A stretch of 64,000 bases of DNA from Pseudacidovorax intermedius (GTDB lineage Bacteria; Pseudomonadota; Gammaproteobacteria; Burkholderiales; Burkholderiaceae_C): positions 1-64,000 of the forward strand of contig NZ_LDSL01000052.1 of NCBI RefSeq assembly GCF_001476815.1. Reading direction: 5' to 3'. Position numbers and translations under genes: made by a program. Under the pieces are notes generated by a model that searched no databases, was not told where the DNA came from, and was given only the letters and a program-made list of their open reading frames with translations. The number at the start of each line of letters is the position of its first letter. The first letter of the stretch is position 1. This document shows, piece by piece, positions 1 through 64,000 of the stretch.

Positions 1-1
1 G

Positions 2-31
2 ATTATGACACGCTTTTTTGGAAAGCTGCAA
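2..31 (-). promoter_or_regulatory. Putative sigma-70 promoter (downstream of a tandem pair)
   Basis: On the minus strand TTGCAG (31-26) is followed after 18 bases by CATAAT (7-2). With the element at 144-115 it forms a tandem pair reading off the window, an arrangement common upstream of strongly expressed genes such as stable RNA or ribosomal protein genes. What is transcribed cannot be seen. Confidence 0.35.
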
Positions 32-114
32 GAGGTTTCTTCAAACATCCCGCCGCCACAACCAATCACCACCACAAGATCCACAAACACAGCGTTTCTT
101 GCAGCGAGCCTGTC

Positions 115-144
115 AGTATAGGGGACAGGGCGCTGTAGGCGCAA
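115..144 (-). promoter_or_regulatory. Putative sigma-70 promoter (upstream of a tandem pair)
   Basis: On the minus strand TTGCGC (144-139) is followed after 18 bases by TATACT (120-115), a good match to the -35/-10 consensus. It lies in gene-free DNA and reads towards the left edge, upstream of a second similar element at 31-2. The target gene is outside the window. This is a sequence match only. Confidence 0.4.
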
Positions 145-282
145 GTGCCGCGGCAAAAAAGTTGCGCACGCCGCACTTATCAAGCTGGAGAGGACGTTTG
201 GGCTCTGCCCTGCAATAGAGCGAACCGCCGAGCTTGGCGTACAAGTCGCGGGTTGGATTCCGGCATTGACAGCCAATGGGCG

Positions 283-1281
283 CTACTTACGCCTGCGCTG
301 CCAGAACGCAATCACCTCGCCCATGATGCCCCGTCGGAACGCCAGCACGCAGATCATGAAGATCAGGCCAGTGACGATGGTCACCGATTCGCCCAGGGTG
401 TTGAACCAGTCGATGCGGGTCATGGCCGCTAGCCCATTGCCCAGTTCGCCAATCTTGTTTTCGAGCGCCACAACGACGGCTGCGCCCACCAACGGTCCAG
501 AGAGGGTTCCGAGTCCGCCGAGCAGCGTCATGAGAATCACCGAGCCCGATGAGGACCAATGCACGTCGGTCAGCGTGGCGAAGCCCAGTACCAGCGTCTT
601 GAGCGCGCCGGCCAGTCCGGCCAGCGCCGCGGAGATCACGAAGGCGACCAGTTTCACCCGACCGACGTCGTAACCCAGGGAGAGCGCACGCGCTTCGTTC
701 TCCTTGATGCCCTTGAGCAGCTGGCCGAACGGCGAATGGACCGTGCGGACGATGAGCGCGAAGGCGAGCGCGACGATCACCAGGGCGACGTAATACATGG
801 TCAGGTCGCTGCCGAGGTCCAGCATGCCGAACAGGCGGCCGCGCGGCACGCCCTGCAGGCCGTCTTCGCCACCGGTGAACGGCGCCTGCAGCGCCAGGAA
901 GTAGACCATCTGGGCCAGTGCCAGCGTGATCATGGCGAAGTAGATGCCTTGGCGACGGATGGCCAGCAGCCCGAAAACCCAGCCCAGGCCAGCGCCCACG
1001 GCCGTGCCCAGCAGCAGACCGAGTTCCGGCGTCACGCCCCAGACCTTGATGGCATGGCCCGCCACATAGGCGGCGCCGCCGAGGAAAGCCGCGTGGCCGA
1101 AGGACAGGAGCCCGGTGTAGCCCAGCAGCAGGTTGAAGGCCGCGGCAAAGAGTGCGAAGCACATCAGCTTCATCACGAAGACCGGGTAGGCGCCCAGCCA
1201 GGGCGCTGCAAGCAATGCCACGAAGAGCAGGCCGTAGCCCAAGGTGGATCTGGACATCATCGCTCGCGCAGCCTCGCTCAT
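283..1281 (-). CDS. livM: Branched-chain amino acid ABC transporter permease LivM
   Basis: Second inner-membrane permease (332 aa) of a branched-chain amino acid/amide-type ABC importer; it pairs with LivH to form the translocation pore. The protein is strongly hydrophobic and has the family's central segment FNLLLGYTGLLSFGHAAFLG near residues 44-63, followed by the cytoplasmic loop with KGIKENEARALSLGYD that contacts the ATPases. The ATG at 1281 was chosen because it overlaps the livH stop as ATGA, implying translational coupling; the open frame runs on further upstream but only as a shadow of livH. Last gene of the five-gene livGF-binding protein-livHM operon. Substrate cannot be read from sequence; amides or other small carboxylates are possible. 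Confidence 0.9.
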   Translation of the reverse strand: MSEAARAMMSRSTLGYGLLFVALLAAPWLGAYPVFVMKLMCFALFAAAFNLLLGYTGLLSFGHAAFLGGAAYVAGHAIKVWGVTPELGLLLGTAVGAGLGWVFGLLAIRRQGIYFAMITLALAQMVYFLALQAPFTGGEDGLQGVPRGRLFGMLDLGSDLTMYYVALVIVALAFALIVRTVHSPFGQLLKGIKENEARALSLGYDVGRVKLVAFVISAALAGLAGALKTLVLGFATLTDVHWSSSGSVILMTLLGGLGTLSGPLVGAAVVVALENKIGELGNGLAAMTRIDWFNTLGESVTIVTGLIFMICVLAFRRGIMGEVIAFWQRRRK

Positions 1282-2153
1282 TTTTCCTTGCCGAACAGCC
1301 CAGCGGGCCGCAGCAGCAACACCACCACCATGATGACGAACACCACCGTGGAGGACGCCTCCGGATAGAACACCTTGGTCAGGCCCTCGACGACGCCCAG
1401 GCCCAGCCCGGTGAGGATGGCGCCCATGATGGAGCCCATGCCGCCGATCACCACCACGGCGAACACCACGATGATCAGGTTCTGCCCCATCAGCGGCGTC
1501 ACCTGGATCACCGGCGCGGCAAGCACGCCGGCGAAGGCGGCCAGGGCGACGCCGAAACCATAGGTGAGCGTGATCATCAGCGGCACGTTGACGCCGAAGG
1601 CCTCGACCAGCCGCGGGTTCTCGGTGCCGGCGCGCAGGTACGCACCCAGGCGCGTCTTCTCGATCACGAACCAGGTGGCCAGACAGACGGTCAGCGACGC
1701 GACCACCACCCAGGCACGGTAGTTGGGCAGGATCATGAAGCCCAGGTTGGTCGCGCCGGTGAGCTGGTCGGGCGTGTCGTACTGCAGGCCCGACACGCCA
1801 TAGAAGGAGCGGAATACACCTTCCACGAGCAGCGTGAGGCCAAGCGTCAGCAGCAGCCCGTACAGGTGGTCCAGCTTGTAGATCCAGCGCAGCAGCAGCC
1901 GCTCGATGAGCACACCCAGCAGGCCCACGATGAGCGGCGCCAGGATCAGCATCCACCAGTAGCCGATGCCGAAGTAGTTCATCGCCATCCAGCTGAGCAC
2001 GGCGCCCAGCATGAACAGCGCCCCGTGGGCGAAGTTGATGACGTTGAGCAGGCCGAAGATCACGGCCAGCCCCAGGCTCAGGATGGCGTAGAACGAGCCG
2101 TTGACCAGGCCCAGCAACAGCTGGCTCAGCAAGGCGGGAAGGGAGACGGTCAT
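1278..2153 (-). CDS. livH: Branched-chain amino acid ABC transporter permease LivH
   Basis: Inner-membrane permease of 291 aa, the usual LivH length. It begins with the family's amphipathic start and LVNGSFYAILSLGLAVIFGL, followed by NVINFAHGALFMLGA, both LivH hallmarks, and has a GGMGSIMGAILTGLGLGVVE stretch near residues 233-252 before the last helices. It works with LivM, LivG and LivF and the periplasmic binding protein encoded immediately upstream. Its stop overlaps the livM start by four bases. A strong hairpin lies in the 101-base gap before it, which may lower permease expression relative to the binding protein. Confidence 0.92.
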   Translation of the reverse strand: MTVSLPALLSQLLLGLVNGSFYAILSLGLAVIFGLLNVINFAHGALFMLGAVLSWMAMNYFGIGYWWMLILAPLIVGLLGVLIERLLLRWIYKLDHLYGLLLTLGLTLLVEGVFRSFYGVSGLQYDTPDQLTGATNLGFMILPNYRAWVVVASLTVCLATWFVIEKTRLGAYLRAGTENPRLVEAFGVNVPLMITLTYGFGVALAAFAGVLAAPVIQVTPLMGQNLIIVVFAVVVIGGMGSIMGAILTGLGLGVVEGLTKVFYPEASSTVVFVIMVVVLLLRPAGLFGKEK

Positions 2154-2211
2154 GGCGTTGGCGCGAAGGTACTCGGTCGACCAGGCCTGGGGTCAGGCCC
2201 GGCGCGCGGTG

Positions 2212-2249
2212 CGGCGGCATCGGGCGGCCCGGGGCGCCCGATGCCGCCG
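2212..2249 (-). terminator. Strong intercistronic hairpin after the binding-protein gene
   Basis: A perfect 15-base inverted repeat (2212-2226 with 2235-2249, 8-base loop) begins five bases past the binding-protein stop codon. It lacks a U-run on the minus strand, so it is probably not a full terminator. Such hairpins between a solute-binding protein gene and its permease genes commonly stabilise the upstream message, giving many binding proteins per transporter. The function is inferred. Confidence 0.6.
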
Positions 2250-2254
2250 GCCCG

Positions 2255-3448
2255 TCACTTCCACAGGGCGCACTTGCTCTCGGCCTTGGTGGTGAACACC
2301 TGCTCGCCCGGCAGCGTCTTGACCACCTTGAGGTAGTCCCACGGGCGCTTGGACTCGGACGGCTTCTTGGCTTCGACCAGGTACATGTCGTGCACGAAAC
2401 GGCCGTCGGCGCGGATCTGGCCCTTGCCGTAGAAGTCGCTCACCGGCGTCTTCTTGAGCTGCTCCATCACCTTGTCGGAATCGGTGGTCTTGGCGGCTTC
2501 CACCGCCTTGAGGTAGGTCATGGTGGCGGAGTAGTCGGCCGCCTGGATGTCGGTGGGCATGCGCTTGGTCTTGTCGAAGAAGCGCTGGGCCCACTTGCGC
2601 GTGTCGTCGTTCATGTCCCAGTACCAGCTGGTGGTGTGCAGCAGGCCTTCGGTGTTCTTCAGGCCCAGGCTGTGGATGTCGGACAGGAAGACCAGCAGGC
2701 CAGCCGTCTTCATCGTCTTGTCGATGCCGAACTCCTTGGCCGCCTTGATCGAGTTGATGGTGTCGCCGCCGGCATTGGCCAGGCCCAGGATCTGGGCCTT
2801 GGAGTTCTGCGCCTGGAGCAGGAAGGACGAGAAGTCGCTGGCGTTCAGCGGCGTGCGTACCGAGCCCACGACCGTGCCGCCCTTCTCCTTGATGACCTTG
2901 GTGGTGTCGGCCTCCAGCGCGTGGCCGAAGGCATAGTCGGCCGTCAGGAAGAACCAGCTCTTGCCGCCCTGGTCGACCACCGCCGCGCCGGTGCCCTTGG
3001 CGAGCGCCACGGTGTCGTACGCATAGTGGACGGTGTAGGGCGTGCACTGTTCGTTGGTCAGCGCCGAGGTGGCCGCGCCGTTGTTGAAGTACACCCGCTT
3101 CTTCTCGGCCGCCACCTTGGCGGTGGCCAGGGCCGTGCCCGAGTTGGTGCCGCCGAAGACCATCGTCACGCCGGCCGTGTCGATCCACTCGCGCGCCTTG
3201 GAGGCGGCGATGTCGGCCTTGTTCTGGTGGTCGGCCGTCAGCAGCTCGATGGGCTGGCCGAGAGCCTTGCCGCCGAAGTCGTCGATGGCCATCTGGATGG
3301 CGGTGGCGCCGCCCTTGCCTTCCACGTCGGAGTACAGGCTCGACATGTCGGTGATGAGGCCGATCTTGACCTTCTCCTGCGCCAGGGCGGGAGAAGCGGC
3401 GCACAGGGCCAGCACGGCGGAAGCCAGGCAGGTGAGGGAGGTCTTCAT
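2255..3448 (-). CDS. Periplasmic branched-chain amino acid-type solute-binding protein
   Basis: Extracytoplasmic ligand-binding receptor (397 aa) of the type I periplasmic binding protein fold (Peripla_BP_6 / LivK-like). It has a clear Sec signal peptide ending in SPALAQ near residue 24, then VKIGLITDMSSLYSDVEGKG, the usual first strand and ligand loop of the family. The gene sits between livF and livH in the same direction, 42 bases from livF, so it supplies substrate to the LivHMGF complex. The SWYWDMNDDTRKWAQRFF segment near residue 269 is typical of Burkholderiales receptors whose ligands vary widely (amino acids, amides, aromatic acids), so I do not assign a substrate. Confidence 0.9.
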   Translation of the reverse strand: MKTSLTCLASAVLALCAASPALAQEKVKIGLITDMSSLYSDVEGKGGATAIQMAIDDFGGKALGQPIELLTADHQNKADIAASKAREWIDTAGVTMVFGGTNSGTALATAKVAAEKKRVYFNNGAATSALTNEQCTPYTVHYAYDTVALAKGTGAAVVDQGGKSWFFLTADYAFGHALEADTTKVIKEKGGTVVGSVRTPLNASDFSSFLLQAQNSKAQILGLANAGGDTINSIKAAKEFGIDKTMKTAGLLVFLSDIHSLGLKNTEGLLHTTSWYWDMNDDTRKWAQRFFDKTKRMPTDIQAADYSATMTYLKAVEAAKTTDSDKVMEQLKKTPVSDFYGKGQIRADGRFVHDMYLVEAKKPSESKRPWDYLKVVKTLPGEQVFTTKAESKCALWK

Positions 3449-3490
3449 GGGTGTTGTCTCCTGGGATGAAAGCGGAAGGACGCGAGGGAC

Positions 3491-4201
3491 TCAGACGCCC
3501 AGCAATTCGCCGAGCACCGGCATCTTGGCGTCGAGTTCGGCGGCGCCGAAGGACTCGACCACGCGGCCATGCTCCATGACATAGAAGCGGTCGGCCAGCG
3601 GCGCGGCGAAGCGGAAGTTCTGCTCGACCATGAGCACGGTGTAGCCCTTTGCGCGCAGCGTGACGATCATGCGGGCCAGGGCCTGGACGATCACCGGCGC
3701 CAGTCCTTCTGAAATTTCGTCGAGCAGCAGCAGCCGCGCGCCGGTGCGCAGGATGCGCGCCACGGCCAGCATCTGCTGCTCGCCGCCGGACAGGCGCGTG
3801 CCCTGGCTATGGCGTCGCTCGGCCAGGTTGGGGAACATGGCATAGATCTCGTCGACCGACATGCCCTGTCCGCCGCCCTTGAGCACCGGCGGCAGCAGCA
3901 GGTTCTCTTCTGCCGACAGGCTGGCGAAGATGCCGCGCTCTTCGGGGCAGTAGCCGATGCCGTGGTGGGCGATGCGGTAGGTGGGCAGGCCCACGGTCTC
4001 GTGGCCATCCACCCGGATGCTGCCCTTGCGGCTGCCGGTCAGGCCCATGATGGCGCGCAGGGTGGAGGTGCGGCCGGCGCCGTTGCGCCCGAGCAGCGTC
4101 ACCACCTCGCCGTGGTTCACCTGGAGGTCCACGCCATGCAGCACGTGCGATTCGCCGTACCAGGCGTGCAGCCCCTCGATCTGCAGTGCGGGCGCGGCCA
4201 T
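3491..4201 (-). CDS. livF: Branched-chain amino acid ABC transporter ATP-binding protein LivF (Walker A Lys to Arg)
   Basis: Cytoplasmic ATPase of 236 aa, family length. Signature motif LSGGEQQMLAVAR, Walker B LLLLDEISEGLAP with catalytic Glu, and switch His in place near the end (written MVEQN, as usual in LivF, where the His is absent). The Walker A loop reads GRNGAGRTST: the normally invariant Lys is Arg44 (codon CGC, 4072-4070). Its partner LivG keeps Lys. Arginine at this place may be a lineage feature of some LivF proteins, so this is a flag rather than proof of inactivity. The ATG at 4201 shares one base with the livG stop (TGATG), implying coupling. Confidence 0.9.
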   Translation of the reverse strand: MAAPALQIEGLHAWYGESHVLHGVDLQVNHGEVVTLLGRNGAGRTSTLRAIMGLTGSRKGSIRVDGHETVGLPTYRIAHHGIGYCPEERGIFASLSAEENLLLPPVLKGGGQGMSVDEIYAMFPNLAERRHSQGTRLSGGEQQMLAVARILRTGARLLLLDEISEGLAPVIVQALARMIVTLRAKGYTVLMVEQNFRFAAPLADRFYVMEHGRVVESFGAAELDAKMPVLGELLGV

Positions 4202-4971
4202 CAGTGGGCGCCCTGCAGCTGGCCGTCGGTGGTGCCCATGTAGGCCTCCATGACCTGCGGATTGCGGGAGACCTGCGCATAAGGCCCTTCGGCCAGCACG
4301 GCGCCGCGCTGCAGCACGGTGATGGTGTCGGCGATGGTGGAGACCACGCTCATGTTGTGCTCCACCATGAGGATGGTGCGCCCCGCGGAGACCCGCTTGA
4401 TCAGCTCCGCTACGCGGTGCACGTCCTCGTGGCCCATGCCCTGCGTGGGCTCGTCCAGCAGCATCAGCTCGGGCTCCATGGCCAGCGTGGTGGCGATCTC
4501 CAGCGCGCGCTTGCGGCCATAGGGCAGATTGACGGCCAGGTCGTCGGCCATGCCGTCCAGGCCCACCTCGGCCAGCAGTTCGAGCGCGCGGGCATTGAGG
4601 GGCAGCAGGCTGCGGTCGCTCTTCCAGAAATGGAAGGAGGTGCCCAGCGCACGCTGCAGCGCCAGCCGCACGTTCTCCAGCACGCTCAGGTGCGGGAACA
4701 CGGCCGAGATCTGGAAGGAGCGGATGATGCCGCGCCGCGCGATCTGCGCCGGGCGCTCGCGCGTGATGTCGATGCCGTTGAAGAGGATGGTGCCGGAGGT
4801 GGGCTCCAGGAACTTGGTGAGCAGGTTGAAGCAGGTCGTCTTGCCTGCGCCGTTCGGCCCGATCAGCGCGTGGATGGCCCCGCGCTGCACCTGCAGGTCG
4901 ACCCGGCTGACGGCGGTGAAGCCCTTGAACTCCTTCGTGAGCTGGCGTGTCTCGAGGATGATGTCGCTCAT
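4201..4971 (-). CDS. livG: Branched-chain amino acid ABC transporter ATP-binding protein LivG
   Basis: First gene of the operon, encoding a 256-aa cytoplasmic ATPase. Walker A is GPNGAGKTT near residues 38-46, the signature region is NLPYGRKRALEIATTL (with YG in place of SG, usual in LivG), Walker B is LMLLDEPTQGMG, and the switch His is in MVEHNM. The C-terminal tail with VSRNPQVMEAYMG is the LivG-specific extension. LivG dimerises with LivF to drive uptake through LivHM. The 298 bases upstream, up to the emrB stop, hold no gene; the promoter must lie there but I cannot place it confidently. Confidence 0.93.
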   Translation of the reverse strand: MSDIILETRQLTKEFKGFTAVSRVDLQVQRGAIHALIGPNGAGKTTCFNLLTKFLEPTSGTILFNGIDITRERPAQIARRGIIRSFQISAVFPHLSVLENVRLALQRALGTSFHFWKSDRSLLPLNARALELLAEVGLDGMADDLAVNLPYGRKRALEIATTLAMEPELMLLDEPTQGMGHEDVHRVAELIKRVSAGRTILMVEHNMSVVSTIADTITVLQRGAVLAEGPYAQVSRNPQVMEAYMGTTDGQLQGAH

Positions 4972-5183
4972 CGTCCGGCCTCCTGCCGCTGCGCACCGGT
5001 GCTGGGGGTCATGCGTCTCCGTCGTTGTCGTGCCTGACTGTGCCCCGCGATGCCTTGTGGACCTCGGGCGTTGGGGGGCATTGTTGGCATCGCCCTCCCC
5101 TGCCGCTACTGGGGCAAATGCGGATGCTGCGGTGCAATGCGACGGGCGGCCTCGCCCGCCGGATGGCGCGGCAGGCGCCCATG

Positions 5184-5219
5184 AAAAAACGCCCGCTGCC
5201 GGCGAGGGCAGCGGGCGTT
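5184..5219 (-). terminator. Rho-independent terminator of the efflux operon
   Basis: A perfect 13-base inverted repeat (5188-5200 with 5207-5219, 6-base loop) is followed on the minus strand by a T-run at 5189-5184. It lies 50 bases past the emrB stop and closes the marR-outer membrane factor-emrA-emrB transcript before livG. Confidence 0.9.
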
Positions 5220-5269
5220 GCGCGACGCCGGGCCGCGCGTCGATGCGGTCCGTGGACCGCCGCCGTCGG

Positions 5270-6838
5270 TCAGTGCGCGCCGGCCGCAGCGTCGCTGCCG
5301 GCGCCCCCCTTGGCGGGCTTGGCGATCCAGATGATCGGGATCAGCAGCACGAAGAGCACGGCCGAGGCATAGAACAGGTCGGCCGTGGCCAGCATGAAGG
5401 ACTGCTGGTCGGCCAGCCGGTTGATCTGCGCCAGCGCCTGCTCGGGGCTGAAGCCCGCGCTGCCGAACATCGACAGCGTCGCATTGGCCGCCGGGCTGGC
5501 CGGGTTCACCGCCTCGGCCAGCTGCGCATGGTGCAGGGCGGCGCGGTTCTCCCACAGCGTGGTGGAGATCGACGTGCCCATGGCACCGGCCGTGATGCGC
5601 GCGAAGTTCGACAGGCCCGAGGCCGCCGGGATGCGGTCCGGCGGCAGGCCCGACAGCGTGATCGTCACCAGCGGGATGAAGAAGAACGCCATGGCGATGC
5701 CCTGGATGAGCGTCGGGATCATGATGGTCTCGAAGTCCGTCTGCGTGGTGAAACGCGCGCGCATCCCCACCACGATGGCGAAGACCACGAAGGACAGCGT
5801 GGCGTAGATGCGCGGATCCACCCGGCCCACGGTCAGCCCCACCACGGGCGACAGCACGATGGCGAACAGGCCCACCGGCGCCAGCACCATGCCCGCCGAC
5901 GTGGCCGTGTAGCCCATGAACTGCTGCAGCCACAGCGGCAGGATCACCACGTTGCCGAAGAACAGCCCGTAGCCCACCGACGTGGCCAGCGCCCCCGACC
6001 AGAAATTGCGGCGGCGGAACAGCGACAGGTCCACCACCGGATGCTTCTCCGTCAGCTCCCAGGCCAGGAAGAGCGCGAAGCCCACCACCGCCACCACGGC
6101 GAGCGCGACGATCTGGCCGGAATGGAACCAGTCCAGCTCCTTGCCCTTGTCCAGCATCAGCTGCAGCGAACCCACCCAGGCCACCAGCAGGCCCAGGCCG
6201 ATGGCGTCGATGGGCACCTTGCGGGTGGCCGTCTCGCGCTTGCGGTAGATGCTCCACGTCACCGTGGCCGCGAGCAGGCCCACCGGCACGTTGATGAAGA
6301 AGATCCACGGCCAGGAGATGTTGTCGGTGATCCAGCCGCCCAGCAGCGGGCCCATGACGGGCGCCACCAGCGTGGTGATGGACCACATGGCCATCGCCAG
6401 CCCGGCCTTGGCCCGCGGATAGCTCGACAGCAGCAGGGTCTGCGACAGCGGGATCATCGGTCCGGCCACGAAGCCCTGCAGCGCCCGGAAGGCGATCAGC
6501 GTGGTCATGTTGGGGGCCATGCCGCACAGCCAGGAACTCAGCACGAACAGCAGCACGCTGGCCATGAACAGCCGCACCTGGCCGAAGCGCTGGGTGAGGA
6601 AGCCGGTAAGCGGCACGGCGATGGCATTGGCCACGCCGAAGCTGGTGATGACCCAGGTGCCCTGCGTCGGGCTGACGCCCAGGTCGCCCGAGATGGCGGG
6701 CAGCGAGACGTTGGCGATGGACGTGTCCAGCACGTTCATGAAGGTGGCCGCGGACAGGGCGATGGTGCCCAGCACGCGGGCCGAACCCTCCAGCGGCGCG
6801 ATGGCGGCCGCTGCCGCCTTCGGATCGGAGGCAGACAT
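5270..6838 (-). CDS. emrB: EmrB/QacA-type MFS drug efflux permease (DHA2 family)
   Basis: Inner-membrane proton-driven exporter of 522 aa, the size expected for a 14-helix DHA2 transporter. Helix 1 carries the family motif LDTSIANVSLPAISGDLG (motif D1) near residues 37-54, then the WVITSFGVANAIAVPLTGFL and G-x-RFGQVR loop, and the GPLLGGWITDNISWPWIFFIN stretch around residues 164-184 (motif C region). It works with EmrA and the outer membrane factor encoded just upstream to move hydrophobic toxic compounds from the cytoplasm directly outside. The gap from emrA is 18 bases. Substrate is unknown. Confidence 0.92.
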   Translation of the reverse strand: MSASDPKAAAAAIAPLEGSARVLGTIALSAATFMNVLDTSIANVSLPAISGDLGVSPTQGTWVITSFGVANAIAVPLTGFLTQRFGQVRLFMASVLLFVLSSWLCGMAPNMTTLIAFRALQGFVAGPMIPLSQTLLLSSYPRAKAGLAMAMWSITTLVAPVMGPLLGGWITDNISWPWIFFINVPVGLLAATVTWSIYRKRETATRKVPIDAIGLGLLVAWVGSLQLMLDKGKELDWFHSGQIVALAVVAVVGFALFLAWELTEKHPVVDLSLFRRRNFWSGALATSVGYGLFFGNVVILPLWLQQFMGYTATSAGMVLAPVGLFAIVLSPVVGLTVGRVDPRIYATLSFVVFAIVVGMRARFTTQTDFETIMIPTLIQGIAMAFFFIPLVTITLSGLPPDRIPAASGLSNFARITAGAMGTSISTTLWENRAALHHAQLAEAVNPASPAANATLSMFGSAGFSPEQALAQINRLADQQSFMLATADLFYASAVLFVLLIPIIWIAKPAKGGAGSDAAAGAH

Positions 6839-6856
6839 GGGCGCAGTCCCCTGCCC

Positions 6857-8224
6857 TTACTGCGGCCGCGCGGCGGCGGTCGCCGTCGACGCCAGCGCCG
6901 CATGGCGGGCGCCGCCGTCGGCCGCCTGGCTCGACGGCGAGGACGCCGCGGGCTTGCCCCGTCCCGCGGCAGGCGCGGCGGACGGTGCCACCGGCTTGCC
7001 GAGGTTGGCGGCGATGATGCGCTGCACCGCCTCGTCCGCGCCGTCGTCCTGGCCGTTGTAGACCTGCGTCGAGGCGAAGTCGGCGGGCCGCGGCGCATCG
7101 GCGAGCATGCGGCCGCCCGTGTTGCTCACGTCCACCTCGGCGTCCATCGACAGACCCACGCGCAGCGGATGCGCCTTGAGCTCGGCCGGGTCCAGCGTGA
7201 TGCGCACGGGCACGCGCTGCACCACCTTGATCCAGTTGCCGGTGGCGTTCTGCGCCGGCAGCAGCGCGAAGGCCGCACCGGTGCCCACCCCCAGGCCGGC
7301 CACCTTGCCGTGGTAGACCACGTCTTTGCCGTACACGTCCGCCACCAGCTTCACGGGCTGGTCGATGCGCAGGTTGCGCAACTGGCTTTCCTTGAAGTTG
7401 GCATCGACCCACAGCTGGTTGAGCGGCACGACGGCCATCAGCGGTGCGCCGGGCGCCACGCGCTGGCCGAGCTGCACGGTGCGCTTGGCCACGTAGCCGT
7501 CCACCGGCGCGGGCATGGCCACGCGCTGCGTCGCCAGCCACGCTTCGCGCACCTTGGCGGCGGCGGCGCGCACGCTCGGATGCTCTTCGATGGTGGTGCC
7601 TTCGGTCAGCGAGCGGTTGCTGGCCAGCTGCTCGCGCGCCGCGGCCACGGCGGCCTCGGCCGCGGCCTGATTGCTGCGCGCGGCAGCCAGGGCCGTCTCG
7701 GCATGGTTGAGCTCTTCCTTGGAGACAGCGCCGTTGCCGGTCAGCGAACGGCGCCGCTGCAGGTCGTCCTGCGCGCGGGCCACGTCCGCGCGGGCCTTGA
7801 CGACGTCGGCGTCGCGCAGGCTCACCTGCGCGGCCAGCGAACCGTTGTTGACGTACAGCGTGCGGGCTTGGCGCACCGCCTGGCCCAGGGCCGCCTCGGC
7901 CTGCGCCAGCGAGACCTCGACGTCGGCCGGATCGAGCCGCACCAGCGGCTCGCCCTGCTTGACGTAGTCGGTGTCGTCGGCGGCGATGGACATCACGGTG
8001 CCGCCCACCTGAGGCGTGATCTGGATGATGTTGCCCTGCACGTAGGCGTTGTCGGTGGATTCGTAATGGCTGGCCACCAGCCATTCGTAGGCGGCCCAGC
8101 CCAGGCCGCCGACCACCACGACGGCGGCGATGGCGGTCAGCGCCTTGCGGCGCTTGCTGTTGGGCGCCTTGCCTTCGGGCGCGGCGGGGGCGGTGGCGGG
8201 AGAAGAAGCAATGTTGTCGTTCAT
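6857..8224 (-). CDS. emrA: HlyD/EmrA-family membrane fusion (periplasmic adaptor) protein
   Basis: Adaptor of 455 aa linking EmrB to the outer membrane factor. A basic cytoplasmic N-terminus is followed by a single membrane anchor (ALTAIAAVVVVGGLGWAAYEWL, residues about 29-50), then the EmrA motif ESTDNAYVQGNIIQITPQVG, a long alanine-rich coiled-coil hairpin (about residues 110-240), and a second lipoyl half with APVDGYVAKRTVQLGQRV. The C-terminus carries an unusual tail of about 60 residues rich in Ala, Pro and Ser that most EmrA proteins lack. ATG at 8224 chosen: upstream codons in the same frame lie in the neighbouring gene. Confidence 0.92.
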   Translation of the reverse strand: MNDNIASSPATAPAAPEGKAPNSKRRKALTAIAAVVVVGGLGWAAYEWLVASHYESTDNAYVQGNIIQITPQVGGTVMSIAADDTDYVKQGEPLVRLDPADVEVSLAQAEAALGQAVRQARTLYVNNGSLAAQVSLRDADVVKARADVARAQDDLQRRRSLTGNGAVSKEELNHAETALAAARSNQAAAEAAVAAAREQLASNRSLTEGTTIEEHPSVRAAAAKVREAWLATQRVAMPAPVDGYVAKRTVQLGQRVAPGAPLMAVVPLNQLWVDANFKESQLRNLRIDQPVKLVADVYGKDVVYHGKVAGLGVGTGAAFALLPAQNATGNWIKVVQRVPVRITLDPAELKAHPLRVGLSMDAEVDVSNTGGRMLADAPRPADFASTQVYNGQDDGADEAVQRIIAANLGKPVAPSAAPAAGRGKPAASSPSSQAADGGARHAALASTATAAARPQ

Positions 8225-8259
8225 GGTGTGGCTCCTTGCGGACGGACGGGCGCTGCGGT

Positions 8260-9756
8260 TCAGCGCGCGGCGTTGGCGGATTCTTGAAGGGCGGCCGTCT
8301 GCGCCGCCGGGGCCGGCTCGCCGGCCCAGCCCCCGCCCAGCGCGCGGGCGAGCGCGGCCTGGGTGTCGAGGGCGCGTGCGGCCAGGTCCACCGCCTGGCG
8401 GCGCTGGGCCAGCACGGCGGTTTCGGCCGTGAGCACGTTGAGGTAGTTGCCCAGGCCGGCCTGGTAGCGCTGCACGGCGATCTGGTAGGCGCCCTCGGCG
8501 GCCTCCTGCGCCGCCTGCTGCTCGCGCTGCTGCCGCCCGATGGAACGGCTGCTGGTCACCTGGTCGGCCACTTCGCGCACCGCGTCGAGCACGGCGGCGT
8601 TGTAGCTTTCGATGGCCGCGTCGTGGTCGGCAGCCTTGGCCCCCAGGTTGGCCCGCAGGCGACCGCCCTCGAAGATCGGCAGGTGCAGCGCCGGGCCCAC
8701 GCCCCACTGCAGGCTGCCGGACTTGAGCAGCCGGTCGAAGCCGATGGCCTGGGTGCCGGCGAAGGCCGTGAGGTTGATATTGGGATAGAACTGGGTGCGG
8801 GCATTGGCCTCGTCGCTGGCGGCGGCTTCCACGCGCCAGCGCGCGGCGACGACGTCGGGCCGGCGGGCCAGCAGGTCGGCCGGGATCTGCGCGGCCAGCG
8901 GCACCGGCCTGAGCGCCGCGAGCGCCGGCGGCGTCAGCTGCGCCGTCGCGTTCGGCACGCCGACCAGCGCGTCGAGCGCATGCCGGGCGTTGTCGATCTG
9001 CTCGCCCAGCGCCTCGATCTGCTGGCGCGCCTCGGGCAGGCCGCCTTCGCTCTGGCGCTGCTCCAGCTGCGTGTCGAGGCCGGCGGAGACGCGGTCGCGC
9101 ACCAGGCGCAGCGTCTCGTCGCGCTGGGCCAGGGTGCGGCGGGCCACGTCGCGCTGCGCCTCGAGGCGCGCCCACTGCACGTAGCTGCGCGCGACGTTGG
9201 TGGCCAGCAGGATGCGGGCGGCCTGCACGTCGGCCTCCGCCGCCCTGGCGGCGCCCACGGCGGCCTGGATGGCGCTGCGGTTGCGGCCGAAGAAATCGAG
9301 CTCCCAGCTGCCGTTGAGCTGCAGCGTGCCGTTTTCCTGCACGGTGCCACCCAAGGCGCCGTAGATGTAGTTCTCGCTGTAGCGCTGGCGCAGCAGCTGG
9401 GCGTCGCCGCTCAGTTGCGGCCGGCCGGCCGCCTCGGCACCGCCGGCCGCGGCCAGGGCGCGCGCGACGCGGGCCTGGGCCACCTGCAGGTTGGGGCTGC
9501 TGGCCAGGGCCTGGTCGACCAGCCGGTCGAGCTGCGCGTCGCCGAAGGCCTGCCACCAGCGCGCATCGACCTGGGCGAACTCGGGCGCCGGCCCCGGGGC
9601 GGCCGCCGGCACGCCGGCGGCGGTGGCGTCGCGCATGCGCGCATGGGAGGCGATGCCAGCCGTGTCGGCACAGCCAGCCGCCAGCAGTGCCACGACCAGG
9701 CCGGCAGCCCAGGCGGCCGGCCGGCGCACGCGGCGCTCGAAAGAACACACGGTCAT
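8260..9756 (-). CDS. Outer membrane efflux lipoprotein, RND/EmrAB-type (NodT family)
   Basis: TolC-like outer membrane channel of 498 aa. The N-terminus is a lipoprotein signal with lipobox LLAAGC, giving lipidated Cys29. Two OEP repeats follow; family landmarks are WWQAFGDAQLDRLVDQAL in the first half and RRPDVVAARWRVEAA, FYPNINLTAFAG and GNYLNVLTAE in the second. It completes the tripartite pump with EmrA and EmrB. The ATG at 9756 overlaps the marR stop as ATGA, so regulator and pump are translationally coupled, and the regulator probably represses its own operon. Confidence 0.92.
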   Translation of the reverse strand: MTVCSFERRVRRPAAWAAGLVVALLAAGCADTAGIASHARMRDATAAGVPAAAPGPAPEFAQVDARWWQAFGDAQLDRLVDQALASSPNLQVAQARVARALAAAGGAEAAGRPQLSGDAQLLRQRYSENYIYGALGGTVQENGTLQLNGSWELDFFGRNRSAIQAAVGAARAAEADVQAARILLATNVARSYVQWARLEAQRDVARRTLAQRDETLRLVRDRVSAGLDTQLEQRQSEGGLPEARQQIEALGEQIDNARHALDALVGVPNATAQLTPPALAALRPVPLAAQIPADLLARRPDVVAARWRVEAAASDEANARTQFYPNINLTAFAGTQAIGFDRLLKSGSLQWGVGPALHLPIFEGGRLRANLGAKAADHDAAIESYNAAVLDAVREVADQVTSSRSIGRQQREQQAAQEAAEGAYQIAVQRYQAGLGNYLNVLTAETAVLAQRRQAVDLAARALDTQAALARALGGGWAGEPAPAAQTAALQESANAAR

Positions 9757-10298
9757 CGGGAGACTCCTTGCCCGGCCGCGCGGCTGCACGCGGCCTGCTT
9801 TCTCTGGGCGTTTTCCAGGATTCGTTGCAGATAGCTCTTGAGCTGCTTCCATTCGGCTTCGGAGAAGCCGGCCAGCACCTCGTTGTGGATGCGGGACAGC
9901 ACGGCGGGCACCTTTTGCGCGGCGCTCATGCCCTCGGGCGTGAGTTCCAGGTTGACCACGCGGCGGTCTTCCTGCGAACGCACACGGCGCACCAGGTCCT
10001 TGGCCTCCAGCCGGTCGAGCAGGCGCGTCATCGCGCCGGTGTCGAGCTGGCACTCGCGCGCCAGTTCGGCCACGGTGCGCGCGCTGCTCGCGTGCAGCTT
10101 GTGCAGCGGCACCCACTGTGGATAGGTCGGGCCGCCGGGCTCCACCAGTTCGCCTTCCACCGCCTGCGACACGCAGGCCAGGATGCGCTTCATCGTGTAG
10201 CCGAGGCTTTCCTCGGCGGTGTAGGTTTCCGGCTTATAGAAGTCGGCAGGCGGCGGGCCGGACGATGTCCCGGCAGCGTTTGTCTCGGATTTGGACAT
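9753..10298 (-). CDS. MarR-family transcriptional regulator
   Basis: Winged-helix repressor of 181 aa, somewhat longer than classic MarR (about 144) because of an N-terminal extension of about 30 residues. The wing motif is complete: LDTGAMTRLLDRLEAKDLVRRVRSQEDRRVVNLELT near residues 85-120, including the DRR pair that contacts DNA. It is the first gene of the efflux operon. A perfect TATTTG-N6-CAAATA palindrome lies 10 bases upstream of its start, a likely binding site. MarR proteins generally release DNA on binding phenolic or lipophilic ligands that the linked pump expels, which fits this layout; the specific ligand is unknown. Confidence 0.9.
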   Translation of the reverse strand: MSKSETNAAGTSSGPPPADFYKPETYTAEESLGYTMKRILACVSQAVEGELVEPGGPTYPQWVPLHKLHASSARTVAELARECQLDTGAMTRLLDRLEAKDLVRRVRSQEDRRVVNLELTPEGMSAAQKVPAVLSRIHNEVLAGFSEAEWKQLKSYLQRILENAQRKQAACSRAAGQGVSR

Positions 10299-10308
10299 GG
10301 GCGAATAT

Positions 10309-10326
10309 TATTTGCCGCGACAAATA
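10309..10326. promoter_or_regulatory. Candidate MarR operator palindrome TATTTG-N6-CAAATA
   Basis: Perfect 6-base inverted repeat (10309-10314 and 10321-10326) with a 6-base spacer, extending by one further near-match on the outside. It is A+T-rich within otherwise G+C-rich DNA, 10 bases upstream of the marR start and 88 bases upstream of the divergent ABC exporter. The size and symmetry fit a MarR dimer. One site could control both directions. Confidence 0.65.
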
Positions 10327-10413
10327 CTGTCAAGGCTGAGTTTGGTCCGGCAATGGCTGGCTAGAATCCCCGCCGTTTTGCCGCGCCGCTTCGGCGCCGC
10401 CTCCTGCCTTCCC

Positions 10414-12180
10414 GTGAAGAACGCCAAAACCTCCCCCCGATCGCTTGCCGGCCTGGCCCCTTTTCTGAGGCCTTATCGGCTTCAGATCGCCCTGGCCGGG
10501 CTGTTCCTCGTCATGGCCGCGGTGACCACGCTGGTGTTCCCGGTGGCGCTGCGCCAGCTGATCGACGCCGGCCTCGCACCCAAGGCACCGGGCGACCAGG
10601 TCATGGCGCTGCGCTCGCATTTCGTCGCCCTCTTCGGCGTGGCCATCGCGCTCGGCCTCTTCTCCGCGGCGCGCTTCTACACCGTGAGCTGGCTGGGCGA
10701 GCGCATCACGGCCGACGTGCGCACCGCCGTCTATGCGCGCGTGTTGCGGCAAAGCCCCCAGTTCTTCGAGACCACCCAGACCGGCGAAGTGCTGTCGCGC
10801 CTGACCGGCGACACGACGCTGGTGCAGACGGTGGTCGGCTCCTCGCTCAGCATGGGCCTGCGCAATGCCGTGATGGGCGTGGGCGCCCTGGCCATGCTGG
10901 TGTGGACCAATCCCTGGCTGATGGCGCAGGTGCTGCTGGTCCTCGTCCTCGTGGTGCTGCCGGCCATGGCCTTCGGCCGGCGGGTCCGCCGCCTGTCGCG
11001 GGCCAGCCAGGACCGCGTGGCGGATGCGAGCGCGATCGCGGCCGAGGTGCTCAACGCCATCCCGGTGGTGCAGAGCTACACCGCCGAGCCGCGGGAGGCC
11101 CAGCGCTTTGCCACCTCCACCGAGGCCGCCTTCGACACCGCGGTGCGCCGCACCGGCGCGCGGGCCGTGCTGGTGGCCTTCATCATCATCGCCACCTCGG
11201 CCGCCCTGCTCTGGGGCCTGTATGCCGGCACGCAGGCCGTGCTGCGCGGCGAGATCAGCCCCGGCCACATGGGGCAGACGGTGGTGTACGTGGTCATCCT
11301 GGCCAGCGCGCTGGCCGTGCTGGGCGAGGTCTATGGCGATCTGCTGCGCGCCGCCGGGGCCACCGAGCGGTTGATGGAACTGCTCCACGCGCCGAGCACC
11401 ATCGCGTCCCCCGACACGCCGGTCGAGCCGCCGCCGGCCGCGGCCGGCGCCACGGTCGCGTTCGACCGGGTGGAATTCCACTATCCCTCGCGGCCGGGCA
11501 CGCCGGCGCTGCGCGACTTCAGCCTGGCCGTGGCGCCCGGCGAGACGGTCGCCCTCGTCGGTGAAAGCGGGGCCGGCAAGAGCACCGTCTTCCAGCTGCT
11601 GCTGCGCTTCTACGATCCGCAATCCGGCCTGCTCCGGCTCGACGGCCAGGCCTTGGGCCAGTTCTCGCTGGAGGCCCTGCGCGCCCGCATCGGCCTGGTG
11701 CCGCAGGAGGCGGTGATCTTCTCCACCAGCGCACTCGAGAACATCCGGTACGGCCGCCCCGATGCGACCGAGGACGAGGTGCGCCAGGCCGCGCGCCTGG
11801 CCCATGCCGACGGCTTCCTGAGTGCCTTGCCCGAGGGCTACCAGACCTTCCTCGGCGAGCGCGGCGTTCGCCTGTCGGGGGGGCAGAAGCAGCGCATCTC
11901 GATCGCGCGCGCCATCCTCAAGGCCCCGCCGCTACTGCTGCTCGACGAAGCCACCAGTGCGCTGGATGCGGAAAGCGAGCGGGTGGTGCAGGCCGCACTC
12001 GAATCGGCGATGCAGGGCCGTACCACGCTGGTCATCGCCCACCGCCTGGCCACGGTCCAGAAGGCCGACCGCATCGTCGTGCTGGACCATGGGGCCATCG
12101 TCGAGCAGGGCAGCCATGCCGAGCTGCTGGCGCGCGGCGGCATGTACGCCAGGCTGGCGGCGTTGCAGTTCACGGCCTGA
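10414..12180 (+). CDS. ABC exporter, fused permease and ATPase (MsbA-like)
   Basis: Half-transporter of 588 aa: an N-terminal six-helix exporter domain (about residues 20-310) and a C-terminal ATPase. ATPase motifs are Walker A GESGAGKST, Q-loop PQEAVIF, signature LSGGQKQR, Walker B LLLLDEATSALD and switch IAHR. It resembles the MsbA-related subgroup found in Proteobacteria rather than lipid A flippase MsbA itself. Start: I chose GTG at 10414, just before the basic segment KNAKTSPRSLAGLAPFLRPY that opens the domain; an upstream ATG at 10291 in frame would begin inside the marR gene and run through the operator, so is unlikely. No clear Shine-Dalgarno sequence precedes the GTG. Substrate unknown; divergence from the efflux operon suggests a related detoxification role. 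Confidence 0.85.
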   Translation: MKNAKTSPRSLAGLAPFLRPYRLQIALAGLFLVMAAVTTLVFPVALRQLIDAGLAPKAPGDQVMALRSHFVALFGVAIALGLFSAARFYTVSWLGERITADVRTAVYARVLRQSPQFFETTQTGEVLSRLTGDTTLVQTVVGSSLSMGLRNAVMGVGALAMLVWTNPWLMAQVLLVLVLVVLPAMAFGRRVRRLSRASQDRVADASAIAAEVLNAIPVVQSYTAEPREAQRFATSTEAAFDTAVRRTGARAVLVAFIIIATSAALLWGLYAGTQAVLRGEISPGHMGQTVVYVVILASALAVLGEVYGDLLRAAGATERLMELLHAPSTIASPDTPVEPPPAAAGATVAFDRVEFHYPSRPGTPALRDFSLAVAPGETVALVGESGAGKSTVFQLLLRFYDPQSGLLRLDGQALGQFSLEALRARIGLVPQEAVIFSTSALENIRYGRPDATEDEVRQAARLAHADGFLSALPEGYQTFLGERGVRLSGGQKQRISIARAILKAPPLLLLDEATSALDAESERVVQAALESAMQGRTTLVIAHRLATVQKADRIVVLDHGAIVEQGSHAELLARGGMYARLAALQFTA

Positions 12181-12218
12181 GGACGGGCGAACGGCCCTGC
12201 ATCCGTCGGCCCATGAAG

Positions 12219-12241
12219 AAGCCCGCCGAAGCGGGCTTTTC
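12219..12241 (+). terminator. Rho-independent terminator after the ABC exporter
   Basis: AAGCCCGC (12219-12226) pairs with GCGGGCTT (12231-12238) around a CGAA loop, followed by T-rich sequence. It lies 38 bases past the exporter stop and in the convergent gap before DUF1178, so it may also act weakly in the other direction. Confidence 0.8.
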
Positions 12242-12300
12242 AACAGCTGCCGACTACTGAACAGCGCACCGGCCCGCCGCCGTTGCGACGTTCCGCCTTG

Positions 12301-12756
12301 CTACTGCAGCGTTTCCTTGAGCGCCGCAGGCAGCGGCAGCGGCATCACGCCGATGCCCTCTTCCAGCAAGGCCATCGCTTCCTGGGGCGTCGCCTGGCCA
12401 CGAATGCCGCGCTCCTCGATCTCGCCGCTGTGCATGCGCCGGGCTTCCTGCGCGAAGCGCTCGCCGACGTCCTCGGTGCTGGCCAGCACCTGGCGCACCG
12501 CCTTCATCCAGCGGGCCTCGATGGACTCGGTCGTGGCCGGAACAGGCACCGGCGCCGCGGGCGCCGCCTCGGCCGGCTCTCGGCGGCCGGCGCCCAGGTT
12601 GAGGCGCGGCGCGCTCAGGCCCTTGGCGATGGCGGTGTCGCCGCACAGCGGGCATTCGATCTGGCCGCCGTCCCGCTGGCGTTCGAATTCCGCTTCGGAG
12701 CCGAACCAGCCCTCGAAGCCGTGGCCATGGGCGCAACGCAGATTGAGGACCTTCAT
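12301..12756 (-). CDS. DUF1178 family protein
   Basis: Small cytoplasmic protein of 151 aa of unknown function, widespread in Alpha- and Betaproteobacteria. The N-terminus holds the family's zinc-ribbon-like pattern: LRCAHGHGFEGWFGS followed by IECPLCGD (Cys8, Cys36, Cys39), then a Pro/Ala-rich linker and a helical C-terminal half with EARWMKAVRQVLASTEDVGE. Its start overlaps the Nudix gene stop by four bases. It belongs to the tail of genes running on from the nuo operon. No function is assigned. Confidence 0.88.
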   Translation of the reverse strand: MKVLNLRCAHGHGFEGWFGSEAEFERQRDGGQIECPLCGDTAIAKGLSAPRLNLGAGRREPAEAAPAAPVPVPATTESIEARWMKAVRQVLASTEDVGERFAQEARRMHSGEIEERGIRGQATPQEAMALLEEGIGVMPLPLPAALKETLQ

Positions 12757-13346
12757 GACGCGGGATTATCCGCAGACTGCCAATCCAGCGCCCAGTGGCC
12801 GGAAAGCACGTTCTGCATCCAGACCGTGCAGGCCAGCGTCTTGGCATCGGTGACGGTGCCGTCGCGGCACCAGCCCAGCAGCTCGTCCGGCGTGGCCGTG
12901 AACACGTCCAGGAACTCGCCCTGGTCGAGCTGGCGCTCGCCCGCCACGAGGCCGCGTGCGAAGTAGATGTGGATCACTTCGGTGGAATAGGCCACGGCCA
13001 GGTGCATTTCGCCCGCCCGGGCCCACTCGCGCGCGCGGTAGCCGGTTTCCTCCAGCAGCTCGCGCTGGCCGCAAAGCAGCGGGTCCTCGTCCGCGTCCAG
13101 CTTGCCGGCGGGAAACTCGACCATGACGCACGCCACCGGATAGCGGAACTGCCGCTCCAGCACCACGCGGCCATCGTCCAGCAAGGGAATCACCACCACG
13201 GCACCGGGGTGCACCACGTACTCGCGCGTCGCGGCACCGCCATCAGGCAGCGCGACCGTGTCGCGCAGTGCGCGCAGGAAGCGGCCCTGGAACAGCAGCT
13301 CCGAAGCGACCTTCTTTTCTTCCAGATGGGAGATGTCTGCAGTCAC
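12753..13346 (-). CDS. Nudix hydrolase, ADP-ribose pyrophosphatase type
   Basis: Cytoplasmic Mg-dependent hydrolase of 197 aa. The Nudix box is complete: Gly-x5-Glu-x7-REUxEExGU is read as GKLDADE then RELLEETGY, near residues 80-101. The upstream VEFPAGKLD and the length resemble NudF/YjhB-type ADP-sugar pyrophosphatases, which hydrolyse ADP-ribose to AMP and ribose 5-phosphate. It overlaps both neighbours by four bases (DUF2818 upstream, DUF1178 downstream), so the three are translationally coupled. NAD-derived ADP-ribose turnover beside complex I is suggestive but unproven. Confidence 0.88.
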   Translation of the reverse strand: MTADISHLEEKKVASELLFQGRFLRALRDTVALPDGGAATREYVVHPGAVVVIPLLDDGRVVLERQFRYPVACVMVEFPAGKLDADEDPLLCGQRELLEETGYRAREWARAGEMHLAVAYSTEVIHIYFARGLVAGERQLDQGEFLDVFTATPDELLGWCRDGTVTDAKTLACTVWMQNVLSGHWALDWQSADNPAS

Positions 13347-13663
13347 GAGTCAGTGCCCTTCTTTCGCTTGAGGAGGTAGCGCCAGACGAAGCCAGGGAAG
13401 GCCAGCACGACGAAGAAGGCGCCGGTCACGGCATAGAACTCCCAGCCCTGCGCCGCCACCATGCCCTGGCGTGCCTCGAAGAGACGTCCGACGCCCCCGG
13501 CGACCAGGTAGCACAGCAGCAGTTCGGCCAGACGCAAAGCGAGCGGCTTGAACGCCGTGCGCCAGGGCAGCACGGCGAGCAACCGCTCGTTGACGAAGGG
13601 CAGGTTGGCCAAGACCAGCGCGACACCCAGCACCACCCAGGCCGATGCGACGCCGCTGTCCAC
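13343..13663 (-). CDS. DUF2818 membrane protein linked to complex I
   Basis: Small membrane protein of 106 aa with about three hydrophobic segments (residues 8-25, 42-62 and 72-95) and a basic C-terminus ending KRKKGTDS. DUF2818 genes characteristically follow nuoN in Betaproteobacteria, as here, seven bases past the nuoN stop. The conserved position suggests a role in complex I assembly or stability, but no function is established to my knowledge. Confidence 0.85.
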   Translation of the reverse strand: MDSGVASAWVVLGVALVLANLPFVNERLLAVLPWRTAFKPLALRLAELLLCYLVAGGVGRLFEARQGMVAAQGWEFYAVTGAFFVVLAFPGFVWRYLLKRKKGTDS

Positions 13664-13670
13664 GCTGCGA

Positions 13671-15158
13671 TCAGTTGCCCAGCGTGGCCACGATGGCCTG
13701 GGCGCAGAGCGTCATCAGGCCGCCGGGCAGGATGCCGAGGATCAGGATCAGCGCGCCGTTGATCGACAGCACTGCGCGCACGTCGCGCGGCGCGGCCACG
13801 GTCGTCACGGTCAGCGGGGCGTCGAAGTACATCACCTTCACGACGCGCAGGTAGTAGAAGGCACCGATCAGCGACATCAGCACGGCGAACACCGCCAGGC
13901 CGATGTAGAAGCCCTGGCCCGAGGCCAGCAGCGCCTGCAGCACCGCCAGCTTGGCATAGAAGCCGACCAGCGGCGGAATGCCGGCCAGCGAGAACATGGC
14001 GATGGCCATCACGCCGGCATACAGCGGGCTGCGCTGGTTGAGGCCGGCGAGGTCGGAAATCTCCTCGCTCTCGAAGCCCTCCCGGGCCAGCAGCAGGATG
14101 ATGCCGAAGCTCGCCAGCGTGGTCAGCACATAGGTCACGATGTAGAACATCGAGGCGCTGTAGGCGTACTGGGCGTTGAGCGTGTTGCCGTCCACCACGC
14201 CGGCCACCAGGCCGAGCAGCACGAAACCCATCTGCGCGATGGTCGAGTAGGCCAGCATGCGCTTGAGGTTGGTCTGCGCCACGGCGGCCAGGTTGCCCAC
14301 CAGCAGCGACGCCACGGCCAGCACGGCCAGCATCTGCTGCCAGTCAAAGGCCAGCGGCAACATGCCTTCCACCAGCAGGCGGATGACGATGGCGAAGGCG
14401 GCCAGTTCGGGCGCGGCGCCGATCAGCAGCGTCACGGCCGTGGGGGCGCCGTGGTAGACGTCAGGCAGCCACATGTGGAACGGCGCGGCGCCCAGCTTGA
14501 ACGCCAGCCCGGCCACGATGAAAACGAGTCCGAAAACCAGCACCTGGTGGTTCACCTTGCTGCTGGCGATGCTCTTGAAGACCTCGTTGACGTCCAGCGA
14601 GCCGGTGGCGCCGTACATCATCGACATGCCGTAGAGCAGGAAGCCGCTGGCCATGGCGCCGAGCACGAAGTACTTCATGGCGGCTTCGCTGGCGGTGGCG
14701 TGGTCGCGGCGCAGGGCCACCAGGGCGTAGCTGGACAGCGTCAGCAGTTCCAGGCCCAGGTAGATCATCAGGAAGTTGCTGCCCGAGATCATCACGAACA
14801 TGCCCAGCAGCGAGAACAGGCTGAGCGTGAACATCTCGCCGCCGCGCAGCATCTGGCGGTCGGCCGCATAGGGACGGCCGTAAACCAGCGTGACCATCAG
14901 CGCCACGGCCGAGAAGCACTTGAGCCAGTTGCCCATGGGATCGCTGACCACCATGCCGCCGAAGCCGTGGAAGGTCTGGCCATTGGCCGCGTTCATGCCG
15001 GTGAGCAGGGCCGTGGCGGCCAGCGTCAGCAGCGTGAGCACATGGGTGGCGGTGCGGTGCGTGCTGCGGACCCGCAGGTCGAACAGCGTGATGACGCAGG
15101 CCATCACCAGCAGCAGGATCTCGGGGTAGATGGCCACCCAACTGAGTTTGTCGATCAT
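13671..15158 (-). CDS. nuoN: NADH-quinone oxidoreductase subunit N
   Basis: Antiporter-like proton-pumping subunit of respiratory complex I (495 aa, about 14 helices). Contains the Mrp-type core with the lysines and His expected of this family in [22 protein letters not shown] (near 162) and [16 protein letters not shown] (near 222), then [20 protein letters not shown] (near 290). Last nuo gene, 28 bases after nuoM. Confidence 0.97.
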
Positions 15159-15186
15159 CTTGTTCTCTTGTCTGCGTGGACTCTGG

Positions 15187-16662
15187 TCAGGGCAGCTTGG
15201 AGGCGGCCACGTGGCGCAGCAGCTCGGCCACGGAAGCGTTCATCACGTCGGTGAAGGGCTTGGGGTCCAGGCCCATCCAGAGCACGGCCACGGCCAGCAC
15301 GGCGAGCATGAAGAACTCGCGGCCGTTGATGTCCGTCAGTTCCTTCACGTGGTCATTGCCGATGGGGCCCAGGTACACGCGCTTGTACATCCACAGGGTG
15401 TAGGCGGCGCCGAAGATCAGGGCGGTGGCGGCCATCAGGCCGATCCAGAAGTTGGCCTTCACAGCGCCCAGGATCACCATCCACTCGCCCACGAAGCCGG
15501 CGGTCGCGGGCAGGCCGCAGTTGGCCATGGCGAACAGCAGCGCGAAGGCCGAGAACTTGGGCATGACGTTGACCACGCCGCCGTAGTCGGCGATCTGGCG
15601 CGAATGCATGCGGTCGTACAGCACGCCGATGGACAGGAACATCGCACCCGACACGAAGCCGTGGGCGATCATCTGCACGATGCCGCCGGCCACACCGAGC
15701 GGGTTGAAGATGAAGAAGCCCAGCGTCACGAAGCCCATGTGGGCCACCGAAGAATAGGCCACCAGCTTCTTCATGTCGCGCTGGACCATCGCCACCAGGC
15801 CGACGTAGATCACGGCCACGATCGACAGCGCGATCATCAGCCAGGCCCACTCGCGGGCGGCGTCGGGGGCGATCGGCATGGAGAAGCGCAGGAAACCGTA
15901 GGCACCCAGCTTCAGCATGATGGCGGCCAGCACGGCGGAGCCGCCGGTGGGCGCCTCGACGTGCACGTCGGGCAGCCAGGTGTGCACCGGCCACATCGGC
16001 ACCTTGACGGCGAAGGCCGCGAAGAAGGCGAAGAAGATCAGCGTCTGCGCGGTGGCGCCCAGCGGGGTGCGGTGCCAGGTGGCGATGTCGAAGCTGCCGC
16101 CCGAGGCGCGGTACAGGTACACCAGCGCCACCAGCATCAGCAGCGAACCGAGCAGCGTGTACAGGAAGAACTTGAAGGCCGCGTAGATCCGGTTCGGGCC
16201 GCCCCAGATACCGATGATCAGGTACATCGGGATCAGCGTGGCCTCGAAGAACACGTAGAACAGCATGCCGTCGAGCGCGGCGAAGACGCCGATCATCAGG
16301 CCCGACAGAATCAGGAACGCGCCCATGTACTGGTTGACGCGCTCGGTGATCACCTCCCAGGCCGAGATCACGACGATCACGGTGATGAAGGCCGTGAGCA
16401 GCACGAACCACATCGACAGGCCATCGACACCCAGGTGGTAGTTGATGTTGAAGCGCTCGATCCAGGGCGCGCGCTCGACGAACTGCATCGCCGCGGTGCC
16501 GGTCTGGAAACGCGTGTACACCGGAATGGTGACGAGGAAGCTCCCCACCGACCCGACGAGTGCCGCCCAGCGCACGAAGCGCGCCTGGTCGTCCCGCCCG
16601 AACGCCAGCAGCAGGGCGCCGATCACGATCGGCAGCCAGATGGCAAGGCTCAGCAAACCCAT
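15187..16662 (-). CDS. nuoM: NADH-quinone oxidoreductase subunit M
   Basis: Proton-pumping membrane subunit of complex I (491 aa). It has the family's conserved Glu in [20 protein letters not shown] (near residue 70-90), [20 protein letters not shown] (near 222-242) with the loop Lys, and [21 protein letters not shown] (near 285). Lies between nuoL (22-base gap) and nuoN. Confidence 0.97.
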
Positions 16663-16684
16663 TTTTCTTGTTCTCCAGCCCGCG

Positions 16685-18718
16685 TCAGCGCTTGAACCAG
16701 ACGAAGTACGTCATGAGAAGGAACACCCCCAGCAGCATGGCGAAGGCGTAGTGATAGATGTAGCCCGACTGGATCCAGCGGATGGCCGCCGAGATGCGGC
16801 CCACCAGCTTCCAGGAGCCGTTGACCAGCGCGCCATCGATGACGGCCTGGTCGCCGCCCTTCCAGAGGCCGGTGCCCAGCGCACGGGCGCCACGGGCCAG
16901 GATGTTCTCGTTGATCCAGTCGAGGTAGTACTTGTTCTCGAGCAGGTTGTAGATGGGCATGCAGGCACGCTTGATGGCGGCCGGCAGCGCCGGGTTGACC
17001 ATGTACATGTAGTACGACAGGGCCACGCCGGCGATCGCCAGCCACAGCGGCAGGCTGGTCAGCGAATGCAGGGCCATGGCGACCGGGCCGTGGATGTCCT
17101 CGCGCAGTTCGGCCATCGCGGGGTGGCGCGCCACGTCGACGAAGATCACGCCGTCGAAGAAGCTGTTCAGCATCGGCATCAGCGTGAAGAAGCCGATCAC
17201 CACCGACGGGATCATCAGCAGCAGCAGCGGCACCGTCACCACCTTGGGCGACTCGTGCGGCTCATGGTGGCCATGGCCGTGATGGTCGTCGTGGCCGTGG
17301 CCATGCGCGTCGTCATGGTGCGCGTCCGGGTTCTGGTCGTAGCGCTCCTTGCCGTGGAAGACCAGGAAGTAGAGGCGGAACGAATAGAAGGCCGTAACGA
17401 ACACGCCGGCGACCACCGAGAAGTAGGCGAAGCCCGCCGCCGGCAGATGGCTGGCATGCACCGCCTCGATGATGGCGTCCTTGGAATAAAAGCCCGAGAA
17501 GAAGGGCGTGCCGATCAGCGCCAGGGAGGCCAGCAGGAAGGTGATCCAGGTGATGGGCATGTACTTGCGCACGCCGCCCATCCAGCGGATGTCCTGGTTG
17601 TGGTGCATGCCCATGATGACCGAGCCGGCACCGAGGAACAGCAAGGCCTTGAAGAAGGCGTGCGTCATCAGGTGGAACACGGCGACCGGGTAGGCCGACA
17701 CGCCCAGCGCCACGGTCATGTAGCCCAGCTGCGACAGCGTCGAATAGGCCACCACGCGCTTGATGTCGTTCTGGATGATGCCAAGGAAGCCCATGAACAG
17801 CGCCGTGATCGAACCGATCACCAGGATGAAGTTCAGGGCCGTGTCCGACAGCTCGAACAGCGGCGACATGCGCGACACCATGAAGATGCCGGCGGTCACC
17901 ATCGTGGCGGCGTGGATCAGCGCGGAGATGGGTGTCGGGCCTTCCATCGAGTCCGGCAGCCACACGTGCAGCGGGAACTGCGCGCTCTTGCCCATCGCAC
18001 CGATGAACAGGCAGATGCAGATCACCGTGATCAGCATCCAGTCGGTGCCCGGGAAGCCCATGCGGCCCAGTTCGCCCGACTTGGCGAATATCTCGGTGTA
18101 GTTAAGCGTGCCGGTGTAGGCAGCGATCAGGCCAATGCCGAGGATGAAGCCGAAGTCGCCCACGCGGTTGACCAGAAACGCCTTCATGTTGGCGAAGATG
18201 GCCGTCGGCTTGTTGTACCAGAAGCCGATCAGCAGGTACGACACCAGGCCCACCGCCTCCCAGCCGAAGAACAGCTGCAGCAGGTTGTTGCTCATCACCA
18301 GCATCAGCATGGAGAAGGTGAAGAGCGAGATGTAGGCGAAGAATCGGTTGTAGCCTTCGTCCTCTTCCATGTAGCCAATGGTGTAGATGTGCACCATCAG
18401 CGACACGAAGGTGACGACGCACATCATCATCGCGGTCAGGCTGTCGATCATGAAGCCGACTTCCATCTTCAGGCCGCCCACCACCATCCATTCGTAGATG
18501 GTCGCGTTGAAGCGCGCGCCGTCAACGGCCACGCTGTAGAGCGTCATCGCCGACAGCACGAAGGCGATCAGCACGCCGAGGATGGTGAGCGTATGCGAGG
18601 CGGCGCGGCCGATGCGGTTGCCGCCGAACTGGGTGCCGAGGATACCGGCGAGCACGCAGCCGACCAGCGGTGCCAGCGGCACCGCCAGCAGGGTGGATGC
18701 AGACAAGGTCGTGGCCAT
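16685..18718 (-). CDS. nuoL: NADH-quinone oxidoreductase subunit L
   Basis: Largest membrane subunit of complex I (677 aa), at the distal end of the pumping arm. Landmarks are GWEAVGLVSYLLIGFWYNK (near residue 150), FPLHVWLPDSMEGPTPISAL (near 248) and the long C-terminal lateral helix region. A cytoplasm- or periplasm-facing loop near residues 465-490 is strikingly His/Asp-rich (HHDDAHGHGHDDHHGHGHHE), which could bind metal; such a run is variable among NuoL proteins. Confidence 0.97.
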   Translation of the reverse strand: MATTLSASTLLAVPLAPLVGCVLAGILGTQFGGNRIGRAASHTLTILGVLIAFVLSAMTLYSVAVDGARFNATIYEWMVVGGLKMEVGFMIDSLTAMMMCVVTFVSLMVHIYTIGYMEEDEGYNRFFAYISLFTFSMLMLVMSNNLLQLFFGWEAVGLVSYLLIGFWYNKPTAIFANMKAFLVNRVGDFGFILGIGLIAAYTGTLNYTEIFAKSGELGRMGFPGTDWMLITVICICLFIGAMGKSAQFPLHVWLPDSMEGPTPISALIHAATMVTAGIFMVSRMSPLFELSDTALNFILVIGSITALFMGFLGIIQNDIKRVVAYSTLSQLGYMTVALGVSAYPVAVFHLMTHAFFKALLFLGAGSVIMGMHHNQDIRWMGGVRKYMPITWITFLLASLALIGTPFFSGFYSKDAIIEAVHASHLPAAGFAYFSVVAGVFVTAFYSFRLYFLVFHGKERYDQNPDAHHDDAHGHGHDDHHGHGHHEPHESPKVVTVPLLLLMIPSVVIGFFTLMPMLNSFFDGVIFVDVARHPAMAELREDIHGPVAMALHSLTSLPLWLAIAGVALSYYMYMVNPALPAAIKRACMPIYNLLENKYYLDWINENILARGARALGTGLWKGGDQAVIDGALVNGSWKLVGRISAAIRWIQSGYIYHYAFAMLLGVFLLMTYFVWFKR

Positions 18719-18720
18719 CG

Positions 18721-19029
18721 TTATCCCTTCAGCGCGTCGAGTTCATCGACGTTGATGGTCGACTTGTTGCGGAACAGCAGCACCAGCAATGCCAGGCCGA
18801 TGGCCGATTCGGCCGCTGCCACGGTGAGGATGAAGAACACGAAGATCTGTCCGTGCATGTCGCCAAGGTAGGACGAGAAAGCGACGAAGTTCATGTTGAC
18901 CGCCAGCAGCATCAGTTCGATGCACATCAGCAGCACGATGAGGTTCTTGCGGTTGAGGAAGATGCCGATGACGGCCAGCGCGAACAGGATGGCGCCGAGC
19001 GACAGGTAGTGGCCGAGGGTCAATGTCAT
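18721..19029 (-). CDS. nuoK: NADH-quinone oxidoreductase subunit K
   Basis: Three-helix membrane subunit of 102 aa. The conserved membrane glutamates are present in [20 protein letters not shown] and [21 protein letters not shown] set the start at the ATG at 19029, which overlaps the nuoJ stop as TGATG; a GTG one codon upstream would add a single Met and is less likely. Confidence 0.97.
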
Positions 19030-19670
19030 CACTTACTCTCCCCTTCCGCGGCCGGCGCGGCGGGTTTCGGGGCCTGGGTCGGCGCCACCTTGACCACCTT
19101 CAGGCGGTCGCTGGCCTTGACGTGGATCTGGTCCTTCACGTCCACGTAGCGCGTGTCCTTGCGGCGGCGCAGCGTGAGGGCGATGGCGGCGATCATGGCC
19201 ACGACCAGGATCACGGCGGCAACCTGCACCGGGTAGACGTATTCGCTGTAGAGCAGCAGGCCCAGGGCCTTGGTGTTGGAGACCTGATTCGTCGCCGCCA
19301 TGGCGTCGGCCGCGGAGGTCTGAAGGCGGAAGCCCCCCATCAGCACGTAAGCCATCTCGAGTGCGATCACCACGCCGACCAGTGCGGCGAGCGGGAAGTG
19401 CTTCCAGAAATTCTGGCGCAGATGGTCGACGTTGAGGTCGAGCATCATCACCACGAAGAGGAAGAGCACCATCACCGCGCCCAGGTACACCAGCACAAGG
19501 ACGATGGCCAGGAACTCGGCCTTCAGCAGCAGCCACACGGCGGAGGCCTGAGAGAAGGCGAGCATCAGGTACAGCACCGCATGCACGGGGTTGCGGGCGG
19601 TCACGACCCGGAAGGCTGCGAACAGCAGCACGACCGAGAACAGGTAGAAGAAGCCGGTCTTGGCGTCCAT
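19029..19670 (-). CDS. nuoJ: NADH-quinone oxidoreductase subunit J
   Basis: Membrane subunit of complex I (213 aa), five helices, with the family core [20 protein letters not shown] and [20 protein letters not shown] including the pi-bulge helix region. The ATG at 19670 is preceded by GAAAAA-type sequence; frame upstream of it is the nuoI shadow. The C-terminal tail of about 40 residues ([20 protein letters not shown]) is a low-complexity extension. Confidence 0.96.
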
Positions 19671-19695
19671 GGGTTTTTCTTTTCGCTTCGCCGGT

Positions 19696-20205
19696 TCAGC
19701 GGTACTTGGCGTCGGCCGCCTTGCTGGCCGCGATCTCTTGCTCGTAGCGGTCGCCCACTGCCAGCAGCATGTCCTTGGTGAAGTACAGGTCACCGCGCTT
19801 TTCGCCGTGGTACTCCAGGATGTGCGTCTCGACGATCGAATCCACCGGGCAGCTCTCTTCGCAGAAGCCGCAGAAGATGCACTTGGTCAGGTCGATGTCG
19901 TAGCGGGTGGTGCGGCGGGTGCCATCGTCGCGCACGGCCGACTCGATGGTGATGGCCACGGCGGGGCACACGGCTTCGCAGAGCTTGCAGGCGATGCAGC
20001 GCTCCTCGCCGTTCTCGTAGCGGCGCAGGGCGTGCAGGCCGCGGAAGCGCGGCGACAGGGGGGTCTTTTCTTCCGGGAACTGGACGGTCACCTTGCGGCG
20101 CAGCGCATAGCGGCCCGTCAGGGCCATGCCCTTGAACAGTTCGACGAGCATGAAGCTCTTGAAGAAGTCCTTGATCGAAAAAGGAGAAGCAGCGACGGCA
20201 GTCAT
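19696..20205 (-). CDS. nuoI: NADH-quinone oxidoreductase subunit I
   Basis: Peripheral-arm ferredoxin-like subunit of 169 aa carrying clusters N6a and N6b. The two CxxCxxCxxxCP motifs are intact: Cys70, 73, 76 and 80, and Cys109, 112, 115 and 119. It passes electrons from NuoG towards NuoB. The gene lies 12 bases after nuoH. Confidence 0.97.
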
Positions 20206-20217
20206 TCGTGGTCCACC

Positions 20218-21294
20218 TTATTTCCAGATGTTCCAGGGCGTCTGCATCCAGCCGCCGACGATTAGCAGCCAGACCAGCGTGACAGGGATGAAGATCTTCC
20301 AGCCCAGCCGCATGATCTGGTCGTAGCGGAAGCGCGGGAAGGTGCCGCGGATCCAGATGAACAGCGACAGCACGAAGAAGGTCTTCAGGCCCAGCCAAAT
20401 CCAGCCGGGAATGAAGTCCAGGAAGCCCACCGGCGACAGCCAGCCGCCCAGGAACATGAGCACGGCCAGGATCGACACGAGCCACATGCTGGCGTATTCG
20501 GCCAGGAAGAAGATCGCGAAGCCCATGCCCGAGTACTCGACCATGTGGCCGGCCACGATCTCTGCCTCGCCTTCCACCACGTCGAAGGGATGGCGGTTGG
20601 TTTCGGCCACGCCCGAGATCAGGTAGACGATGAAGATGGGCAGCAGCGGCAGCCAGTTCCAGGACAGGAAGGACAGCCCCATGTCGGCGAAGGTGCCCTT
20701 GCCCTGCACAGCGACGATGTCGCCCAGGCTCAGGCTGCCCGACACCATGATGACGACGACGAAGCAGAAGCCCATCGCGATCTCGTAGCTCACCATCTGG
20801 GCCGACGCGCGCAGCGCACCCAGGAAGGCGTACTTCGAGTTCGACGCCCAGCCGGCGATGATCACGCCGTACACCTCGATGGAGGTGATGGCCATGATCA
20901 GCAGCAGGCCGGCATTGACGTTGGCGATGACCGCGTCGGGGCCGAAGGGAATGGCCACCCAGGCCGCCAGGGCCGGCATGATGGCCATGACCGGGCCGAG
21001 GCGGAACAGGCCGGAGCTGGCCGCCGTCGGGTTGATCAGTTCCTTGGTCAGCAGCTTGACCGCGTCGGCGATGGGCTGCAGCAGGCCGAAGGGCCCGACC
21101 CGGTTGGGGCCGTGGCGCACCTGGATCCAGCCCAGGAACTTGCGCTCCCATAGCGTGGCGTAGGCCACGGCGCCCAGCACCGGCAGCAGCACGGCGATGA
21201 TCTTGAGCAGCGCCCAGATGACGGGCCAGCCGCCGGCGGTCCACCAGTGGGCGCCGATCAGGCCGTAGCCTGCGTTGTACAGCGCGTCGATCAT
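20218..21294 (-). CDS. nuoH: NADH-quinone oxidoreductase subunit H
   Basis: Membrane subunit of 358 aa forming the quinone-binding site at the junction of the two arms. Conserved stretches are [19 protein letters not shown] (near 58-76), [23 protein letters not shown] and [20 protein letters not shown] with the acidic quinone-channel loop. The ATG at 21294 overlaps the nuoG stop as ATGA. Confidence 0.97.
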
Positions 21295-23447
21295 GCCGAC
21301 ACCTCCTGTGCGGCCGCGGCGCGGCGGCCGTCGGTCGTCAGTTGCAACGACGGTGCGCGGCGCACCAGCGAATCCAGTTGGTAGATGGCGGCAGTGGCCG
21401 GCGCGACTTGGCCAGCGGGCGACGCCGCGGTCAGGTCGACGGCCGGGGCATCGTTGCCCAGGCGGTCGGCGGCAACGAAGTCGGCGGCGGCCGATCCGCG
21501 CACCTTGGCCATCACGTCCTGGGTCGACTCGAAGTCGAAGCCCGACAGGCCCAGCAGGTTGCCCAGCACACGCAGCACCTTCCACGCCGGACGGGCTTCG
21601 CCCAGCGGGCGCACCACGGCATGGAAGCTCTGGATGCGGCCTTCGGCATTGACGAAGGTGCCCGGCGTCTCGCTGAACGGCGCGATGGGCAGCAGCACGT
21701 CGCTGAATTCCAGGTTGGCCTTGAAGGGGCTCAGCGTGACCACCATCTGCGACTGACCCAGTGCGTCCGCCGCACGGGCACCGGCGGCCGAATCGAACAC
21801 CGGCTCGGTGTTCAGCAGCAGCGCCGCCTTGAGGCCGCCCGCCAGCATCTGGCCGGCGTTCAGGCCCTTGGCGCCCGGCTGGGCATGAACCCACTGCGCG
21901 CCGACGGTGTTGGCCGCTTCGGTCAGGTAGCCGACGCTGGCGCCGGTCTGCGTGCCGATCCACTGGGCCAATGCGAGCAGGCGCGAAGCCTCGGCATGGT
22001 GCGCGGCACCGTTGCCCAGCAGGATCGCCTTGCGCTCACCGCCCACCAGGGCCTGCGCCACGCCGCGTGCAGCGTCGGTCACATCGGCCTGTGCGGGCGC
22101 GGCGATGCCCTTCTCGGCCGCCACGGCAGCGGCGATCTGCGCCAGTGCGCCGTACCAGCCGGCGGCATCGACCTGCTGGAAGCCGGCCAGCGGCATGGCC
22201 CACGAGGTTTCGGCGGCCAGTTGCTCGGTCGACGCGATGGCGAACAGCTTGCCGCCCTTGCGCACCGACTGGCGGATGCGCTGCGCGAACAGCGGATGGT
22301 CCTTGCGCAGGTTGCTGCCGACCACCAGCACACGCTGCAGGTTCGACAGCGAGGCGATGGACGTGCCCAGCCAGCGGATGCCGCCGCCGACATTGCCGAA
22401 GTCGGCATGGCGCAGGCGGTGGTCGATGTTCTCGCTGCCGAGGCCGCGCACCAGGGCGCCGGCCAGGGCCAGCTCTTCCACGGTGCTGTGCGGGCTCACC
22501 AGCGCGCCGATGGCGTCGGCGCCGTGGTCGGCCTTGATCTGCTTGAGGCCGTTGGCGACGTATTCCAGGGCCGTCTGCCAGTCCACGGCCTGCCACTGGC
22601 CGCCCTGCTTGAGCATGGGCTGCGTCAGGCGCTCGGCGCTGTCCAGGGCCTCGTACGAGAAGCGGTCGCGGTCGGCGATCCAGCACTCGTTGACGTCCTC
22701 GTTCTCCAGCGGCAGCACGCGCATCACGCGGTTGTTCTTGACCTGGACGATCAGGTTGGCGCCGGTGGAATCATGCGGGCTCACCGACTTGCGGCGCGAC
22801 AGTTCCCAGGTGCGGGCGCTGTAGCGGAAGGGCTTGCTCGTGAGCGCGCCGACCGGGCAGATGTCGATCATGTTGCCCGACAGCTCGGAGTCGACGGTGT
22901 CGCCAACGACGGTGGTGATCTCGGAGTGCTCACCCCGGTTGACCATGCCCAGTTCCATGATGCCGGCCACTTCCTGGCCGAAGCGCACGCAGCGGGTGCA
23001 GTGGATGCAGCGGCTCATCTCCTCCATGGAGATCAGCGGGCCCACGTCCTTGTGGAACACCACGCGCTTTTCTTCCTGGTAGCGCGAGGCGCCGCCGCCG
23101 TAGCCCACCGCCAGATCCTGCAGCTGGCATTCGCCGCCCTGGTCGCAGATGGGGCAGTCCAGCGGATGGTTGATCAGCAGGAACTCCATCACCGACTTCT
23201 GGGCCTTGACGGCCTTGTCGGACTGGGTGCGCACGATCATGCCCTGCGTGACCGGCGTGGCGCACGCCGGCATCGGCTTGGGTGCCTTCTCCACGTCCAC
23301 CAGGCACATGCGGCAGTTGGCGGCGATGGAGAGCTTCTTGTGGTAGCAGAAGTGCGGGATGTAGGTCCCGGCCTTGTCGGCCGCATGCATGACCATGCTG
23401 CCTTCGGCCACTTCGACCTTCTTGCCGTCGAGTTCGATTTCGATCAT
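21291..23447 (-). CDS. nuoG: NADH-quinone oxidoreductase subunit G (short form)
   Basis: Fe-S subunit of the peripheral arm, 718 aa. The N-terminus carries a [2Fe-2S] set ([15 protein letters not shown], then PACATPV), a His/Cys cluster motif [18 protein letters not shown] and [12 protein letters not shown], plus a further [4Fe-4S] site. The rest is a molybdopterin oxidoreductase-like domain that binds no cofactor. At 718 aa it is shorter than E. coli NuoG (about 908) and lacks some C-terminal sequence; electron-transfer motifs are all in the intact half. No frameshift is visible. Confidence 0.96.
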
Positions 23448-23466
23448 GTGAGGTTCTCGCTCCCGC

Positions 23467-24807
23467 TCAGGCCTGGGCCGGCGTCTTCGGCACGTAGCCG
23501 GGCACCATGGCCTCGAACTCGTGACGGAAGTGCTTCAGCATGGCGCGCACGGGCATGGCCGCGGCATCGCCCAGCGCACAGATGGTGCGGCCCTGGATGT
23601 TGTCGGCCACGGAATTCAGCAGGTCCATGTCGGAGGCACGGCCTTCGCCATGGTGGATGCGGTCGACCACGCGCCACAGCCAGCCCGTGCCTTCGCGGCA
23701 GGGCGTGCACTGGCCGCAGGACTCGTGCATGTAGAAGTACGAGAGCCGCTTGAGCGACTCGACCATGCAGCGGCTGTCGTCCATGACGATCACGGCCCCC
23801 GAGCCAAGCATGGAGCCGGCCTTGGCGATGGAGTCATAGTCCATGGTGCAGGACATCATGATGTCGGCCGGCAGCACCGGGGCGGACGAACCGCCCGGGA
23901 TCACCGCCTTGAGCTTGCGGCCCTTGCGCACGCCGCCCGCCAGCTCCAGCAGCTTGGAGAAGGGCGTGCCCATCGGCACTTCGTAGTTGCCGGGCAGCTC
24001 GACGTCGCCCGAAACCGAGTAGATCTTGGTGCCGCCGTTGTTGGGCTTGCCGCACTCCAGGTAGGCCTGGCCACCGTTGCGGATGATCCAGGGCACCGCC
24101 GCGAAGGTCTCGGTGTTGTTGATGGTGGTCGGCTTGCCGTACAGGCCGAAGCTGGCCGGGAACGGCGGCTTGAAGCGCGGCTGGCCCTTCTTGCCTTCCA
24201 GCGATTCGAGCAACGCGGTCTCTTCGCCGCAGATGTAGGCGCCGAAGCCATGGTGCGCATGCAGCTGGAAGCTGAAGTTGCTGCCCATGATGTTGCCGCC
24301 GAGGTAGCCGGCGGCGCGCGCTTCTTCCAGGGCGGCTTCGAAGCGGTCGTACACCTCGAAGATCTCGCCGTGGATGTAGTTGTAGCCCACGCTGATGCCC
24401 ATGGCATACGCCGCGATCGCCATGCCTTCGATGACGATGTGCGGGTTGAACATGAGGATGTCGCGGTCCTTGCAGGTGCCGGGCTCGCCTTCGTCCGAGT
24501 TGCAGACCAGGTACTTCTGGCCCGGGAACTGGCGGGGCATGAAGCTCCACTTCAGGCCGGTCGGGAAGCCGGCGCCGCCGCGGCCGCGCAGGCCGGAGGT
24601 CTTGACCTCGGCGATCACCTGGTCCTGCGTCAGGCCTTCGGTCAGGATCTTGCGCAGCGCCTGGTAGCCGCCGCGCGCCTCGTAGTCGGCGAGGCTCCAG
24701 TTGGTGCCGTCCAGACCCGCATAGATCTGCGGATCGATGTGGCGGCCATGGAAGCAGGTCTGCACGCCCGTCGCGCGGAACTGCGAGAGGACTTGATCGG
24801 GCGTCAT
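23467..24807 (-). CDS. nuoF: NADH-quinone oxidoreductase subunit F
   Basis: NADH-binding flavoprotein subunit of 446 aa. FMN/NADH site residues lie in [20 protein letters not shown] (near 63-82) and [15 protein letters not shown]; cluster N3 is bound by [15 protein letters not shown] plus a later Cys. ATG at 24807 chosen because it overlaps the nuoE stop (TGATG) and opens the family's N-terminus; the frame extends upstream only as shadow. Confidence 0.97.
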
Positions 24808-25352
24808 CAGCGCGTCTCCCCTTTGGGCTCGGCGGCACGCAGGCCGTCGACCAGCTGGTCGAGCTTCTCGGTGCTCATGAAGCTGCACATGGTGCGGTCG
24901 TTGACCAGCATCACCGGCGAATCGGCGCAGGCGCCCAGGCATTCGCTCTGCTGCAGCGTGAACATGCCGTCGGCCGTGGTCTCGCCCATCTTGATGCCCA
25001 GCTTGGCTTCCAGATGATGCAGCGCCTTGTAGCCGTCACGCAGCTGGCAGGGCAGGTTGGTGCAGACGTTCAGCTTGAACTTGCCCACCGGCTGCTGGTT
25101 GTACATGTTGTAGAAGGTGGTCACCTCGCGCGCCGCGATCTGGGGCATGCCCAGGTAGGCGGCCACGGCGGCCTCGTTCTCGTCGCTCACCCAGCCGTAG
25201 ACCTGCTGCACGATGGACAGGCAGGCCATCACCGCCGACTGACGGCCTGCGTCGTTGTCGGGGTACTTGGCGACTTCGCGGGCGAAGCGGTCCAGCATGT
25301 CCTGCGGCAGGGCCGCGGGTGCGATGGGAGGATTGTTGAGGGAATCGCTCAT
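24807..25352 (-). CDS. nuoE: NADH-quinone oxidoreductase subunit E
   Basis: Thioredoxin-like [2Fe-2S] subunit of 181 aa (cluster N1a). Ligands are Cys97, Cys102, Cys138 and Cys142 in VCTNLPC and ECLGAC. Start ATG at 25352 overlaps the nuoD stop as ATGA. Functions with NuoF in the NADH dehydrogenase module. Confidence 0.97.
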
Positions 25353-26602
25353 CGATCGATCTCTCCGAAGACGATGTCCAGCGTGCCGATGATGGCGACG
25401 GTGTCGGCCAGCATGTGGCCGCGCGACATTTCGTCGAGCGCGGCCAGGTGCACGAAGCCTGGCGGCCGGATCTTCAGGCGGTAAGGCTTGTTGGCACCAT
25501 CGCTGACGAGGTAGATGCCGAACTCGCCCTTGGGATGCTCGACGGCGGCATAGGCCTCGCCCTCGGGCACGCGGAAGCCCTCGGTGAAGAGCTTGAAGTG
25601 GTGGATCAGCTCTTCCATGTTGGCCTTCATGGCCTCGCGCTTGGGAGCCGCCACCTTGTGGTTGTCCGTGATGACCGGGCCGGGGTTGGCCTTCAGCCAC
25701 TTCACGCACTGGGCAATGATGCGGTTCGACTGGTTGAGCTCCTCCATGCGCACGAGGTAGCGGTCGTAGCAGTCGCCGGTCTTGCCCACCGGGATGTCGA
25801 AATCGAGCTGGTTGTAGACGTCGTAGGGCTGCGTCTTGCGCAGGTCCCAGGCCACGCCCGAGCCGCGCAGCATCGGGCCCGTCAGTCCCAGGTTCAGCGC
25901 GCGGTCGGCGTCCATCACGCCGATGCCCACGGTGCGCTGCTTCCAGATGCGGTTGTCGGTCAGCAGCGTGTGGTATTCACCCAGGTAGGTGTCGAAGCGC
26001 TTCGTGAAGTCTTCGAGGAAGTCCAGCAGCGAACCCTGGCGGTTCTCGTTCATGCGAGCGAGGGCCTTGGCGTTCTTGATCTTGCTGTGCTTGTACTGCG
26101 GCATCGTGTCCGGCAGGTCGCGGTACACGCCACCCGGACGGAAGTAGGCCGCATGCATGCGCGCGCCCGACACGGCCTCGTAGGCATCGAACAGGTCTTC
26201 GCGCTCGCGGAAGGCGTAGATCAGGATCGTCGAGCTGCCGCAGTCGTTGCCGTGCGAGCCCAGCCACATCAGGTGGTTGAGCATGCGCGTGATCTCCGAG
26301 TACATCACGCGGATGTACTGGGCGCGGATCGGCACGTCCAGACCGAGCAGCTTCTCGATGGCCAGGCAGTAGGCATGCTCGTTGCACATCATGGACACGT
26401 AGTCGAGACGGTCCATGTAGGGCAGCGACTGGATGAAGGTCTTGTGCTCGGCCAGCTTCTCGGTGGCGCGGTGCAGCAGGCCGATGTGCGGGTCGGCGCG
26501 CTGCACCACTTCGCCGTCGAGCTCCAGCACCAGGCGCAGCACACCGTGCGCGGCCGGGTGTTGCGGCCCGAAGTTAAGCGTGTAGTTCTTGATTTCAGCC
26601 AT
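25349..26602 (-). CDS. nuoD: NADH-quinone oxidoreductase subunit D
   Basis: 49-kDa-type subunit of 417 aa, forming the quinone site with NuoB and NuoH. The N-terminus [20 protein letters not shown] holds the conserved quinone-ligand His, and [18 protein letters not shown] and the C-terminal [14 protein letters not shown] are family signatures. Separate from nuoC, unlike the nuoCD fusion of enterobacteria. Confidence 0.98.
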
Positions 26603-26617
26603 GGGTCGGTCGGGGGT

Positions 26618-27226
26618 TCAGTGCAGGCCGCCGTAGTGCTCTTCGCGGATCACGCGCGGCGTGATCTCGCGCGGCTCGATGGTCACCGGCTGGTAGACCA
26701 CGCGCTGCATCTGCTCGTCGTAGCGCATCTCGACGTGGCCCGACAGCGGGAAATCCTTGCGGAACGGATGGCCGATGAAGCCGTAGTCGGTCAGGATGCG
26801 GCGCAGGTCCGGGTGACCGTCGAACACGATGCCGTAGAGGTCGAAGGCCTCGCGCTCGAACCAGTTGGCGCTCGCCCACAGGTCGTTGACGGAGGCGATC
26901 ACCGGCAGGTCGTCGTCGGGGCAGAAGGCGCGCACGCGCACGCGCTGGTTGAGGCTCACCGACAGCAGGTGCGCCACCACGGCGAAGCGCGGGCCTTCCC
27001 ACACCTCGTCGCGCCAGGCGGAGTAGTCCATGCCGCACAGGTCGATGAGCTGCTCGAACTGCATGCCGGCGGTGTCGCGCAGCGTCTTCATCACGTCCAG
27101 GTAATTGGCGGCGCTGACGATGATCGTCACCTCGCCCAACGCGAGGCTGACCTCGCGCACCTTGTCGCCCAGGGCGAGTGCAAGCTGGTCCTTCAGGACC
27201 TGCGGATCAATGGCAATCGATGTCAT
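26618..27226 (-). CDS. nuoC: NADH-quinone oxidoreductase subunit C
   Basis: 30-kDa-type peripheral subunit of 202 aa, without cofactors. The signature [20 protein letters not shown]-type block reads [20 protein letters not shown] near residues 122-141, followed by [19 protein letters not shown]. Fifteen bases separate it from nuoD. Confidence 0.97.
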
Positions 27227-27239
27227 GGGAGAGACGCGC

Positions 27240-27722
27240 TCAGGCGCGCGCGATGGTGTTGGTGCGGCGCACCTTCTGCTGCAGCTGGATGATCCCGTAG
27301 ATCAGCGCCTCGGCCGTCGGCGGGCAGCCGGGCACGTAGACGTCGACCGGCACGATGCGGTCGCAGCCGCGCACCACCGAGTAGCTGTAGTGGTAGTAGC
27401 CGCCGCCGTTGGCGCAGGAGCCCATGGAGAGCACCCAGCGCGGCTCGGCCATCTGGTCGTACACCTTGCGCAGCGCAGGCGCCATCTTGTTGCACAGCGT
27501 GCCGGCCACGATCATCAGATCGGACTGGCGCGGGCTGGCGCGGAAGACCTCGGCACCGAAGCGGCCGATGTCGTAGCGGGCTGCAGCGGCATGCATCATC
27601 TCGACCGCGCAGCAGGCGAGGCCGAAGGTCATGGGCCACAGCGAGCCCGTCTTCGCCCAGTTCACCACCGCGTCGTAGGACGTGGTGATGAAGCCTTCCT
27701 TGAACACACCTTCAATGGCCAT
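27240..27722 (-). CDS. nuoB: NADH-quinone oxidoreductase subunit B
   Basis: 20-kDa-type subunit of 160 aa binding cluster N2, the last electron carrier before quinone. The four ligands are the tandem Cys37-Cys38, Cys103 ([10 protein letters not shown]) and Cys133 ([10 protein letters not shown]). It follows nuoA with a 30-base gap. Confidence 0.98.
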
Positions 27723-27752
27723 GGCCGGGGTTTCCTCTCGTGTTGCGTCGCC

Positions 27753-28112
27753 TCATTCCCAATCCAGGGCGCCCTTCTTCCACTCGTAGGCGAAGCCCAC
27801 GACGAGGATGGCCAGGAACACCACCGCGGCCCAGAAGCCCAGCGGACCCACTTCCTTGAAGGCCACGGCCCACGGGAAGAGGAAAGCGATTTCCAGGTCG
27901 AAGAGGATGAAGAGGATGGCGACGAGGTAGTAGCGGACGTCGAACTGCATGCGGGCGTTCTCGAACGCCTCGAAGCCGCACTCGTAGGGGGAATTCTTGG
28001 CCGCGTCGGGCCGGTTCGGGCCCAGAACGTAACCCAGAACTTGCGGAAGGATGCCTACCGCAACCCCCACCAGAATGAACAACAGAACGGGAAGGTAGGT
28101 CGCGAGGTTCAT
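27753..28112 (-). CDS. nuoA: NADH-quinone oxidoreductase subunit A
   Basis: Three-helix membrane subunit of 119 aa and first gene of the complex I operon. The conserved loop with the reactive Cys is present in [20 protein letters not shown] (near 41-60), followed by [20 protein letters not shown]. The 75 bases between nuoA and the upstream tRNA-Leu hold no obvious promoter, so nuo transcription may begin farther upstream or read through. Confidence 0.97.
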
Positions 28113-28187
28113 CGGGGGGCTCTATCACCGCTTGCCACCGACCGATGCCCAGACCCGTTGCAGGTTGGCGCATCAGCCGGTGCAGAT

Positions 28188-28272
28188 TGGTGCCGTCGGC
28201 GAGACTCGAACTCGCACAGCTTTCGCCACTACCCCCTCAAGATAGCGTGTCTACCAATTTCACCACGACGGC
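28188..28272 (-). tRNA. tRNA-Leu (anticodon GAG)
   Basis: On the minus strand the 85 bases fold as a class II tRNA. Acceptor GCCGTCG (28272-28266) pairs with CGACGGC (28198-28192), followed by A and an encoded CCA (28190-28188). The D-loop contains GGTAGAC, the anticodon loop is TTGAGGG with anticodon GAG, a long variable arm follows, and the T-loop is TTCGAGT. The extra arm and identity sequence fit leucine. It sits between secG and nuoA. Confidence 0.95.
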
Positions 28273-28407
28273 GGTTTATGTCTGCCCCGGATGGCATGAG
28301 GAACCAAGAAGGTTATTGGCTTTCCGGGGCAGCCTTGGAGTTTACCCTGAAATGCCCTTGTTTGGACAGGGCCACCTCATAAAACGAGGCCAGGGATCCT
28401 TGGACGC

Positions 28408-28776
28408 TTACTTCGCGGGGATCTGCGACGGGTTGGACGCAGGGGCTGCAGGGGTCGGCACGGCATTGCCCGCGGGGATCTGCGAAGCGGGCGCCGTGAT
28501 CGGCGCGCGCTCCAGCAGGCTGCCGCCACCGGCCGCGCGCGGCGTGCCAAAGTAGGCCAGCAGCAGCGTGCAGGCGAAGAACAGCGCCGCCAGCACCGCC
28601 GTGGTGCGCGACAGGAAGTTGGCACTGCCGCTGGCGCCGAACAGGCTGCCGGAGCTGCCGCTGCCGAAGGCGGCGCCCATGTCGGCGCCCTTGCCGTGCT
28701 GCACGAGGATGAGGCCGACCATGGCGATGGCCGCCAGGATCTGCACAGCGATGAGGATGTTGTGGACGATGGTCAT
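28408..28776 (-). CDS. secG: Protein translocase subunit SecG
   Basis: Small inner-membrane component of the SecYEG channel, 122 aa, with two helices (about residues 4-22 and 57-77) joined by the family loop LVQHGKGADMGAAFGSGSSG. The C-terminus is a Pro/Ala-rich cytoplasmic tail of about 40 residues, as in other Betaproteobacteria. A 33-base gap separates it from tpiA; the tpiA-secG-tRNA-Leu order is typical. Confidence 0.95.
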   Translation of the reverse strand: MTIVHNILIAVQILAAIAMVGLILVQHGKGADMGAAFGSGSSGSLFGASGSANFLSRTTAVLAALFFACTLLLAYFGTPRAAGGGSLLERAPITAPASQIPAGNAVPTPAAPASNPSQIPAK

Positions 28777-28809
28777 GTCGAAGGAACTCCTAGGGGGGAA
28801 GCGGTCGCC

Positions 28810-29562
28810 TCAGCGGGCGGCCGCGATGATCTGGAGGAAGTCGGGCGCCTTGAGCGAGGCGCCGCCGATGAGGCCGCCGTCGATGTCCGGCTGGGCCAGC
28901 AGCGCCGCGGCATTGGCGGCATTCATGCTGCCGCCGTAGAGGATGCGGATGCGCGCGGCGGCATCGGCCGCGGCATGCGCCAGCTGGGCGCGCAGCACGG
29001 CGTGCACGGCCTGCGCCTCTTCCGGCGAGGCGGTCTTGCCCGTGCCGATGGCCCACACCGGCTCGTAGGCGACGACGATCTCGCTGATGCAATGGCCGTT
29101 GGCGTGGATCACGGCGGCCAGCTGACGGCGCACCACCTCCTCCGTGTGGCCGGCTTCGCGTTCGGCCAGCGTCTCACCGACGCAGACGATGGGCGTGATG
29201 CCGCCGGCCAGCGCGGCGCCCGCCTTGGCGGCCACCACCTCGTCGGTCTCGCCGTGGTACTGGCGGCGCTCGGAATGGCCCACGATGGCGTAACGCACGC
29301 CGAAGTCCTTCAGCATGGCCACGGACTGCTCACCCGTGTAGGCCCCCTGCGCATGCACCGACACGTCCTGCGCGCCGAGCGCGATGGGCGTGTTCTGCGC
29401 GAGCGCCTGGACCTGCGCCAGATACGGCGCCGGCACACACACCGCGACATCGCACACCGGCTGGCCCACCCCCTGGCGAAGCGCACCCAGGAGCGCCTCG
29501 TTGGCGGCCAGGCCGCCGTTCATCTTCCAGTTGCCAGCGATGAATTGTTTTTTCTTGCTCAT
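28810..29562 (-). CDS. tpiA: Triosephosphate isomerase
   Basis: Glycolytic enzyme of 250 aa interconverting dihydroxyacetone phosphate and glyceraldehyde 3-phosphate. All catalytic residues are visible: Asn11 and Lys13 (AGNWKMNG), His96 (VGHSERR), and Glu167 in [11 protein letters not shown], which leads into the mobile loop 6. Phosphate-binding GG repeats lie at the C-terminus. It lies 28 bases after a quinone oxidoreductase gene in the same direction. Confidence 0.98.
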
Positions 29563-29590
29563 GGTTCTCGATGGATAAGCCGCCCGGCCC

Positions 29591-30580
29591 TCACCAGGTC
29601 AGCACGATCTTGCCGATGTGCTGATTGGATTGCATCAGCGCATGGGCCTGGGCGGCATCGGCGGCCGCGAAGGTGGAATGGATCACAGGCTTGACACCCT
29701 CGCGCCGGGCGAGCAGCGGCCAGACCTGCTCGCGCAGCTTCTGCGCGATGGCGGCCTTGAAGGCCACCGGGCGCGGACGCAGCGTGGAGCCCGTGATCGT
29801 CAGCCGCCGGCGCAGCACCAGGCCGGCATTGAAGCCACTCTCGATGCCGCCCTGCACCGCGATGATGACCAGCCGGCCGTCCTCGGCCAGGCAACCCACC
29901 TCGCGCGCCACGTAGTCGCCGGCCACCATGTCCAGGATCACGTCCACGCCGCGGCCGCCGGTGAGGCGTTTGGCCTCCTCGGCGAAGTCCTGCTCGCGGT
30001 AGTTGATCGCATGGTCCGCGCCCAGGTCCAGGCAGGCCTGGCACTTCTGGGTGCTGCCGGCGGTGGCGATGACGGTCGCACCGAAGGCCTTCGCCAGCTG
30101 GATCGCCGTCACGCCGATGCCGCTCGTGCCGCCCTGCACCAGGAAGGTTTCGCCCTTCTGCAGGCGGCCGCGGTCGAAGACGTTGCTCCAGACGGTGAAG
30201 AAGGTCTCGGGCAGCGCCGCCGCTTCGACGTCCGACCAGCCCTCGGGCACCGGCAGGCACTGGCCGATGGGCGCCACGCACAGCTGCGCGTAGCCGCCGC
30301 CGGCCACCAGCGCGCACACGCGGTCGCCCATCTTGAAGCCGGCCTGCGCCAACTCGGCCGCGTCGCCGCCGACGATCTCGCCGGCGACTTCCAGGCCCGG
30401 CAGGTCGGAGGCCCCCGGCGGCACCGGGTACTGGCCCATGCGCTGCAGCACGTCGGGCCGGTTGACGCCGCTGGCCGCGACGCGGATCAGCAGTTCACCG
30501 GCACCCGGCTGCGGATCGTCGCGCGTGCACAGGCGAAGCACCTCGGGGGCGCCATGGCTGGTGATCTCGACGGCTTTCAT
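29591..30580 (-). CDS. NAD(P)H:quinone oxidoreductase, zinc-free MDR family (PIG3-like)
   Basis: Medium-chain dehydrogenase/reductase of 329 aa lacking the structural and catalytic zinc ligands, so a quinone reductase or enoyl reductase rather than an alcohol dehydrogenase. Family signatures include [20 protein letters not shown] (near 32-51), [20 protein letters not shown] as the nucleotide-binding glycine loop (GGTSGIG) near 144-163, and [10 protein letters not shown]. It reduces quinones or other unsaturated carbonyls with NADPH. Likely the first gene of a transcript with tpiA and secG. Confidence 0.88.
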
Positions 30581-30612
30581 GGGGTCTCCTGATGGGGGCG
30601 GGAATGGACGAA

Positions 30613-30644
30613 GGCCGGCAGGCCACCGAGGTGGGCTGCCGGCC
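30613..30644 (-). other. Stem-loop in the pnp 3' region
   Basis: GGCCGGCAG (30613-30621) pairs with CTGCCGGCC (30636-30644), and the loop itself folds through CCAC/GTGG. It lies 16 bases past the pnp stop on the minus strand. No U-run follows, so it could protect the pnp 3' end or assist termination rather than act alone. Confidence 0.5.
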
Positions 30645-30660
30645 GCGCGGACAAGGCCGG

Positions 30661-33015
30661 TCAGCCTTGCGGATTGGCGGCGGGGCTGCCGCCTTCGGCC
30701 GGCGGCTGGACGGCAGGCGCCGCGCCTTCGTGCGACTCGGGCGCCTGGCCGTAGCCGGTCTCGGCGCGCGGCTGACGGTCCTCGCGCGGGGCGCGGGGAG
30801 CACGGTCGCCTCGGTCGCCTCGGTCGCCGCGGTCACCACGATCACCCCGTTCGCGGCGCTCGCCACGGTCTTCGCGCGGCGGGCGGTCGCCGAACTCGGG
30901 CATGCCGGCCGGACGCTCGGCCAGCGCCTTCATCGACAGCTTGACGCGGCCCTTGTCGTCGGTCTCGAGCACCTTGACCTTCACGATCTGGCCTTCGCTC
31001 AGGTAGTCGGTGACCTTCTCCACGCGCTCGTGGGCGATCTGGCTGATGTGCAGCAGGCCGTCCTTGCCGGGCAGCAGGTTGATCAGCGCGCCGAAGTCCA
31101 GGATCTTGGTGACCGGGCCTTCGTAGACCTTGCCGATCTCGACTTCCGCCGTGATCTCCTCGATGCGGCGCTTGGCCTCGTCGGCCTTGGCGCTGTCGTT
31201 GGAGGCGATGGTGATGGTGCCGTCTTCCTCGATGTTGATCTGCGTGCCGGTCTCTTCGGTCAGCGCGCGGATCGTCGAGCCGCCCTTGCCGATCACGTCG
31301 CGGATCTTCTCGGGGTTGATCTTCATCGTGTAGAGCTTGGGCGCGAAGGACGAGATCTCGGTCTTGGCCTCGCCCATGGCGTCCTGCATCTTGCCCAGGA
31401 TGTGCATGCGCGCTTCCTTGGCCTGGGCCAGGGCGACCTGCATGATTTCCTTGGTGATGCCCTGGATCTTGATGTCCATCTGCAGGGCGGTGATGCCGTT
31501 GGTCGTGCCGGCCACCTTGAAGTCCATGTCGCCCAGGTGGTCCTCATCGCCCAGGATGTCGGTCAGCACGGCGAACTTGTTGCCGTCCTTGATCAGGCCC
31601 ATGGCGATGCCGGCCACGTGCGCCTTCAGCGGCACGCCGGCGTCCATCATCGACAGGCAGCCGCCGCACACCGAGGCCATTGACGAGGAGCCGTTGGATT
31701 CGGTGATCTCGCTGACCACGCGGATGGTGTAGGGGAACTCGTCCTTCTGCGGCAGCACGGCCACCAGGGCGCGCTTGGCCAGGCGGCCGTGGCCCACTTC
31801 GCGGCGCTTGGTGGAGCCCATGCGGCCCACTTCGCCGGTGGCGAAGGGAGGCATGTTGTAGTGGAACAGGAAGCGGTCCTCGAACTCGCCGGCCAGCGCG
31901 TCGATGCGCTGCGCGTCGCGCTCGGTGCCCAGCGTGGTCACGACCAGCGCCTGCGTCTCGCCGCGGGTGAACAGGGCCGAGCCGTGGGTGCGGGGCAGCA
32001 CGCTGTTGCGGATCTCGATGGGGCGCACGGTGCGGGTGTCGCGGCCGTCGATGCGGGGCTCGCCCTCGAGGATCTGGCTGCGCACGATGTTGGCTTCGAT
32101 GGCGAACAGCAGGTCGCTGACCTTGCCGGCATCGAACTCCGCACCTTCGGCCTTCAGCGCCTCGAAGACGCTGGCGTTGGCTTCGCGCAGGGCCTGGGTG
32201 CGGGCCTGCTTGCTGCGGATCTGGTAGACGGCGCGCAGCTTCTCTTCGGCCAGGCCCTTGATCTTGGCCTCGAAGCCTTCGTCCTTGGCCTCGGGCGCCC
32301 AGGTGCCGTTCTCGGTCCACAGCGGCTTGCCGGCTTCGCGGGTCAGTTCGTGGATGGCCTCGATGGCGATGCGGCCCTGCTCGTGGCCGAAGACCACTGC
32401 GCCGAGCATGATCTCTTCCGACAGCTGCAGCGCTTCGGATTCGACCATCAGCACGGCGGCTTCGGTGCCGGCGACCACCAGGTCCATCTGCGAATCGGCG
32501 CGGGCGGTCTTGCCCGGATTCAGCACGTACTGGCCGTTGATGTAGCCCACGCGCGCCGCACCGATCGGGCCGGCGAAGGGGATGCCCGAGACCGACAGGG
32601 CGGCGCTCACGGCGATCATGGCGGCGATGTCGGCGTCGACTTCGGGGTTGAGCGACAGCGTGTGGATGACCACGTGCACTTCGTTCAGGAAGCCTTCGGG
32701 GAACAGCGGGCGGATCGGGCGGTCGATCAGGCGGCTGGTCAGCGTCTCGAGTTCGCTGGGCTTGGCTTCGCGCTTGAAGAAGCTGCCGGGGATCTTGCCG
32801 GCGGCGTAGGTCTTCTCGATGTAGTCGACGGTCAGCGGGAAGAAGTCCTGGCCGGGCTTGGCCGACTTGGAGGCGACGACGGTGGCCAGCACCACGGTGC
32901 CGTCGATGTCCACCAGCACGGCGCCGGTGGCCTGGCGGGCGATCTCGCCGGTTTCCATGACGACGGTCTTGTCGCCCCACTGGAAGCTCTTGGTGACTTT
33001 GTTGAAGAGGCTCAT
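30661..33015 (-). CDS. pnp: Polyribonucleotide nucleotidyltransferase (PNPase)
   Basis: 3'-to-5' phosphorolytic exoribonuclease of 784 aa. Two RNase PH-like cores (about 5-230 and 310-550) are followed by a KH domain ([17 protein letters not shown] near 565) and an S1 domain ([20 protein letters not shown] near 625). The C-terminus, from about residue 700, is an unstructured tail with a GDR repeat ([20 protein letters not shown]) and Pro/Ala-rich end, which in other bacteria could bind RNA or the degradosome. ATG at 33015 chosen; the longer frame upstream enters the leader. rpsO lies upstream with a terminator and a long leader hairpin between. Confidence 0.97.
30800..30850 (-). repeat. Short tandem repeats coding the PNPase GDR run
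   Basis: About five near-identical 9-base units (pattern CGGTCGCCT on the plus strand, decaying to CGGTCACCA) encode consecutive Gly-Asp-Arg triplets in the PNPase tail. Such runs change length by slippage. The repeat is coding, not intergenic. Confidence 0.75.
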
Positions 33016-33093
33016 GCTCTGCTCCTTGGGTGATGCGGCACCAGCGTCGAGGCCGGCCCGCGGGTGGCGGAGCGCAGGGGTGGAACACGATGC

Positions 33094-33133
33094 CATTCCA
33101 GCGAAGCCCTCTGCCAAGGGGTCCGTTGGAATG
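33094..33133 (-). promoter_or_regulatory. Leader stem-loop upstream of pnp
   Basis: A 40-base structure in the pnp leader: a 10-base stem (33094-33103 with 33124-33133, one mismatch) topped by an inner stem CCCT/AGGG (33107-33110 with 33117-33120) and a six-base loop. It begins about 79 bases before the pnp start. In E. coli the pnp leader folds into a hairpin cut by RNase III, after which PNPase degrades its own message. The position here fits that autoregulation, but cleavage is not demonstrated. Confidence 0.55.
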
Positions 33134-33166
33134 ACACAGCTTCGATCCGTTCTGCGGTCTCCGAAG

Positions 33167-33203
33167 TTAAAAACGCCTGAGCTAGCGGGCTAACTCAGGC
33201 GTT
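33167..33203 (-). terminator. Rho-independent terminator after rpsO
   Basis: AACGCCTGAG (33172-33181) pairs with CTCAGGCGTT (33194-33203), with an inner TAGC/GCTA stem, followed on the minus strand by TTTTTAAC. It lies 19 bases past the rpsO stop, separating rpsO from pnp, where partial read-through would still feed pnp. Confidence 0.9.
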
Positions 33204-33221
33204 CGTGCGATGCGAAGCGGC

Positions 33222-33488
33222 TTACTTGCGCAGGCCCAGCTTGGCGATCAGGGCGGTGTAGCGCTCGGCGTCCTTGGACTTCAGGTAGTCCAGCAGCTTG
33301 CGGCGGCGGCTCACCATGCGCAGCAGGCCGCGGCGACCGTGGTGGTCCTTGGCATGCTGCTTGAAGTGGGGGGTCAGCTCGTTGATGCGAGCCGTGAGCA
33401 GGGCAACCTGCACTTCGGGACTGCCGGTGTCGTTGGCAGCGCGGGCATTGGCCTTGACGACCTCTGCCTTCTTTTCGAGAGAAATCAT
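33222..33488 (-). CDS. rpsO: 30S ribosomal protein S15
   Basis: 88-aa helical protein binding the central domain of 16S rRNA. Contains the family block [20 protein letters not shown] (near 21-40) and [20 protein letters not shown] (near 50-69). The ATG at 33488 is preceded by AGGA; a longer open frame upstream is not used. rpsO-pnp order is nearly universal. Confidence 0.98.
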
Positions 33489-33570
33489 GATGACTGTGTC
33501 CTGTGATTCCCGGCTTGCTGCGGCCTGCGCGGTTGAGACGCGGGCCGTGGGCACGGGGTTGTTGACTTGC

Positions 33571-33595
33571 GGCACTCCCTGGAACCGGGGGTGCC
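33571..33595 (-). promoter_or_regulatory. Hairpin in the rpsO leader
   Basis: GGCACTCCC/GGGGGTGCC (33571-33595) forms a stable stem about 83-107 bases before rpsO, with a second hairpin GCTTTGC/GCAAAGC at 33601-33619 just past the aminotransferase stop. The latter could aid termination of the aminotransferase message. S15 controls its own synthesis by binding leader RNA structures that differ between lineages; whether these are such sites is unknown. Confidence 0.4.
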
Positions 33596-33628
33596 GTGGA
33601 GCTTTGCAACGCGCAAAGCCTTGAAATT

Positions 33629-34792
33629 CTAGCAGTTCTTCGCCAGCCAGCCCGAAAGCCGCTCCACACCCTGCACCAGCCGGCCGGTGTCGCGCGAGGC
33701 GAAGCACCAGCGCAGCCAGCCCTGCGCCTCGGGCGCGAAGGCGTTGCCGGGCGCCAGGCCGAGGCCAGCTTCGGCCACCAAACGTTTGGCCAGCGCCAGC
33801 GAGTCGGCCGCGCCCTCGACCTGGAAGAAGGCGTACATGCCGCCCTTGGCGGCCGACACCTTCAGGCCCGGCAGGCCCTGCAGCAGCGGCACCAGCGTGT
33901 CGCGGCAGGCCTGCAGGTGGGCCACCACGCGCGGGGTGATGTCGGCCTCGTGCGCCAGGGCGGCGATGCCGGCGCGCTGGCTGAACACGCTGGCGCAGGA
34001 GGTGTTGAACTCGATCAGCTTGCCCACGTTGTCCAGCAGCGCCGGGGGCAGCACCAGCCAGCCCAGGCGCCAGCCGGTCATGAGGAAGCTCTTGGAGAAG
34101 CTGTGCGCCACCACCAGCCGGTCGTCGGCGGTGGCGATGTCCAGGAAGCTGGGCGCGCAGCCGTTGGCGGTGTCGCCGGCGTAGTACAGGCGCTCGTAGA
34201 CCTCGTCCGCCAGGATCCAGGTGCCGGTGGCGCGGCAGTGGTCCAGGATGGCCTGCTGCTCGGCCCGCGTCAGCGTCCAGCCGGTGGGGTTGTTGGGCGC
34301 GTTCAGGATCAGCAGGCGCGTGGCCGGCGTCACGGCGGCGCGCAGGGCGTCCAGGTCCAGCGTCCAGTTGCCATCCACCGGTTGCAGGGGCAGGCAGCGC
34401 ACCGTGGCGCCCAGGATGGCGGGCTGCGCCGTCAGGTTGGGCCAGACGGGCGTCACGGCCACCACCTCGTCGCCGGCGTCCACCAGCGCCTGCACGGCGA
34501 TCATGAGCGCGCTGACGCCGCCGGAGGTGACGGCGATGCGTTCCATGCCGATGGCCGGATGCAGCCGCGAGGCATAGCGCGCGATGGCCTCGCGCAGTTC
34601 GGGCAGGCCGAGGTTGTGGGCGTAGAAGGTCTCGCCACGCTCGATGGATTCGATGGCCGCACGGCGCACCGGCTCGGGCGTGACTTCGTCGCTCTCGCCG
34701 AACCAGAAGGCCAGCACGTCGCCGCGGCCCATGCCGGCATTGGCGACTTCGCGGATCTTGGAGGCTTCGAGCTTGTCGATGGCTTGGCGCAT
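33629..34792 (-). CDS. PLP-dependent aminotransferase, class I/II
   Basis: Cytoplasmic aminotransferase of 387 aa, fold type I. The PLP Schiff-base Lys is Lys234 in [15 protein letters not shown]; the PLP-ring residues are Asn168 in NNPTGW (near 167-172) and Asp196 in ADEVYER. The C-terminal Arg for substrate carboxylate is in [11 protein letters not shown]. Resembles aspartate/aromatic or broad amino acid aminotransferases; substrate not assignable. Begins 16 bases after the binding-protein stop, so may share a transcript with it. Confidence 0.9.
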
Positions 34793-34809
34793 GGTTCGCG
34801 TCCTCGGGG

Positions 34810-36093
34810 TCAGGGCCGCTGCATGCGGCAGGTGGTGGGCAATTCGGCCTGTTCGGGCGCGATGTCCTTGATGACGCGGAAGCCGTAGCCCGAGCCCTCG
34901 ACGTCGAAGGCCACGCCCGGCGTGCCCTGGCGGTCCATCAGGCCCACGACCAGCGGCTGCTGGAACTGATGGTCGGCCGCGCGCATGCGTCCGCTGCGGC
35001 CGGCGAGCGACACCCTGGCGTTCTCCAGCTTGGCGGCGACGGCCGCCGCCTCGGTGCTGCCGGCCTGGGCGATGGACTGTGCCAGCGCCTCGACCATCAG
35101 CTGCATGCGCATGTGCACATAGTCGTCCGCCGGGTTCGGGAAGCGCGCGCGGAAGCTCCTGTAGAAGGCCGCCGACTCCGGCGTGGGCACGTTGGGCAGC
35201 CAGTCGGCCACGGCGATCACCTTGCCCACGCCGGCATCGCCCAGGGCGGCCGGCGCGCCCAGCGCATTGCCGTAGAAGGTGTAGAACTTGCCCTCGAAAC
35301 CGACCTCGCGCGCCGCCTTGACCAGCAGGGTCAGGTCGTTGCCCCAGTTGCCGGTGAACACGGCCTGCGCGCCGCTGGCCTTGATCTTCACGGCATAGGG
35401 CGCGAAGTCCTTGACCTTGCCCATGGGGTGCAGCTCCTCGCCCACGATGCGCACGTCGGGCCGCAGCTCGGCGATGCGGCGCCGGCTTTCACGCAGCACG
35501 GCCTGGCCGAAGCTGTAGTCCTGGCCGATCAGGTAGGCGCTGCCGACGGTGCGGTCGTCCTTGAAGACGGCCATCAGCGCGGCCACGCGCATGTCGGCAT
35601 GGGCGTCGAAGCGGAAGTGCCAGAAGCTGCAGCGCTCGTTGGTGAGGATCGGGTCCACTGCCGAATAGTTGAGGAAGAGCAGGCGCCGGCGCGGATCGCG
35701 CTCGTTGTGCTTGTCCACCGCATCCAGGATGGCCGCGGCGGTGGCGGAAGAGTTGCCCTGCAGCACCGCTTGCGCACCGTTGTCGATGGCGGAACGCAGG
35801 GCCGACAGCGCCTCTTCGGTCTGGCCCTTGCTGTCGTACCGGTCCAGTTGCAGCGGGCGCGCACCGCCCGGCAGCGCGATGCCGCCGCGGGCGTTGACCC
35901 GCTCCACAGCCCACAGAAGGTTGCGGAACACGGCCTCGCCGGTGTTGGCGAAGGGGCCGCTCAGGCTCTCGACCAGGGCCAGGCGGATGGGCGGGCCGCC
36001 CTGCGCGCGGGCCAGGCCGCCGAGGGCCGGAACACATAGCGCCGCGACACCGCTTTTCAAGACGCGGCGGCGAGAAATAAAGGTCTGGGACAT
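34810..36093 (-). CDS. Tat-exported branched-chain-type solute-binding protein, orphan
   Basis: Periplasmic type I binding protein of 427 aa (LivK-like, Peripla_BP_6). The N-terminus is a twin-arginine signal: SRRRVLKSG followed by a hydrophobic stretch and ALGGLARAQ. The mature domain begins [19 protein letters not shown]. Chosen start is ATG at 36093 because it opens the Tat motif; the frame extends 16 codons further. No permease or ATPase genes lie beside it, so it is an orphan receptor, perhaps sensory or serving another transporter. Confidence 0.85.
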
Positions 36094-36220
36094 GCTCTTG
36101 AAAGCCGCCGGGAGGGTGCCTAGATAGGCCTCAAGCGGCACTCACGACTGAAAGGCCGCGCAGTGTAAGGGGCGCATGGTGCGCCTCTGGATCCACCTTC
36201 GTTCAGACAGGAGATACGCC

Positions 36221-36595
36221 ATGTTGTTCGCACCCGCCATCCGTTCCGCCGCCCTCGCCTCGCCCCGCAGCTTCGACCGCGGCTTCGAGCGCTTCGTCAA
36301 CGACGCCTTCTTCCCGACCGCCCGAGGCGTGCAGGTCGAAAGCACCGAGCAGGGCTGGACCCTGAGCCTGGACGTGCCCGGCATCGCCCGCGAGGACCTG
36401 GGCGTGGGCATCGAGGGCCAGGTGGTGCGCATCGAGACCCGCCCCGAAGCCAAGCGCCAGTACAAGGCCGCCTACGAGCTGCCGCAGGAGATCGACGCCG
36501 CCGCCAGCGAAGCCAAGCTGGAGCACGGCGTGCTGACCCTGAAGCTCGCCCGCCTGGCGCCGGTGAGCAAGGTCACGCAGCTGAGCATCGGCTGA
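36221..36595 (+). CDS. Small heat shock protein, Hsp20 family
   Basis: Alpha-crystallin-type chaperone of 124 aa, at the short end for the family. Core motifs: LSLDVPGIAREDLGVGIEGQ (near 51-70), VVRIETRPEAKRQYKAAYEL, and ASEAKLEHGVLTLKLARL. The N-terminal arm is brief; the C-terminus ends KVTQLSIG, an LxI version of the IxI oligomerisation motif. A good AGGAGA Shine-Dalgarno precedes ATG 36221; the frame begins earlier at 36176 without a site. Monocistronic between divergent and convergent neighbours. Confidence 0.9.
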   Translation: MLFAPAIRSAALASPRSFDRGFERFVNDAFFPTARGVQVESTEQGWTLSLDVPGIAREDLGVGIEGQVVRIETRPEAKRQYKAAYELPQEIDAAASEAKLEHGVLTLKLARLAPVSKVTQLSIG

Positions 36596-36631
36596 GTTGC
36601 GTGACGACCGGGGCGCTTCGGGCGCCCCATG

Positions 36632-36660
36632 AGAAACGGCCTCCTCCGAGGCCGTTTCTT
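36632..36660 (+). terminator. Rho-independent terminator after hsp20
   Basis: AGAAACGGCCT (36632-36642) pairs with AGGCCGTTTCT (36649-36659), loop CCTCCG, followed by TTCTT. A second inverted repeat GGGGCGC/GGCGCCCC precedes it. It lies 37 bases past the hsp20 stop and just before the convergent aroE-like gene, so it likely works in both directions. Confidence 0.85.
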
Positions 36661-36685
36661 CGTGCGCGACGGAGCGCAGCGCCGC

Positions 36686-37528
36686 TCAGCCCGCGCGTGC
36701 GAAGGCGGCCGCCTCGGCCACGCGCGCGGCATCCGGCCGCACGCCGGTGTACAGCGCGAACTGCTCCACCGCCTGCAGCACCATGACTTCCTCGCCGGTG
36801 ATCACCGGCCGGCCCAGGCGGCGCGCGGCACGCACCAGCGGGGTCTCCGAGGGCAGCGCCACCACGTCGAACACCCAGGCCGCCGCGGCGATCAGCGCAT
36901 CGGGAAAGGCCTGCGTCTCCGATTCCGGTGCGCCCGCCATGCCCAGCGGCGTGACGTTGACCAGCACCGCGCCGGGTGCCTTTTCAGGCAGCTCGGGCTG
37001 CCACCGCAGGCCATGCAGATCGGCCACGGCCCGCCCGCTGGCCGCGTTGCGCGCCACCAGCGTGCCCTTGCCCAGGCCATGGTCCACCAGCGCCGCGGCC
37101 ACCGCCCGGCCCATGCCGCCGCTGCCGCGCAGCACGAAGGGCGTGCCCGGCGGCACGCCGTGCGACTTCAGCAGCGCCGCGACGGCGATGTAGTCGGTGT
37201 TGTAGGCCACCAGCCGCCCGTCCATGTTGACGATGGTGTTGACCGACTGCAGCCGCGCGGCCGAGGGCGTCAGCTGATCCAGCAGCGGGATACAGGCCTC
37301 CTTGAAGGGCATCGACACCGCGCAGCCGCGCACGCCCAGCGCGCGCACGCCGCCGATGGCGGCCGGCAGGTCGGTGGTGGTGAAGGCCTTGTAGACATAG
37401 TCCAGGCCCAGCGCCTGATACAGATGGTTGTGCAGCCGGGTGCCGAAGTTGCTCGGCCGGCCCGACAGCGACATGCACAGCTTGGTGTCGCGGCTGAGGG
37501 TCAGGCGCATGTCCTGCGCAGCGCTCAT
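36686..37528 (-). CDS. Shikimate dehydrogenase-like protein (SDH-L type)
   Basis: Rossmann-fold dehydrogenase of 280 aa. Catalytic Lys76 lies in SMPFKEACIP and Asp112 in YNTDYIAV, both conserved in AroE enzymes; NADP-binding glycines are LRGSGGMGRAVAAAL. The SMPFKE wording, rather than VTIPHKE, matches the H. influenzae HI0607-like (SDH-L) branch, whose members have low shikimate activity, so the true substrate is uncertain and the housekeeping aroE is probably elsewhere. Two bases of the fru operon side separate unrelated transcription units; downstream it converges on hsp20. Confidence 0.85.
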   Translation of the reverse strand: MSAAQDMRLTLSRDTKLCMSLSGRPSNFGTRLHNHLYQALGLDYVYKAFTTTDLPAAIGGVRALGVRGCAVSMPFKEACIPLLDQLTPSAARLQSVNTIVNMDGRLVAYNTDYIAVAALLKSHGVPPGTPFVLRGSGGMGRAVAAALVDHGLGKGTLVARNAASGRAVADLHGLRWQPELPEKAPGAVLVNVTPLGMAGAPESETQAFPDALIAAAAWVFDVVALPSETPLVRAARRLGRPVITGEEVMVLQAVEQFALYTGVRPDAARVAEAAAFARAG

Positions 37529-37570
37529 GGATGGCTCTCCTTGGGAATCGGGTCGCGCAGCTTAGCGCGC

Positions 37571-37610
37571 AAAAAAAAGCGGCGGGCCCGCGCTCGCGCA
37601 GACCCGCCGC
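37571..37610 (-). terminator. Rho-independent terminator of the fructose operon
   Basis: GCGGCGGG (37579-37586) pairs with CCCGCCGC (37603-37610), and eight A residues (37571-37578) give a T8 run on the minus strand. It lies 24 bases past the fruA stop. Confidence 0.9.
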
Positions 37611-37634
37611 CGATGAGGAAGGCAGAGCGCGCGA

Positions 37635-39404
37635 TCAGGCCGCGGCCACCACCACCTTCTTCTTGAAGGCGCCCAGCGCCAGCGCCGTCACCACGCTGCC
37701 GACCAGGATGGCCAGCGCATAGAGGATGACGTGGTTGACCGCATTCGGAATGGCCAGCACGAACACGCCGCCGTGCGGCGCCTGCAGGGCGATGCCCCAC
37801 ATCATCGACAGCGCGCCGGCGGTGGCCGAGCCCAGCATGCAGGCCGGGATCACGCGCAGCGGATCGCGCGCCACGTAGGGAATCGCGCCTTCCGTGATGA
37901 AGGCCAGGCCCAGCACGGCGGCGGCCTTGCTGGCCTCGCGCTCGTCGGGCGTGAAGCGGCTGGCGAACAGGCGGCAGGCCAGCGCGATGCCCAGCGGCGG
38001 CACCATGCCGGCGGCCATGGCCGCGGCCATCGGCGTCGCGACGCCCGAGGCGATCAGCGTGGTGGAGAACACATAGGCCGCCTTGTTGATCGGCCCGCCC
38101 ATGTCGGCCGCCATCATGGCGCCCAGCGTGATGCCCAGCAGCACGGCGCTGCTGGTCTGCATGCCCTTGAGCCACTCGGTCAGCGCCGCCATGATGGCCG
38201 CCACCGGCTGCCCGATGACCAGCATCATCGCCACGCCGGTGATGGCCGCGCCCAGCAGCGGCAGGATCAGCACCGGCTTCAGCCCCTCCAGCCCGCGCGG
38301 CAGGCGGATCCAGCGGTTGAGCGCGTTGACCGAATAGCCGGCGATGAAGCCGGCCGCGATGCCGCCGAGGAAGCCGGCGCCGACGGTGCCGGCCAGCAGG
38401 CCGCCGATCATGCCGGGCGCGATGCCGGGCCGGTCGGCGATGGAGAAGGCGATGTAGCCAGCCAGCGCCGGCACCATCAGCGCGAAGCCGCCCTTGGCGC
38501 CGATCTGGAACAGCGTCCAGCCCAGCGTGCCCTTGTGCGCGTCGTCGTAGACGTAGATGCCGCCCAGCGCGAAGGCCAGCGCGATCAGCAGGCCGCCCGC
38601 CACCACGAAGGGCAGCATGAAGGAGACGCCGGTCATCAGGTGCTTGTAGGGGCCGGTGGCCGCGACCTTGGCCGCGGGCTTGGCACCGGCCGCGCCCGGG
38701 GCGGCGGCGGAAGCGCCCTCCCCGCCCCACACGGCCGCCTCGGCCTGCGCCTTGGCGATCAGGCCCGGCGCATCGTGGATCGCCGCCTTGGTGCCCGAGG
38801 AATGCAGGCGCTTGCCGGCGAAGCGGCTGCGGTCCACCTGGGTGTCGGCGGCGATCAGCACCAGGTCGGCCTCGGCGATGGTGTCGGCCCCCAGCGTGTT
38901 CTGCGCGCCCACGGAGCCCTGCGTCTCCACCTGGATCTGGTGGCCCAGGGCCTTGGCGCCCTGCTCCAGCGCCTCGGCGGCCATGAAGGTGTGGGCCACG
39001 CCGGTGGGGCAGGAGGTGATGGCGACGATCTTCAGCGGCCGGCTGGCGGCGGCGGCCACCGGCGCCGCGGCGGCGGGGGCAGGCACCGGCGCGCCGGCCA
39101 GGGCCAGCGCCTGGCGCAGCACGGCACCGGCATCGCGGAACACGGCGTCGGGCGCCACGTCCAGCACGCGGCCGGCTGGCAGCGCGCTGCGGTCCACGGC
39201 GGCACCGGCGTCGGCGGCCACGATGACGGCCGAGGCCTGGGCGAGTTCGGCGGGCGAGAGCTTGCCCTGGATGCCGAGCGAACTCTGGACCTGCAGCTTC
39301 AGGTCGTGCCCGAGCTGGCGGGCGGCGTCGGCCAGCACCTCGCCCAGCATGAAGCTGTGGGCGGGGCCGGCCTGGCTGGCGGCGATGGCAATGAGTGAGG
39401 CCAT
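37635..39404 (-). CDS. fruA: Fructose PTS EIIBC component
   Basis: Membrane transporter of 589 aa that imports fructose as fructose 1-phosphate. Order: a degenerate EIIB-like domain (1-100), a functional EIIB domain with phosphorylated Cys132 in [13 protein letters not shown], a linker, and the EIIC channel (about 265-580) with [19 protein letters not shown]. In the first EIIB copy the phosphocysteine is Ser10 ([12 protein letters not shown]), so it is inactive, as in E. coli FruA's B' domain. ATG at 39404 chosen after a TCTCC-like site. Last gene of the operon. Confidence 0.93.
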
Positions 39405-39498
39405 GGTGTCTCCTGGCGGGGTCCTGAGGATGGGTGACAGAAAAGAGAAACTTGGAAGCAGGGCTGGACTTGCGCGCGCACGCGGCCCGGCACTTCGG

Positions 39499-40467
39499 TC
39501 AGAGCGGCTGCAGCACGATGCGCGCGGCCAGCGCCTCGATCTCGGCCCGCGGCGGCAGCCCAGGTGCGATGCGCTGGATGCGGGCGGCGGCGCAGGCCAT
39601 GCCGAAGACGGCGGCCTCGGGGAACACGCGACCTTCGACCAGCGCCGCCAGCGTGCCGGCCACCAGTGCATCGCCGGCGCCGACGGTGGTGGCCACCGGT
39701 ACACGCGGCGGCAGGGCCAGCCAGCAGCCGCCCTCGCCCGCGATGACGGCGCCGTCGCCGCCCAGCGAGACGACCACGTGGCCAATGCCGCGCGCACGCA
39801 GCGCCAGCGCGGCTTGGGCCACTTCGGCCGTGCCGGATAGCGGCTGGCCGACCAGCTCTTCCAGCTCGGCGCGGTTGGGCTTGAGGAAGTCGGGCGCCGC
39901 CGGCAGCCGGTCGAGCAGCTGGGCCAGCACCTTGCCGCCGGTGTCCACCATCAGCCGGGCGCCGCGGGCGCGCAGCGCCGCGGCCAGGCGCAGCAGGCTG
40001 TCCACGCCCACACCGGGCGGCAGGCTGCCGGCCAGGGTGCACCAGGTGCCTTCGGCCACCAGCGGTTCGAGGCGCGCCAGCAGCGCGGCCTCGGCCTGCG
40101 CGGTCGATTCGGCGTCGAAGGCGATGCCGGCCAGGTTGATGTCGGTGCTGTCGCCCCGCTCGGCGTCGGCCAGCTTGATGTTGGTGCGGGTGCGGCCCGG
40201 CACGCGCACCATGGCGTCGGCGATGCCGCGCTCGGCGAAGGCGCGCTCGAACAGCTGCGGGTTCTGGTCGCCCAGCCAGCCCGAGGCCGCCGTGCGCAGG
40301 CCCAGCGCCGCGGCGACGGCCGCCACGCCGATGCCCTTGCCGCCGGCCTCGAACTGCTCGGCGCGCGCGCGGTGCACGGCGCCGGGCACCAGCGCATCGA
40401 GCGAGACGGTGTGGTCAATGGCCGGGTTGGGCGTGACCGTGATCAGCTGCATGGCGGCGGCCGTCAT
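39499..40467 (-). CDS. fruK: 1-phosphofructokinase
   Basis: PfkB-family kinase of 322 aa phosphorylating fructose 1-phosphate to the 1,6-bisphosphate. N-terminal [16 protein letters not shown], mid-domain [11 protein letters not shown], and C-terminal [17 protein letters not shown] with the catalytic Asp in GAGD are all present. Start: ATG at 40467 overlaps the upstream PTS gene stop (ATGA); an internal Met five codons later would equal many homologues, so the exact start is open. Middle gene of the operon. Confidence 0.92.
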
Positions 40468-43019
40468 GCCGCCACCTCGTCGCCGGCCGGCGCGGTGTCG
40501 CGCAGCTGGGCGGCCAGGGCGCGCACGGCGTCGCCGTCGTCCATGTCCAGCGCGGCCTTGGCCAGCGCCTGCAGCTCGGCCAGGCTGTGGCGGCGCAGCA
40601 GGGCCTTGACGCCGGCGATGTCGCCCACGCTCATGCTCAGTTCCTGCACGCCCAGGCCGGCCAGCAGGGCGGCGCCCAGCGGTTCGCCGGCCAGGCCGCC
40701 GCACACGCCGACCCAGCGGCCGTGGCGGCGCGCACCGTCGACGGTCTGCGCGACGAGACGCAGCACGGCCGGATGCAGGCTGTCGGCCATGGTGGCCAGC
40801 TGCGGATGCTGGCGGTCCACCGCCAGCGCGTACTGCGTCAGGTCGTTGGTGCCGATGGAGAAGAAGTCCACGTGCGCCGCCAGGCGGTCGGCCATCATGG
40901 CCGCCGAGGGCACCTCGATCATGATGCCCACCGGAATGCGCCGGCCGCCCTGCTCGGGCGCCAGGCCCAGCGACTGCTGCACCTCGGCCAGGCGTTCGCG
41001 CAGGCGGCGCACCTCGTCGAGGGTGCTGATCATGGGGAACATCAGCGACAGCGGCCCTTCCTGCGCGGCGCGCACCAGGGCGCGCAGCTGGGGCAGCATC
41101 AGGTCGTCGCGGGCCAGGCACAGGCGGGCGCCGCGCAGGCCGAGGAAGGGGTTCTCCTCCACCGGCAGGTCGAGGTGCGGCACCTGCTTGTCGCCGCCGA
41201 TGTCCAGCGTGCGCACGATCAGCGGCCGGCCGCCCAGGGCGCGCACCATGTCGCGGTAGACGACGAACTGCTCCTCCTCGTCGGGCACGTGGTCGCGCTC
41301 CAGGAAGAGGAATTCGGTGCGCATCAGGCCCACGCTTTCGGCGCCCTGATCCAGCGCCTTGGCCACCTGTTCGGGCTTGTTGACGTTGGCGGCGATCTCC
41401 AGGCCGTGGCCGTCCAGCGTCGTCACGGGCTGCAGGCGACTGCGGGCCTCCTCGGCCTGGCGGCGGGCCAGGCGGTCGATCATGGCCTGGGCCTGGGCCA
41501 GCGCCTCGTCGCTGGGGCCGATGTGCAGCTGGCCGCGGTAGCCGTCGAGGATGGCGCGCTCGCCGCTGCGGGCCGCCAGCACGGCCGGGCCGGCGGCCAC
41601 GACGGCCGGCAGGCCCAGGGCGCGCGCCAGGATGGCGGTGTGCGCCGTCGGGCCACCGCGGGCGGTGCAGAAGCCCTTGACGCGCTGCACGTCGATCTGC
41701 GCCGTGACCGAGGGCGACAGGTCGTCGGCCAGCAGCAGGCTGTCGGCGGGCCAGCGGGACGGGTCCTGCGCGGCACCGGCATCACCCACCAGCAGGCGCA
41801 GCACGCGGTCGCCCACGTCCTGCAGGTCGGCGGCGCGGGCGGCCAGCACCGGATCGGCCACGGCGCGCTGGGCCGCCACGTGGCCGGCCAGCGCATGGCG
41901 CCAGGACCAGGCGGCGCCGTGGCCCTGCACCACCAGCCGCGTGGCGTCGCGCAGCAGTTCGGGATGGGCCAGGATCTGGCGGTGCGCCTCGAAGATGCCG
42001 GCCTGCTCGGCGGCGTTCTTGCGGCGGGCGCCGTCGGCCAGGTCGATCAGCTCGGCCTCGGCGGCGGCCAGCGCCGCGTCGAGGGCCGCGGCGGCGGCGG
42101 CCACGCCCTGGGCGGGCTGGTCGGCCACCTCGAGCGCGGGCGCCTCGGCCATCACCAGGGTGCCGATCACCAGGCCCGGGCTGGCGGCGATGCCGCCGAT
42201 GTGCTGGCGCGCCTCGGGCGCCCAGCCGGCCAGTTCGCGGCCCAGGCCATGGGCCTGCTTCGCGCGCGCGGCGGCCTGCTCGGCCTGGCGCTGCTCGTCC
42301 TGCGCCAGCCGCACGATCACGTCCTTGAGGGCGGCCAGCGCCTGCTGGGCGTCCGGGCCGGCGGCCGAGATGCGCAGGCGCGCGCCGCGGCCCGCGCCCA
42401 GGCCCAGCAGCGCGGGCATGCTGCGCGCGTCGGCCACGGTGTCGCCGTGGCGCACCCGCAGCTCGGCCAGGAAGCGCGAGGCCACCTGGGCCCACTGCGT
42501 GGCGGGTCGGGCGTGCAGGCCGTTGGGATAGTCGAGCACCACGTCCTGCGCCATCGGCAGGTCCTCGGGCACGGCGGTGGCGACGGGCGCCGCACCGTCG
42601 CGAGTGAGCGCGGCGACGATCTGGTCGGCATCGGTGGTGGCGGCCAGCGCTTCCAGCCGCTGGCCGTCGGCCATCAGGCGCGTCAGGCGGCGCAGCACGG
42701 CGATGTGCTGGTCGGAGGCGGCGGCCACGGCCACCACCAGCGTCACGCGGTGGTCGGGTGCGTCCCAGGCGACGCCGCCCGGCACCTGCACCACCGCCAG
42801 GCCGGTGCGGCGCACCAGGCCCTTGTCTTCCACCATGCCATGCGGCACGGCCAGGCCGCGGCCCATGTAGGTGGTGGCGACCTGCTCGCGCCGCAGCAGG
42901 CTGTCGGCATAGGCGGGGTCGCAGAAGCCGGCCTGGACCAGCAGCGCGCCGGCAGCGCGAATGGCGCCCTCACGGTCGGCGACCGTGGCGGCGAGTTGGA
43001 CTTGCACGGGTAGATCCAT
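40464..43019 (-). CDS. fruB: Multiphosphoryl transfer protein (EIIA-HPr-EI fusion)
   Basis: 851-aa fusion carrying the soluble phosphorelay for fructose. EIIA-Fru (1-145) with His60 in AVPHGMVE; HPr (about 155-245) with His169 in NGLHARPAT; and Enzyme I (about 272-851) with His460 in TARGGPTAHTAILARALG, RTEFLFLERD and C-terminal CGGLAGEP. PEP phosphorylates EI, passing through HPr and EIIA to FruA. Having all three in one chain makes the system self-contained. First gene of the operon, starting ATG 43019 beside two FruR-like operators. Confidence 0.94.
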   Translation of the reverse strand: MDLPVQVQLAATVADREGAIRAAGALLVQAGFCDPAYADSLLRREQVATTYMGRGLAVPHGMVEDKGLVRRTGLAVVQVPGGVAWDAPDHRVTLVVAVAAASDQHIAVLRRLTRLMADGQRLEALAATTDADQIVAALTRDGAAPVATAVPEDLPMAQDVVLDYPNGLHARPATQWAQVASRFLAELRVRHGDTVADARSMPALLGLGAGRGARLRISAAGPDAQQALAALKDVIVRLAQDEQRQAEQAAARAKQAHGLGRELAGWAPEARQHIGGIAASPGLVIGTLVMAEAPALEVADQPAQGVAAAAAALDAALAAAEAELIDLADGARRKNAAEQAGIFEAHRQILAHPELLRDATRLVVQGHGAAWSWRHALAGHVAAQRAVADPVLAARAADLQDVGDRVLRLLVGDAGAAQDPSRWPADSLLLADDLSPSVTAQIDVQRVKGFCTARGGPTAHTAILARALGLPAVVAAGPAVLAARSGERAILDGYRGQLHIGPSDEALAQAQAMIDRLARRQAEEARSRLQPVTTLDGHGLEIAANVNKPEQVAKALDQGAESVGLMRTEFLFLERDHVPDEEEQFVVYRDMVRALGGRPLIVRTLDIGGDKQVPHLDLPVEENPFLGLRGARLCLARDDLMLPQLRALVRAAQEGPLSLMFPMISTLDEVRRLRERLAEVQQSLGLAPEQGGRRIPVGIMIEVPSAAMMADRLAAHVDFFSIGTNDLTQYALAVDRQHPQLATMADSLHPAVLRLVAQTVDGARRHGRWVGVCGGLAGEPLGAALLAGLGVQELSMSVGDIAGVKALLRRHSLAELQALAKAALDMDDGDAVRALAAQLRDTAPAGDEVAA

Positions 43020-43037
43020 ACCGTCTCCTGAAAATTT

Positions 43038-43051
43038 TGGAATCGATACCA
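43038..43051. promoter_or_regulatory. FruR-type operator 1 (near fruB)
   Basis: TGGAATCGATACCA, an imperfect palindrome around ATCGAT, 19 bases before the fruB start. Its reverse complement occurs exactly at 43183-43196. Two identical sites in an intergenic gap beside a LacI-family regulator gene are strong evidence of operators. Confidence 0.8.
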
Positions 43052-43182
43052 ATAGCGGAATTATCGAAGCGGGCCGCCCGCTGTCCACCATCCAGACCGC
43101 TTTTCCGCCTGAATCAAGGGTAAACACCGATGCCGAAACCGGGGAACCCGTCACGCCGAAGCCACGTCCGAATGCAAAATTC

Positions 43183-43196
43183 TGGTATCGATTCCA
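43183..43196. promoter_or_regulatory. FruR-type operator 2 (near fruR)
   Basis: TGGTATCGATTCCA, the exact reverse complement of operator 1. It ends nine bases before the fruR start codon, covering where a ribosome-binding site would lie, so the regulator probably represses itself and fruR transcription likely starts at or near its ATG. Confidence 0.8.
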
Positions 43197-43205
43197 GTCA
43201 GCGCC

Positions 43206-44270
43206 ATGACGCAGCCCCTGCCCCACCGCCACAGTCCCAGCATCAAGGACGTCGCCGAACGCGCCGGCGCCTCCACGACCACCGTCTCGCGGGTGCTGAG
43301 CCATCCCGAGGCGGTGCGGCCCGACCTGCGCCAGCGCGTGCAGCAGGCCATCGACGAACTGGGCTACCGGCCCAACCTGGCCGCGCGGCGGCTGCGGCAG
43401 CAGCGGGCCTCGCTGATCGGGCTGATCGTCTCGGACATCCGCAACCCCTTCTTCACCGAGATCAGCCGCGCGGTGGAAGACATCGCCTACCGCCATGGCC
43501 TGCGCCTGATCCTGTGCAACAGCGACGAAGACCCGGCCAAGGAGCAGTCCTACCTGGAGCTGATGGCGGACGAGCAGGCCAGCGGCGTGATCCTGTCGCC
43601 CACGCTGGAGTTGACGCGCCGTTTCCGCGCGGGGCAGCACCCCTTTCCGGTGGTGATGGTCGACCGGGCGCCCGAGAGCAGCACGCCCAGCGACCTGGTG
43701 CTGCTGGACAACGCGCCCGCCGCCCGCCGCCTGACCGAGCACCTGATCGCGCAGGGCTGCCGCCGCATCGCCCTGCTGGCCGGCTCGCGCAGCAGCACCG
43801 GCCGCGAGCGGCAGGCCGGCTACGAGGCCGCCATGCGCGAGGCCGGCCTTGTGCCCCAGGTGGTGGCCCTGCGCCCGCTGGCGGCCGAGGGCCAGGCGGC
43901 CGCCGCCGCACTGCTGGCCCAGGCCGAGCGCCCGGACGCGCTGCTCGCCACCAACGGTCTTCTTCTCCTGGGAGCCTGGAAGGCCGTGCGCGAGGCGGGC
44001 CTGGCCATGCCGGCAGACGTGGCCGTCGCCGGCTTCGACAACAACGACTGGACCACCCTGCCCGAACCCGCCGTCACTGTGATGGCCCAGCCCACCGCCG
44101 ACATCGGGCGCACCGCCGCCGAGCTGCTGCTGCAGCGCATGGCCGAACCCGGCCGGCCGCCGCGGCGCATCGTGCTGGAAGGCGAGCTGCTGGTGCGTGG
44201 CTCCAGCGCGTTCAGGCCGCCGGCAGCGGCGCCGGCGCGGCCGCTGCATCCAGCGGCCAGCGCGGCCTGA
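43206..44270 (+). CDS. fruR: LacI-family fructose operon regulator
   Basis: Repressor of 354 aa. The LacI-type helix-turn-helix is at residues 12-31 ([20 protein letters not shown]), the hinge helix at [10 protein letters not shown], and a periplasmic-binding-like effector domain follows ([15 protein letters not shown] onwards). Divergent from the PTS operon with two matching operators between, so it is most likely the fructose-responsive repressor, lifted by a fructose phosphate. No Shine-Dalgarno sequence precedes the ATG. Its last 59 bases overlap tsaD on the opposite strand. Confidence 0.9.
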
Positions 44271-45270
44271 CGTCGAAGGCGTAGTGCGCCGCCGGCTGCG
44301 ACAGGCCGGCCTGGATGCGCATGGCCGCGGCCAGGGCGATCATGGCGCCGTTGTCGGTGCACAGGGCCAGTTCCGGGTAGTGCACGCGCACCTTGCGCCG
44401 GGCGCAGGCGGCATTCAGCTGCTCGCGCAGCAGCCTGTTGGCGCCCACGCCGCCGGCCACCACCAGGCGCTTGAGCCCGGTGCGCTCCAGCGCCGCGAGC
44501 GACTTGCGCACCAGCACCTCGACGATGGCCGCCTGGGTCGAGGCCGCCAGGTCGGCCTTGCGCGCCTCCAGCTCGGTGCCCACCTTCTTCGTCTGCGTGA
44601 GCACGGCCGTCTTGAGGCCGGCGAAGGAGAAATCCAGGTCGCCGCTGTGCATCAGCGGCCGCGGCAGCTTGAAAGCCTGGGCGTCGCCGCCCTCGGCCAG
44701 CTTCGACAGCCACGGCCCGCCGGGATAGGGCAGGCCCATCAGCTTGGCGCTCTTGTCGAAGGCCTCGCCGGCGGCATCGTCGATGGTCTCGCCCAGTAGT
44801 TCGTAGCGGCCCACGCCCTCCACCCGCATCAGCTGCGTGTGGCCGCCGGACACCAGCAGCGCCACGAAGGGAAATTCCGGTGGGTCGGCGCTGAGGAAGG
44901 GCGACAGCAGGTGCCCTTCGAGGTGGTGCACGCCCAGCACCGGCTTGCCGAGCGCCGCGCCCAGGGCGCAGGCCACGCCCGCGCCCACCAGCAGCGCGCC
45001 GGCCAGGCCGGGGCCGCGGGTGAAGGCGACCACGTCGATGTCGGCGCGCGTGCAGCCGGCCTCGGTGAGCACGGCTTCGGTCAGCGGCAGCACGCGGCGG
45101 ATGTGGTCGCGGCTGGCCAGCTCGGGCACCACGCCGCCGTAGGCCTGGTGCATGGCGATCTGGCTGTGCAGGGCATGGGCCGCCAGGCGCGGCACGCGGC
45201 CGTCGGCCAGGGTCTCGACCAGGGCCACGCCCGTTTCGTCGCAGGAGGATTCGATGCCCAGGATGCGCAT
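44212..45270 (-). CDS. tsaD: tRNA N6-adenosine threonylcarbamoyltransferase TsaD
   Basis: ASKHA-fold enzyme of 352 aa that, with TsaB and TsaE, installs the t6A37 modification on tRNAs reading ANN codons. Metal ligands His116 and His120 lie in VHHLEGH; other signatures are [22 protein letters not shown] and [13 protein letters not shown]. The C-terminus runs beyond the usual end (FDVRPRWPL) into an Ala/Pro tail of about 14 residues, encoded within the overlap with fruR. Confidence 0.95.
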
Positions 45271-45452
45271 CGCGGCAGTGTAGGCGCCGGGCCGCGGCCG
45301 GGCCGGCCGGCACCCGTCTTGTCCCTGCGGCGCGGCCGCCGGGCGGCGCAGGCGGCCATCGCAAAAAAACGTGAACGTCCCGGCCGAGGGGCATGGAATT
45401 TGCGGCATGCTCTCGCCCCCCGCCTGCCGCACATTCCCACAGTCCCCGCCCC

Positions 45453-46712
45453 ATGACGACCAGCCTCGGCTTCCTGATCGCCGCCCGCCGTTGCGAGATC
45501 GACGAGCTCGACCAGCTCGCCCGCACCAGCGAACTGGTCGGCACCATCGGCCGGCTGGTGCATGCGCTGCAGCGCGAGCGGGGCCTGACCAACGTCTTCC
45601 TGGGCTCGGGCGGCCAGCGCTTCGCCGCCGAACGCACCGCACAGGCCGCCGAGAGCGGCCGCGAAGAGGCCCGGGTGCGCGCCGCCCTCGACCCGCTGCT
45701 GGGCGATTCGCGCCGGCTGGCCGGCGGCGCGCGGCTCTTTCCGCGCGTCGCCTACGTGCTGCAGGGCCTGGACGCCCTGCCCGCCCTGCGCACGCGCATC
45801 GAGGCCCTGGCCGTCGGCCCCGACCTGGCGACCGCTGCCTTCGTGAAGCTGATCGCCGGCCTGCTGGCCGTGGTCTTCGAGGCCGCCGACGGCGCCACCG
45901 ATCCCGACATCTCGCGCTGGCTGGTGGCCATGTTCAATTTCATGCAGGGCAAGGAATTCGCCGGCCAGGAGCGCGCCTTCGGCGCCGCCGCCTTCCTGCG
46001 CGGCGGCAACGACGACGCCCAGCGCCAGCAGTGGCTGCACCTGATCGAATCGCAGGAGCGTTGCTTCGGCCTGTTCTGCGAGTTCAGCGACGAGTCCCTG
46101 CGCAGCCAGTGGCAGGCCAGCCAGGCGCCGGCCCAGCTGGCCGAACTGGAGCGGCTGCGCCGCATCGGCTGCACCTCGCCGGCCGGCACGGTGCTGGACG
46201 CGAACCTGGGCCCGCAGTGGTTCGAGGGCTGCACCCGGCGCATCGACGCCATGCAGGCCATCGAAGACGGCCTGGCGCGCGAGCTGCGCGCCCTGTGCGG
46301 CCGCAAGATCGAGCAGGCCCGCGCCGAGCTGCAGCGCTACGAGGCGCTGCAGGCCCAGGCCGTGACGCCGGGCGACTTCTTCGCCGAGCCCGCCGCCGAC
46401 GCGGCCGAGGCACCGGGCACCGGCTACGGCCGCAACCTGGAGCGCTCGGTGCTGCAGATGGTGCAGGAGCAGTCGCGCCGCCTGCAGGCCATGAGCGACG
46501 AGTTGCAGACGGTGCGCGCCTCGCTCAACGAGCGCAAGGTGGTCGAGCGCGCCAAGGGCCTGCTGATGGCCCATCGCAAGCTCAGCGAGGAAGAGGCGCA
46601 CAAGATGCTGCGCCAGACCGCCATGAACCAGAACCGCCGCCTGGTGGACGTGGCCGAGTCGGTGCTGGCCATGGCCGACTTCCTGCCGCTGGGCGGCAAC
46701 GCCCCGCGCTGA
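45453..46712 (+). CDS. nasR: NasR-like nitrate-sensing NIT-ANTAR antiterminator
   Basis: RNA-binding regulator of 419 aa. An N-terminal NIT (nitrate-sensing) helical domain includes [20 protein letters not shown], and a C-terminal ANTAR domain (about 345-415) reads [20 protein letters not shown] then [20 protein letters not shown]. In Klebsiella NasR binds nitrate and then leader RNA of nasF, preventing termination. The downstream leader here has matching hairpins and a terminator. ATG at 45453 chosen by where homology begins; an ATG 20 codons earlier follows GAGGG too closely. Confidence 0.92.
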
Positions 46713-46758
46713 ACCGTCGCCGCCGGCGACGCGGCCCCCACGCCGACGCACGCGCCGA

Positions 46759-46774
46759 TGCTGCTTTTGGTGCA
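46759..46774 (+). promoter_or_regulatory. Possible second NtrC half-site
   Basis: TTGGTGCA here matches the right half of the NtrC consensus exactly; the left half (TGC) is one base out of register. Its centre is 33 bases, about three helical turns, from the better site at 46791-46807. Tandem sites spaced this way occur upstream of glnA in enterobacteria. Weak on its own. Confidence 0.35.
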
Positions 46775-46790
46775 CAGCAGCAATGCGCAG

Positions 46791-46807
46791 TGCACGTCCA
46801 TGGCGCA
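46791..46807 (+). promoter_or_regulatory. Candidate NtrC enhancer site
   Basis: TGCAC-N7-GCGCA matches the NtrC consensus TGCACC-N5-GGTGCA with few changes. It lies about 110-130 bases upstream of the sigma-54 promoter's -24 element, the usual distance for an enhancer. This makes nitrogen-limitation activation likely. Confidence 0.6.
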
Positions 46808-46907
46808 TACGGGACGCGCGGACACCGCTGCGGCAGTGGGCCCAGCGCGCGGCTTCCGGCTGTTTCCCCTCTGACAGATCACATCCGGCCGCCCCTCGCG
46901 CTCTCCC

Positions 46908-46922
46908 TGGCACACCGCTTGC
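46908..46922 (+). promoter_or_regulatory. Sigma-54 promoter of the nas operon
   Basis: TGGCAC-N5-TTGC (46908-46913 and 46919-46922), an exact match to the -24/-12 consensus. Transcription should start near 46934, giving a leader of about 182 bases before nasF. K. oxytoca nasF is likewise sigma-54/NtrC-dependent. Confidence 0.85.
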
Positions 46923-46933
46923 GTACTCCTGCG

Positions 46934-46993
46934 CACAGACCGGAAACGGTCGTCCGGCAGGCGGCGCCCAAAGGCGGGCACGGCAGGCCGGAC
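46934..46993 (+). promoter_or_regulatory. ANTAR-type leader hairpins
   Basis: Two hairpins follow the predicted start. The first (46938-46951) is GACCG/CGGTC with a GAAA tetraloop. The second (46952-46993) has an outer stem GTCCGGC/GCCGGAC and an inner stem GCCC/GGGC closing a six-base loop AAAGGC (46970-46975), which has the A1 and G4 expected of ANTAR-recognised loops. Only the second fits the consensus fully; the first does not. Confidence 0.65.
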
Positions 46994-47000
46994 TCAGGAC

Positions 47001-47080
47001 AAAGGCGTCCTCACCCGCTGGCCCCATGGCATGCACCGCATGCGATGGGGCCGGCGCGGCGAGGACGCCTTTTTTGTTTT
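47001..47080 (+). terminator. Long intrinsic terminator in the nas leader
   Basis: AAAGGCGTCCTC (47001-47012) pairs with GAGGACGCCTTT (47061-47072); inside it GGCCCCAT/ATGGGGCC (47020-47027 with 47045-47052) and GCATGC/GCATGC extend the structure. T-rich sequence follows (47070-47080). It stands 36 bases before the nasF start, so read-through is required for expression: the target of NasR antitermination. Confidence 0.9.
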
Positions 47081-47115
47081 TCATTTCCCTGCCATTCCTG
47101 CCCTGGAGTCCGCCC

Positions 47116-48363
47116 ATGACCGACGCCCACCGCCCCGCCCCGCTGAGCCGCCGCCGCGTGCTGCAGGCCGCCGCTGCCAGCGCCCTCGCCATCGACCCCG
47201 CCCTGCGCGCCTGCGTCTGGGCCCAGGGCTCGGACAAGCCCGAGAAGGAGGAGGTCAAGATCGGCTTCATCCCGCTGACCGACTGCGCCAGCGTGGTCAT
47301 GGCCTCGGTGCTGGGCATCGACAAGAAGTACGGCGTGAAGATCGTCCCCAGCAAGGAAGCCAGCTGGGCCGGCGTGCGCGACAAGCTGGTCAACGGCGAG
47401 CTGGACTTCGCCCACGTGCTCTACGGCCTGGTGTACGGCGTGCACCTGGGCATCGGCGGCCCCAAGAAGGACATGGCCGTGCTCATGACCCTCAACAACA
47501 ACGGCCAGGCCATCACGCTGTCGAAGAAGCTGGCCGACAAGGGTGCGGTGGACGGCGCCTCGCTGGCCAAGCTGATGGCCGCCGAGAAGCGCGAATACAC
47601 CTTCGCCCAGACCTTCCCCACCGGCACGCACGCCATGTGGCTCTACTACTGGCTGGCGGCCAACGGCATCAACCCGATGAAGGACGCCAAGTCCATCGTG
47701 GTGCCGCCGCCGCAGATGGTGGCCAACATGCGCGTGGGCAACATGGACGGCTTCTGCGTCGGCGAGCCCTGGGGCCACCGCGCCATCATGGACGGCATCG
47801 GCATCACGGCCGTGACCACGCAGGACATCTGGAAGGACCATCCGGAAAAGGTGCTGGGCACTTCGGCCGACTTCGTCAAGAAGTACCCCAACACCGCCCG
47901 CGCCGTGACGGCCGCCATCCTGGAGGCCGGCAAGTGGATCGACGGCGGCCTCTCGAACAAGAACAAGATGGCCGAGACCATCGCCGAGAAGAGCTACGTC
48001 AACACCAGCGTGGACGCCATCAACCAGCGCATCCTGGGCCGCTACCAGAACGGCCTGGGCAAGACCTGGGACGACCCGAACTACATGAAGTTCTACAACG
48101 ACGGCGCGGTGAACTTCCCCTACCTGTCGGACGGCATGTGGTTCCTCACCCAGCACAAGCGCTGGGGCCTGCTGAAGGAGCATCCGGACTACCTGAAGGT
48201 GGCCACCGAGATCAACCGCATCGACATCTACAAGCAGGCCGCCGCCGCCACCAAGACGCCCGTGCCGGCCAGCCCGATGCGCAGCAGCAAGCTCATCGAC
48301 GGCGTGGTGTGGGACGGCAAGGAGCCGGCCAAGTACGCCGATTCGTTCAAGGTCCGCGCCTGA
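47116..48363 (+). CDS. nasF: Nitrate ABC transporter substrate-binding protein
   Basis: Periplasmic nitrate/nitrite-binding protein of 415 aa (NrtA/NasF family). It begins with a twin-arginine signal SRRRVLQAAAAS; the mature start includes VKIGFIPLTDCASVVMASVLGI, the family's hallmark. Other landmarks are FAQTFPTGTHAMWLYYWLAA and VGEPWGHRAIMDGIGI. Nitrate is captured and passed to the permease next door. ATG at 47116 follows GGAG, after the leader terminator; the frame runs in from upstream but through the leader. Confidence 0.92.
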   Translation: MTDAHRPAPLSRRRVLQAAAASALAIDPALRACVWAQGSDKPEKEEVKIGFIPLTDCASVVMASVLGIDKKYGVKIVPSKEASWAGVRDKLVNGELDFAHVLYGLVYGVHLGIGGPKKDMAVLMTLNNNGQAITLSKKLADKGAVDGASLAKLMAAEKREYTFAQTFPTGTHAMWLYYWLAANGINPMKDAKSIVVPPPQMVANMRVGNMDGFCVGEPWGHRAIMDGIGITAVTTQDIWKDHPEKVLGTSADFVKKYPNTARAVTAAILEAGKWIDGGLSNKNKMAETIAEKSYVNTSVDAINQRILGRYQNGLGKTWDDPNYMKFYNDGAVNFPYLSDGMWFLTQHKRWGLLKEHPDYLKVATEINRIDIYKQAAAATKTPVPASPMRSSKLIDGVVWDGKEPAKYADSFKVRA

Positions 48364-48395
48364 GGCCGGACACCCCCCACCAGGAGCCCTTCACC

Positions 48396-49319
48396 ATGGT
48401 TGCCGCCGTCTTCCATCTTCCGCGCGAGGCCGACAGCGCGGCCCCGACTGCGCCCGTGCATGCGCACGCCAAAGCGCCGGCCGCCGCCGCATCCGCCGCG
48501 CCCACCAGGCCGGTCAAGGCCGCGCGCGCCCCGCGCGACTTCAGCGGCCTGTGGCTGCGCATCGTCCCGCCGCTGCTGGGTTTCGGCCTGCTGCTGCTGG
48601 TGTGGGAGCTGGTGGCCGCGCGCAGCGGCGGCAGCTTCCCGGGCCCGGCCGAGACCTGGACGCAGGCCGTCACCGTCTTCGCCGATCCGTTCTACAGCAA
48701 CGGCCCCAACGACCAGGGCGTGGGCTGGAACGTGCTGGCCTCGCTGCAGCGCGTGGCGGTCGGCTTCGGCCTGGCGGCACTGGTGGGCATTCCGGCCGGC
48801 TTCGCCGTCGGCCGCTCGGTGTTCCTGGCGCGCATGTTCAACCCGCTGATCAGCCTGCTGCGCCCGGTGTCGCCGCTGGCCTGGCTGCCCATCGGCCTGC
48901 TGGTATTCAAGGGCGCCAACCCGGCCGCCATCTGGACCATCTTCATCTGCTCGATCTGGCCGATGGTCATCAACACCGCCGTGGGCGTGCAGCGCGTGCC
49001 GCAGGACTACATGAACGTGGCCCGCGTGCTGGACCTGTCGGAATGGAAGATCCTCACCCGCATCCTCTTCCCCGCCGTGCTGCCCTACATGCTCACCGGC
49101 GTGCGCCTGGCCGTCGGCACCGCCTGGCTGGTGATCGTGGCCGCCGAGATGCTGACCGGCGGTGTCGGCATCGGCTTCTGGGTGTGGGACGAGTGGAACA
49201 ACCTGAACGTCAAGAACATCATCATCGCCATCTTCGTGATCGGCATCGTGGGCCTGCTGCTGGAAATGGCCCTGGTCAAGCTCGCCACCGCATTCACCTT
49301 CGAAGAGGTCAAGTCGTGA
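48396..49319 (+). CDS. nasE: Nitrate ABC transporter permease
   Basis: Inner-membrane permease of 307 aa (NrtB/NasE family, BPD_transp_1). After an Ala/Pro-rich cytoplasmic N-terminus of about 50 residues the helices begin (LRIVPPLLGFGLLLLVWELV). The cytoplasmic loop for ATPase contact is GVQRVPQDYMNVARVLDLSE, and GVGIGFWVWDEWNNLNVKNI is typical of nitrate/bicarbonate permeases. Stop overlaps the next start (GTGA). The 32-base gap from nasF holds AGGAG. Confidence 0.92.
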   Translation: MVAAVFHLPREADSAAPTAPVHAHAKAPAAAASAAPTRPVKAARAPRDFSGLWLRIVPPLLGFGLLLLVWELVAARSGGSFPGPAETWTQAVTVFADPFYSNGPNDQGVGWNVLASLQRVAVGFGLAALVGIPAGFAVGRSVFLARMFNPLISLLRPVSPLAWLPIGLLVFKGANPAAIWTIFICSIWPMVINTAVGVQRVPQDYMNVARVLDLSEWKILTRILFPAVLPYMLTGVRLAVGTAWLVIVAAEMLTGGVGIGFWVWDEWNNLNVKNIIIAIFVIGIVGLLLEMALVKLATAFTFEEVKS

Positions 49320-50146
49320 ACACCGCCGTTTCCACCTCCGCCGCCGACGCCAAGTTCATCCAGATCCAGGGCGTCGAACAGGCCTTCAAGACGCCCAAGG
49401 GCCGCTTCGTCGCGCTGCAGGGCATCGACCTGACCGTGGCCAAGGGCGAGTTCGTGGCGCTGATCGGCCACTCCGGCTGCGGCAAGAGCACGCTGCTGAA
49501 CCTGATCGCCGGCCTGACCCGGCCCACGCAGGGCGTGCTGCTGTGCGCCAACAAGGAAATCGCCGGCCCCGGCCCCGAGCGTGCGGTGGTGTTCCAGAAC
49601 CATTCGCTGCTGCCCTGGCTGACCTGCTTCGAGAACATCCACCTGGGCGTGGAGCGCGTCTTCGGCGGCGCCGAATCCAAGTCGCAGTTGCGCCAGCGCA
49701 CCACCGACGCGCTGGCACTGGTCGGCCTCACGCCTGCGACAAGCAAGCGCCCCGGCGAGATCTCCGGCGGCATGAAGCAGCGCGTGGGCATCGCCCGCGC
49801 CCTGGCCATGGAACCCAAGGTGCTGCTGATGGACGAGCCCTTCGGCGCCCTCGACGCCCTGACCCGCGCCAAGCTGCAGGACGAGTTGCTGGCCATCGTG
49901 CAGAAGACGCAGAGCACGGTCGTCATGGTCACGCATGACGTGGACGAGGCGGTGCTGCTGTCCGACAAGATCGTGATGATGACCAACGGCCCGGCCGCCA
50001 CCATCGGCGAGGTGCTGTCGGTCGACCTGCCCCGCCCGCGCAACCGCGTCGAGCTGGCCGAGGACCGCGACTACGTGCACTACCGCAAGGCGGTGATCGA
50101 CTTCCTCTACACCCGCCAGGGGCACGTGGAAAAGCAGGCAGCCTGA
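49316..50146 (+). CDS. nasD: Nitrate ABC transporter ATP-binding protein
   Basis: ATPase of 276 aa (NrtC/D-type). Walker A GHSGCGKST (near 51-59), signature ISGGMKQRVGIARAL, Walker B VLLMDEPFGALD and MVTHDVDEA. It lacks the extra substrate-binding domain of cyanobacterial NrtC. GTG start at 49316 chosen since it overlaps the permease stop and gives the right N-terminus. Confidence 0.92.
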   Translation: MNTAVSTSAADAKFIQIQGVEQAFKTPKGRFVALQGIDLTVAKGEFVALIGHSGCGKSTLLNLIAGLTRPTQGVLLCANKEIAGPGPERAVVFQNHSLLPWLTCFENIHLGVERVFGGAESKSQLRQRTTDALALVGLTPATSKRPGEISGGMKQRVGIARALAMEPKVLLMDEPFGALDALTRAKLQDELLAIVQKTQSTVVMVTHDVDEAVLLSDKIVMMTNGPAATIGEVLSVDLPRPRNRVELAEDRDYVHYRKAVIDFLYTRQGHVEKQAA

Positions 50147-50184
50147 GGGCCGCCGCACTGGAACACGGCACGCAGGAGGCGAGG

Positions 50185-51399
50185 ATGCGGCAGAAATTGG
50201 TGGTGATCGGCAATGGCATGGCCGGCATGCGCACCGTGCAGGAACTGCTGGCCATCGCGCCCGGGCTCTACGACATCACCGTCTTCGGCGCCGAGCCGCA
50301 TCCGCACTACAACCGCATCCTGCTGTCGCCGGTACTGGCCGGCGAGCAGGACCTGCAGGACATCGTGCTGAACGACTGGGACTGGTACCGCGAGCAGGGC
50401 ATCACCCTGCATGCCGGCCGCACCGTCGTGCAGGTGGACCGCGCCCGGCGCGTGGTGCGGGCCGACGACGGCACCGAGGCGCCCTACGACCGCCTGCTGC
50501 TGGCCACCGGCTCGCGGCCGGTCATGCTGCCAGTGCCCGGCGCAGACCTGCAGGGCGTGGTCGCCCACCGTGACATCGCCGACACCGAGACCATGATCGA
50601 GGCCGCCCGCAGCCATCGCCACGCGGTGGTGATCGGCGGCGGCGTGCTGGGCCTGGAGGCCGCCAGCGGCCTGGCGCGGCGCGGCATGGCGGTGACGGTG
50701 GTGCACCGCAACGACTGGCTGATGGAGCGCCAACTGGACGCCGAGGCCGCCGCGCTGCTGCAGCAGTCGCTGGAAGTCCAGGGGCTGCAGTTCCGCCTGG
50801 GCGCGCAGACCGAAGCGCTGCGGGACGACGGCCAGGGCCGGGTGTGCGCCGTGCGCCTGGCCGACGGCAGCGAACTGCCGGCGGATTTGGTGGTGATGGC
50901 CCTCGGCATCCGCCCGAACATAGCCCTGGCGCAGCAGATGCGCCTGCACTGCGAGCGCGGCATCGTGGTCAGCGACACGCTGCAGACGGTGACCGATGGC
51001 CGCATCTACGCCGTGGGCGAATGCGCCCAGCACCGCGGCGTGGCCTACGGCCTGGTGGCGCCGCTGTTCGAGCAGGGCCGCGTGGCCGCCAACCACCTGG
51101 CGCAGCTGGGCATCGGCCGCTACGTGGGCAGCACCGTGTCGGCCAAGCTCAAGGTGACCGGCATCGAGCTGCTGTCGGCCGGCGACTTCATGGGCGGCGA
51201 CGGGACCGAGCAACTGGTGCTGCGCGATCCGCAAAGCGGCGTCTACCGCAAGCTGGTGCTCAAGGACGAGCGGCTGGTCGGCGCCTGCCTGTACGGCGAC
51301 GCCGAGGGCGGCAGCTGGTACCTGGACCTGCTGCGCGAAGGCCGCAGCGTGGCCGGGCTGCGCGAGCAGCTGATCTTCGGGGAGCCCGCCCATGGCTGA
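50185..51399 (+). CDS. nasC: FAD/NAD(P)H oxidoreductase, NasC / NirB N-terminal type
   Basis: Flavoprotein of 404 aa with two Rossmann motifs: VVIGNGMAGMRTVQELL for FAD at the N-terminus and VVIGGGVLGLEAASGLARRG for NAD(P)H near 147. A second FAD motif ending YAVGECAQHRG is present. It resembles the diaphorase part of nitrite reductase NirB and the small subunit NasC that feeds NADH electrons to NasA. Its stop overlaps nasA by eight bases, consistent with that partnership. Confidence 0.87.
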   Translation: MRQKLVVIGNGMAGMRTVQELLAIAPGLYDITVFGAEPHPHYNRILLSPVLAGEQDLQDIVLNDWDWYREQGITLHAGRTVVQVDRARRVVRADDGTEAPYDRLLLATGSRPVMLPVPGADLQGVVAHRDIADTETMIEAARSHRHAVVIGGGVLGLEAASGLARRGMAVTVVHRNDWLMERQLDAEAAALLQQSLEVQGLQFRLGAQTEALRDDGQGRVCAVRLADGSELPADLVVMALGIRPNIALAQQMRLHCERGIVVSDTLQTVTDGRIYAVGECAQHRGVAYGLVAPLFEQGRVAANHLAQLGIGRYVGSTVSAKLKVTGIELLSAGDFMGGDGTEQLVLRDPQSGVYRKLVLKDERLVGACLYGDAEGGSWYLDLLREGRSVAGLREQLIFGEPAHG

Positions 51400-54229
51400 A
51401 GAAACGCGATCCACCTGCCCCTACTGCGGCGTCGGCTGCGGGGTGCTCATCCAGACCGAGGGCGCGCGCATCACCGGCGTGCGGGGCGACCCGGCGCATC
51501 CCGCCAACTTCGGCCGCCTGTGCACGAAGGGCAGCACGCTGCACCTGACGGCTGCGCCCGCCATCGCCGGCCAGGCGCGGCTGCTGGCACCGGCGCGGCG
51601 GCCCGCCCGCGGCGCCGAGACGCAGGCCATCGGCTGGGACGAGGCCCTGGACGAGGCCGCCGAACGCTTCGCCCGCGTGATCGCCGAGGACGGCCCCGAC
51701 GCCGTGGGCTTCTACCTGTCGGGCCAGCTGCTCACCGAGGACTACTACGTCTTCAACAAGCTGGCCAAGGGCCTCGTCGGCACCAACAACCTGGACACCA
51801 ATTCGCGCCTGTGCATGAGCAGCGCCGTGGCCGGCTACAAGAAGACGCTCGGCGCCGACGCCCCGCCCGCCTGCTACGACGATGTGAAGGACGCCGGCTG
51901 CCTGTTCATCGCCGGCAGCAATGCGGCCTGGGCCCATCCCATCTTCTTCCGCCGCATCGAGGACGCGAAGCGCGCCAACCCGGCCATGAAGATCGTGGTG
52001 GCCGACCCGCGCCGCACCGACACCGCCGAGTTCGCCGACCTGCACCTGCCGCTGCAGCCGGGCAGCGACGTGATGCTCTTCCACGCCATGCTGCACGTGA
52101 TGCTGCGCGAGGGCTGGGCCGACGAGGCCTTCATCGCCGCCCACACCCAGGGCTTCGAGGCCCTGCGCGACACGGTGCGGGACTGCACGCCCGAGCGCGC
52201 CGGCGAGGTCTGCGGCCTGCCCGTGGCCGACATCGTGCAGGCCGCGCGGCTCTTCGCCACCGGCGGCAGCGGCGATGCGGCGCGGCGCGCGCCGACGCTC
52301 AGCCTCTACTGCATGGGGCTGAACCAGTCCTCGCACGGTACCGACAAGAACGCCGCGCTGATCGGCCTGCACCTGGCCACCGGCCAGATCGGCCGGCCGG
52401 GCGCGGGGCCCTTCTCGCTGACCGGCCAGCCCAATGCCATGGGCGGGCGCGAGGTGGGTGGCCTGTCGAACCTGCTGCCGGCCCACCGGGACATGGCCAA
52501 TGCCGCGCACCGGGCCGAGGTCGCCGCCTTCTGGGGCGTGCCCGCGATCCCGGCGACACCGGGCCTGAGTGCCATCGAGATGTTCCGCGCCGCGGCCGAG
52601 GGCCGGGTGCGGGCGCTGTGGATCGCCTGCACCAATCCCGCCCAGTCCATGCCCGACCAGGCGCTGGTGCGCCGCGCGCTGGAACGCTGCGAATTCGTCG
52701 TGCTGCAGGAGGCCTACGCCACCACCGCCACCGCCGCCTTCGCCGACCTGCTGCTGCCCGCCACCACCTGGGGCGAGAAGGACGGCACCGTCACCAACAG
52801 CGAACGGCGCATCTCGCGCGTGCGGCCCGCCGTGCCGGCGCCGGGCGAGGCGCGGCACGACTGGGCCATCGCGGCCGACTTCGGCCAGCGGCTGCAGGCA
52901 CGCCTGGCGCTGCGCGGCGTGGCCCCGCCGCGGCCGGAACTGCTGCTCTACCACTCGCCCGAGCAGGTCTGGAACGAGCACCGCGCCACCACCGCCGGCC
53001 GCGACCTGGACATCACGGGCCTCTCCTACGCCCTGCTGGACCAGCTCGGCCCGCAGCAGTGGCCGATGCCCGCCGGCCAGCCGGCCGGCACGCCGCGCCT
53101 GTACCAGGACGGCGTGTTCGCCACGCCCGACGGCCGCGCCCGCTTCAGCGCCGAGCCCTGGCGGCCGCTGGCCGAAACGCGCGATGCCGACTGGCCCTAT
53201 GCCCTGAACACCGGCCGCCTGCGCGACCAGTGGCACGGCATGAGCCGCACCGGCACGCTGGGCCGGCTGTTCGGCCACGTCGCCGAGCCGGCCCTGCAGA
53301 TGGCGCCGCATGACATGGCCCGCGAAGGCCTGGCCGCCGGCGACCTGGTCGACGTCGCCTCGCGCCGCGGCAGCGCGGTGCTGCCGGTGCAGCCCGATGC
53401 CACGCTGGCGCCGGCGCAGACCTTCGTTGCCATGCACTGGGGCGAGGAATTCCTGGGTGGCCGCGATGCGCGCGGCCAGGCCCTGGCCGGCGTCAATGCG
53501 CTGACCACGCCGGCCTTCTGCCCCACCTCCAAGCAGCCGGAACTCAAGCACGCCGCCGTGCGCATCCGCCGGCTCGCGCTGCCCTGGACGCTGCTGGGCA
53601 TCGCCTGGCTGCCGGCCGAGCGCGCCCTGGCCGCGCGCCAGGCCCTGCGTGCCGCGGCCGGCGGGCTGCGCTTCGTCAGCTGCGTGCCCTTCGGCGACGA
53701 AGGCGCGGCGGGCGGCGAGGTCGGCGTGCTGCTGCGTGCCGCCGCCGAGACGCCGCCGCCGGCTGCGCTGGTCGACCGCATCGAGGCCCTGCTCGGCCTG
53801 GACGACGGCCAGGCCCTGCGCTATGCCGACCCGGCCCGCGGCCACCGCCGTGCGGTGCGGCTGCGGCGCGACGGCGAGCTGGCCCACGTGCGCGCCGTGC
53901 TGCTGGCCGGCGACACCCGCGCCGAAGGCTGGCTCAAGACCCTGCTGCAGGACCGCCTGCCGGCGCAGGACTTCGGCCGCCGCCTGCTCTCCTACCAATC
54001 TACGCCGCCGGTGGCGGTGGTGTCGCGCGGCAAGACCGTGTGCAACTGCTTCGGCGTGCCCGAGCAGGACATCGCCGGGCACCTGGCCGCCTGCGAGGGC
54101 AGCGAGGCCGAGCGCCTCGCCGGCCTGCAGCAGGCGCTGCGCTGCGGCACCAACTGCGGCTCCTGCGTGCCCGAACTGCGGCGCATGGTGCGGGAGACAC
54201 CCGTGCGCCTGCACCGCCGGGCGGCATAA
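51392..54229 (+). CDS. nasA: Assimilatory nitrate reductase catalytic subunit
   Basis: Cytoplasmic molybdoenzyme of 945 aa reducing nitrate to nitrite. The N-terminal [4Fe-4S] cluster uses Cys9, Cys12, Cys16 and Cys44. The Mo-bis-MGD domain follows, with Mo-ligand Cys141 in NSRLCMSSAVAGYK and the typical HPIFFRRIEDAK. A C-terminal BFD-like [2Fe-2S] domain has CNCFGV (Cys884 and 886) and CGTNCGSC (918-925), which accepts electrons from the flavoprotein NasC. Cytoplasmic, with no signal peptide. Confidence 0.95.
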   Translation: MAEETRSTCPYCGVGCGVLIQTEGARITGVRGDPAHPANFGRLCTKGSTLHLTAAPAIAGQARLLAPARRPARGAETQAIGWDEALDEAAERFARVIAEDGPDAVGFYLSGQLLTEDYYVFNKLAKGLVGTNNLDTNSRLCMSSAVAGYKKTLGADAPPACYDDVKDAGCLFIAGSNAAWAHPIFFRRIEDAKRANPAMKIVVADPRRTDTAEFADLHLPLQPGSDVMLFHAMLHVMLREGWADEAFIAAHTQGFEALRDTVRDCTPERAGEVCGLPVADIVQAARLFATGGSGDAARRAPTLSLYCMGLNQSSHGTDKNAALIGLHLATGQIGRPGAGPFSLTGQPNAMGGREVGGLSNLLPAHRDMANAAHRAEVAAFWGVPAIPATPGLSAIEMFRAAAEGRVRALWIACTNPAQSMPDQALVRRALERCEFVVLQEAYATTATAAFADLLLPATTWGEKDGTVTNSERRISRVRPAVPAPGEARHDWAIAADFGQRLQARLALRGVAPPRPELLLYHSPEQVWNEHRATTAGRDLDITGLSYALLDQLGPQQWPMPAGQPAGTPRLYQDGVFATPDGRARFSAEPWRPLAETRDADWPYALNTGRLRDQWHGMSRTGTLGRLFGHVAEPALQMAPHDMAREGLAAGDLVDVASRRGSAVLPVQPDATLAPAQTFVAMHWGEEFLGGRDARGQALAGVNALTTPAFCPTSKQPELKHAAVRIRRLALPWTLLGIAWLPAERALAARQALRAAAGGLRFVSCVPFGDEGAAGGEVGVLLRAAAETPPPAALVDRIEALLGLDDGQALRYADPARGHRRAVRLRRDGELAHVRAVLLAGDTRAEGWLKTLLQDRLPAQDFGRRLLSYQSTPPVAVVSRGKTVCNCFGVPEQDIAGHLAACEGSEAERLAGLQQALRCGTNCGSCVPELRRMVRETPVRLHRRAA

Positions 54230-54276
54230 GCCGGGCGCGAATCCGGCATAAGCCCTGCAGGACAATTCGAGCACCC

Positions 54277-55185
54277 ATGGGAAGCATTGCGCATTACATC
54301 AAGGACATCGGCCGCGGCGCCCGCGGCGCGAAGCCCCTCGCCCGCGAACAGGCGGCGGACCTCTTCGGCCAGGTGCTGGACGGCAGCGTCACCGACCTGG
54401 AGATCGGCGCCTTCTGCCTGGCCATGCGCGTCAAGGGCGAGACCACGCAGGAGATGGCCGGTTTTCTCGACGCCACCCATGCGCGGCTGGCCTGCGTCGG
54501 CAGCAGCGCCGGCCCGGTGATCGTGCTGCCCAGCTACAACGGCGCGCGCCGGCTGCCGGTGCTCACCCCACTGCTGGCCCTGCTGCTGGCGCGCGAAGGC
54601 CTGCCGGTGCTGGTGCACGGCAGCCGCACCGAAAGCAGCCGCGTCACCGCCACCGAAGTCCTGGCCGAGCTCGGCCACGCCGAGGCCACCGCGCTGGCGC
54701 CACTCGGCGCCGGCGAGATCGCCGTGGTCGACACGGGCCTGCTGCACCCCGGCCTCAAGCGCCTGCTGGAGGTGCGCCGCGTGGTGGGCCTGCGCAACGC
54801 GGGCCACAGCGTGGTCAAGCTGATGCAGCCGGTGGCCGGACCGGCCGTGGTCGTCGGCAGCTACACCCATCCGGCCTTCGGCACGGTGATGACCGAGCTC
54901 TTCGAGCTGCTGGGCATGACGGCCATGCTGTCGCGCGGCCTGGAGGGCGAGGTGGTGGTGGACCCGCGCCGCACCCTGCAGATCGAAGGCTTCGTGCGCG
55001 GCCAGCGGCAGGCGCTGCAGACGCAGCAGCCGGGCACGCTGGCCGAGATCCCGGGCCTGCCCGAAGACCTCGGCGCCGCCGTCACCGCCGACTACACCCG
55101 CCGCGTGCTGGCGGGCGACCTCCCCCTTCCCGACGCGATCGCCGCCCAGGTCGCGCACATCCGCCAACTGGCTGCACACGCATGA
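54277..55185 (+). CDS. ybiB: YbiB/TrpD2-like DNA-binding protein (glycosyltransferase family 3 fold)
   Basis: Protein of 302 aa of the anthranilate phosphoribosyltransferase-like fold. It has the helical N-terminal domain (LAREQAADLFGQVLDGSVTD) and central block MRVKGETTQEMAGFLDATHA, but the YbiB/TrpD2 group lacks the substrate residues for tryptophan synthesis and binds nucleic acid instead, reportedly under LexA control in E. coli. Its place inside a nitrate operon, with its stop overlapping cobA as ATGA, is unexplained by known function. Confidence 0.82.
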   Translation: MGSIAHYIKDIGRGARGAKPLAREQAADLFGQVLDGSVTDLEIGAFCLAMRVKGETTQEMAGFLDATHARLACVGSSAGPVIVLPSYNGARRLPVLTPLLALLLAREGLPVLVHGSRTESSRVTATEVLAELGHAEATALAPLGAGEIAVVDTGLLHPGLKRLLEVRRVVGLRNAGHSVVKLMQPVAGPAVVVGSYTHPAFGTVMTELFELLGMTAMLSRGLEGEVVVDPRRTLQIEGFVRGQRQALQTQQPGTLAEIPGLPEDLGAAVTADYTRRVLAGDLPLPDAIAAQVAHIRQLAAHA

Positions 55186-55994
55186 ACACGCCCACGACCT
55201 CTTCCCGCCCGCTCGGCCGCTGCACCCTGGTCGGCGCCGGGCCAGGCGATCCGGAACTGCTCACGCTCAAGGCCGTGAAGGCCGTCCAGGCCGCCACCGT
55301 GCTGCTGGTGGACGACCTGGTCAACGACGAGATCCTGCAATGGGCCAGGCCCGACGCGCGCATCGTGCACGTGGGCAAGCGCGGCGGCTGCAAGAGCACG
55401 CCGCAGGCCTTCATCGAGAAGCTGATGATCGCGGCCGTGCAGGAGGGCGAGACGGTTGTGCGCCTCAAGGGCGGCGACCCCTTCGTCTTCGGCCGCGGCG
55501 GCGAGGAGGTCGAGCACCTGCGCGAGGCCGGCATCCCCTGCGAGGTGGTCAACGGCATCACCGCCGGCCTGGCCGCCGTGACGGCCCTGGGCGTGCCCCT
55601 GACCCACCGCGACCATGCGGCGGGCGTGGTGTTCGTCACCGGCCATGCCAAGACCGGCACGGCCGACGGCGCCCGCCATGACAGCACCGACTGGGCCGCC
55701 CTGGCCGCCACGGCCCGCGACGCGCGGCTGACGCTGGTCATCTACATGGGCGTGGCCGGCGCGAGCCACATCCAGCAGCAGTTGCTGGCTGGCGGCCTGC
55801 CGGCGGGCACGCCGGTGGCGGTGGTGCAGCATGCCAGCCTGCCGCACCAGCGGCAGCTCGTCGCCACGCTGGGCACCCTGGTCGCCGACTTGGCGGCGAG
55901 CGGGCTGGGCAGCCCGTCCATCATCGTGGTGGGGGATGTGCTGCGCGGCATGGCAGCGGCGGGCGCACCGGCGTCCTCGCGCTTCGGGACCTGA
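55182..55994 (+). CDS. cobA: Uroporphyrinogen-III C-methyltransferase
   Basis: SAM-dependent methyltransferase of 270 aa making precorrin-2, first step to siroheme. The glycine-rich VGAGPGDPELLTLKAVKA (near 17-34), VVRLKGGDPFVFGRGGEE and the central VVNGITAGLAAVTALGVPLT are diagnostic. It is the single-domain form, lacking the oxidase/ferrochelatase CysG domains. Siroheme is the cofactor of nitrite (and sulfite) reductases, so its presence in the nas cluster makes sense. Confidence 0.93.
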   Translation: MNTPTTSSRPLGRCTLVGAGPGDPELLTLKAVKAVQAATVLLVDDLVNDEILQWARPDARIVHVGKRGGCKSTPQAFIEKLMIAAVQEGETVVRLKGGDPFVFGRGGEEVEHLREAGIPCEVVNGITAGLAAVTALGVPLTHRDHAAGVVFVTGHAKTGTADGARHDSTDWAALAATARDARLTLVIYMGVAGASHIQQQLLAGGLPAGTPVAVVQHASLPHQRQLVATLGTLVADLAASGLGSPSIIVVGDVLRGMAAAGAPASSRFGT

Positions 55995-56130
55995 GCCAGG
56001 CCGGTCGTCCTGGCCCGGGGCACTGCGCACCAGGCGGCATCGGCGAGGGCATCAGGCAGGCCCCGCTCAGCTCGGGCGCGAAAGCCGGACGGACTGCCGC
56101 CCCGCCCGGGCAACGGATACTGCGCGCCCC

Positions 56131-57357
56131 ATGTCCTCCCACTTCGACGCCATCGTCATCGGTGCCGGCGCCGCCGGACTTTTCTGCGCGGCCCAGGCCG
56201 GCCAGCGCGGCCTGCGGGTGCTGCTGATCGACCACGCCGAGCGCGTGGCCGAGAAGATCCGCATCTCCGGCGGCGGCCGCTGCAACTTCACCAACCGCGA
56301 GCTGGACCCGCGCGCACCCCAGCGCCACTACCTGGGCGAGAACCCGCATTTCTGCCGCTCGGCCCTGGCCCGCTACACGCCCGCCGACTTCATCGCGCTG
56401 GTCGACCGCCACGGCATCGCCTGGCACGAGAAGCACAAGGGCCAGCTCTTCTGCGACGGCCCCTCGCAGCAGATCATCGACCTGCTGCTGGCCGAATGCG
56501 CCGACGGCCACGTCGAGCGCTGGCAGCCCTGCGCCGTGCAGTCGGTGGCGTTCGACGCCGAAGCCGGCCGCTACCGCCTGCAGACCGCACGCGGGCCGGT
56601 GGAGGCGCCGCAGCTGGTCGTCGCCACCGGCGGTCTGGCCATCCCGCAGATCGGTGCCACCGACTTCGGCTGGCGCATCGCGGCGCAGTTCGGCCTGCGC
56701 ACCGTCCCCCCGCGGCCTGCGCTGGTGCCGCTGACCTTCGGCGGCCAGGCCTGGGCGCCCTACGCGCAGTTGGCCGGCCTGGCGCTGCCCGTGGCCATCA
56801 GCACCGGCAGCGGCAAGGCGCGCATGCGTTTCGACGAGGACCTGCTGTTCACCCACCGCGGGCTGTCGGGCCCGGCCATCCTGCAGATCTCCAGCTACTG
56901 GCAGCCCGGGACGCCGCTGACGCTGGACTTCGCGCCCGGCACCGACGTGCAGGCGCGCCTCACCGAGGCCAAGCGCGACTCGCGCAAGCGGGTGGCCAAC
57001 GAACTGGCGGCACTGGTGCCCGCGCGCCTGGCCGATGCGTGGACCGCCGAGGATCCCGGCCTGCAGCGCCCCATCAACGAGGCCGCCGACAAGTCGCTGG
57101 CCCGCCTGGCCGAGCGCGTCAGCCGCTGGCCGCTGGTGCCCGACGGTACCGAGGGCTACAAGAAGGCCGAGGTCACGGCCGGCGGGGTGGACACGCGCGA
57201 GCTGTCGTCACAGACGATGGAAGCCGCCCGCCAGCCCGGCCTGTTCTTCATCGGCGAGACGGTGGACGTGACCGGCTGGCTGGGCGGCTACAACTTCCAG
57301 TGGGCCTGGGCCAGCGCCCATGCCTGCGCGCAGGCGCTGCGGGCAGGCACAGCTTGA
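56131..57357 (+). CDS. NAD(P)/FAD-dependent oxidoreductase, HI0933/BaiN family
   Basis: Flavoprotein of 408 aa. N-terminal FAD motif [20 protein letters not shown], then [12 protein letters not shown] (HI0933 signature) near 45-56, and C-terminal [21 protein letters not shown]. Members of this widespread family (BaiN, YhiN) lack well-defined substrates; annotated names such as aminoacetone oxidase are not demonstrated. It starts 136 bases after cobA, without a clear shared terminator, so it may be a separate unit. Confidence 0.88.
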
Positions 57358-57382
57358 AAGCACCGTGCGAACCTGCTACATT
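57354..57382 (+). promoter_or_regulatory. Sigma-70 promoter for rpsU
   Basis: TTGAAA (57354-57359), 17 bases, TACATT (57377-57382). The -35 box overlaps the stop codon of the flavoprotein gene. It gives rpsU a leader of about 105 bases. Confidence 0.65.
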
Positions 57383-57493
57383 AGCCGGCTAACTTTGGCC
57401 TACCCCTCAGCGGGCCGCAGAATCTTTCGAGTTGAGGACCACCGGCCGGGGGCCTCGATCTTCCCTGGTCACATTCAACATCTCTTTGAATCA

Positions 57494-57706
57494 ATGACCA
57501 CCATCCGCGTTAAAGAAAACGAGCCCTTCGACGTCGCGCTGCGCCGTTTCAAGCGCACCATCGAAAAGCTCGGCCTGCTGACCGACCTGCGCGCCCGCGA
57601 GTTCTACGAAAAGCCGACCGCCGAGCGCAAGCGCAAGAAGGCCGCGGCCGTCAAGCGCCACTACAAGCGCGTGCGCAGCATGCAGCTGCCCAAGAAGCTG
57701 TACTGA
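57494..57706 (+). CDS. rpsU: 30S ribosomal protein S21
   Basis: Small basic protein of 70 aa, near the 3' end of 16S rRNA in the 30S subunit. It is recognised by [20 protein letters not shown] and [20 protein letters not shown]. rpsU followed by yqeY is a frequent gene pair before dnaG and rpoD; those are not in this window. ATG at 57494 chosen by homology; the longer upstream frame crosses the promoter. Confidence 0.97.
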
Positions 57707-57760
57707 TCGATCCGCAGGCAACGCCGGCACGTCCTCGACGCCGCCGGTCGCGCATGAAGC

Positions 57761-57798
57761 AAGCCGCGCCGGGGAAACCTGCCGCGGCTTTCGTTTTT
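57761..57798 (+). terminator. Rho-independent terminator after rpsU
   Basis: AAGCCGCG (57761-57768) pairs with CGCGGCTT (57783-57790), then TCGTTTTT. It lies 54 bases past the rpsU stop and lowers transcription into yqeY. Confidence 0.85.
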
Positions 57799-57906
57799 GC
57801 CGTGCGCCGCTAGCCGGCGCGACACCGCCCGAACCACGGGCCCGGGCCGCACGCCACGGGGAGCGCGCCGCCCTCTTCCTCCATTCCCCTGCAGCAAGGA
57901 CGCACC

Positions 57907-58353
57907 ATGAGCCTCAAGGCCCGCATCACCGAAGACATGAAGACCGCCATGCGCGCCAAGGAAGCCGAGCGCCTGGCCACCATCCGCCTGCTGCTGGCTG
58001 CCATGAAGCAGAAGGAAGTGGACGAGCGCATCGAGCTGGACGATGCCGCGGTGGTCGGCGTCATCGACAAGATGATCAAGCAGCGCAAGGACTCGATCAC
58101 CGCCTTCACCCAGGCCGGCCGCACCGAGCTGGCCGACAAGGAGGCCGCCGAGATCGCCGTGCTCGAGGCCTACCTGCCCCAGCGCCTGGACGCCGACGAG
58201 ATCGCTGCCGAAGTGAAGGCCATCGTGGCCGAGCTGGGCGCCAGCGGCCCCGGCGACATGGGCAAGGTGATGGGCGCCGCCAAGCAGCGCTTGGCCGGCA
58301 AGGCCGAGATGGGCCAGGTCAGCGCCGCCGTCAAGGCCGCCCTCGCCGGCTGA
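57907..58353 (+). CDS. yqeY: GatB/YqeY domain protein
   Basis: Helical protein of 148 aa resembling the tail of GatB, with MSLKARITEDMKTAMRAKEA at the N-terminus and PGDMGKVMGAAKQRL near the end. YqeY is thought to bind tRNA, with no proven reaction. AGCAAGGACGCACC precedes the ATG. A Nudix gene follows five bases after the stop. Confidence 0.9.
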   Translation: MSLKARITEDMKTAMRAKEAERLATIRLLLAAMKQKEVDERIELDDAAVVGVIDKMIKQRKDSITAFTQAGRTELADKEAAEIAVLEAYLPQRLDADEIAAEVKAIVAELGASGPGDMGKVMGAAKQRLAGKAEMGQVSAAVKAALAG

Positions 58354-58358
58354 CCGGC

Positions 58359-58823
58359 ATGGACACGCCGGTCGCCGACCCCATCGGCAAGGCCTGCGCC
58401 TGCGTGGTGGACGCGCGCGGCCGGCTGCTGGTCTTCCACCATCCGGGCGACCGCGGCATGCAGCTGGTCAAGGGCACCATCGAGCCCGGGGAATCGCCGG
58501 AGGACGCGGTGCGGCGCGAGCTGCTGGAGGAATCCGGCCTTCACTTCGACGGGCCGCTCGAACCGCTCGGCACGCTGCTGCGGCACTGCGACGCCGGCCA
58601 CGAGGGCAACGACCACACGCACGAGCAGCTGTGGCACCTGTTCCTGATGCGCATCGACGTGCCGCTGCCCGAGCGCTTCGAACACACGGCGCACGGCAGT
58701 CCGGAAGAGGACGGCCTGGTGTTCGACTTCCGCTGGCTGAGCGAGGGCGAGTTGCTGGACGGCTTCACCCTGCCCTATCGGCAGGCCATCGAGCGGGTCT
58801 GGCAGGCACTCGGCAGGAAATAG
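58359..58823 (+). CDS. Nudix hydrolase
   Basis: Hydrolase of 154 aa with a full Nudix box: GTIEPGE then RRELLEESGL near residues 39-61. It differs from the one at 12753-13346 in length and flanks; substrate is unassigned. Close linkage to yqeY (5-base gap) suggests co-transcription. Confidence 0.87.
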   Translation: MDTPVADPIGKACACVVDARGRLLVFHHPGDRGMQLVKGTIEPGESPEDAVRRELLEESGLHFDGPLEPLGTLLRHCDAGHEGNDHTHEQLWHLFLMRIDVPLPERFEHTAHGSPEEDGLVFDFRWLSEGELLDGFTLPYRQAIERVWQALGRK

Positions 58824-58829
58824 CCCACC

Positions 58830-58975
58830 CCGTTTGGCCTTCCTCACTGCGTGTGGCAGTCCAATCCCCCTCGAGGGGCGCATCCGGCGGCCGGGCCAAG
58901 CCCGTTCCGCGGGTGCACTGGCATGGCCTGCGCCGCGGCCCTTCGATCGGAAAAGCGGCACCGGTTTAGTTCCCT
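58830..58975. repeat. Possible dispersed intergenic repeat element
   Basis: This convergent gap reads as a chain of hairpin-forming phrases (CCCCCTCGAGGGG; CGGCCGGGCCAAGCCCGTTCC; GGGTGCACTGGCATGGCCTGCG). Similar-looking intergenic sequence recurs in Comamonadaceae genomes as I recall, but I see only this copy here. No gene or classic terminator lies in the gap. Confidence 0.35.
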
Positions 58976-59023
58976 GCGGGTGGCACTCAGCGCCGTGGAT
59001 CACCGGCATGAACGACGGCCGCC

Positions 59024-59776
59024 TCAGGCGCGCAGCACCATCCAGCCGCCGAGCAGCGCCAGCGCGGCGAAGAAGCAGCGGCGGAACAGCGTCACGGGCA
59101 TGCGCGCCTGCAGCCGCTGTCCCAGCGCCATGCCCAGCCAGGCCGGCGCCAGCATCGCCACCGAGGCCCAGCCGACGTCCGCACCCACCATTCCGGACGA
59201 CCCGCCCAGCCCGATGCCCAGCGCCAGCGTGCAGGTGCTGAACGACAGCCCCATCGCCCGCATCAGCGCTGGTCGATCCAGCCCGAGGCTCTGCAGGTAG
59301 GGCACCACCGGCATCACGAACACGCCGGTGAGCGCCGTGAGCAGGCCGGTCAGCACGCCCACGATGGGGCCGGCGCGGCGCGCCTGCCGCGGCGTCAGCG
59401 TGCCTGCGCGTCCCGCCAGGCCCCAGCCGGCATAGGCGATCAGCGCCAGACCCAGCAGCAGCCCGCCGATGCGGCCGGCTGGCGGCCCCCAGACGGCCAG
59501 CCCGCCCAGCGTGCCGGCGGCTAGGCCGATCTGCAGGCCGGCCGTGCGACGCAGCAGCGCCATGGCCGCGCGCCAGGGGCCGGCCTGCCACAGGTTGGTC
59601 ACCAGCGACGGCAGCACCAGCAGGGCCGCGGCCTGGGCCTGGGGCATCCACAGCGCGAGCAGCGCCATCGACACGGTGGGCAGGCCCAGGCCGAGCAGCC
59701 CCTTGACCGCACCGGCCAGCACGAAGACGCCGGCGGTCAGCGCCCAGGTCGGAAGCGCAGCGGCGTCAACGGCCAT
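59024..59776 (-). CDS. TauE/SafE family membrane transporter
   Basis: Membrane protein of 250 aa, mostly hydrophobic, with GAVKGLLGLGLPTVSMALL near the N-terminus and a repeat version later (GVLTGLLTALTGVFVMPVVP), the two halves typical of TauE/SafE proteins. The family exports sulfite, sulfoacetate or other organic anions; the substrate here cannot be told. Divergent from a LysR regulator across a 277-base gap with a palindrome. Confidence 0.85.
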   Translation of the reverse strand: MAVDAAALPTWALTAGVFVLAGAVKGLLGLGLPTVSMALLALWMPQAQAAALLVLPSLVTNLWQAGPWRAAMALLRRTAGLQIGLAAGTLGGLAVWGPPAGRIGGLLLGLALIAYAGWGLAGRAGTLTPRQARRAGPIVGVLTGLLTALTGVFVMPVVPYLQSLGLDRPALMRAMGLSFSTCTLALGIGLGGSSGMVGADVGWASVAMLAPAWLGMALGQRLQARMPVTLFRRCFFAALALLGGWMVLRA

Positions 59777-59944
59777 GGCGTGCGCCCGGTGGCAGCCCTT
59801 TGTTGGATACGGGGGTGGGCATGGGGTCTTGAGGAAAGCGCAGCAGCTGCGGAAGCCCGCGAGTCTGGCGCCGGCGCTGCGCGGCGCCAATGCGGAAAAG
59901 GCGCAGGCGCCTATGGCCGAAACTGAGCCCTGGCCACCGAAGAG

Positions 59945-59958
59945 AAGCATCGGCCGAT
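59945..59958. promoter_or_regulatory. Palindrome between TauE/SafE and LysR genes
   Basis: GCATCGGCCGATGC is a perfect 14-base palindrome, 96 bases before the lysR start and 169 from the transporter start. It is a plausible operator. The LysR consensus T-N11-A is too loose to confirm it. No gene lies in the gap 59777-60053. Confidence 0.4.
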
Positions 59959-60053
59959 GCACGCCAGAGCCAGGGCGGAATGGACCTGCGCAGATCCAAC
60001 CCACGCTGCCGCGAATCCGCGCGGCGCACCGCCCCGCGTGCTACCTTGCCCCC

Positions 60054-60959
60054 ATGCGATTCGACCTCACCGACCTGCGCCTCTTCATCCACGTGGTGGA
60101 GGCCGGCAGCCTCACGCACGGCGCGACGCGGGCCCACATGACGCTGGCCTCGGCCAGCCAGCGGGTGCGCGGCATGGAGCAGGCGCTGGGCGGTCCGCTG
60201 CTGCAGCGGCATGCGGCCGGCGTCACGCCCACCGAAGCCGGCCGCACGCTGCTGCACCATGCGCGCACGGTTCAGGCGCAGATGCAGTGCCTGTACGGCG
60301 AGATGGCCGAGCACGGCCAGGGCCTGCGCAGCCGGGTGCGCCTGCTGGCCAACACCGCGGCGCTCATGGAGCACCTGCCCGGTCCCCTGGCCGACTTCCT
60401 GGCGGCGCATCCGCAGGTCTCGGTGGACCTGGACGAGCGCGCCAGCACCGACGTGGCCGATGCGGTGCGCGCCGGTCTGGCGGACATCGGCATCGCGTCT
60501 CAACTCGCCGACTTTGGCGGCCTGGCGCACCACGCCTTCCGGCGCGACGACCTCGTCCTGGTGCTGCCGCGTGGCCATGCCCTGGCCCGGCGCCGGCGCG
60601 CCGCGCTGGCGGAACTGGGCGATGCCGAACTGGTGGGCCTGGCCGTCGGCAATCCGCTGCAGGAGCACATCGCCTGCCAGGCGCGCGCGGCGGGCCTGCA
60701 GCCGCGCTACCGGGTGCGGGTGCGCAGCTTCGACGCGGTGTGCCGCATGGCGGCGCAGGGGATCGGCGCCGGCATCGTGCCCCAGACGGCGGCAGCGCGA
60801 TGCGCGCGCGCGATGTCACTCTCGCGCGTGCCTCTGTCCGACGAATGGGCGGGCCGCGAACTGCGGGCCTGCGTGCGCGACGAAGCGGCGCTGCCGCCGC
60901 AGGCGCGGGCACTGCTCGCGCACCTCACGGCCGTGCCTGCGCCGACGCGCGCCGCGTGA
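60054..60959 (+). CDS. LysR-family transcriptional regulator
   Basis: Regulator of 301 aa. The winged helix-turn-helix occupies residues 1-60 (LRLFIHVVEAGSLTHGATRA; LASASQRVRGMEQALGGPLL; GVTPTEAGRTLL), and a substrate-binding-like domain follows (LRSRVRLLANTAALMEHLPG). Divergence from the TauE/SafE gene suggests it controls that gene. Its stop is nine bases from the convergent pmbA stop, leaving no room for a terminator between them. Confidence 0.88.
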   Translation: MRFDLTDLRLFIHVVEAGSLTHGATRAHMTLASASQRVRGMEQALGGPLLQRHAAGVTPTEAGRTLLHHARTVQAQMQCLYGEMAEHGQGLRSRVRLLANTAALMEHLPGPLADFLAAHPQVSVDLDERASTDVADAVRAGLADIGIASQLADFGGLAHHAFRRDDLVLVLPRGHALARRRRAALAELGDAELVGLAVGNPLQEHIACQARAAGLQPRYRVRVRSFDAVCRMAAQGIGAGIVPQTAAARCARAMSLSRVPLSDEWAGRELRACVRDEAALPPQARALLAHLTAVPAPTRAA

Positions 60960-60968
60960 ACCGAATCC

Positions 60969-62339
60969 TCAGGCGCCCGCGACCTTCATGCGGTCGATCA
61001 GCATCGAGCCCACCGTCTTGGCGCCGTAGTTGTAGGCATCGGCGCCCACGGCCTGGATGCCCATCAGCATGGACTGGAGGTTGCCGGCGATGGTGATCTC
61101 CTGCACCGGGAAGGCAATCTGGCCGTTCTCGACCCAGAAGCCGCTGGCGCCGCGCGAATAGTCGCCGGTGACGTAGTTGACGCCCTGGCCCATCAGCTCG
61201 ATCACGAACAGGCCGGTGCCCAGCTTGCGCAGCATGGCGTCCAGGTCGTCGGCCGGATCGGTCAGGCGCGAGCGCAGCGTCAGGTTGTGCGAGCCGCCGG
61301 CGTTACCGGTGGTCTTCATGCCCAGCTTGCGGGCCGAATAGGTCGACAGGAAGTAGCCCTCCAGCCGGCCGGCGTCGACCACGGTGCGCGCCCGGGTCAC
61401 CACGCCTTCGTCGTCGAAGGGCGCGCTGCCCTTGCCGCGCACCACGTGCGGGTCTTCCGTCACGTCGATGTGCGCGGGCAGCACGGCCTTGCCCAGCGAG
61501 TCGAGCAGGAAGGTGCTGCGCCGGTACAGCGCGCCGCCGCTCACGGCCTGCACCAGCCCGCCCAGCAGGCCGGCGGCCAGCGGCGACTCGAACAGCACCG
61601 GGCATTCGGTGGTCTTGATCTTGCGCGACTTCAGGCGGCTGAGGGCACGCTCGGCCGCATAGCGGCCCACGGCCTGCGGCGAGGCCAGCTCGTCCGCCGA
61701 GCGCATGGAGCTGTACCAGGCGTCGCGCTGCATGTCGTCGCCGCGGCCGGCGATGGGCGCGACCGAGATCGAATGGCGCGAGCTGGCATAGCCGCCGCGG
61801 AAGCCATGCGTGTGCGCACTGAAGAAATGGCTCTGCTGGGCCGACACACCCGCGCCTTCGCTGTTGGTGATGCGGCGGTCGGTCGACAGGGCCGCGGCCT
61901 CGCATTCCAGCGCCAGCCGGGCGGCAGCTTCGCTGTCGATGGCCCAGGGGTGGAAGAGGTCGAGCTCGGGATGGTCCTGGGAGATGTCCGCCTCGTCGGG
62001 CAGGCCGCCGACCGGATCCTCGGCCGTGAAGCGCGCGATGTCGTAGGCCGCCTGCACCGTCTGCTGGATGGCGGCCTCGGAGAAGTCGGAGGTGCTGGCA
62101 TTGCCGCGGCGGTTGCCCACGTAGACCGTGACGCCCAGCGACTTGTCGCGGTTGCGCTCCACGTTCTCGAGCTTGCCCTTGCGCACCGAGACGCTCAGCC
62201 CGCAGCCCTCGGACGCCTCCGCGCCGGCGTCGGTGGCACCCAGCTTCTTGGCATGCGCCAGGGCGGTGTCGACCAGGTTCTCGAAGTAGTCTCGGCTGTA
62301 GGCGAAGCCGCTTTCCGCGCGCGAAGTGGTGGTGCTCAT
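60969..62339 (-). CDS. pmbA: TldD/PmbA-family metalloprotease regulator PmbA (TldE)
   Basis: TldE/PmbA of 456 aa, partner of TldD in a zinc protease that matures microcin peptides and CcdA in E. coli. Family regions include VSVRKGKLENVERNRDKSLG, KTTGNAGGSHNLTLRSR and YVTGDYSRGASGFWVENGQI. PmbA lacks the catalytic zinc ligands of TldD; no tldD is in the window. ATG at 62339 chosen; it diverges from darP 61 bases away. Confidence 0.92.
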   Translation of the reverse strand: MSTTTSRAESGFAYSRDYFENLVDTALAHAKKLGATDAGAEASEGCGLSVSVRKGKLENVERNRDKSLGVTVYVGNRRGNASTSDFSEAAIQQTVQAAYDIARFTAEDPVGGLPDEADISQDHPELDLFHPWAIDSEAAARLALECEAAALSTDRRITNSEGAGVSAQQSHFFSAHTHGFRGGYASSRHSISVAPIAGRGDDMQRDAWYSSMRSADELASPQAVGRYAAERALSRLKSRKIKTTECPVLFESPLAAGLLGGLVQAVSGGALYRRSTFLLDSLGKAVLPAHIDVTEDPHVVRGKGSAPFDDEGVVTRARTVVDAGRLEGYFLSTYSARKLGMKTTGNAGGSHNLTLRSRLTDPADDLDAMLRKLGTGLFVIELMGQGVNYVTGDYSRGASGFWVENGQIAFPVQEITIAGNLQSMLMGIQAVGADAYNYGAKTVGSMLIDRMKVAGA

Positions 62340-62400
62340 GTGAGGGACAATGATAGCGACGCGCCCCCGATGGCCGGGCGGCGCACCCAATTCCCCCGCC

Positions 62401-63057
62401 ATGCCCCGCAAACCCAAAAAAGGCTACTTCGTCCGTGGCCAGTTCGTCGCCGAAGGCAGCGAACTCGACATCGAATACAAGCGCGAGCTCAAGGGCGGCA
62501 TCGAGACCAGCAAGACCGACCTCAAGCGCGAGAGCGCCGAGGTGCAGGCGCTGGGCGAGGCCCTGCTCACGCTGCGCGCCGAGGCCCGCGAGCGCCTGCA
62601 GCTGCCCGACCAGCTCACCGAGGCCCTCAAGGACCTCGGCCGCATCACCAACTTCGAAGGCCGCCGCCGCCAGTCGCAGTTCGTCGGCAAGCTGATGCGC
62701 AAGCTGCCCCCCGAGACGCTGGACGCCGTGCGCACCGCCCTCGACGAGCAGGCGCGCGGCCCCGCCCAGGCCACCGCCATGCTGCACGAGGCCGAGCAAT
62801 GGCGCGAGCGCCTGCTGGCCGACGACGATGCCTTGGGCGCCTGGATCGAGACCCACCCCGGCACCGACGCCCAGCAGATGCGCGCCCTGGTGCGCCAGGC
62901 CCGCAAGGACCACCAGGCCGGCAAGCCCGGCGAGGCGCCGCGCCAGGGCAAGGCCTTCCGCGAGCTGTTCCAGCGCATCCGCGAGCAACTGTCGGTGCAC
63001 GGCGACGACGACCACGCCGACCAGGCCTCCGCCCAGGCGCGCGAGGAAGACGCCTGA
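62401..63057 (+). CDS. darP: DarP/YjgA ribosome-associated protein
   Basis: Protein of 218 aa (DUF615), mostly helical and charged, associated with the late 50S subunit in E. coli. Family block: ALTELRGRRRQSQFVGKLMR-type, read as ITNFEGRRRQSQFVGKLMRK near 81-100. The C-terminal acidic tail is HGDDDHADQASAQAREEDA. yjgA and pmbA are neighbours in many Proteobacteria, as here, in divergent orientation. Stop overlaps mog by one base. Confidence 0.9.
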   Translation: MPRKPKKGYFVRGQFVAEGSELDIEYKRELKGGIETSKTDLKRESAEVQALGEALLTLRAEARERLQLPDQLTEALKDLGRITNFEGRRRQSQFVGKLMRKLPPETLDAVRTALDEQARGPAQATAMLHEAEQWRERLLADDDALGAWIETHPGTDAQQMRALVRQARKDHQAGKPGEAPRQGKAFRELFQRIREQLSVHGDDDHADQASAQAREEDA

Positions 63058-63665
63058 TGGACGGCGCCGATTTCGCGCCGGTGAAGATCGGCATCGTCTC
63101 GGTCAGCGACCGGGCCAGCAGCGGCGTCTACGAGGACAAGGGCCTGCCCGCGCTGCAGGACTGGCTGACGCGGGCACTGAAGAACCCCATCGCCTTCGAG
63201 CCGCGCCTGATCCCGGACGAGCAGGACCGCATCAGCGCCACGCTGATCGAGCTGGTGGACGCCGGCTGCAGCCTGGTGCTGACCACCGGCGGCACCGGGC
63301 CCGCGACGCGCGACGTCACGCCCGAGGCCACGCTGGCCGTCGCCCACAAGGAGATGCCCGGCTTCGGCGAGCAGATGCGGCAGATCGGCCTGCGCTTCGT
63401 GCCCACGGCCATCCTGTCGCGCCAGGTCGCGGTGATCCGCGAGCGCAGCCTGATCGTCAACCTGCCCGGCCAGCCCAAGTCCATCGCCGAGACGCTGGAA
63501 GGCCTCAAGGCCGCCGACGGCAGCCAGCTGGTGCCCGGCATCTTCGCGGCCGTGCCCTACTGCATCGACCTGATCGGCGGGCCCTACCTCGAGACGCACG
63601 ATGCGGTCTGCAAGGCCTTCCGGCCCAAGTCGGCGCTGAGGCCGCCGCGCGAATCCCAGGCCTGA
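63057..63665 (+). CDS. mog: Molybdopterin adenylyltransferase
   Basis: Enzyme of 202 aa activating molybdopterin by adenylation before molybdenum insertion, needed by nitrate reductase and other molybdoenzymes. Motifs: IGIVSVSDRASSGVYEDKG (near 11-29), TTGGTGPATRDVTPEAT with catalytic Asp, and VNLPGQPKSIAETL. ATG at 63057 overlaps the darP stop as TGATG. Supplies Moco for nasA. Confidence 0.93.
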   Translation: MDGADFAPVKIGIVSVSDRASSGVYEDKGLPALQDWLTRALKNPIAFEPRLIPDEQDRISATLIELVDAGCSLVLTTGGTGPATRDVTPEATLAVAHKEMPGFGEQMRQIGLRFVPTAILSRQVAVIRERSLIVNLPGQPKSIAETLEGLKAADGSQLVPGIFAAVPYCIDLIGGPYLETHDAVCKAFRPKSALRPPRESQA

Positions 63666-63729
63666 TCCGGCGTGAACGAACGCAGCCTGCTGCGCGTTCA
63701 ACCCTCCCGAGCCGGCCGCCGCCATAAAG

Positions 63730-63765
63730 AACGCCGCGCATCCCTTCCCAGGAATGCGCGGCGTA
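63730..63765. terminator. Hairpin between mog and the CBS-domain gene
   Basis: ACGCCGCGCAT (63731-63741) pairs with ATGCGCGGCGT (63754-63764), loop of 12 bases. It lacks a strong U-run in either direction but lies between convergent genes and probably ends both messages. Confidence 0.6.
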
Positions 63766-63804
63766 TTGCCTCTGCCGCCGTCGCGCGACCTCGCTGCCGG
63801 GGTC

Positions 63805-64000
63805 TCAGAGCGAGGGCTGGTTCTGCGCGTTCTCTTCTTCCGCCGGCCAGTCGCGGATGTAGGCCTTGAGCATCTTGTTCTCGAAGTTCTGGCTGTCCAC
63901 CACGGCCTTGGCCACGTCGTAGAAGCTGATCACGCCCATCAGCATGCGCTTGTCCATGACCGGCATGTAGCGGGCATGGCGCTCCAGCATCATGCGGCGC
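63805..64000 (-). CDS. CBS-domain protein, C-terminal part (cut by the edge)
   Basis: The last 64 codons of a gene that continues past the right edge. The visible part reads RHARYMPVMDKRMLMGVISF then YDVAKAVVD, the second half of a CBS domain with the conserved G(I/V)(I/V)S-x-x-D-(L/V) pattern. CBS pairs bind adenine nucleotides. The rest, including the first CBS motif, is not visible. Confidence 0.85.
   Translation of the reverse strand, partial: RRMMLERHARYMPVMDKRMLMGVISFYDVAKAVVDSQNFENKMLKAYIRDWPAEEENAQNQPSL

Follow-up and report, generated by a model that had tools for sequence, protein, structure and literature searches.

A predicted sigma-54 promoter and NasR-responsive attenuator before a nitrate assimilation operon of Pseudacidovorax intermedius, with related leaders beside nasT-like genes

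The window, the whole 64,000-nucleotide stretch of Pseudacidovorax intermedius DNA analyzed here, carries on its forward strand nasR, a leader, an nrtA-like gene, genes for a nitrate ABC permease and ATPase, a NirB-like oxidoreductase, a molybdoenzyme and YbiB, and a uroporphyrinogen-III methyltransferase gene, in that order (Table 1). The tsaD gene is divergent and lies upstream of nasR. As a first-pass annotation of this DNA had proposed, nasR is located directly upstream of the control region and encodes a NIT-ANTAR protein, in which Pfam finds both domains. The nearest named matches to NasR are from Pseudacidovorax (91–92% identity), followed by Xenophilus and Variovorax, and NasR is the sole ANTAR match in the whole genome (E 0.01). 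The genome also encodes NtrC (679.6 bits versus a family cut-off of 558.6).

Table 1. Genes and control elements in and around the nasR-nrtA region, in window coordinates
Feature	Coordinates	Strand	Evidence
sigma-54-like -24/-12 element GGGCATGGAATTTGC before nasR	45389..45403	+	8/10 core letters; 64 nt before the nasR start codon
nasR, NIT nitrate/nitrite sensor domain joined to ANTAR RNA-binding domain	45453..46712	+	Pfam NIT 6.2e-56, ANTAR 7.5e-21; structure 4AKK, E 2.4e-52
NtrC-like half site TTGGTGC	46767..46773	+	TTGGTGC enriched upstream of relatives' promoters
NtrC-like imperfect dyad TGCACGTCCATGGCGCA	46791..46807	+	10/12 consensus letters; starts 117 nt upstream of the -24 element
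sigma-54 promoter core TGGCAC-N5-TTGC	46908..46922	+	motif match and conservation
Hairpin P0, GACCG[GAAA]CGGTC, GNRA tetraloop	46938..46951	+	folds; not an ANTAR site here
Hairpin P1 with outer stem; ANTAR core GCCC[AAAGGC]GGGC at 46966-46979	46952..46993	+	A1 and G4 in the hexaloop
Hairpin P2, AGGAC[AAAGGC]GTCCT, second ANTAR hairpin	46996..47011	+	core GGAC[AAAGGC]GTCC at 46997-47010
Intrinsic terminator	47001..47081	+	stem 47001-47072, U (T) tract 47070-47081
nrtA/nasF-like nitrate-binding protein gene	47116..48363	+	Pfam NMT1_2 7.3e-103
Nitrate ABC permease	48396..49319	+	TIGR01183, above cut-off
Nitrate ABC ATPase	49316..50146	+	TIGR01184, above cut-off
NirB N-terminal-like FAD oxidoreductase	50185..51399	+	matches the first half of TIGR02374, below cut-off
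Assimilatory nitrate reductase-like molybdoenzyme (nasA/nasC)	51392..54229	+	best NCBIfam matches Fdh-alpha, NasA and NasC, all below cut-offs
Uroporphyrinogen-III methyltransferase (siroheme)	55182..55994	+	TIGR01469, above cut-off

To compare the control region across relatives, we used the nasR-nrtA intergenic stretches obtained for 118 of the first 134 loci. The 16 loci left out had weak or partial NasR matches (L019-L030) or lacked an nrtA match (L075, L081, L088 and L119). Removal of identical cores gave 95 distinct leaders, including that of the window. We divided these by the loop of hairpin P2 into clade I (AAAGGC, 60 leaders, Pseudacidovorax, Xenophilus and Variovorax among them) and clade II (AACGGC, 34 leaders), with one further leader carrying AATGGC.

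The exact sigma-54 promoter claimed by the first-pass annotation is the only exact core in the 64 kb. Since an exact core was also present in 29 of 100 shuffles, a single match is weak by itself, and it is conservation that carries the promoter assignment. All 95 distinct leaders score at least 8 of 10 core letters (10/10 in 59, 9/10 in 34 and 8/10 in two), with TGGCAC present in 92 and TTGC in 60; in clade II leaders, the -12 box is mostly CTGC-like. Promoter spacing predicts that the transcript starts near 46934. A promoter and terminator scanner found neither feature in the window; its promoter model is that of sigma-70, and we think that it missed the terminator because the long stem falls outside its rules.

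An NtrC-like site had likewise been proposed upstream of the promoter, where the window contains both a half site and an imperfect dyad, the latter scored against the NtrC consensus. Across up to 170 nt of sequence preceding the promoter, 48 of the 95 leaders contain TTGGTGC (0.96 expected) and 63 contain the dyad GCAC-N7-GTGC (0.78 expected). These strongly enriched motifs, most of them 100–130 nt from the -24 box, fit putative NtrC sites, and the window's own dyad fails the stricter GCAC-N7-GTGC pattern. A loose NtrC pattern allowing three mismatches was uninformative across the window (292 matches versus 440 expected). L070, L076, L100 and L030 carry an inverted repeat, GCTAYC...GATAGC or a close variant, in the stretch that separates the NtrC-like sites from the promoter; this repeat was not seen in the window.

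The minimum free energy fold places two hairpins, 46938–46951 and 46952–46993, right after the predicted start. The first-pass annotation had reported two hairpins immediately after the start, and both are present, but the first (P0) is not an ANTAR hairpin, and the second ANTAR hairpin sits in the 5′ arm of the terminator. By folding and loop sequence, the predicted ANTAR pair is P1 (46966–46979) with P2 (46997–47010), not 46938–46993. P1 and P2 share the hexaloop AAAGGC and a C-G closing pair, as expected of ANTAR hexaloops. The same loop rule, a C-G closing pair with A at position 1 and G at position 4 (A1/G4), emerged from SELEX with Klebsiella oxytoca NasR (PMC7496416). We also considered P0 and P1 as the ANTAR pair and rejected this arrangement: the P0 loop of the window is GAAA and, of the 58 P0 hairpins found in the 60 clade I leaders, whose loops are variable, four have an A1/G4 loop (a fifth leader, L128, had one, but another loop was chosen in the count).

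Hairpin pairs with A1/G4 loops, defined by stems of at least four pairs and loops 15–60 nt apart, were found in 88 of the 95 leaders, compared with 0.05% of Markov-shuffled leaders (0.15% for shuffles of the window's own leader) and none of 95 stretches upstream of the promoters. The seven leaders that fail this rule (L018, L039, L044, L045, L052, L054 and L090) all contain P2, and the P2 core GAC[AANGGC]GTC is present in 95 of 95.

A long intrinsic terminator, noted in the first pass as lying just before the nrtA/nasF-like gene, is present, and its 5′ arm is shared with P2. Because the P2 loop and 3′ arm (47001–47010) double as the terminator 5′ arm, P2 and the terminator are mutually exclusive. 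This agrees with the description by Ramesh et al. (2012; PMC3369931), in which a second mini-hairpin is formed by the recognition sequence at the terminator's 5′ base. In prefix folds of the growing RNA, P0, P1 and P2 form up to 47050, and at 47066 the terminator replaces P2. The free leader has a predicted energy of -106.5 kcal/mol (z-score -10.75), versus -90.1 kcal/mol with P2 held. Position 3 of the P2 loop and its terminator partner co-vary and remain paired in 94 of 95 leaders (A.T in 60, C.G in 33, T.G in one; broken in L049), a change that is mostly one difference between the two clades and so represents few events. The terminator base is paired in 100% and 97.8% of the clade I and clade II alignments, respectively, and is nearly invariant.

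A comparison across relatives for compensatory changes, suggested in the first-pass annotation, supports P1. In the clade I alignment A1 (37 of 39 representatives, two truncated ones excluded), 93.5% of cells in P0, P1 and P2 are paired, and the covariation score is 0.201 versus 0.134 in shuffles, with 0 of 500 as high. Both sides have changed in two of five P0 pairs and five of ten P1 pairs, and P2 is invariant; the total of doubly changed pairs was matched by 25 of 500 shuffles. In the clade II alignment A2 (27 of 29 representatives), P1, its extension and P2 score 0.351 versus 0.130 (0 of 500 shuffles as high), with double changes in four of six P1 pairs and none in P2, a number of doubly changed pairs that 181 of 500 shuffles matched. 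Since P2 lacks double changes in either clade, covariation cannot test its stem. The shuffles ignore relatedness; slid controls, which allow for kinship, gave clearly lower covariation scores of at most 0.104 and 0.142.

A covariance search was another check suggested in the first pass, and models built here from the leaders of relatives find the ANTAR element in the window. Model R2, made from 32 clade I leaders with none from genomes placed in the window's genus, matches 46955–47010 with 42.1 bits (E 2.9e-7, next 0.46). Model R1, made from 37 leaders without the Pseudacidovorax-type L001-L006 and with five same-genus rows retained (L007, L008, L009, L012 and L015), matches with 47.3 bits (E 1.4e-9) in the window. 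When R1 was used to search the whole genome, the element was the only match (E 1.2e-7, next 0.19).

Transcription of Klebsiella nasF starts from a sigma-54/NtrC promoter. The nasF leader and NasR have been studied by Chai and Stewart, Ramesh et al. (2012; PMC3369931) and Goodson et al. (2020; PMC7496416), and the latter two describe a NIT-ANTAR regulator, two A1/G4 hexaloop hairpins with C-G closing pairs, of which the second overlaps the base of the terminator, and a nitrate assimilation operon behind. The control region in the window is of this design and thus already known in kind: conservation, covariation, the mutually exclusive P2 and terminator, the single ANTAR protein and the adjacent nasR all bear out the first-pass view that it mirrors the nasF leader. 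Unlike the Klebsiella leader, it has an extra 5′ hairpin, P0, before P1. The betaproteobacterial setting, remarked on in the first pass, is not new in kind: Burkholderia was already among the ANTAR RNA matches of Ramesh et al. (2012; PMC3369931), with nitrate/nitrite transporters among the genes behind matches. The NasS-NasT leaders of Paracoccus, Pseudomonas and Azotobacter also combine an ANTAR protein, a leader RNA and nitrate (PMC3795266), but NasT gets its nitrate signal from NasS, whereas the sensor in the window is NasR. The EutV/EutW leaders of Enterococcus share the two-hairpin ANTAR antiterminator with P2 overlapping the terminator, but have two-component input and respond to ethanolamine; the excerpts of PMC3369931 and PMC7496416 mention no sigma-54 promoter for them.

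How might the two elements act together? When nitrogen is scarce, NtrC bound approximately 110–140 nt upstream of the -24 box would open the promoter, and RNA would start near 46934, a position that we infer from motifs and conservation. The leader would then fold into P0 and P1 and, for a short time, P2. If nitrate is absent, the arm GAGGACGCC would, as it emerges, capture the P2 loop and 3′ arm, and the resulting long hairpin would end transcription at the U tract. In the presence of nitrate or nitrite, NasR, by analogy with the Klebsiella protein and motif, would bind the A1/G4 hexaloops of P1 and P2 and hold P2, so that the terminator base could not close and nrtA and the genes behind it would be transcribed. 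Both nitrogen scarcity and nitrate or nitrite would be required. Such a double lock, nitrogen status AND nitrate, was the logic proposed in the first-pass annotation, and the sigma-54 and NtrC-like motifs, the overlap of ANTAR hairpin and terminator, and the adjacent nasR all support it, with the function deduced from these elements. We put the probability that a sigma-54/NtrC-activated promoter and a NasR-controlled attenuator precede nrtA at roughly 0.88; the transcription start, the binding of NtrC and NasR, termination and read-through are predicted steps in this scheme.

Other explanations of the hairpin at 47001–47081 must also be weighed. It may be merely the terminator of nasR, with the hairpins before it incidental. 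The nasR gene ends at 46712, on the same strand and 289 nt upstream of the terminator stem, and the terminator would also block read-through from nasR. However, the promoter sits between nasR and the terminator, P1 and P2 with A1/G4 loops are far more frequent in leaders than in shuffles, and the promoter-leader unit is also found behind nasT-like genes, all of which make this explanation very unlikely. That the element controls translation instead of termination is scarcely credible. Although ANTAR elements are found near ribosome sites elsewhere, according to Ramesh et al. (PMC3369931), the Shine-Dalgarno-like CTGGAG here, at 47103–47108, is past the U tract and outside P1, P2 and the terminator.

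It is also possible, if improbable, that the terminated leader (about 46934–47081) functions mainly as a trans-acting small RNA like Pseudomonas P11, with attenuation secondary. P0, with its stable tetraloop, could protect such an RNA, and one genome in our set, G494, contains a P11 member of the same build as the window leader. In this genome, RF00625 (P11) matches upstream of nirB with 126.2 bits (L167:7441-7580), and RF03032 (narK RNA) scores 55.1 bits in the gap separating a nasT-like gene from a gene for an MFS transporter (L167:3747-3890). A sigma-54 core, A1/G4 hairpins and a terminator are found in both members, which form the leaders of nirB and of the MFS transporter gene, respectively. 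The P11 hairpins are CTC[AACGTG]GAG, CCCG[ACAGAG]CGGG and GGAC[AAAGGC]GTCC. P11 itself, filed as an sRNA gene, is known from P. aeruginosa through work on avoidance behavior in C. elegans and is said to regulate the PA14 nitrogen assimilation operon nirB/nirD/nasC (PMC12080996). Weighing against a mainly trans-acting role, the conserved letters of the leader are those of the cis switch, and the window's matches to P11 are far under the cut-off (12.4 and 15.9 versus 70 bits). The match to narK RNA is also below threshold (22.3 versus 43.2 bits), and Rfam at gathering thresholds gave no match in the window. We took microRNA and other sub-threshold Rfam matches over the long hairpin as chance.

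In a class-wide search at E 1e-4, RF00625 matched 7 of 185 genomes and RF03032 matched 4 of 185, with 0 of 14 controls. Sub-threshold matches to these families in relatives include leaders of the window's class; at E up to 10, the two families also match 9 and 13, respectively, of the 14 control genomes. These findings suggest that leaders of the ANTAR class are included in two Rfam families, of which one is known as an sRNA from worm-behavior work. The abstract of a 2024 study by Marogi reportedly describes partner switching that involves nitrate, sensor proteins and P11, and the link between P11 and ANTAR may therefore well be known. Among the papers listed in our literature search, none dealt with NasR leaders in Comamonadaceae or described P11 as an ANTAR leader.

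Returning to the attenuator reading, we asked how closely the NasR protein itself resembles that of K. oxytoca. Residue numbering at an offset of 27 relative to structure 4AKK fits 11 of the 12 positions tried, the exception being R49. Seven of 11 positions implicated in RNA contact or auto-inhibition are identical (R236, R193, Q194, R340, E359, R366 and N373), and the changes are D201 to E, E191 to A, Q204 to E and W362 to H, the last three of which affect three of the five NIT-ANTAR pairs invoked by the auto-inhibition model. In K. oxytoca NasR, R340 is essential for RNA binding and W362A reduces this binding severely (PMC7496416). Since W362A is so damaging there, the histidine at position 362 counts against a simple transfer to the protein studied here.

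The window nasR is preceded by a conserved sigma-54-like element of its own. Of 94 loci, 90 have an element scoring 8–9 of 10 at most 300 nt from nasR, versus 8.1% of mononucleotide shuffles, and the count is again 90 of 94 within 110 nt. The consensus is about (C/G)GGCAYGGATRTTGC. In 55 loci retained after thinning, the unscored spacer letters are conserved (up to 1.7 bits) and the flanks are not. NtrC-like sites are not enriched near the element (TTGGTGC or its complement in 2 of 94 loci with 4.9 expected, the dyad in 1 of 94 with 2.5 expected). Before nasT-like genes, an element scoring 8–9 occurs in 17 of 51 versus 4.5% of shuffles, and 11 of these 17 genes belong to a subgroup nearer Pseudomonas-type NasT. 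If the nasR element is real, nitrogen limitation would raise both the sensor and its target.

The nasT-like genes came to light in a wider search, in which the promoter and P2 pattern matched 161 of 299 genomes of the family; the reversed control also matches, so some of these are chance matches. Among the matches listed, 60 loci were picked by eye, with GC required at the -12 box, of which 51 were from genomes without a NasR match at 1e-60 and nine from genomes with one. For the 51, the fetched stretch contains an upstream nasT-like gene in 44 cases, and none was found in the other seven. Adding five earlier loci (L027 lacked the pattern) gave a comparison set of 65 leaders: a nasT-like gene is upstream of 51, with none found for 14, and downstream are nrtA in 58, a nirB-like gene in six and nothing recognized in one. 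Pfam found an ANTAR domain in all seven nasT-like regulators examined and a receiver domain in two, and the name NasT thus rests on similarity.

On a tree of nrtA, built from tblastn segments for 112 of 119 rows (six under 60% identity and one too short were dropped), the sensor label needs seven changes, at least three of which are forced by branches with SH-aLRT of 95 or more, as judged by a quick method. A promoter-leader unit moved beside different sensors would look the same as sensor replacement. Three A1/G4 hairpins are present in 18 of the 65 leaders, and an A1/G4 loop in P0 is found in 14 of 24 nasT-linked versus 4 of 36 nasR-linked long leaders (Fisher p 1.5e-4), although the tree holds only two independent pairs; of the 119 leaders considered, 45 fell outside the length class and 14 lacked P1 by the rule used.

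We tentatively propose, as a possibility that we hold to be less probable than its negation, that the promoter-leader-nrtA unit is a sensor-neutral ANTAR socket, paired in turn several times with NasR (NIT-ANTAR) and NasT (receiver-like-ANTAR), whose sensing halves are unrelated, with the P2/terminator switch unchanged. The ancestral leader may have had three A1/G4 hairpins, of which the window P0 would be the third, with a loop that became a GNRA tetraloop along the NasR lineage. Where nasT-type relatives lack a close second NasS homologue, the role of NasS may fall to the binding protein of the transporter, which in most cases carries a twin-arginine-like signal and would therefore fold in the cytoplasm. 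What goes beyond the routine here was suggested purely by comparison: a fixed RNA switch beside which the sensors have apparently been exchanged, a sigma-54-like element before nasR, and a third hairpin. Together, the 95 distinct nasR-linked and 51 nasT-linked leaders form a comparative set with natural sensor exchanges on one RNA target, which allows tests of whether NasR and NasT recognize a common RNA and of the role of the third hairpin.

Several further observations concern these loci. Three ANTAR-type hairpins in a row were seen in L170, L023, L028, L191-L195, L198, L200, L201, L203-L205, L210, L212, L218, L222 and L242. The window NrtA, encoded beside NasR, has the twin-arginine-like motif SRRRVLQ at its N terminus and is 52% identical to the NasS-like protein of G494. 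Seven nasT-type genomes (G018, G021, G024, G028, G042, G049 and G057) each encode just one protein with 51–53% identity to the Pseudomonas-type NasS of G494, namely the binding protein whose gene follows the leader; second homologues are absent or weak (34% in G028, 33% in G057, a fragment in G021). A twin-arginine-like N terminus is present in six of seven nasT-type binding proteins read, the exception being that of G016 (56%). At L041, L042, L045, L048, L049 and L131, a different binding protein, only 33–38% identical to that of the window, is encoded behind the NasR leader. Finally, two nasR genomes have a second promoter-leader approximately 7 kb downstream, before a nirB-like gene (L236, G255:C43:21794; L237, G182:C11:467523).
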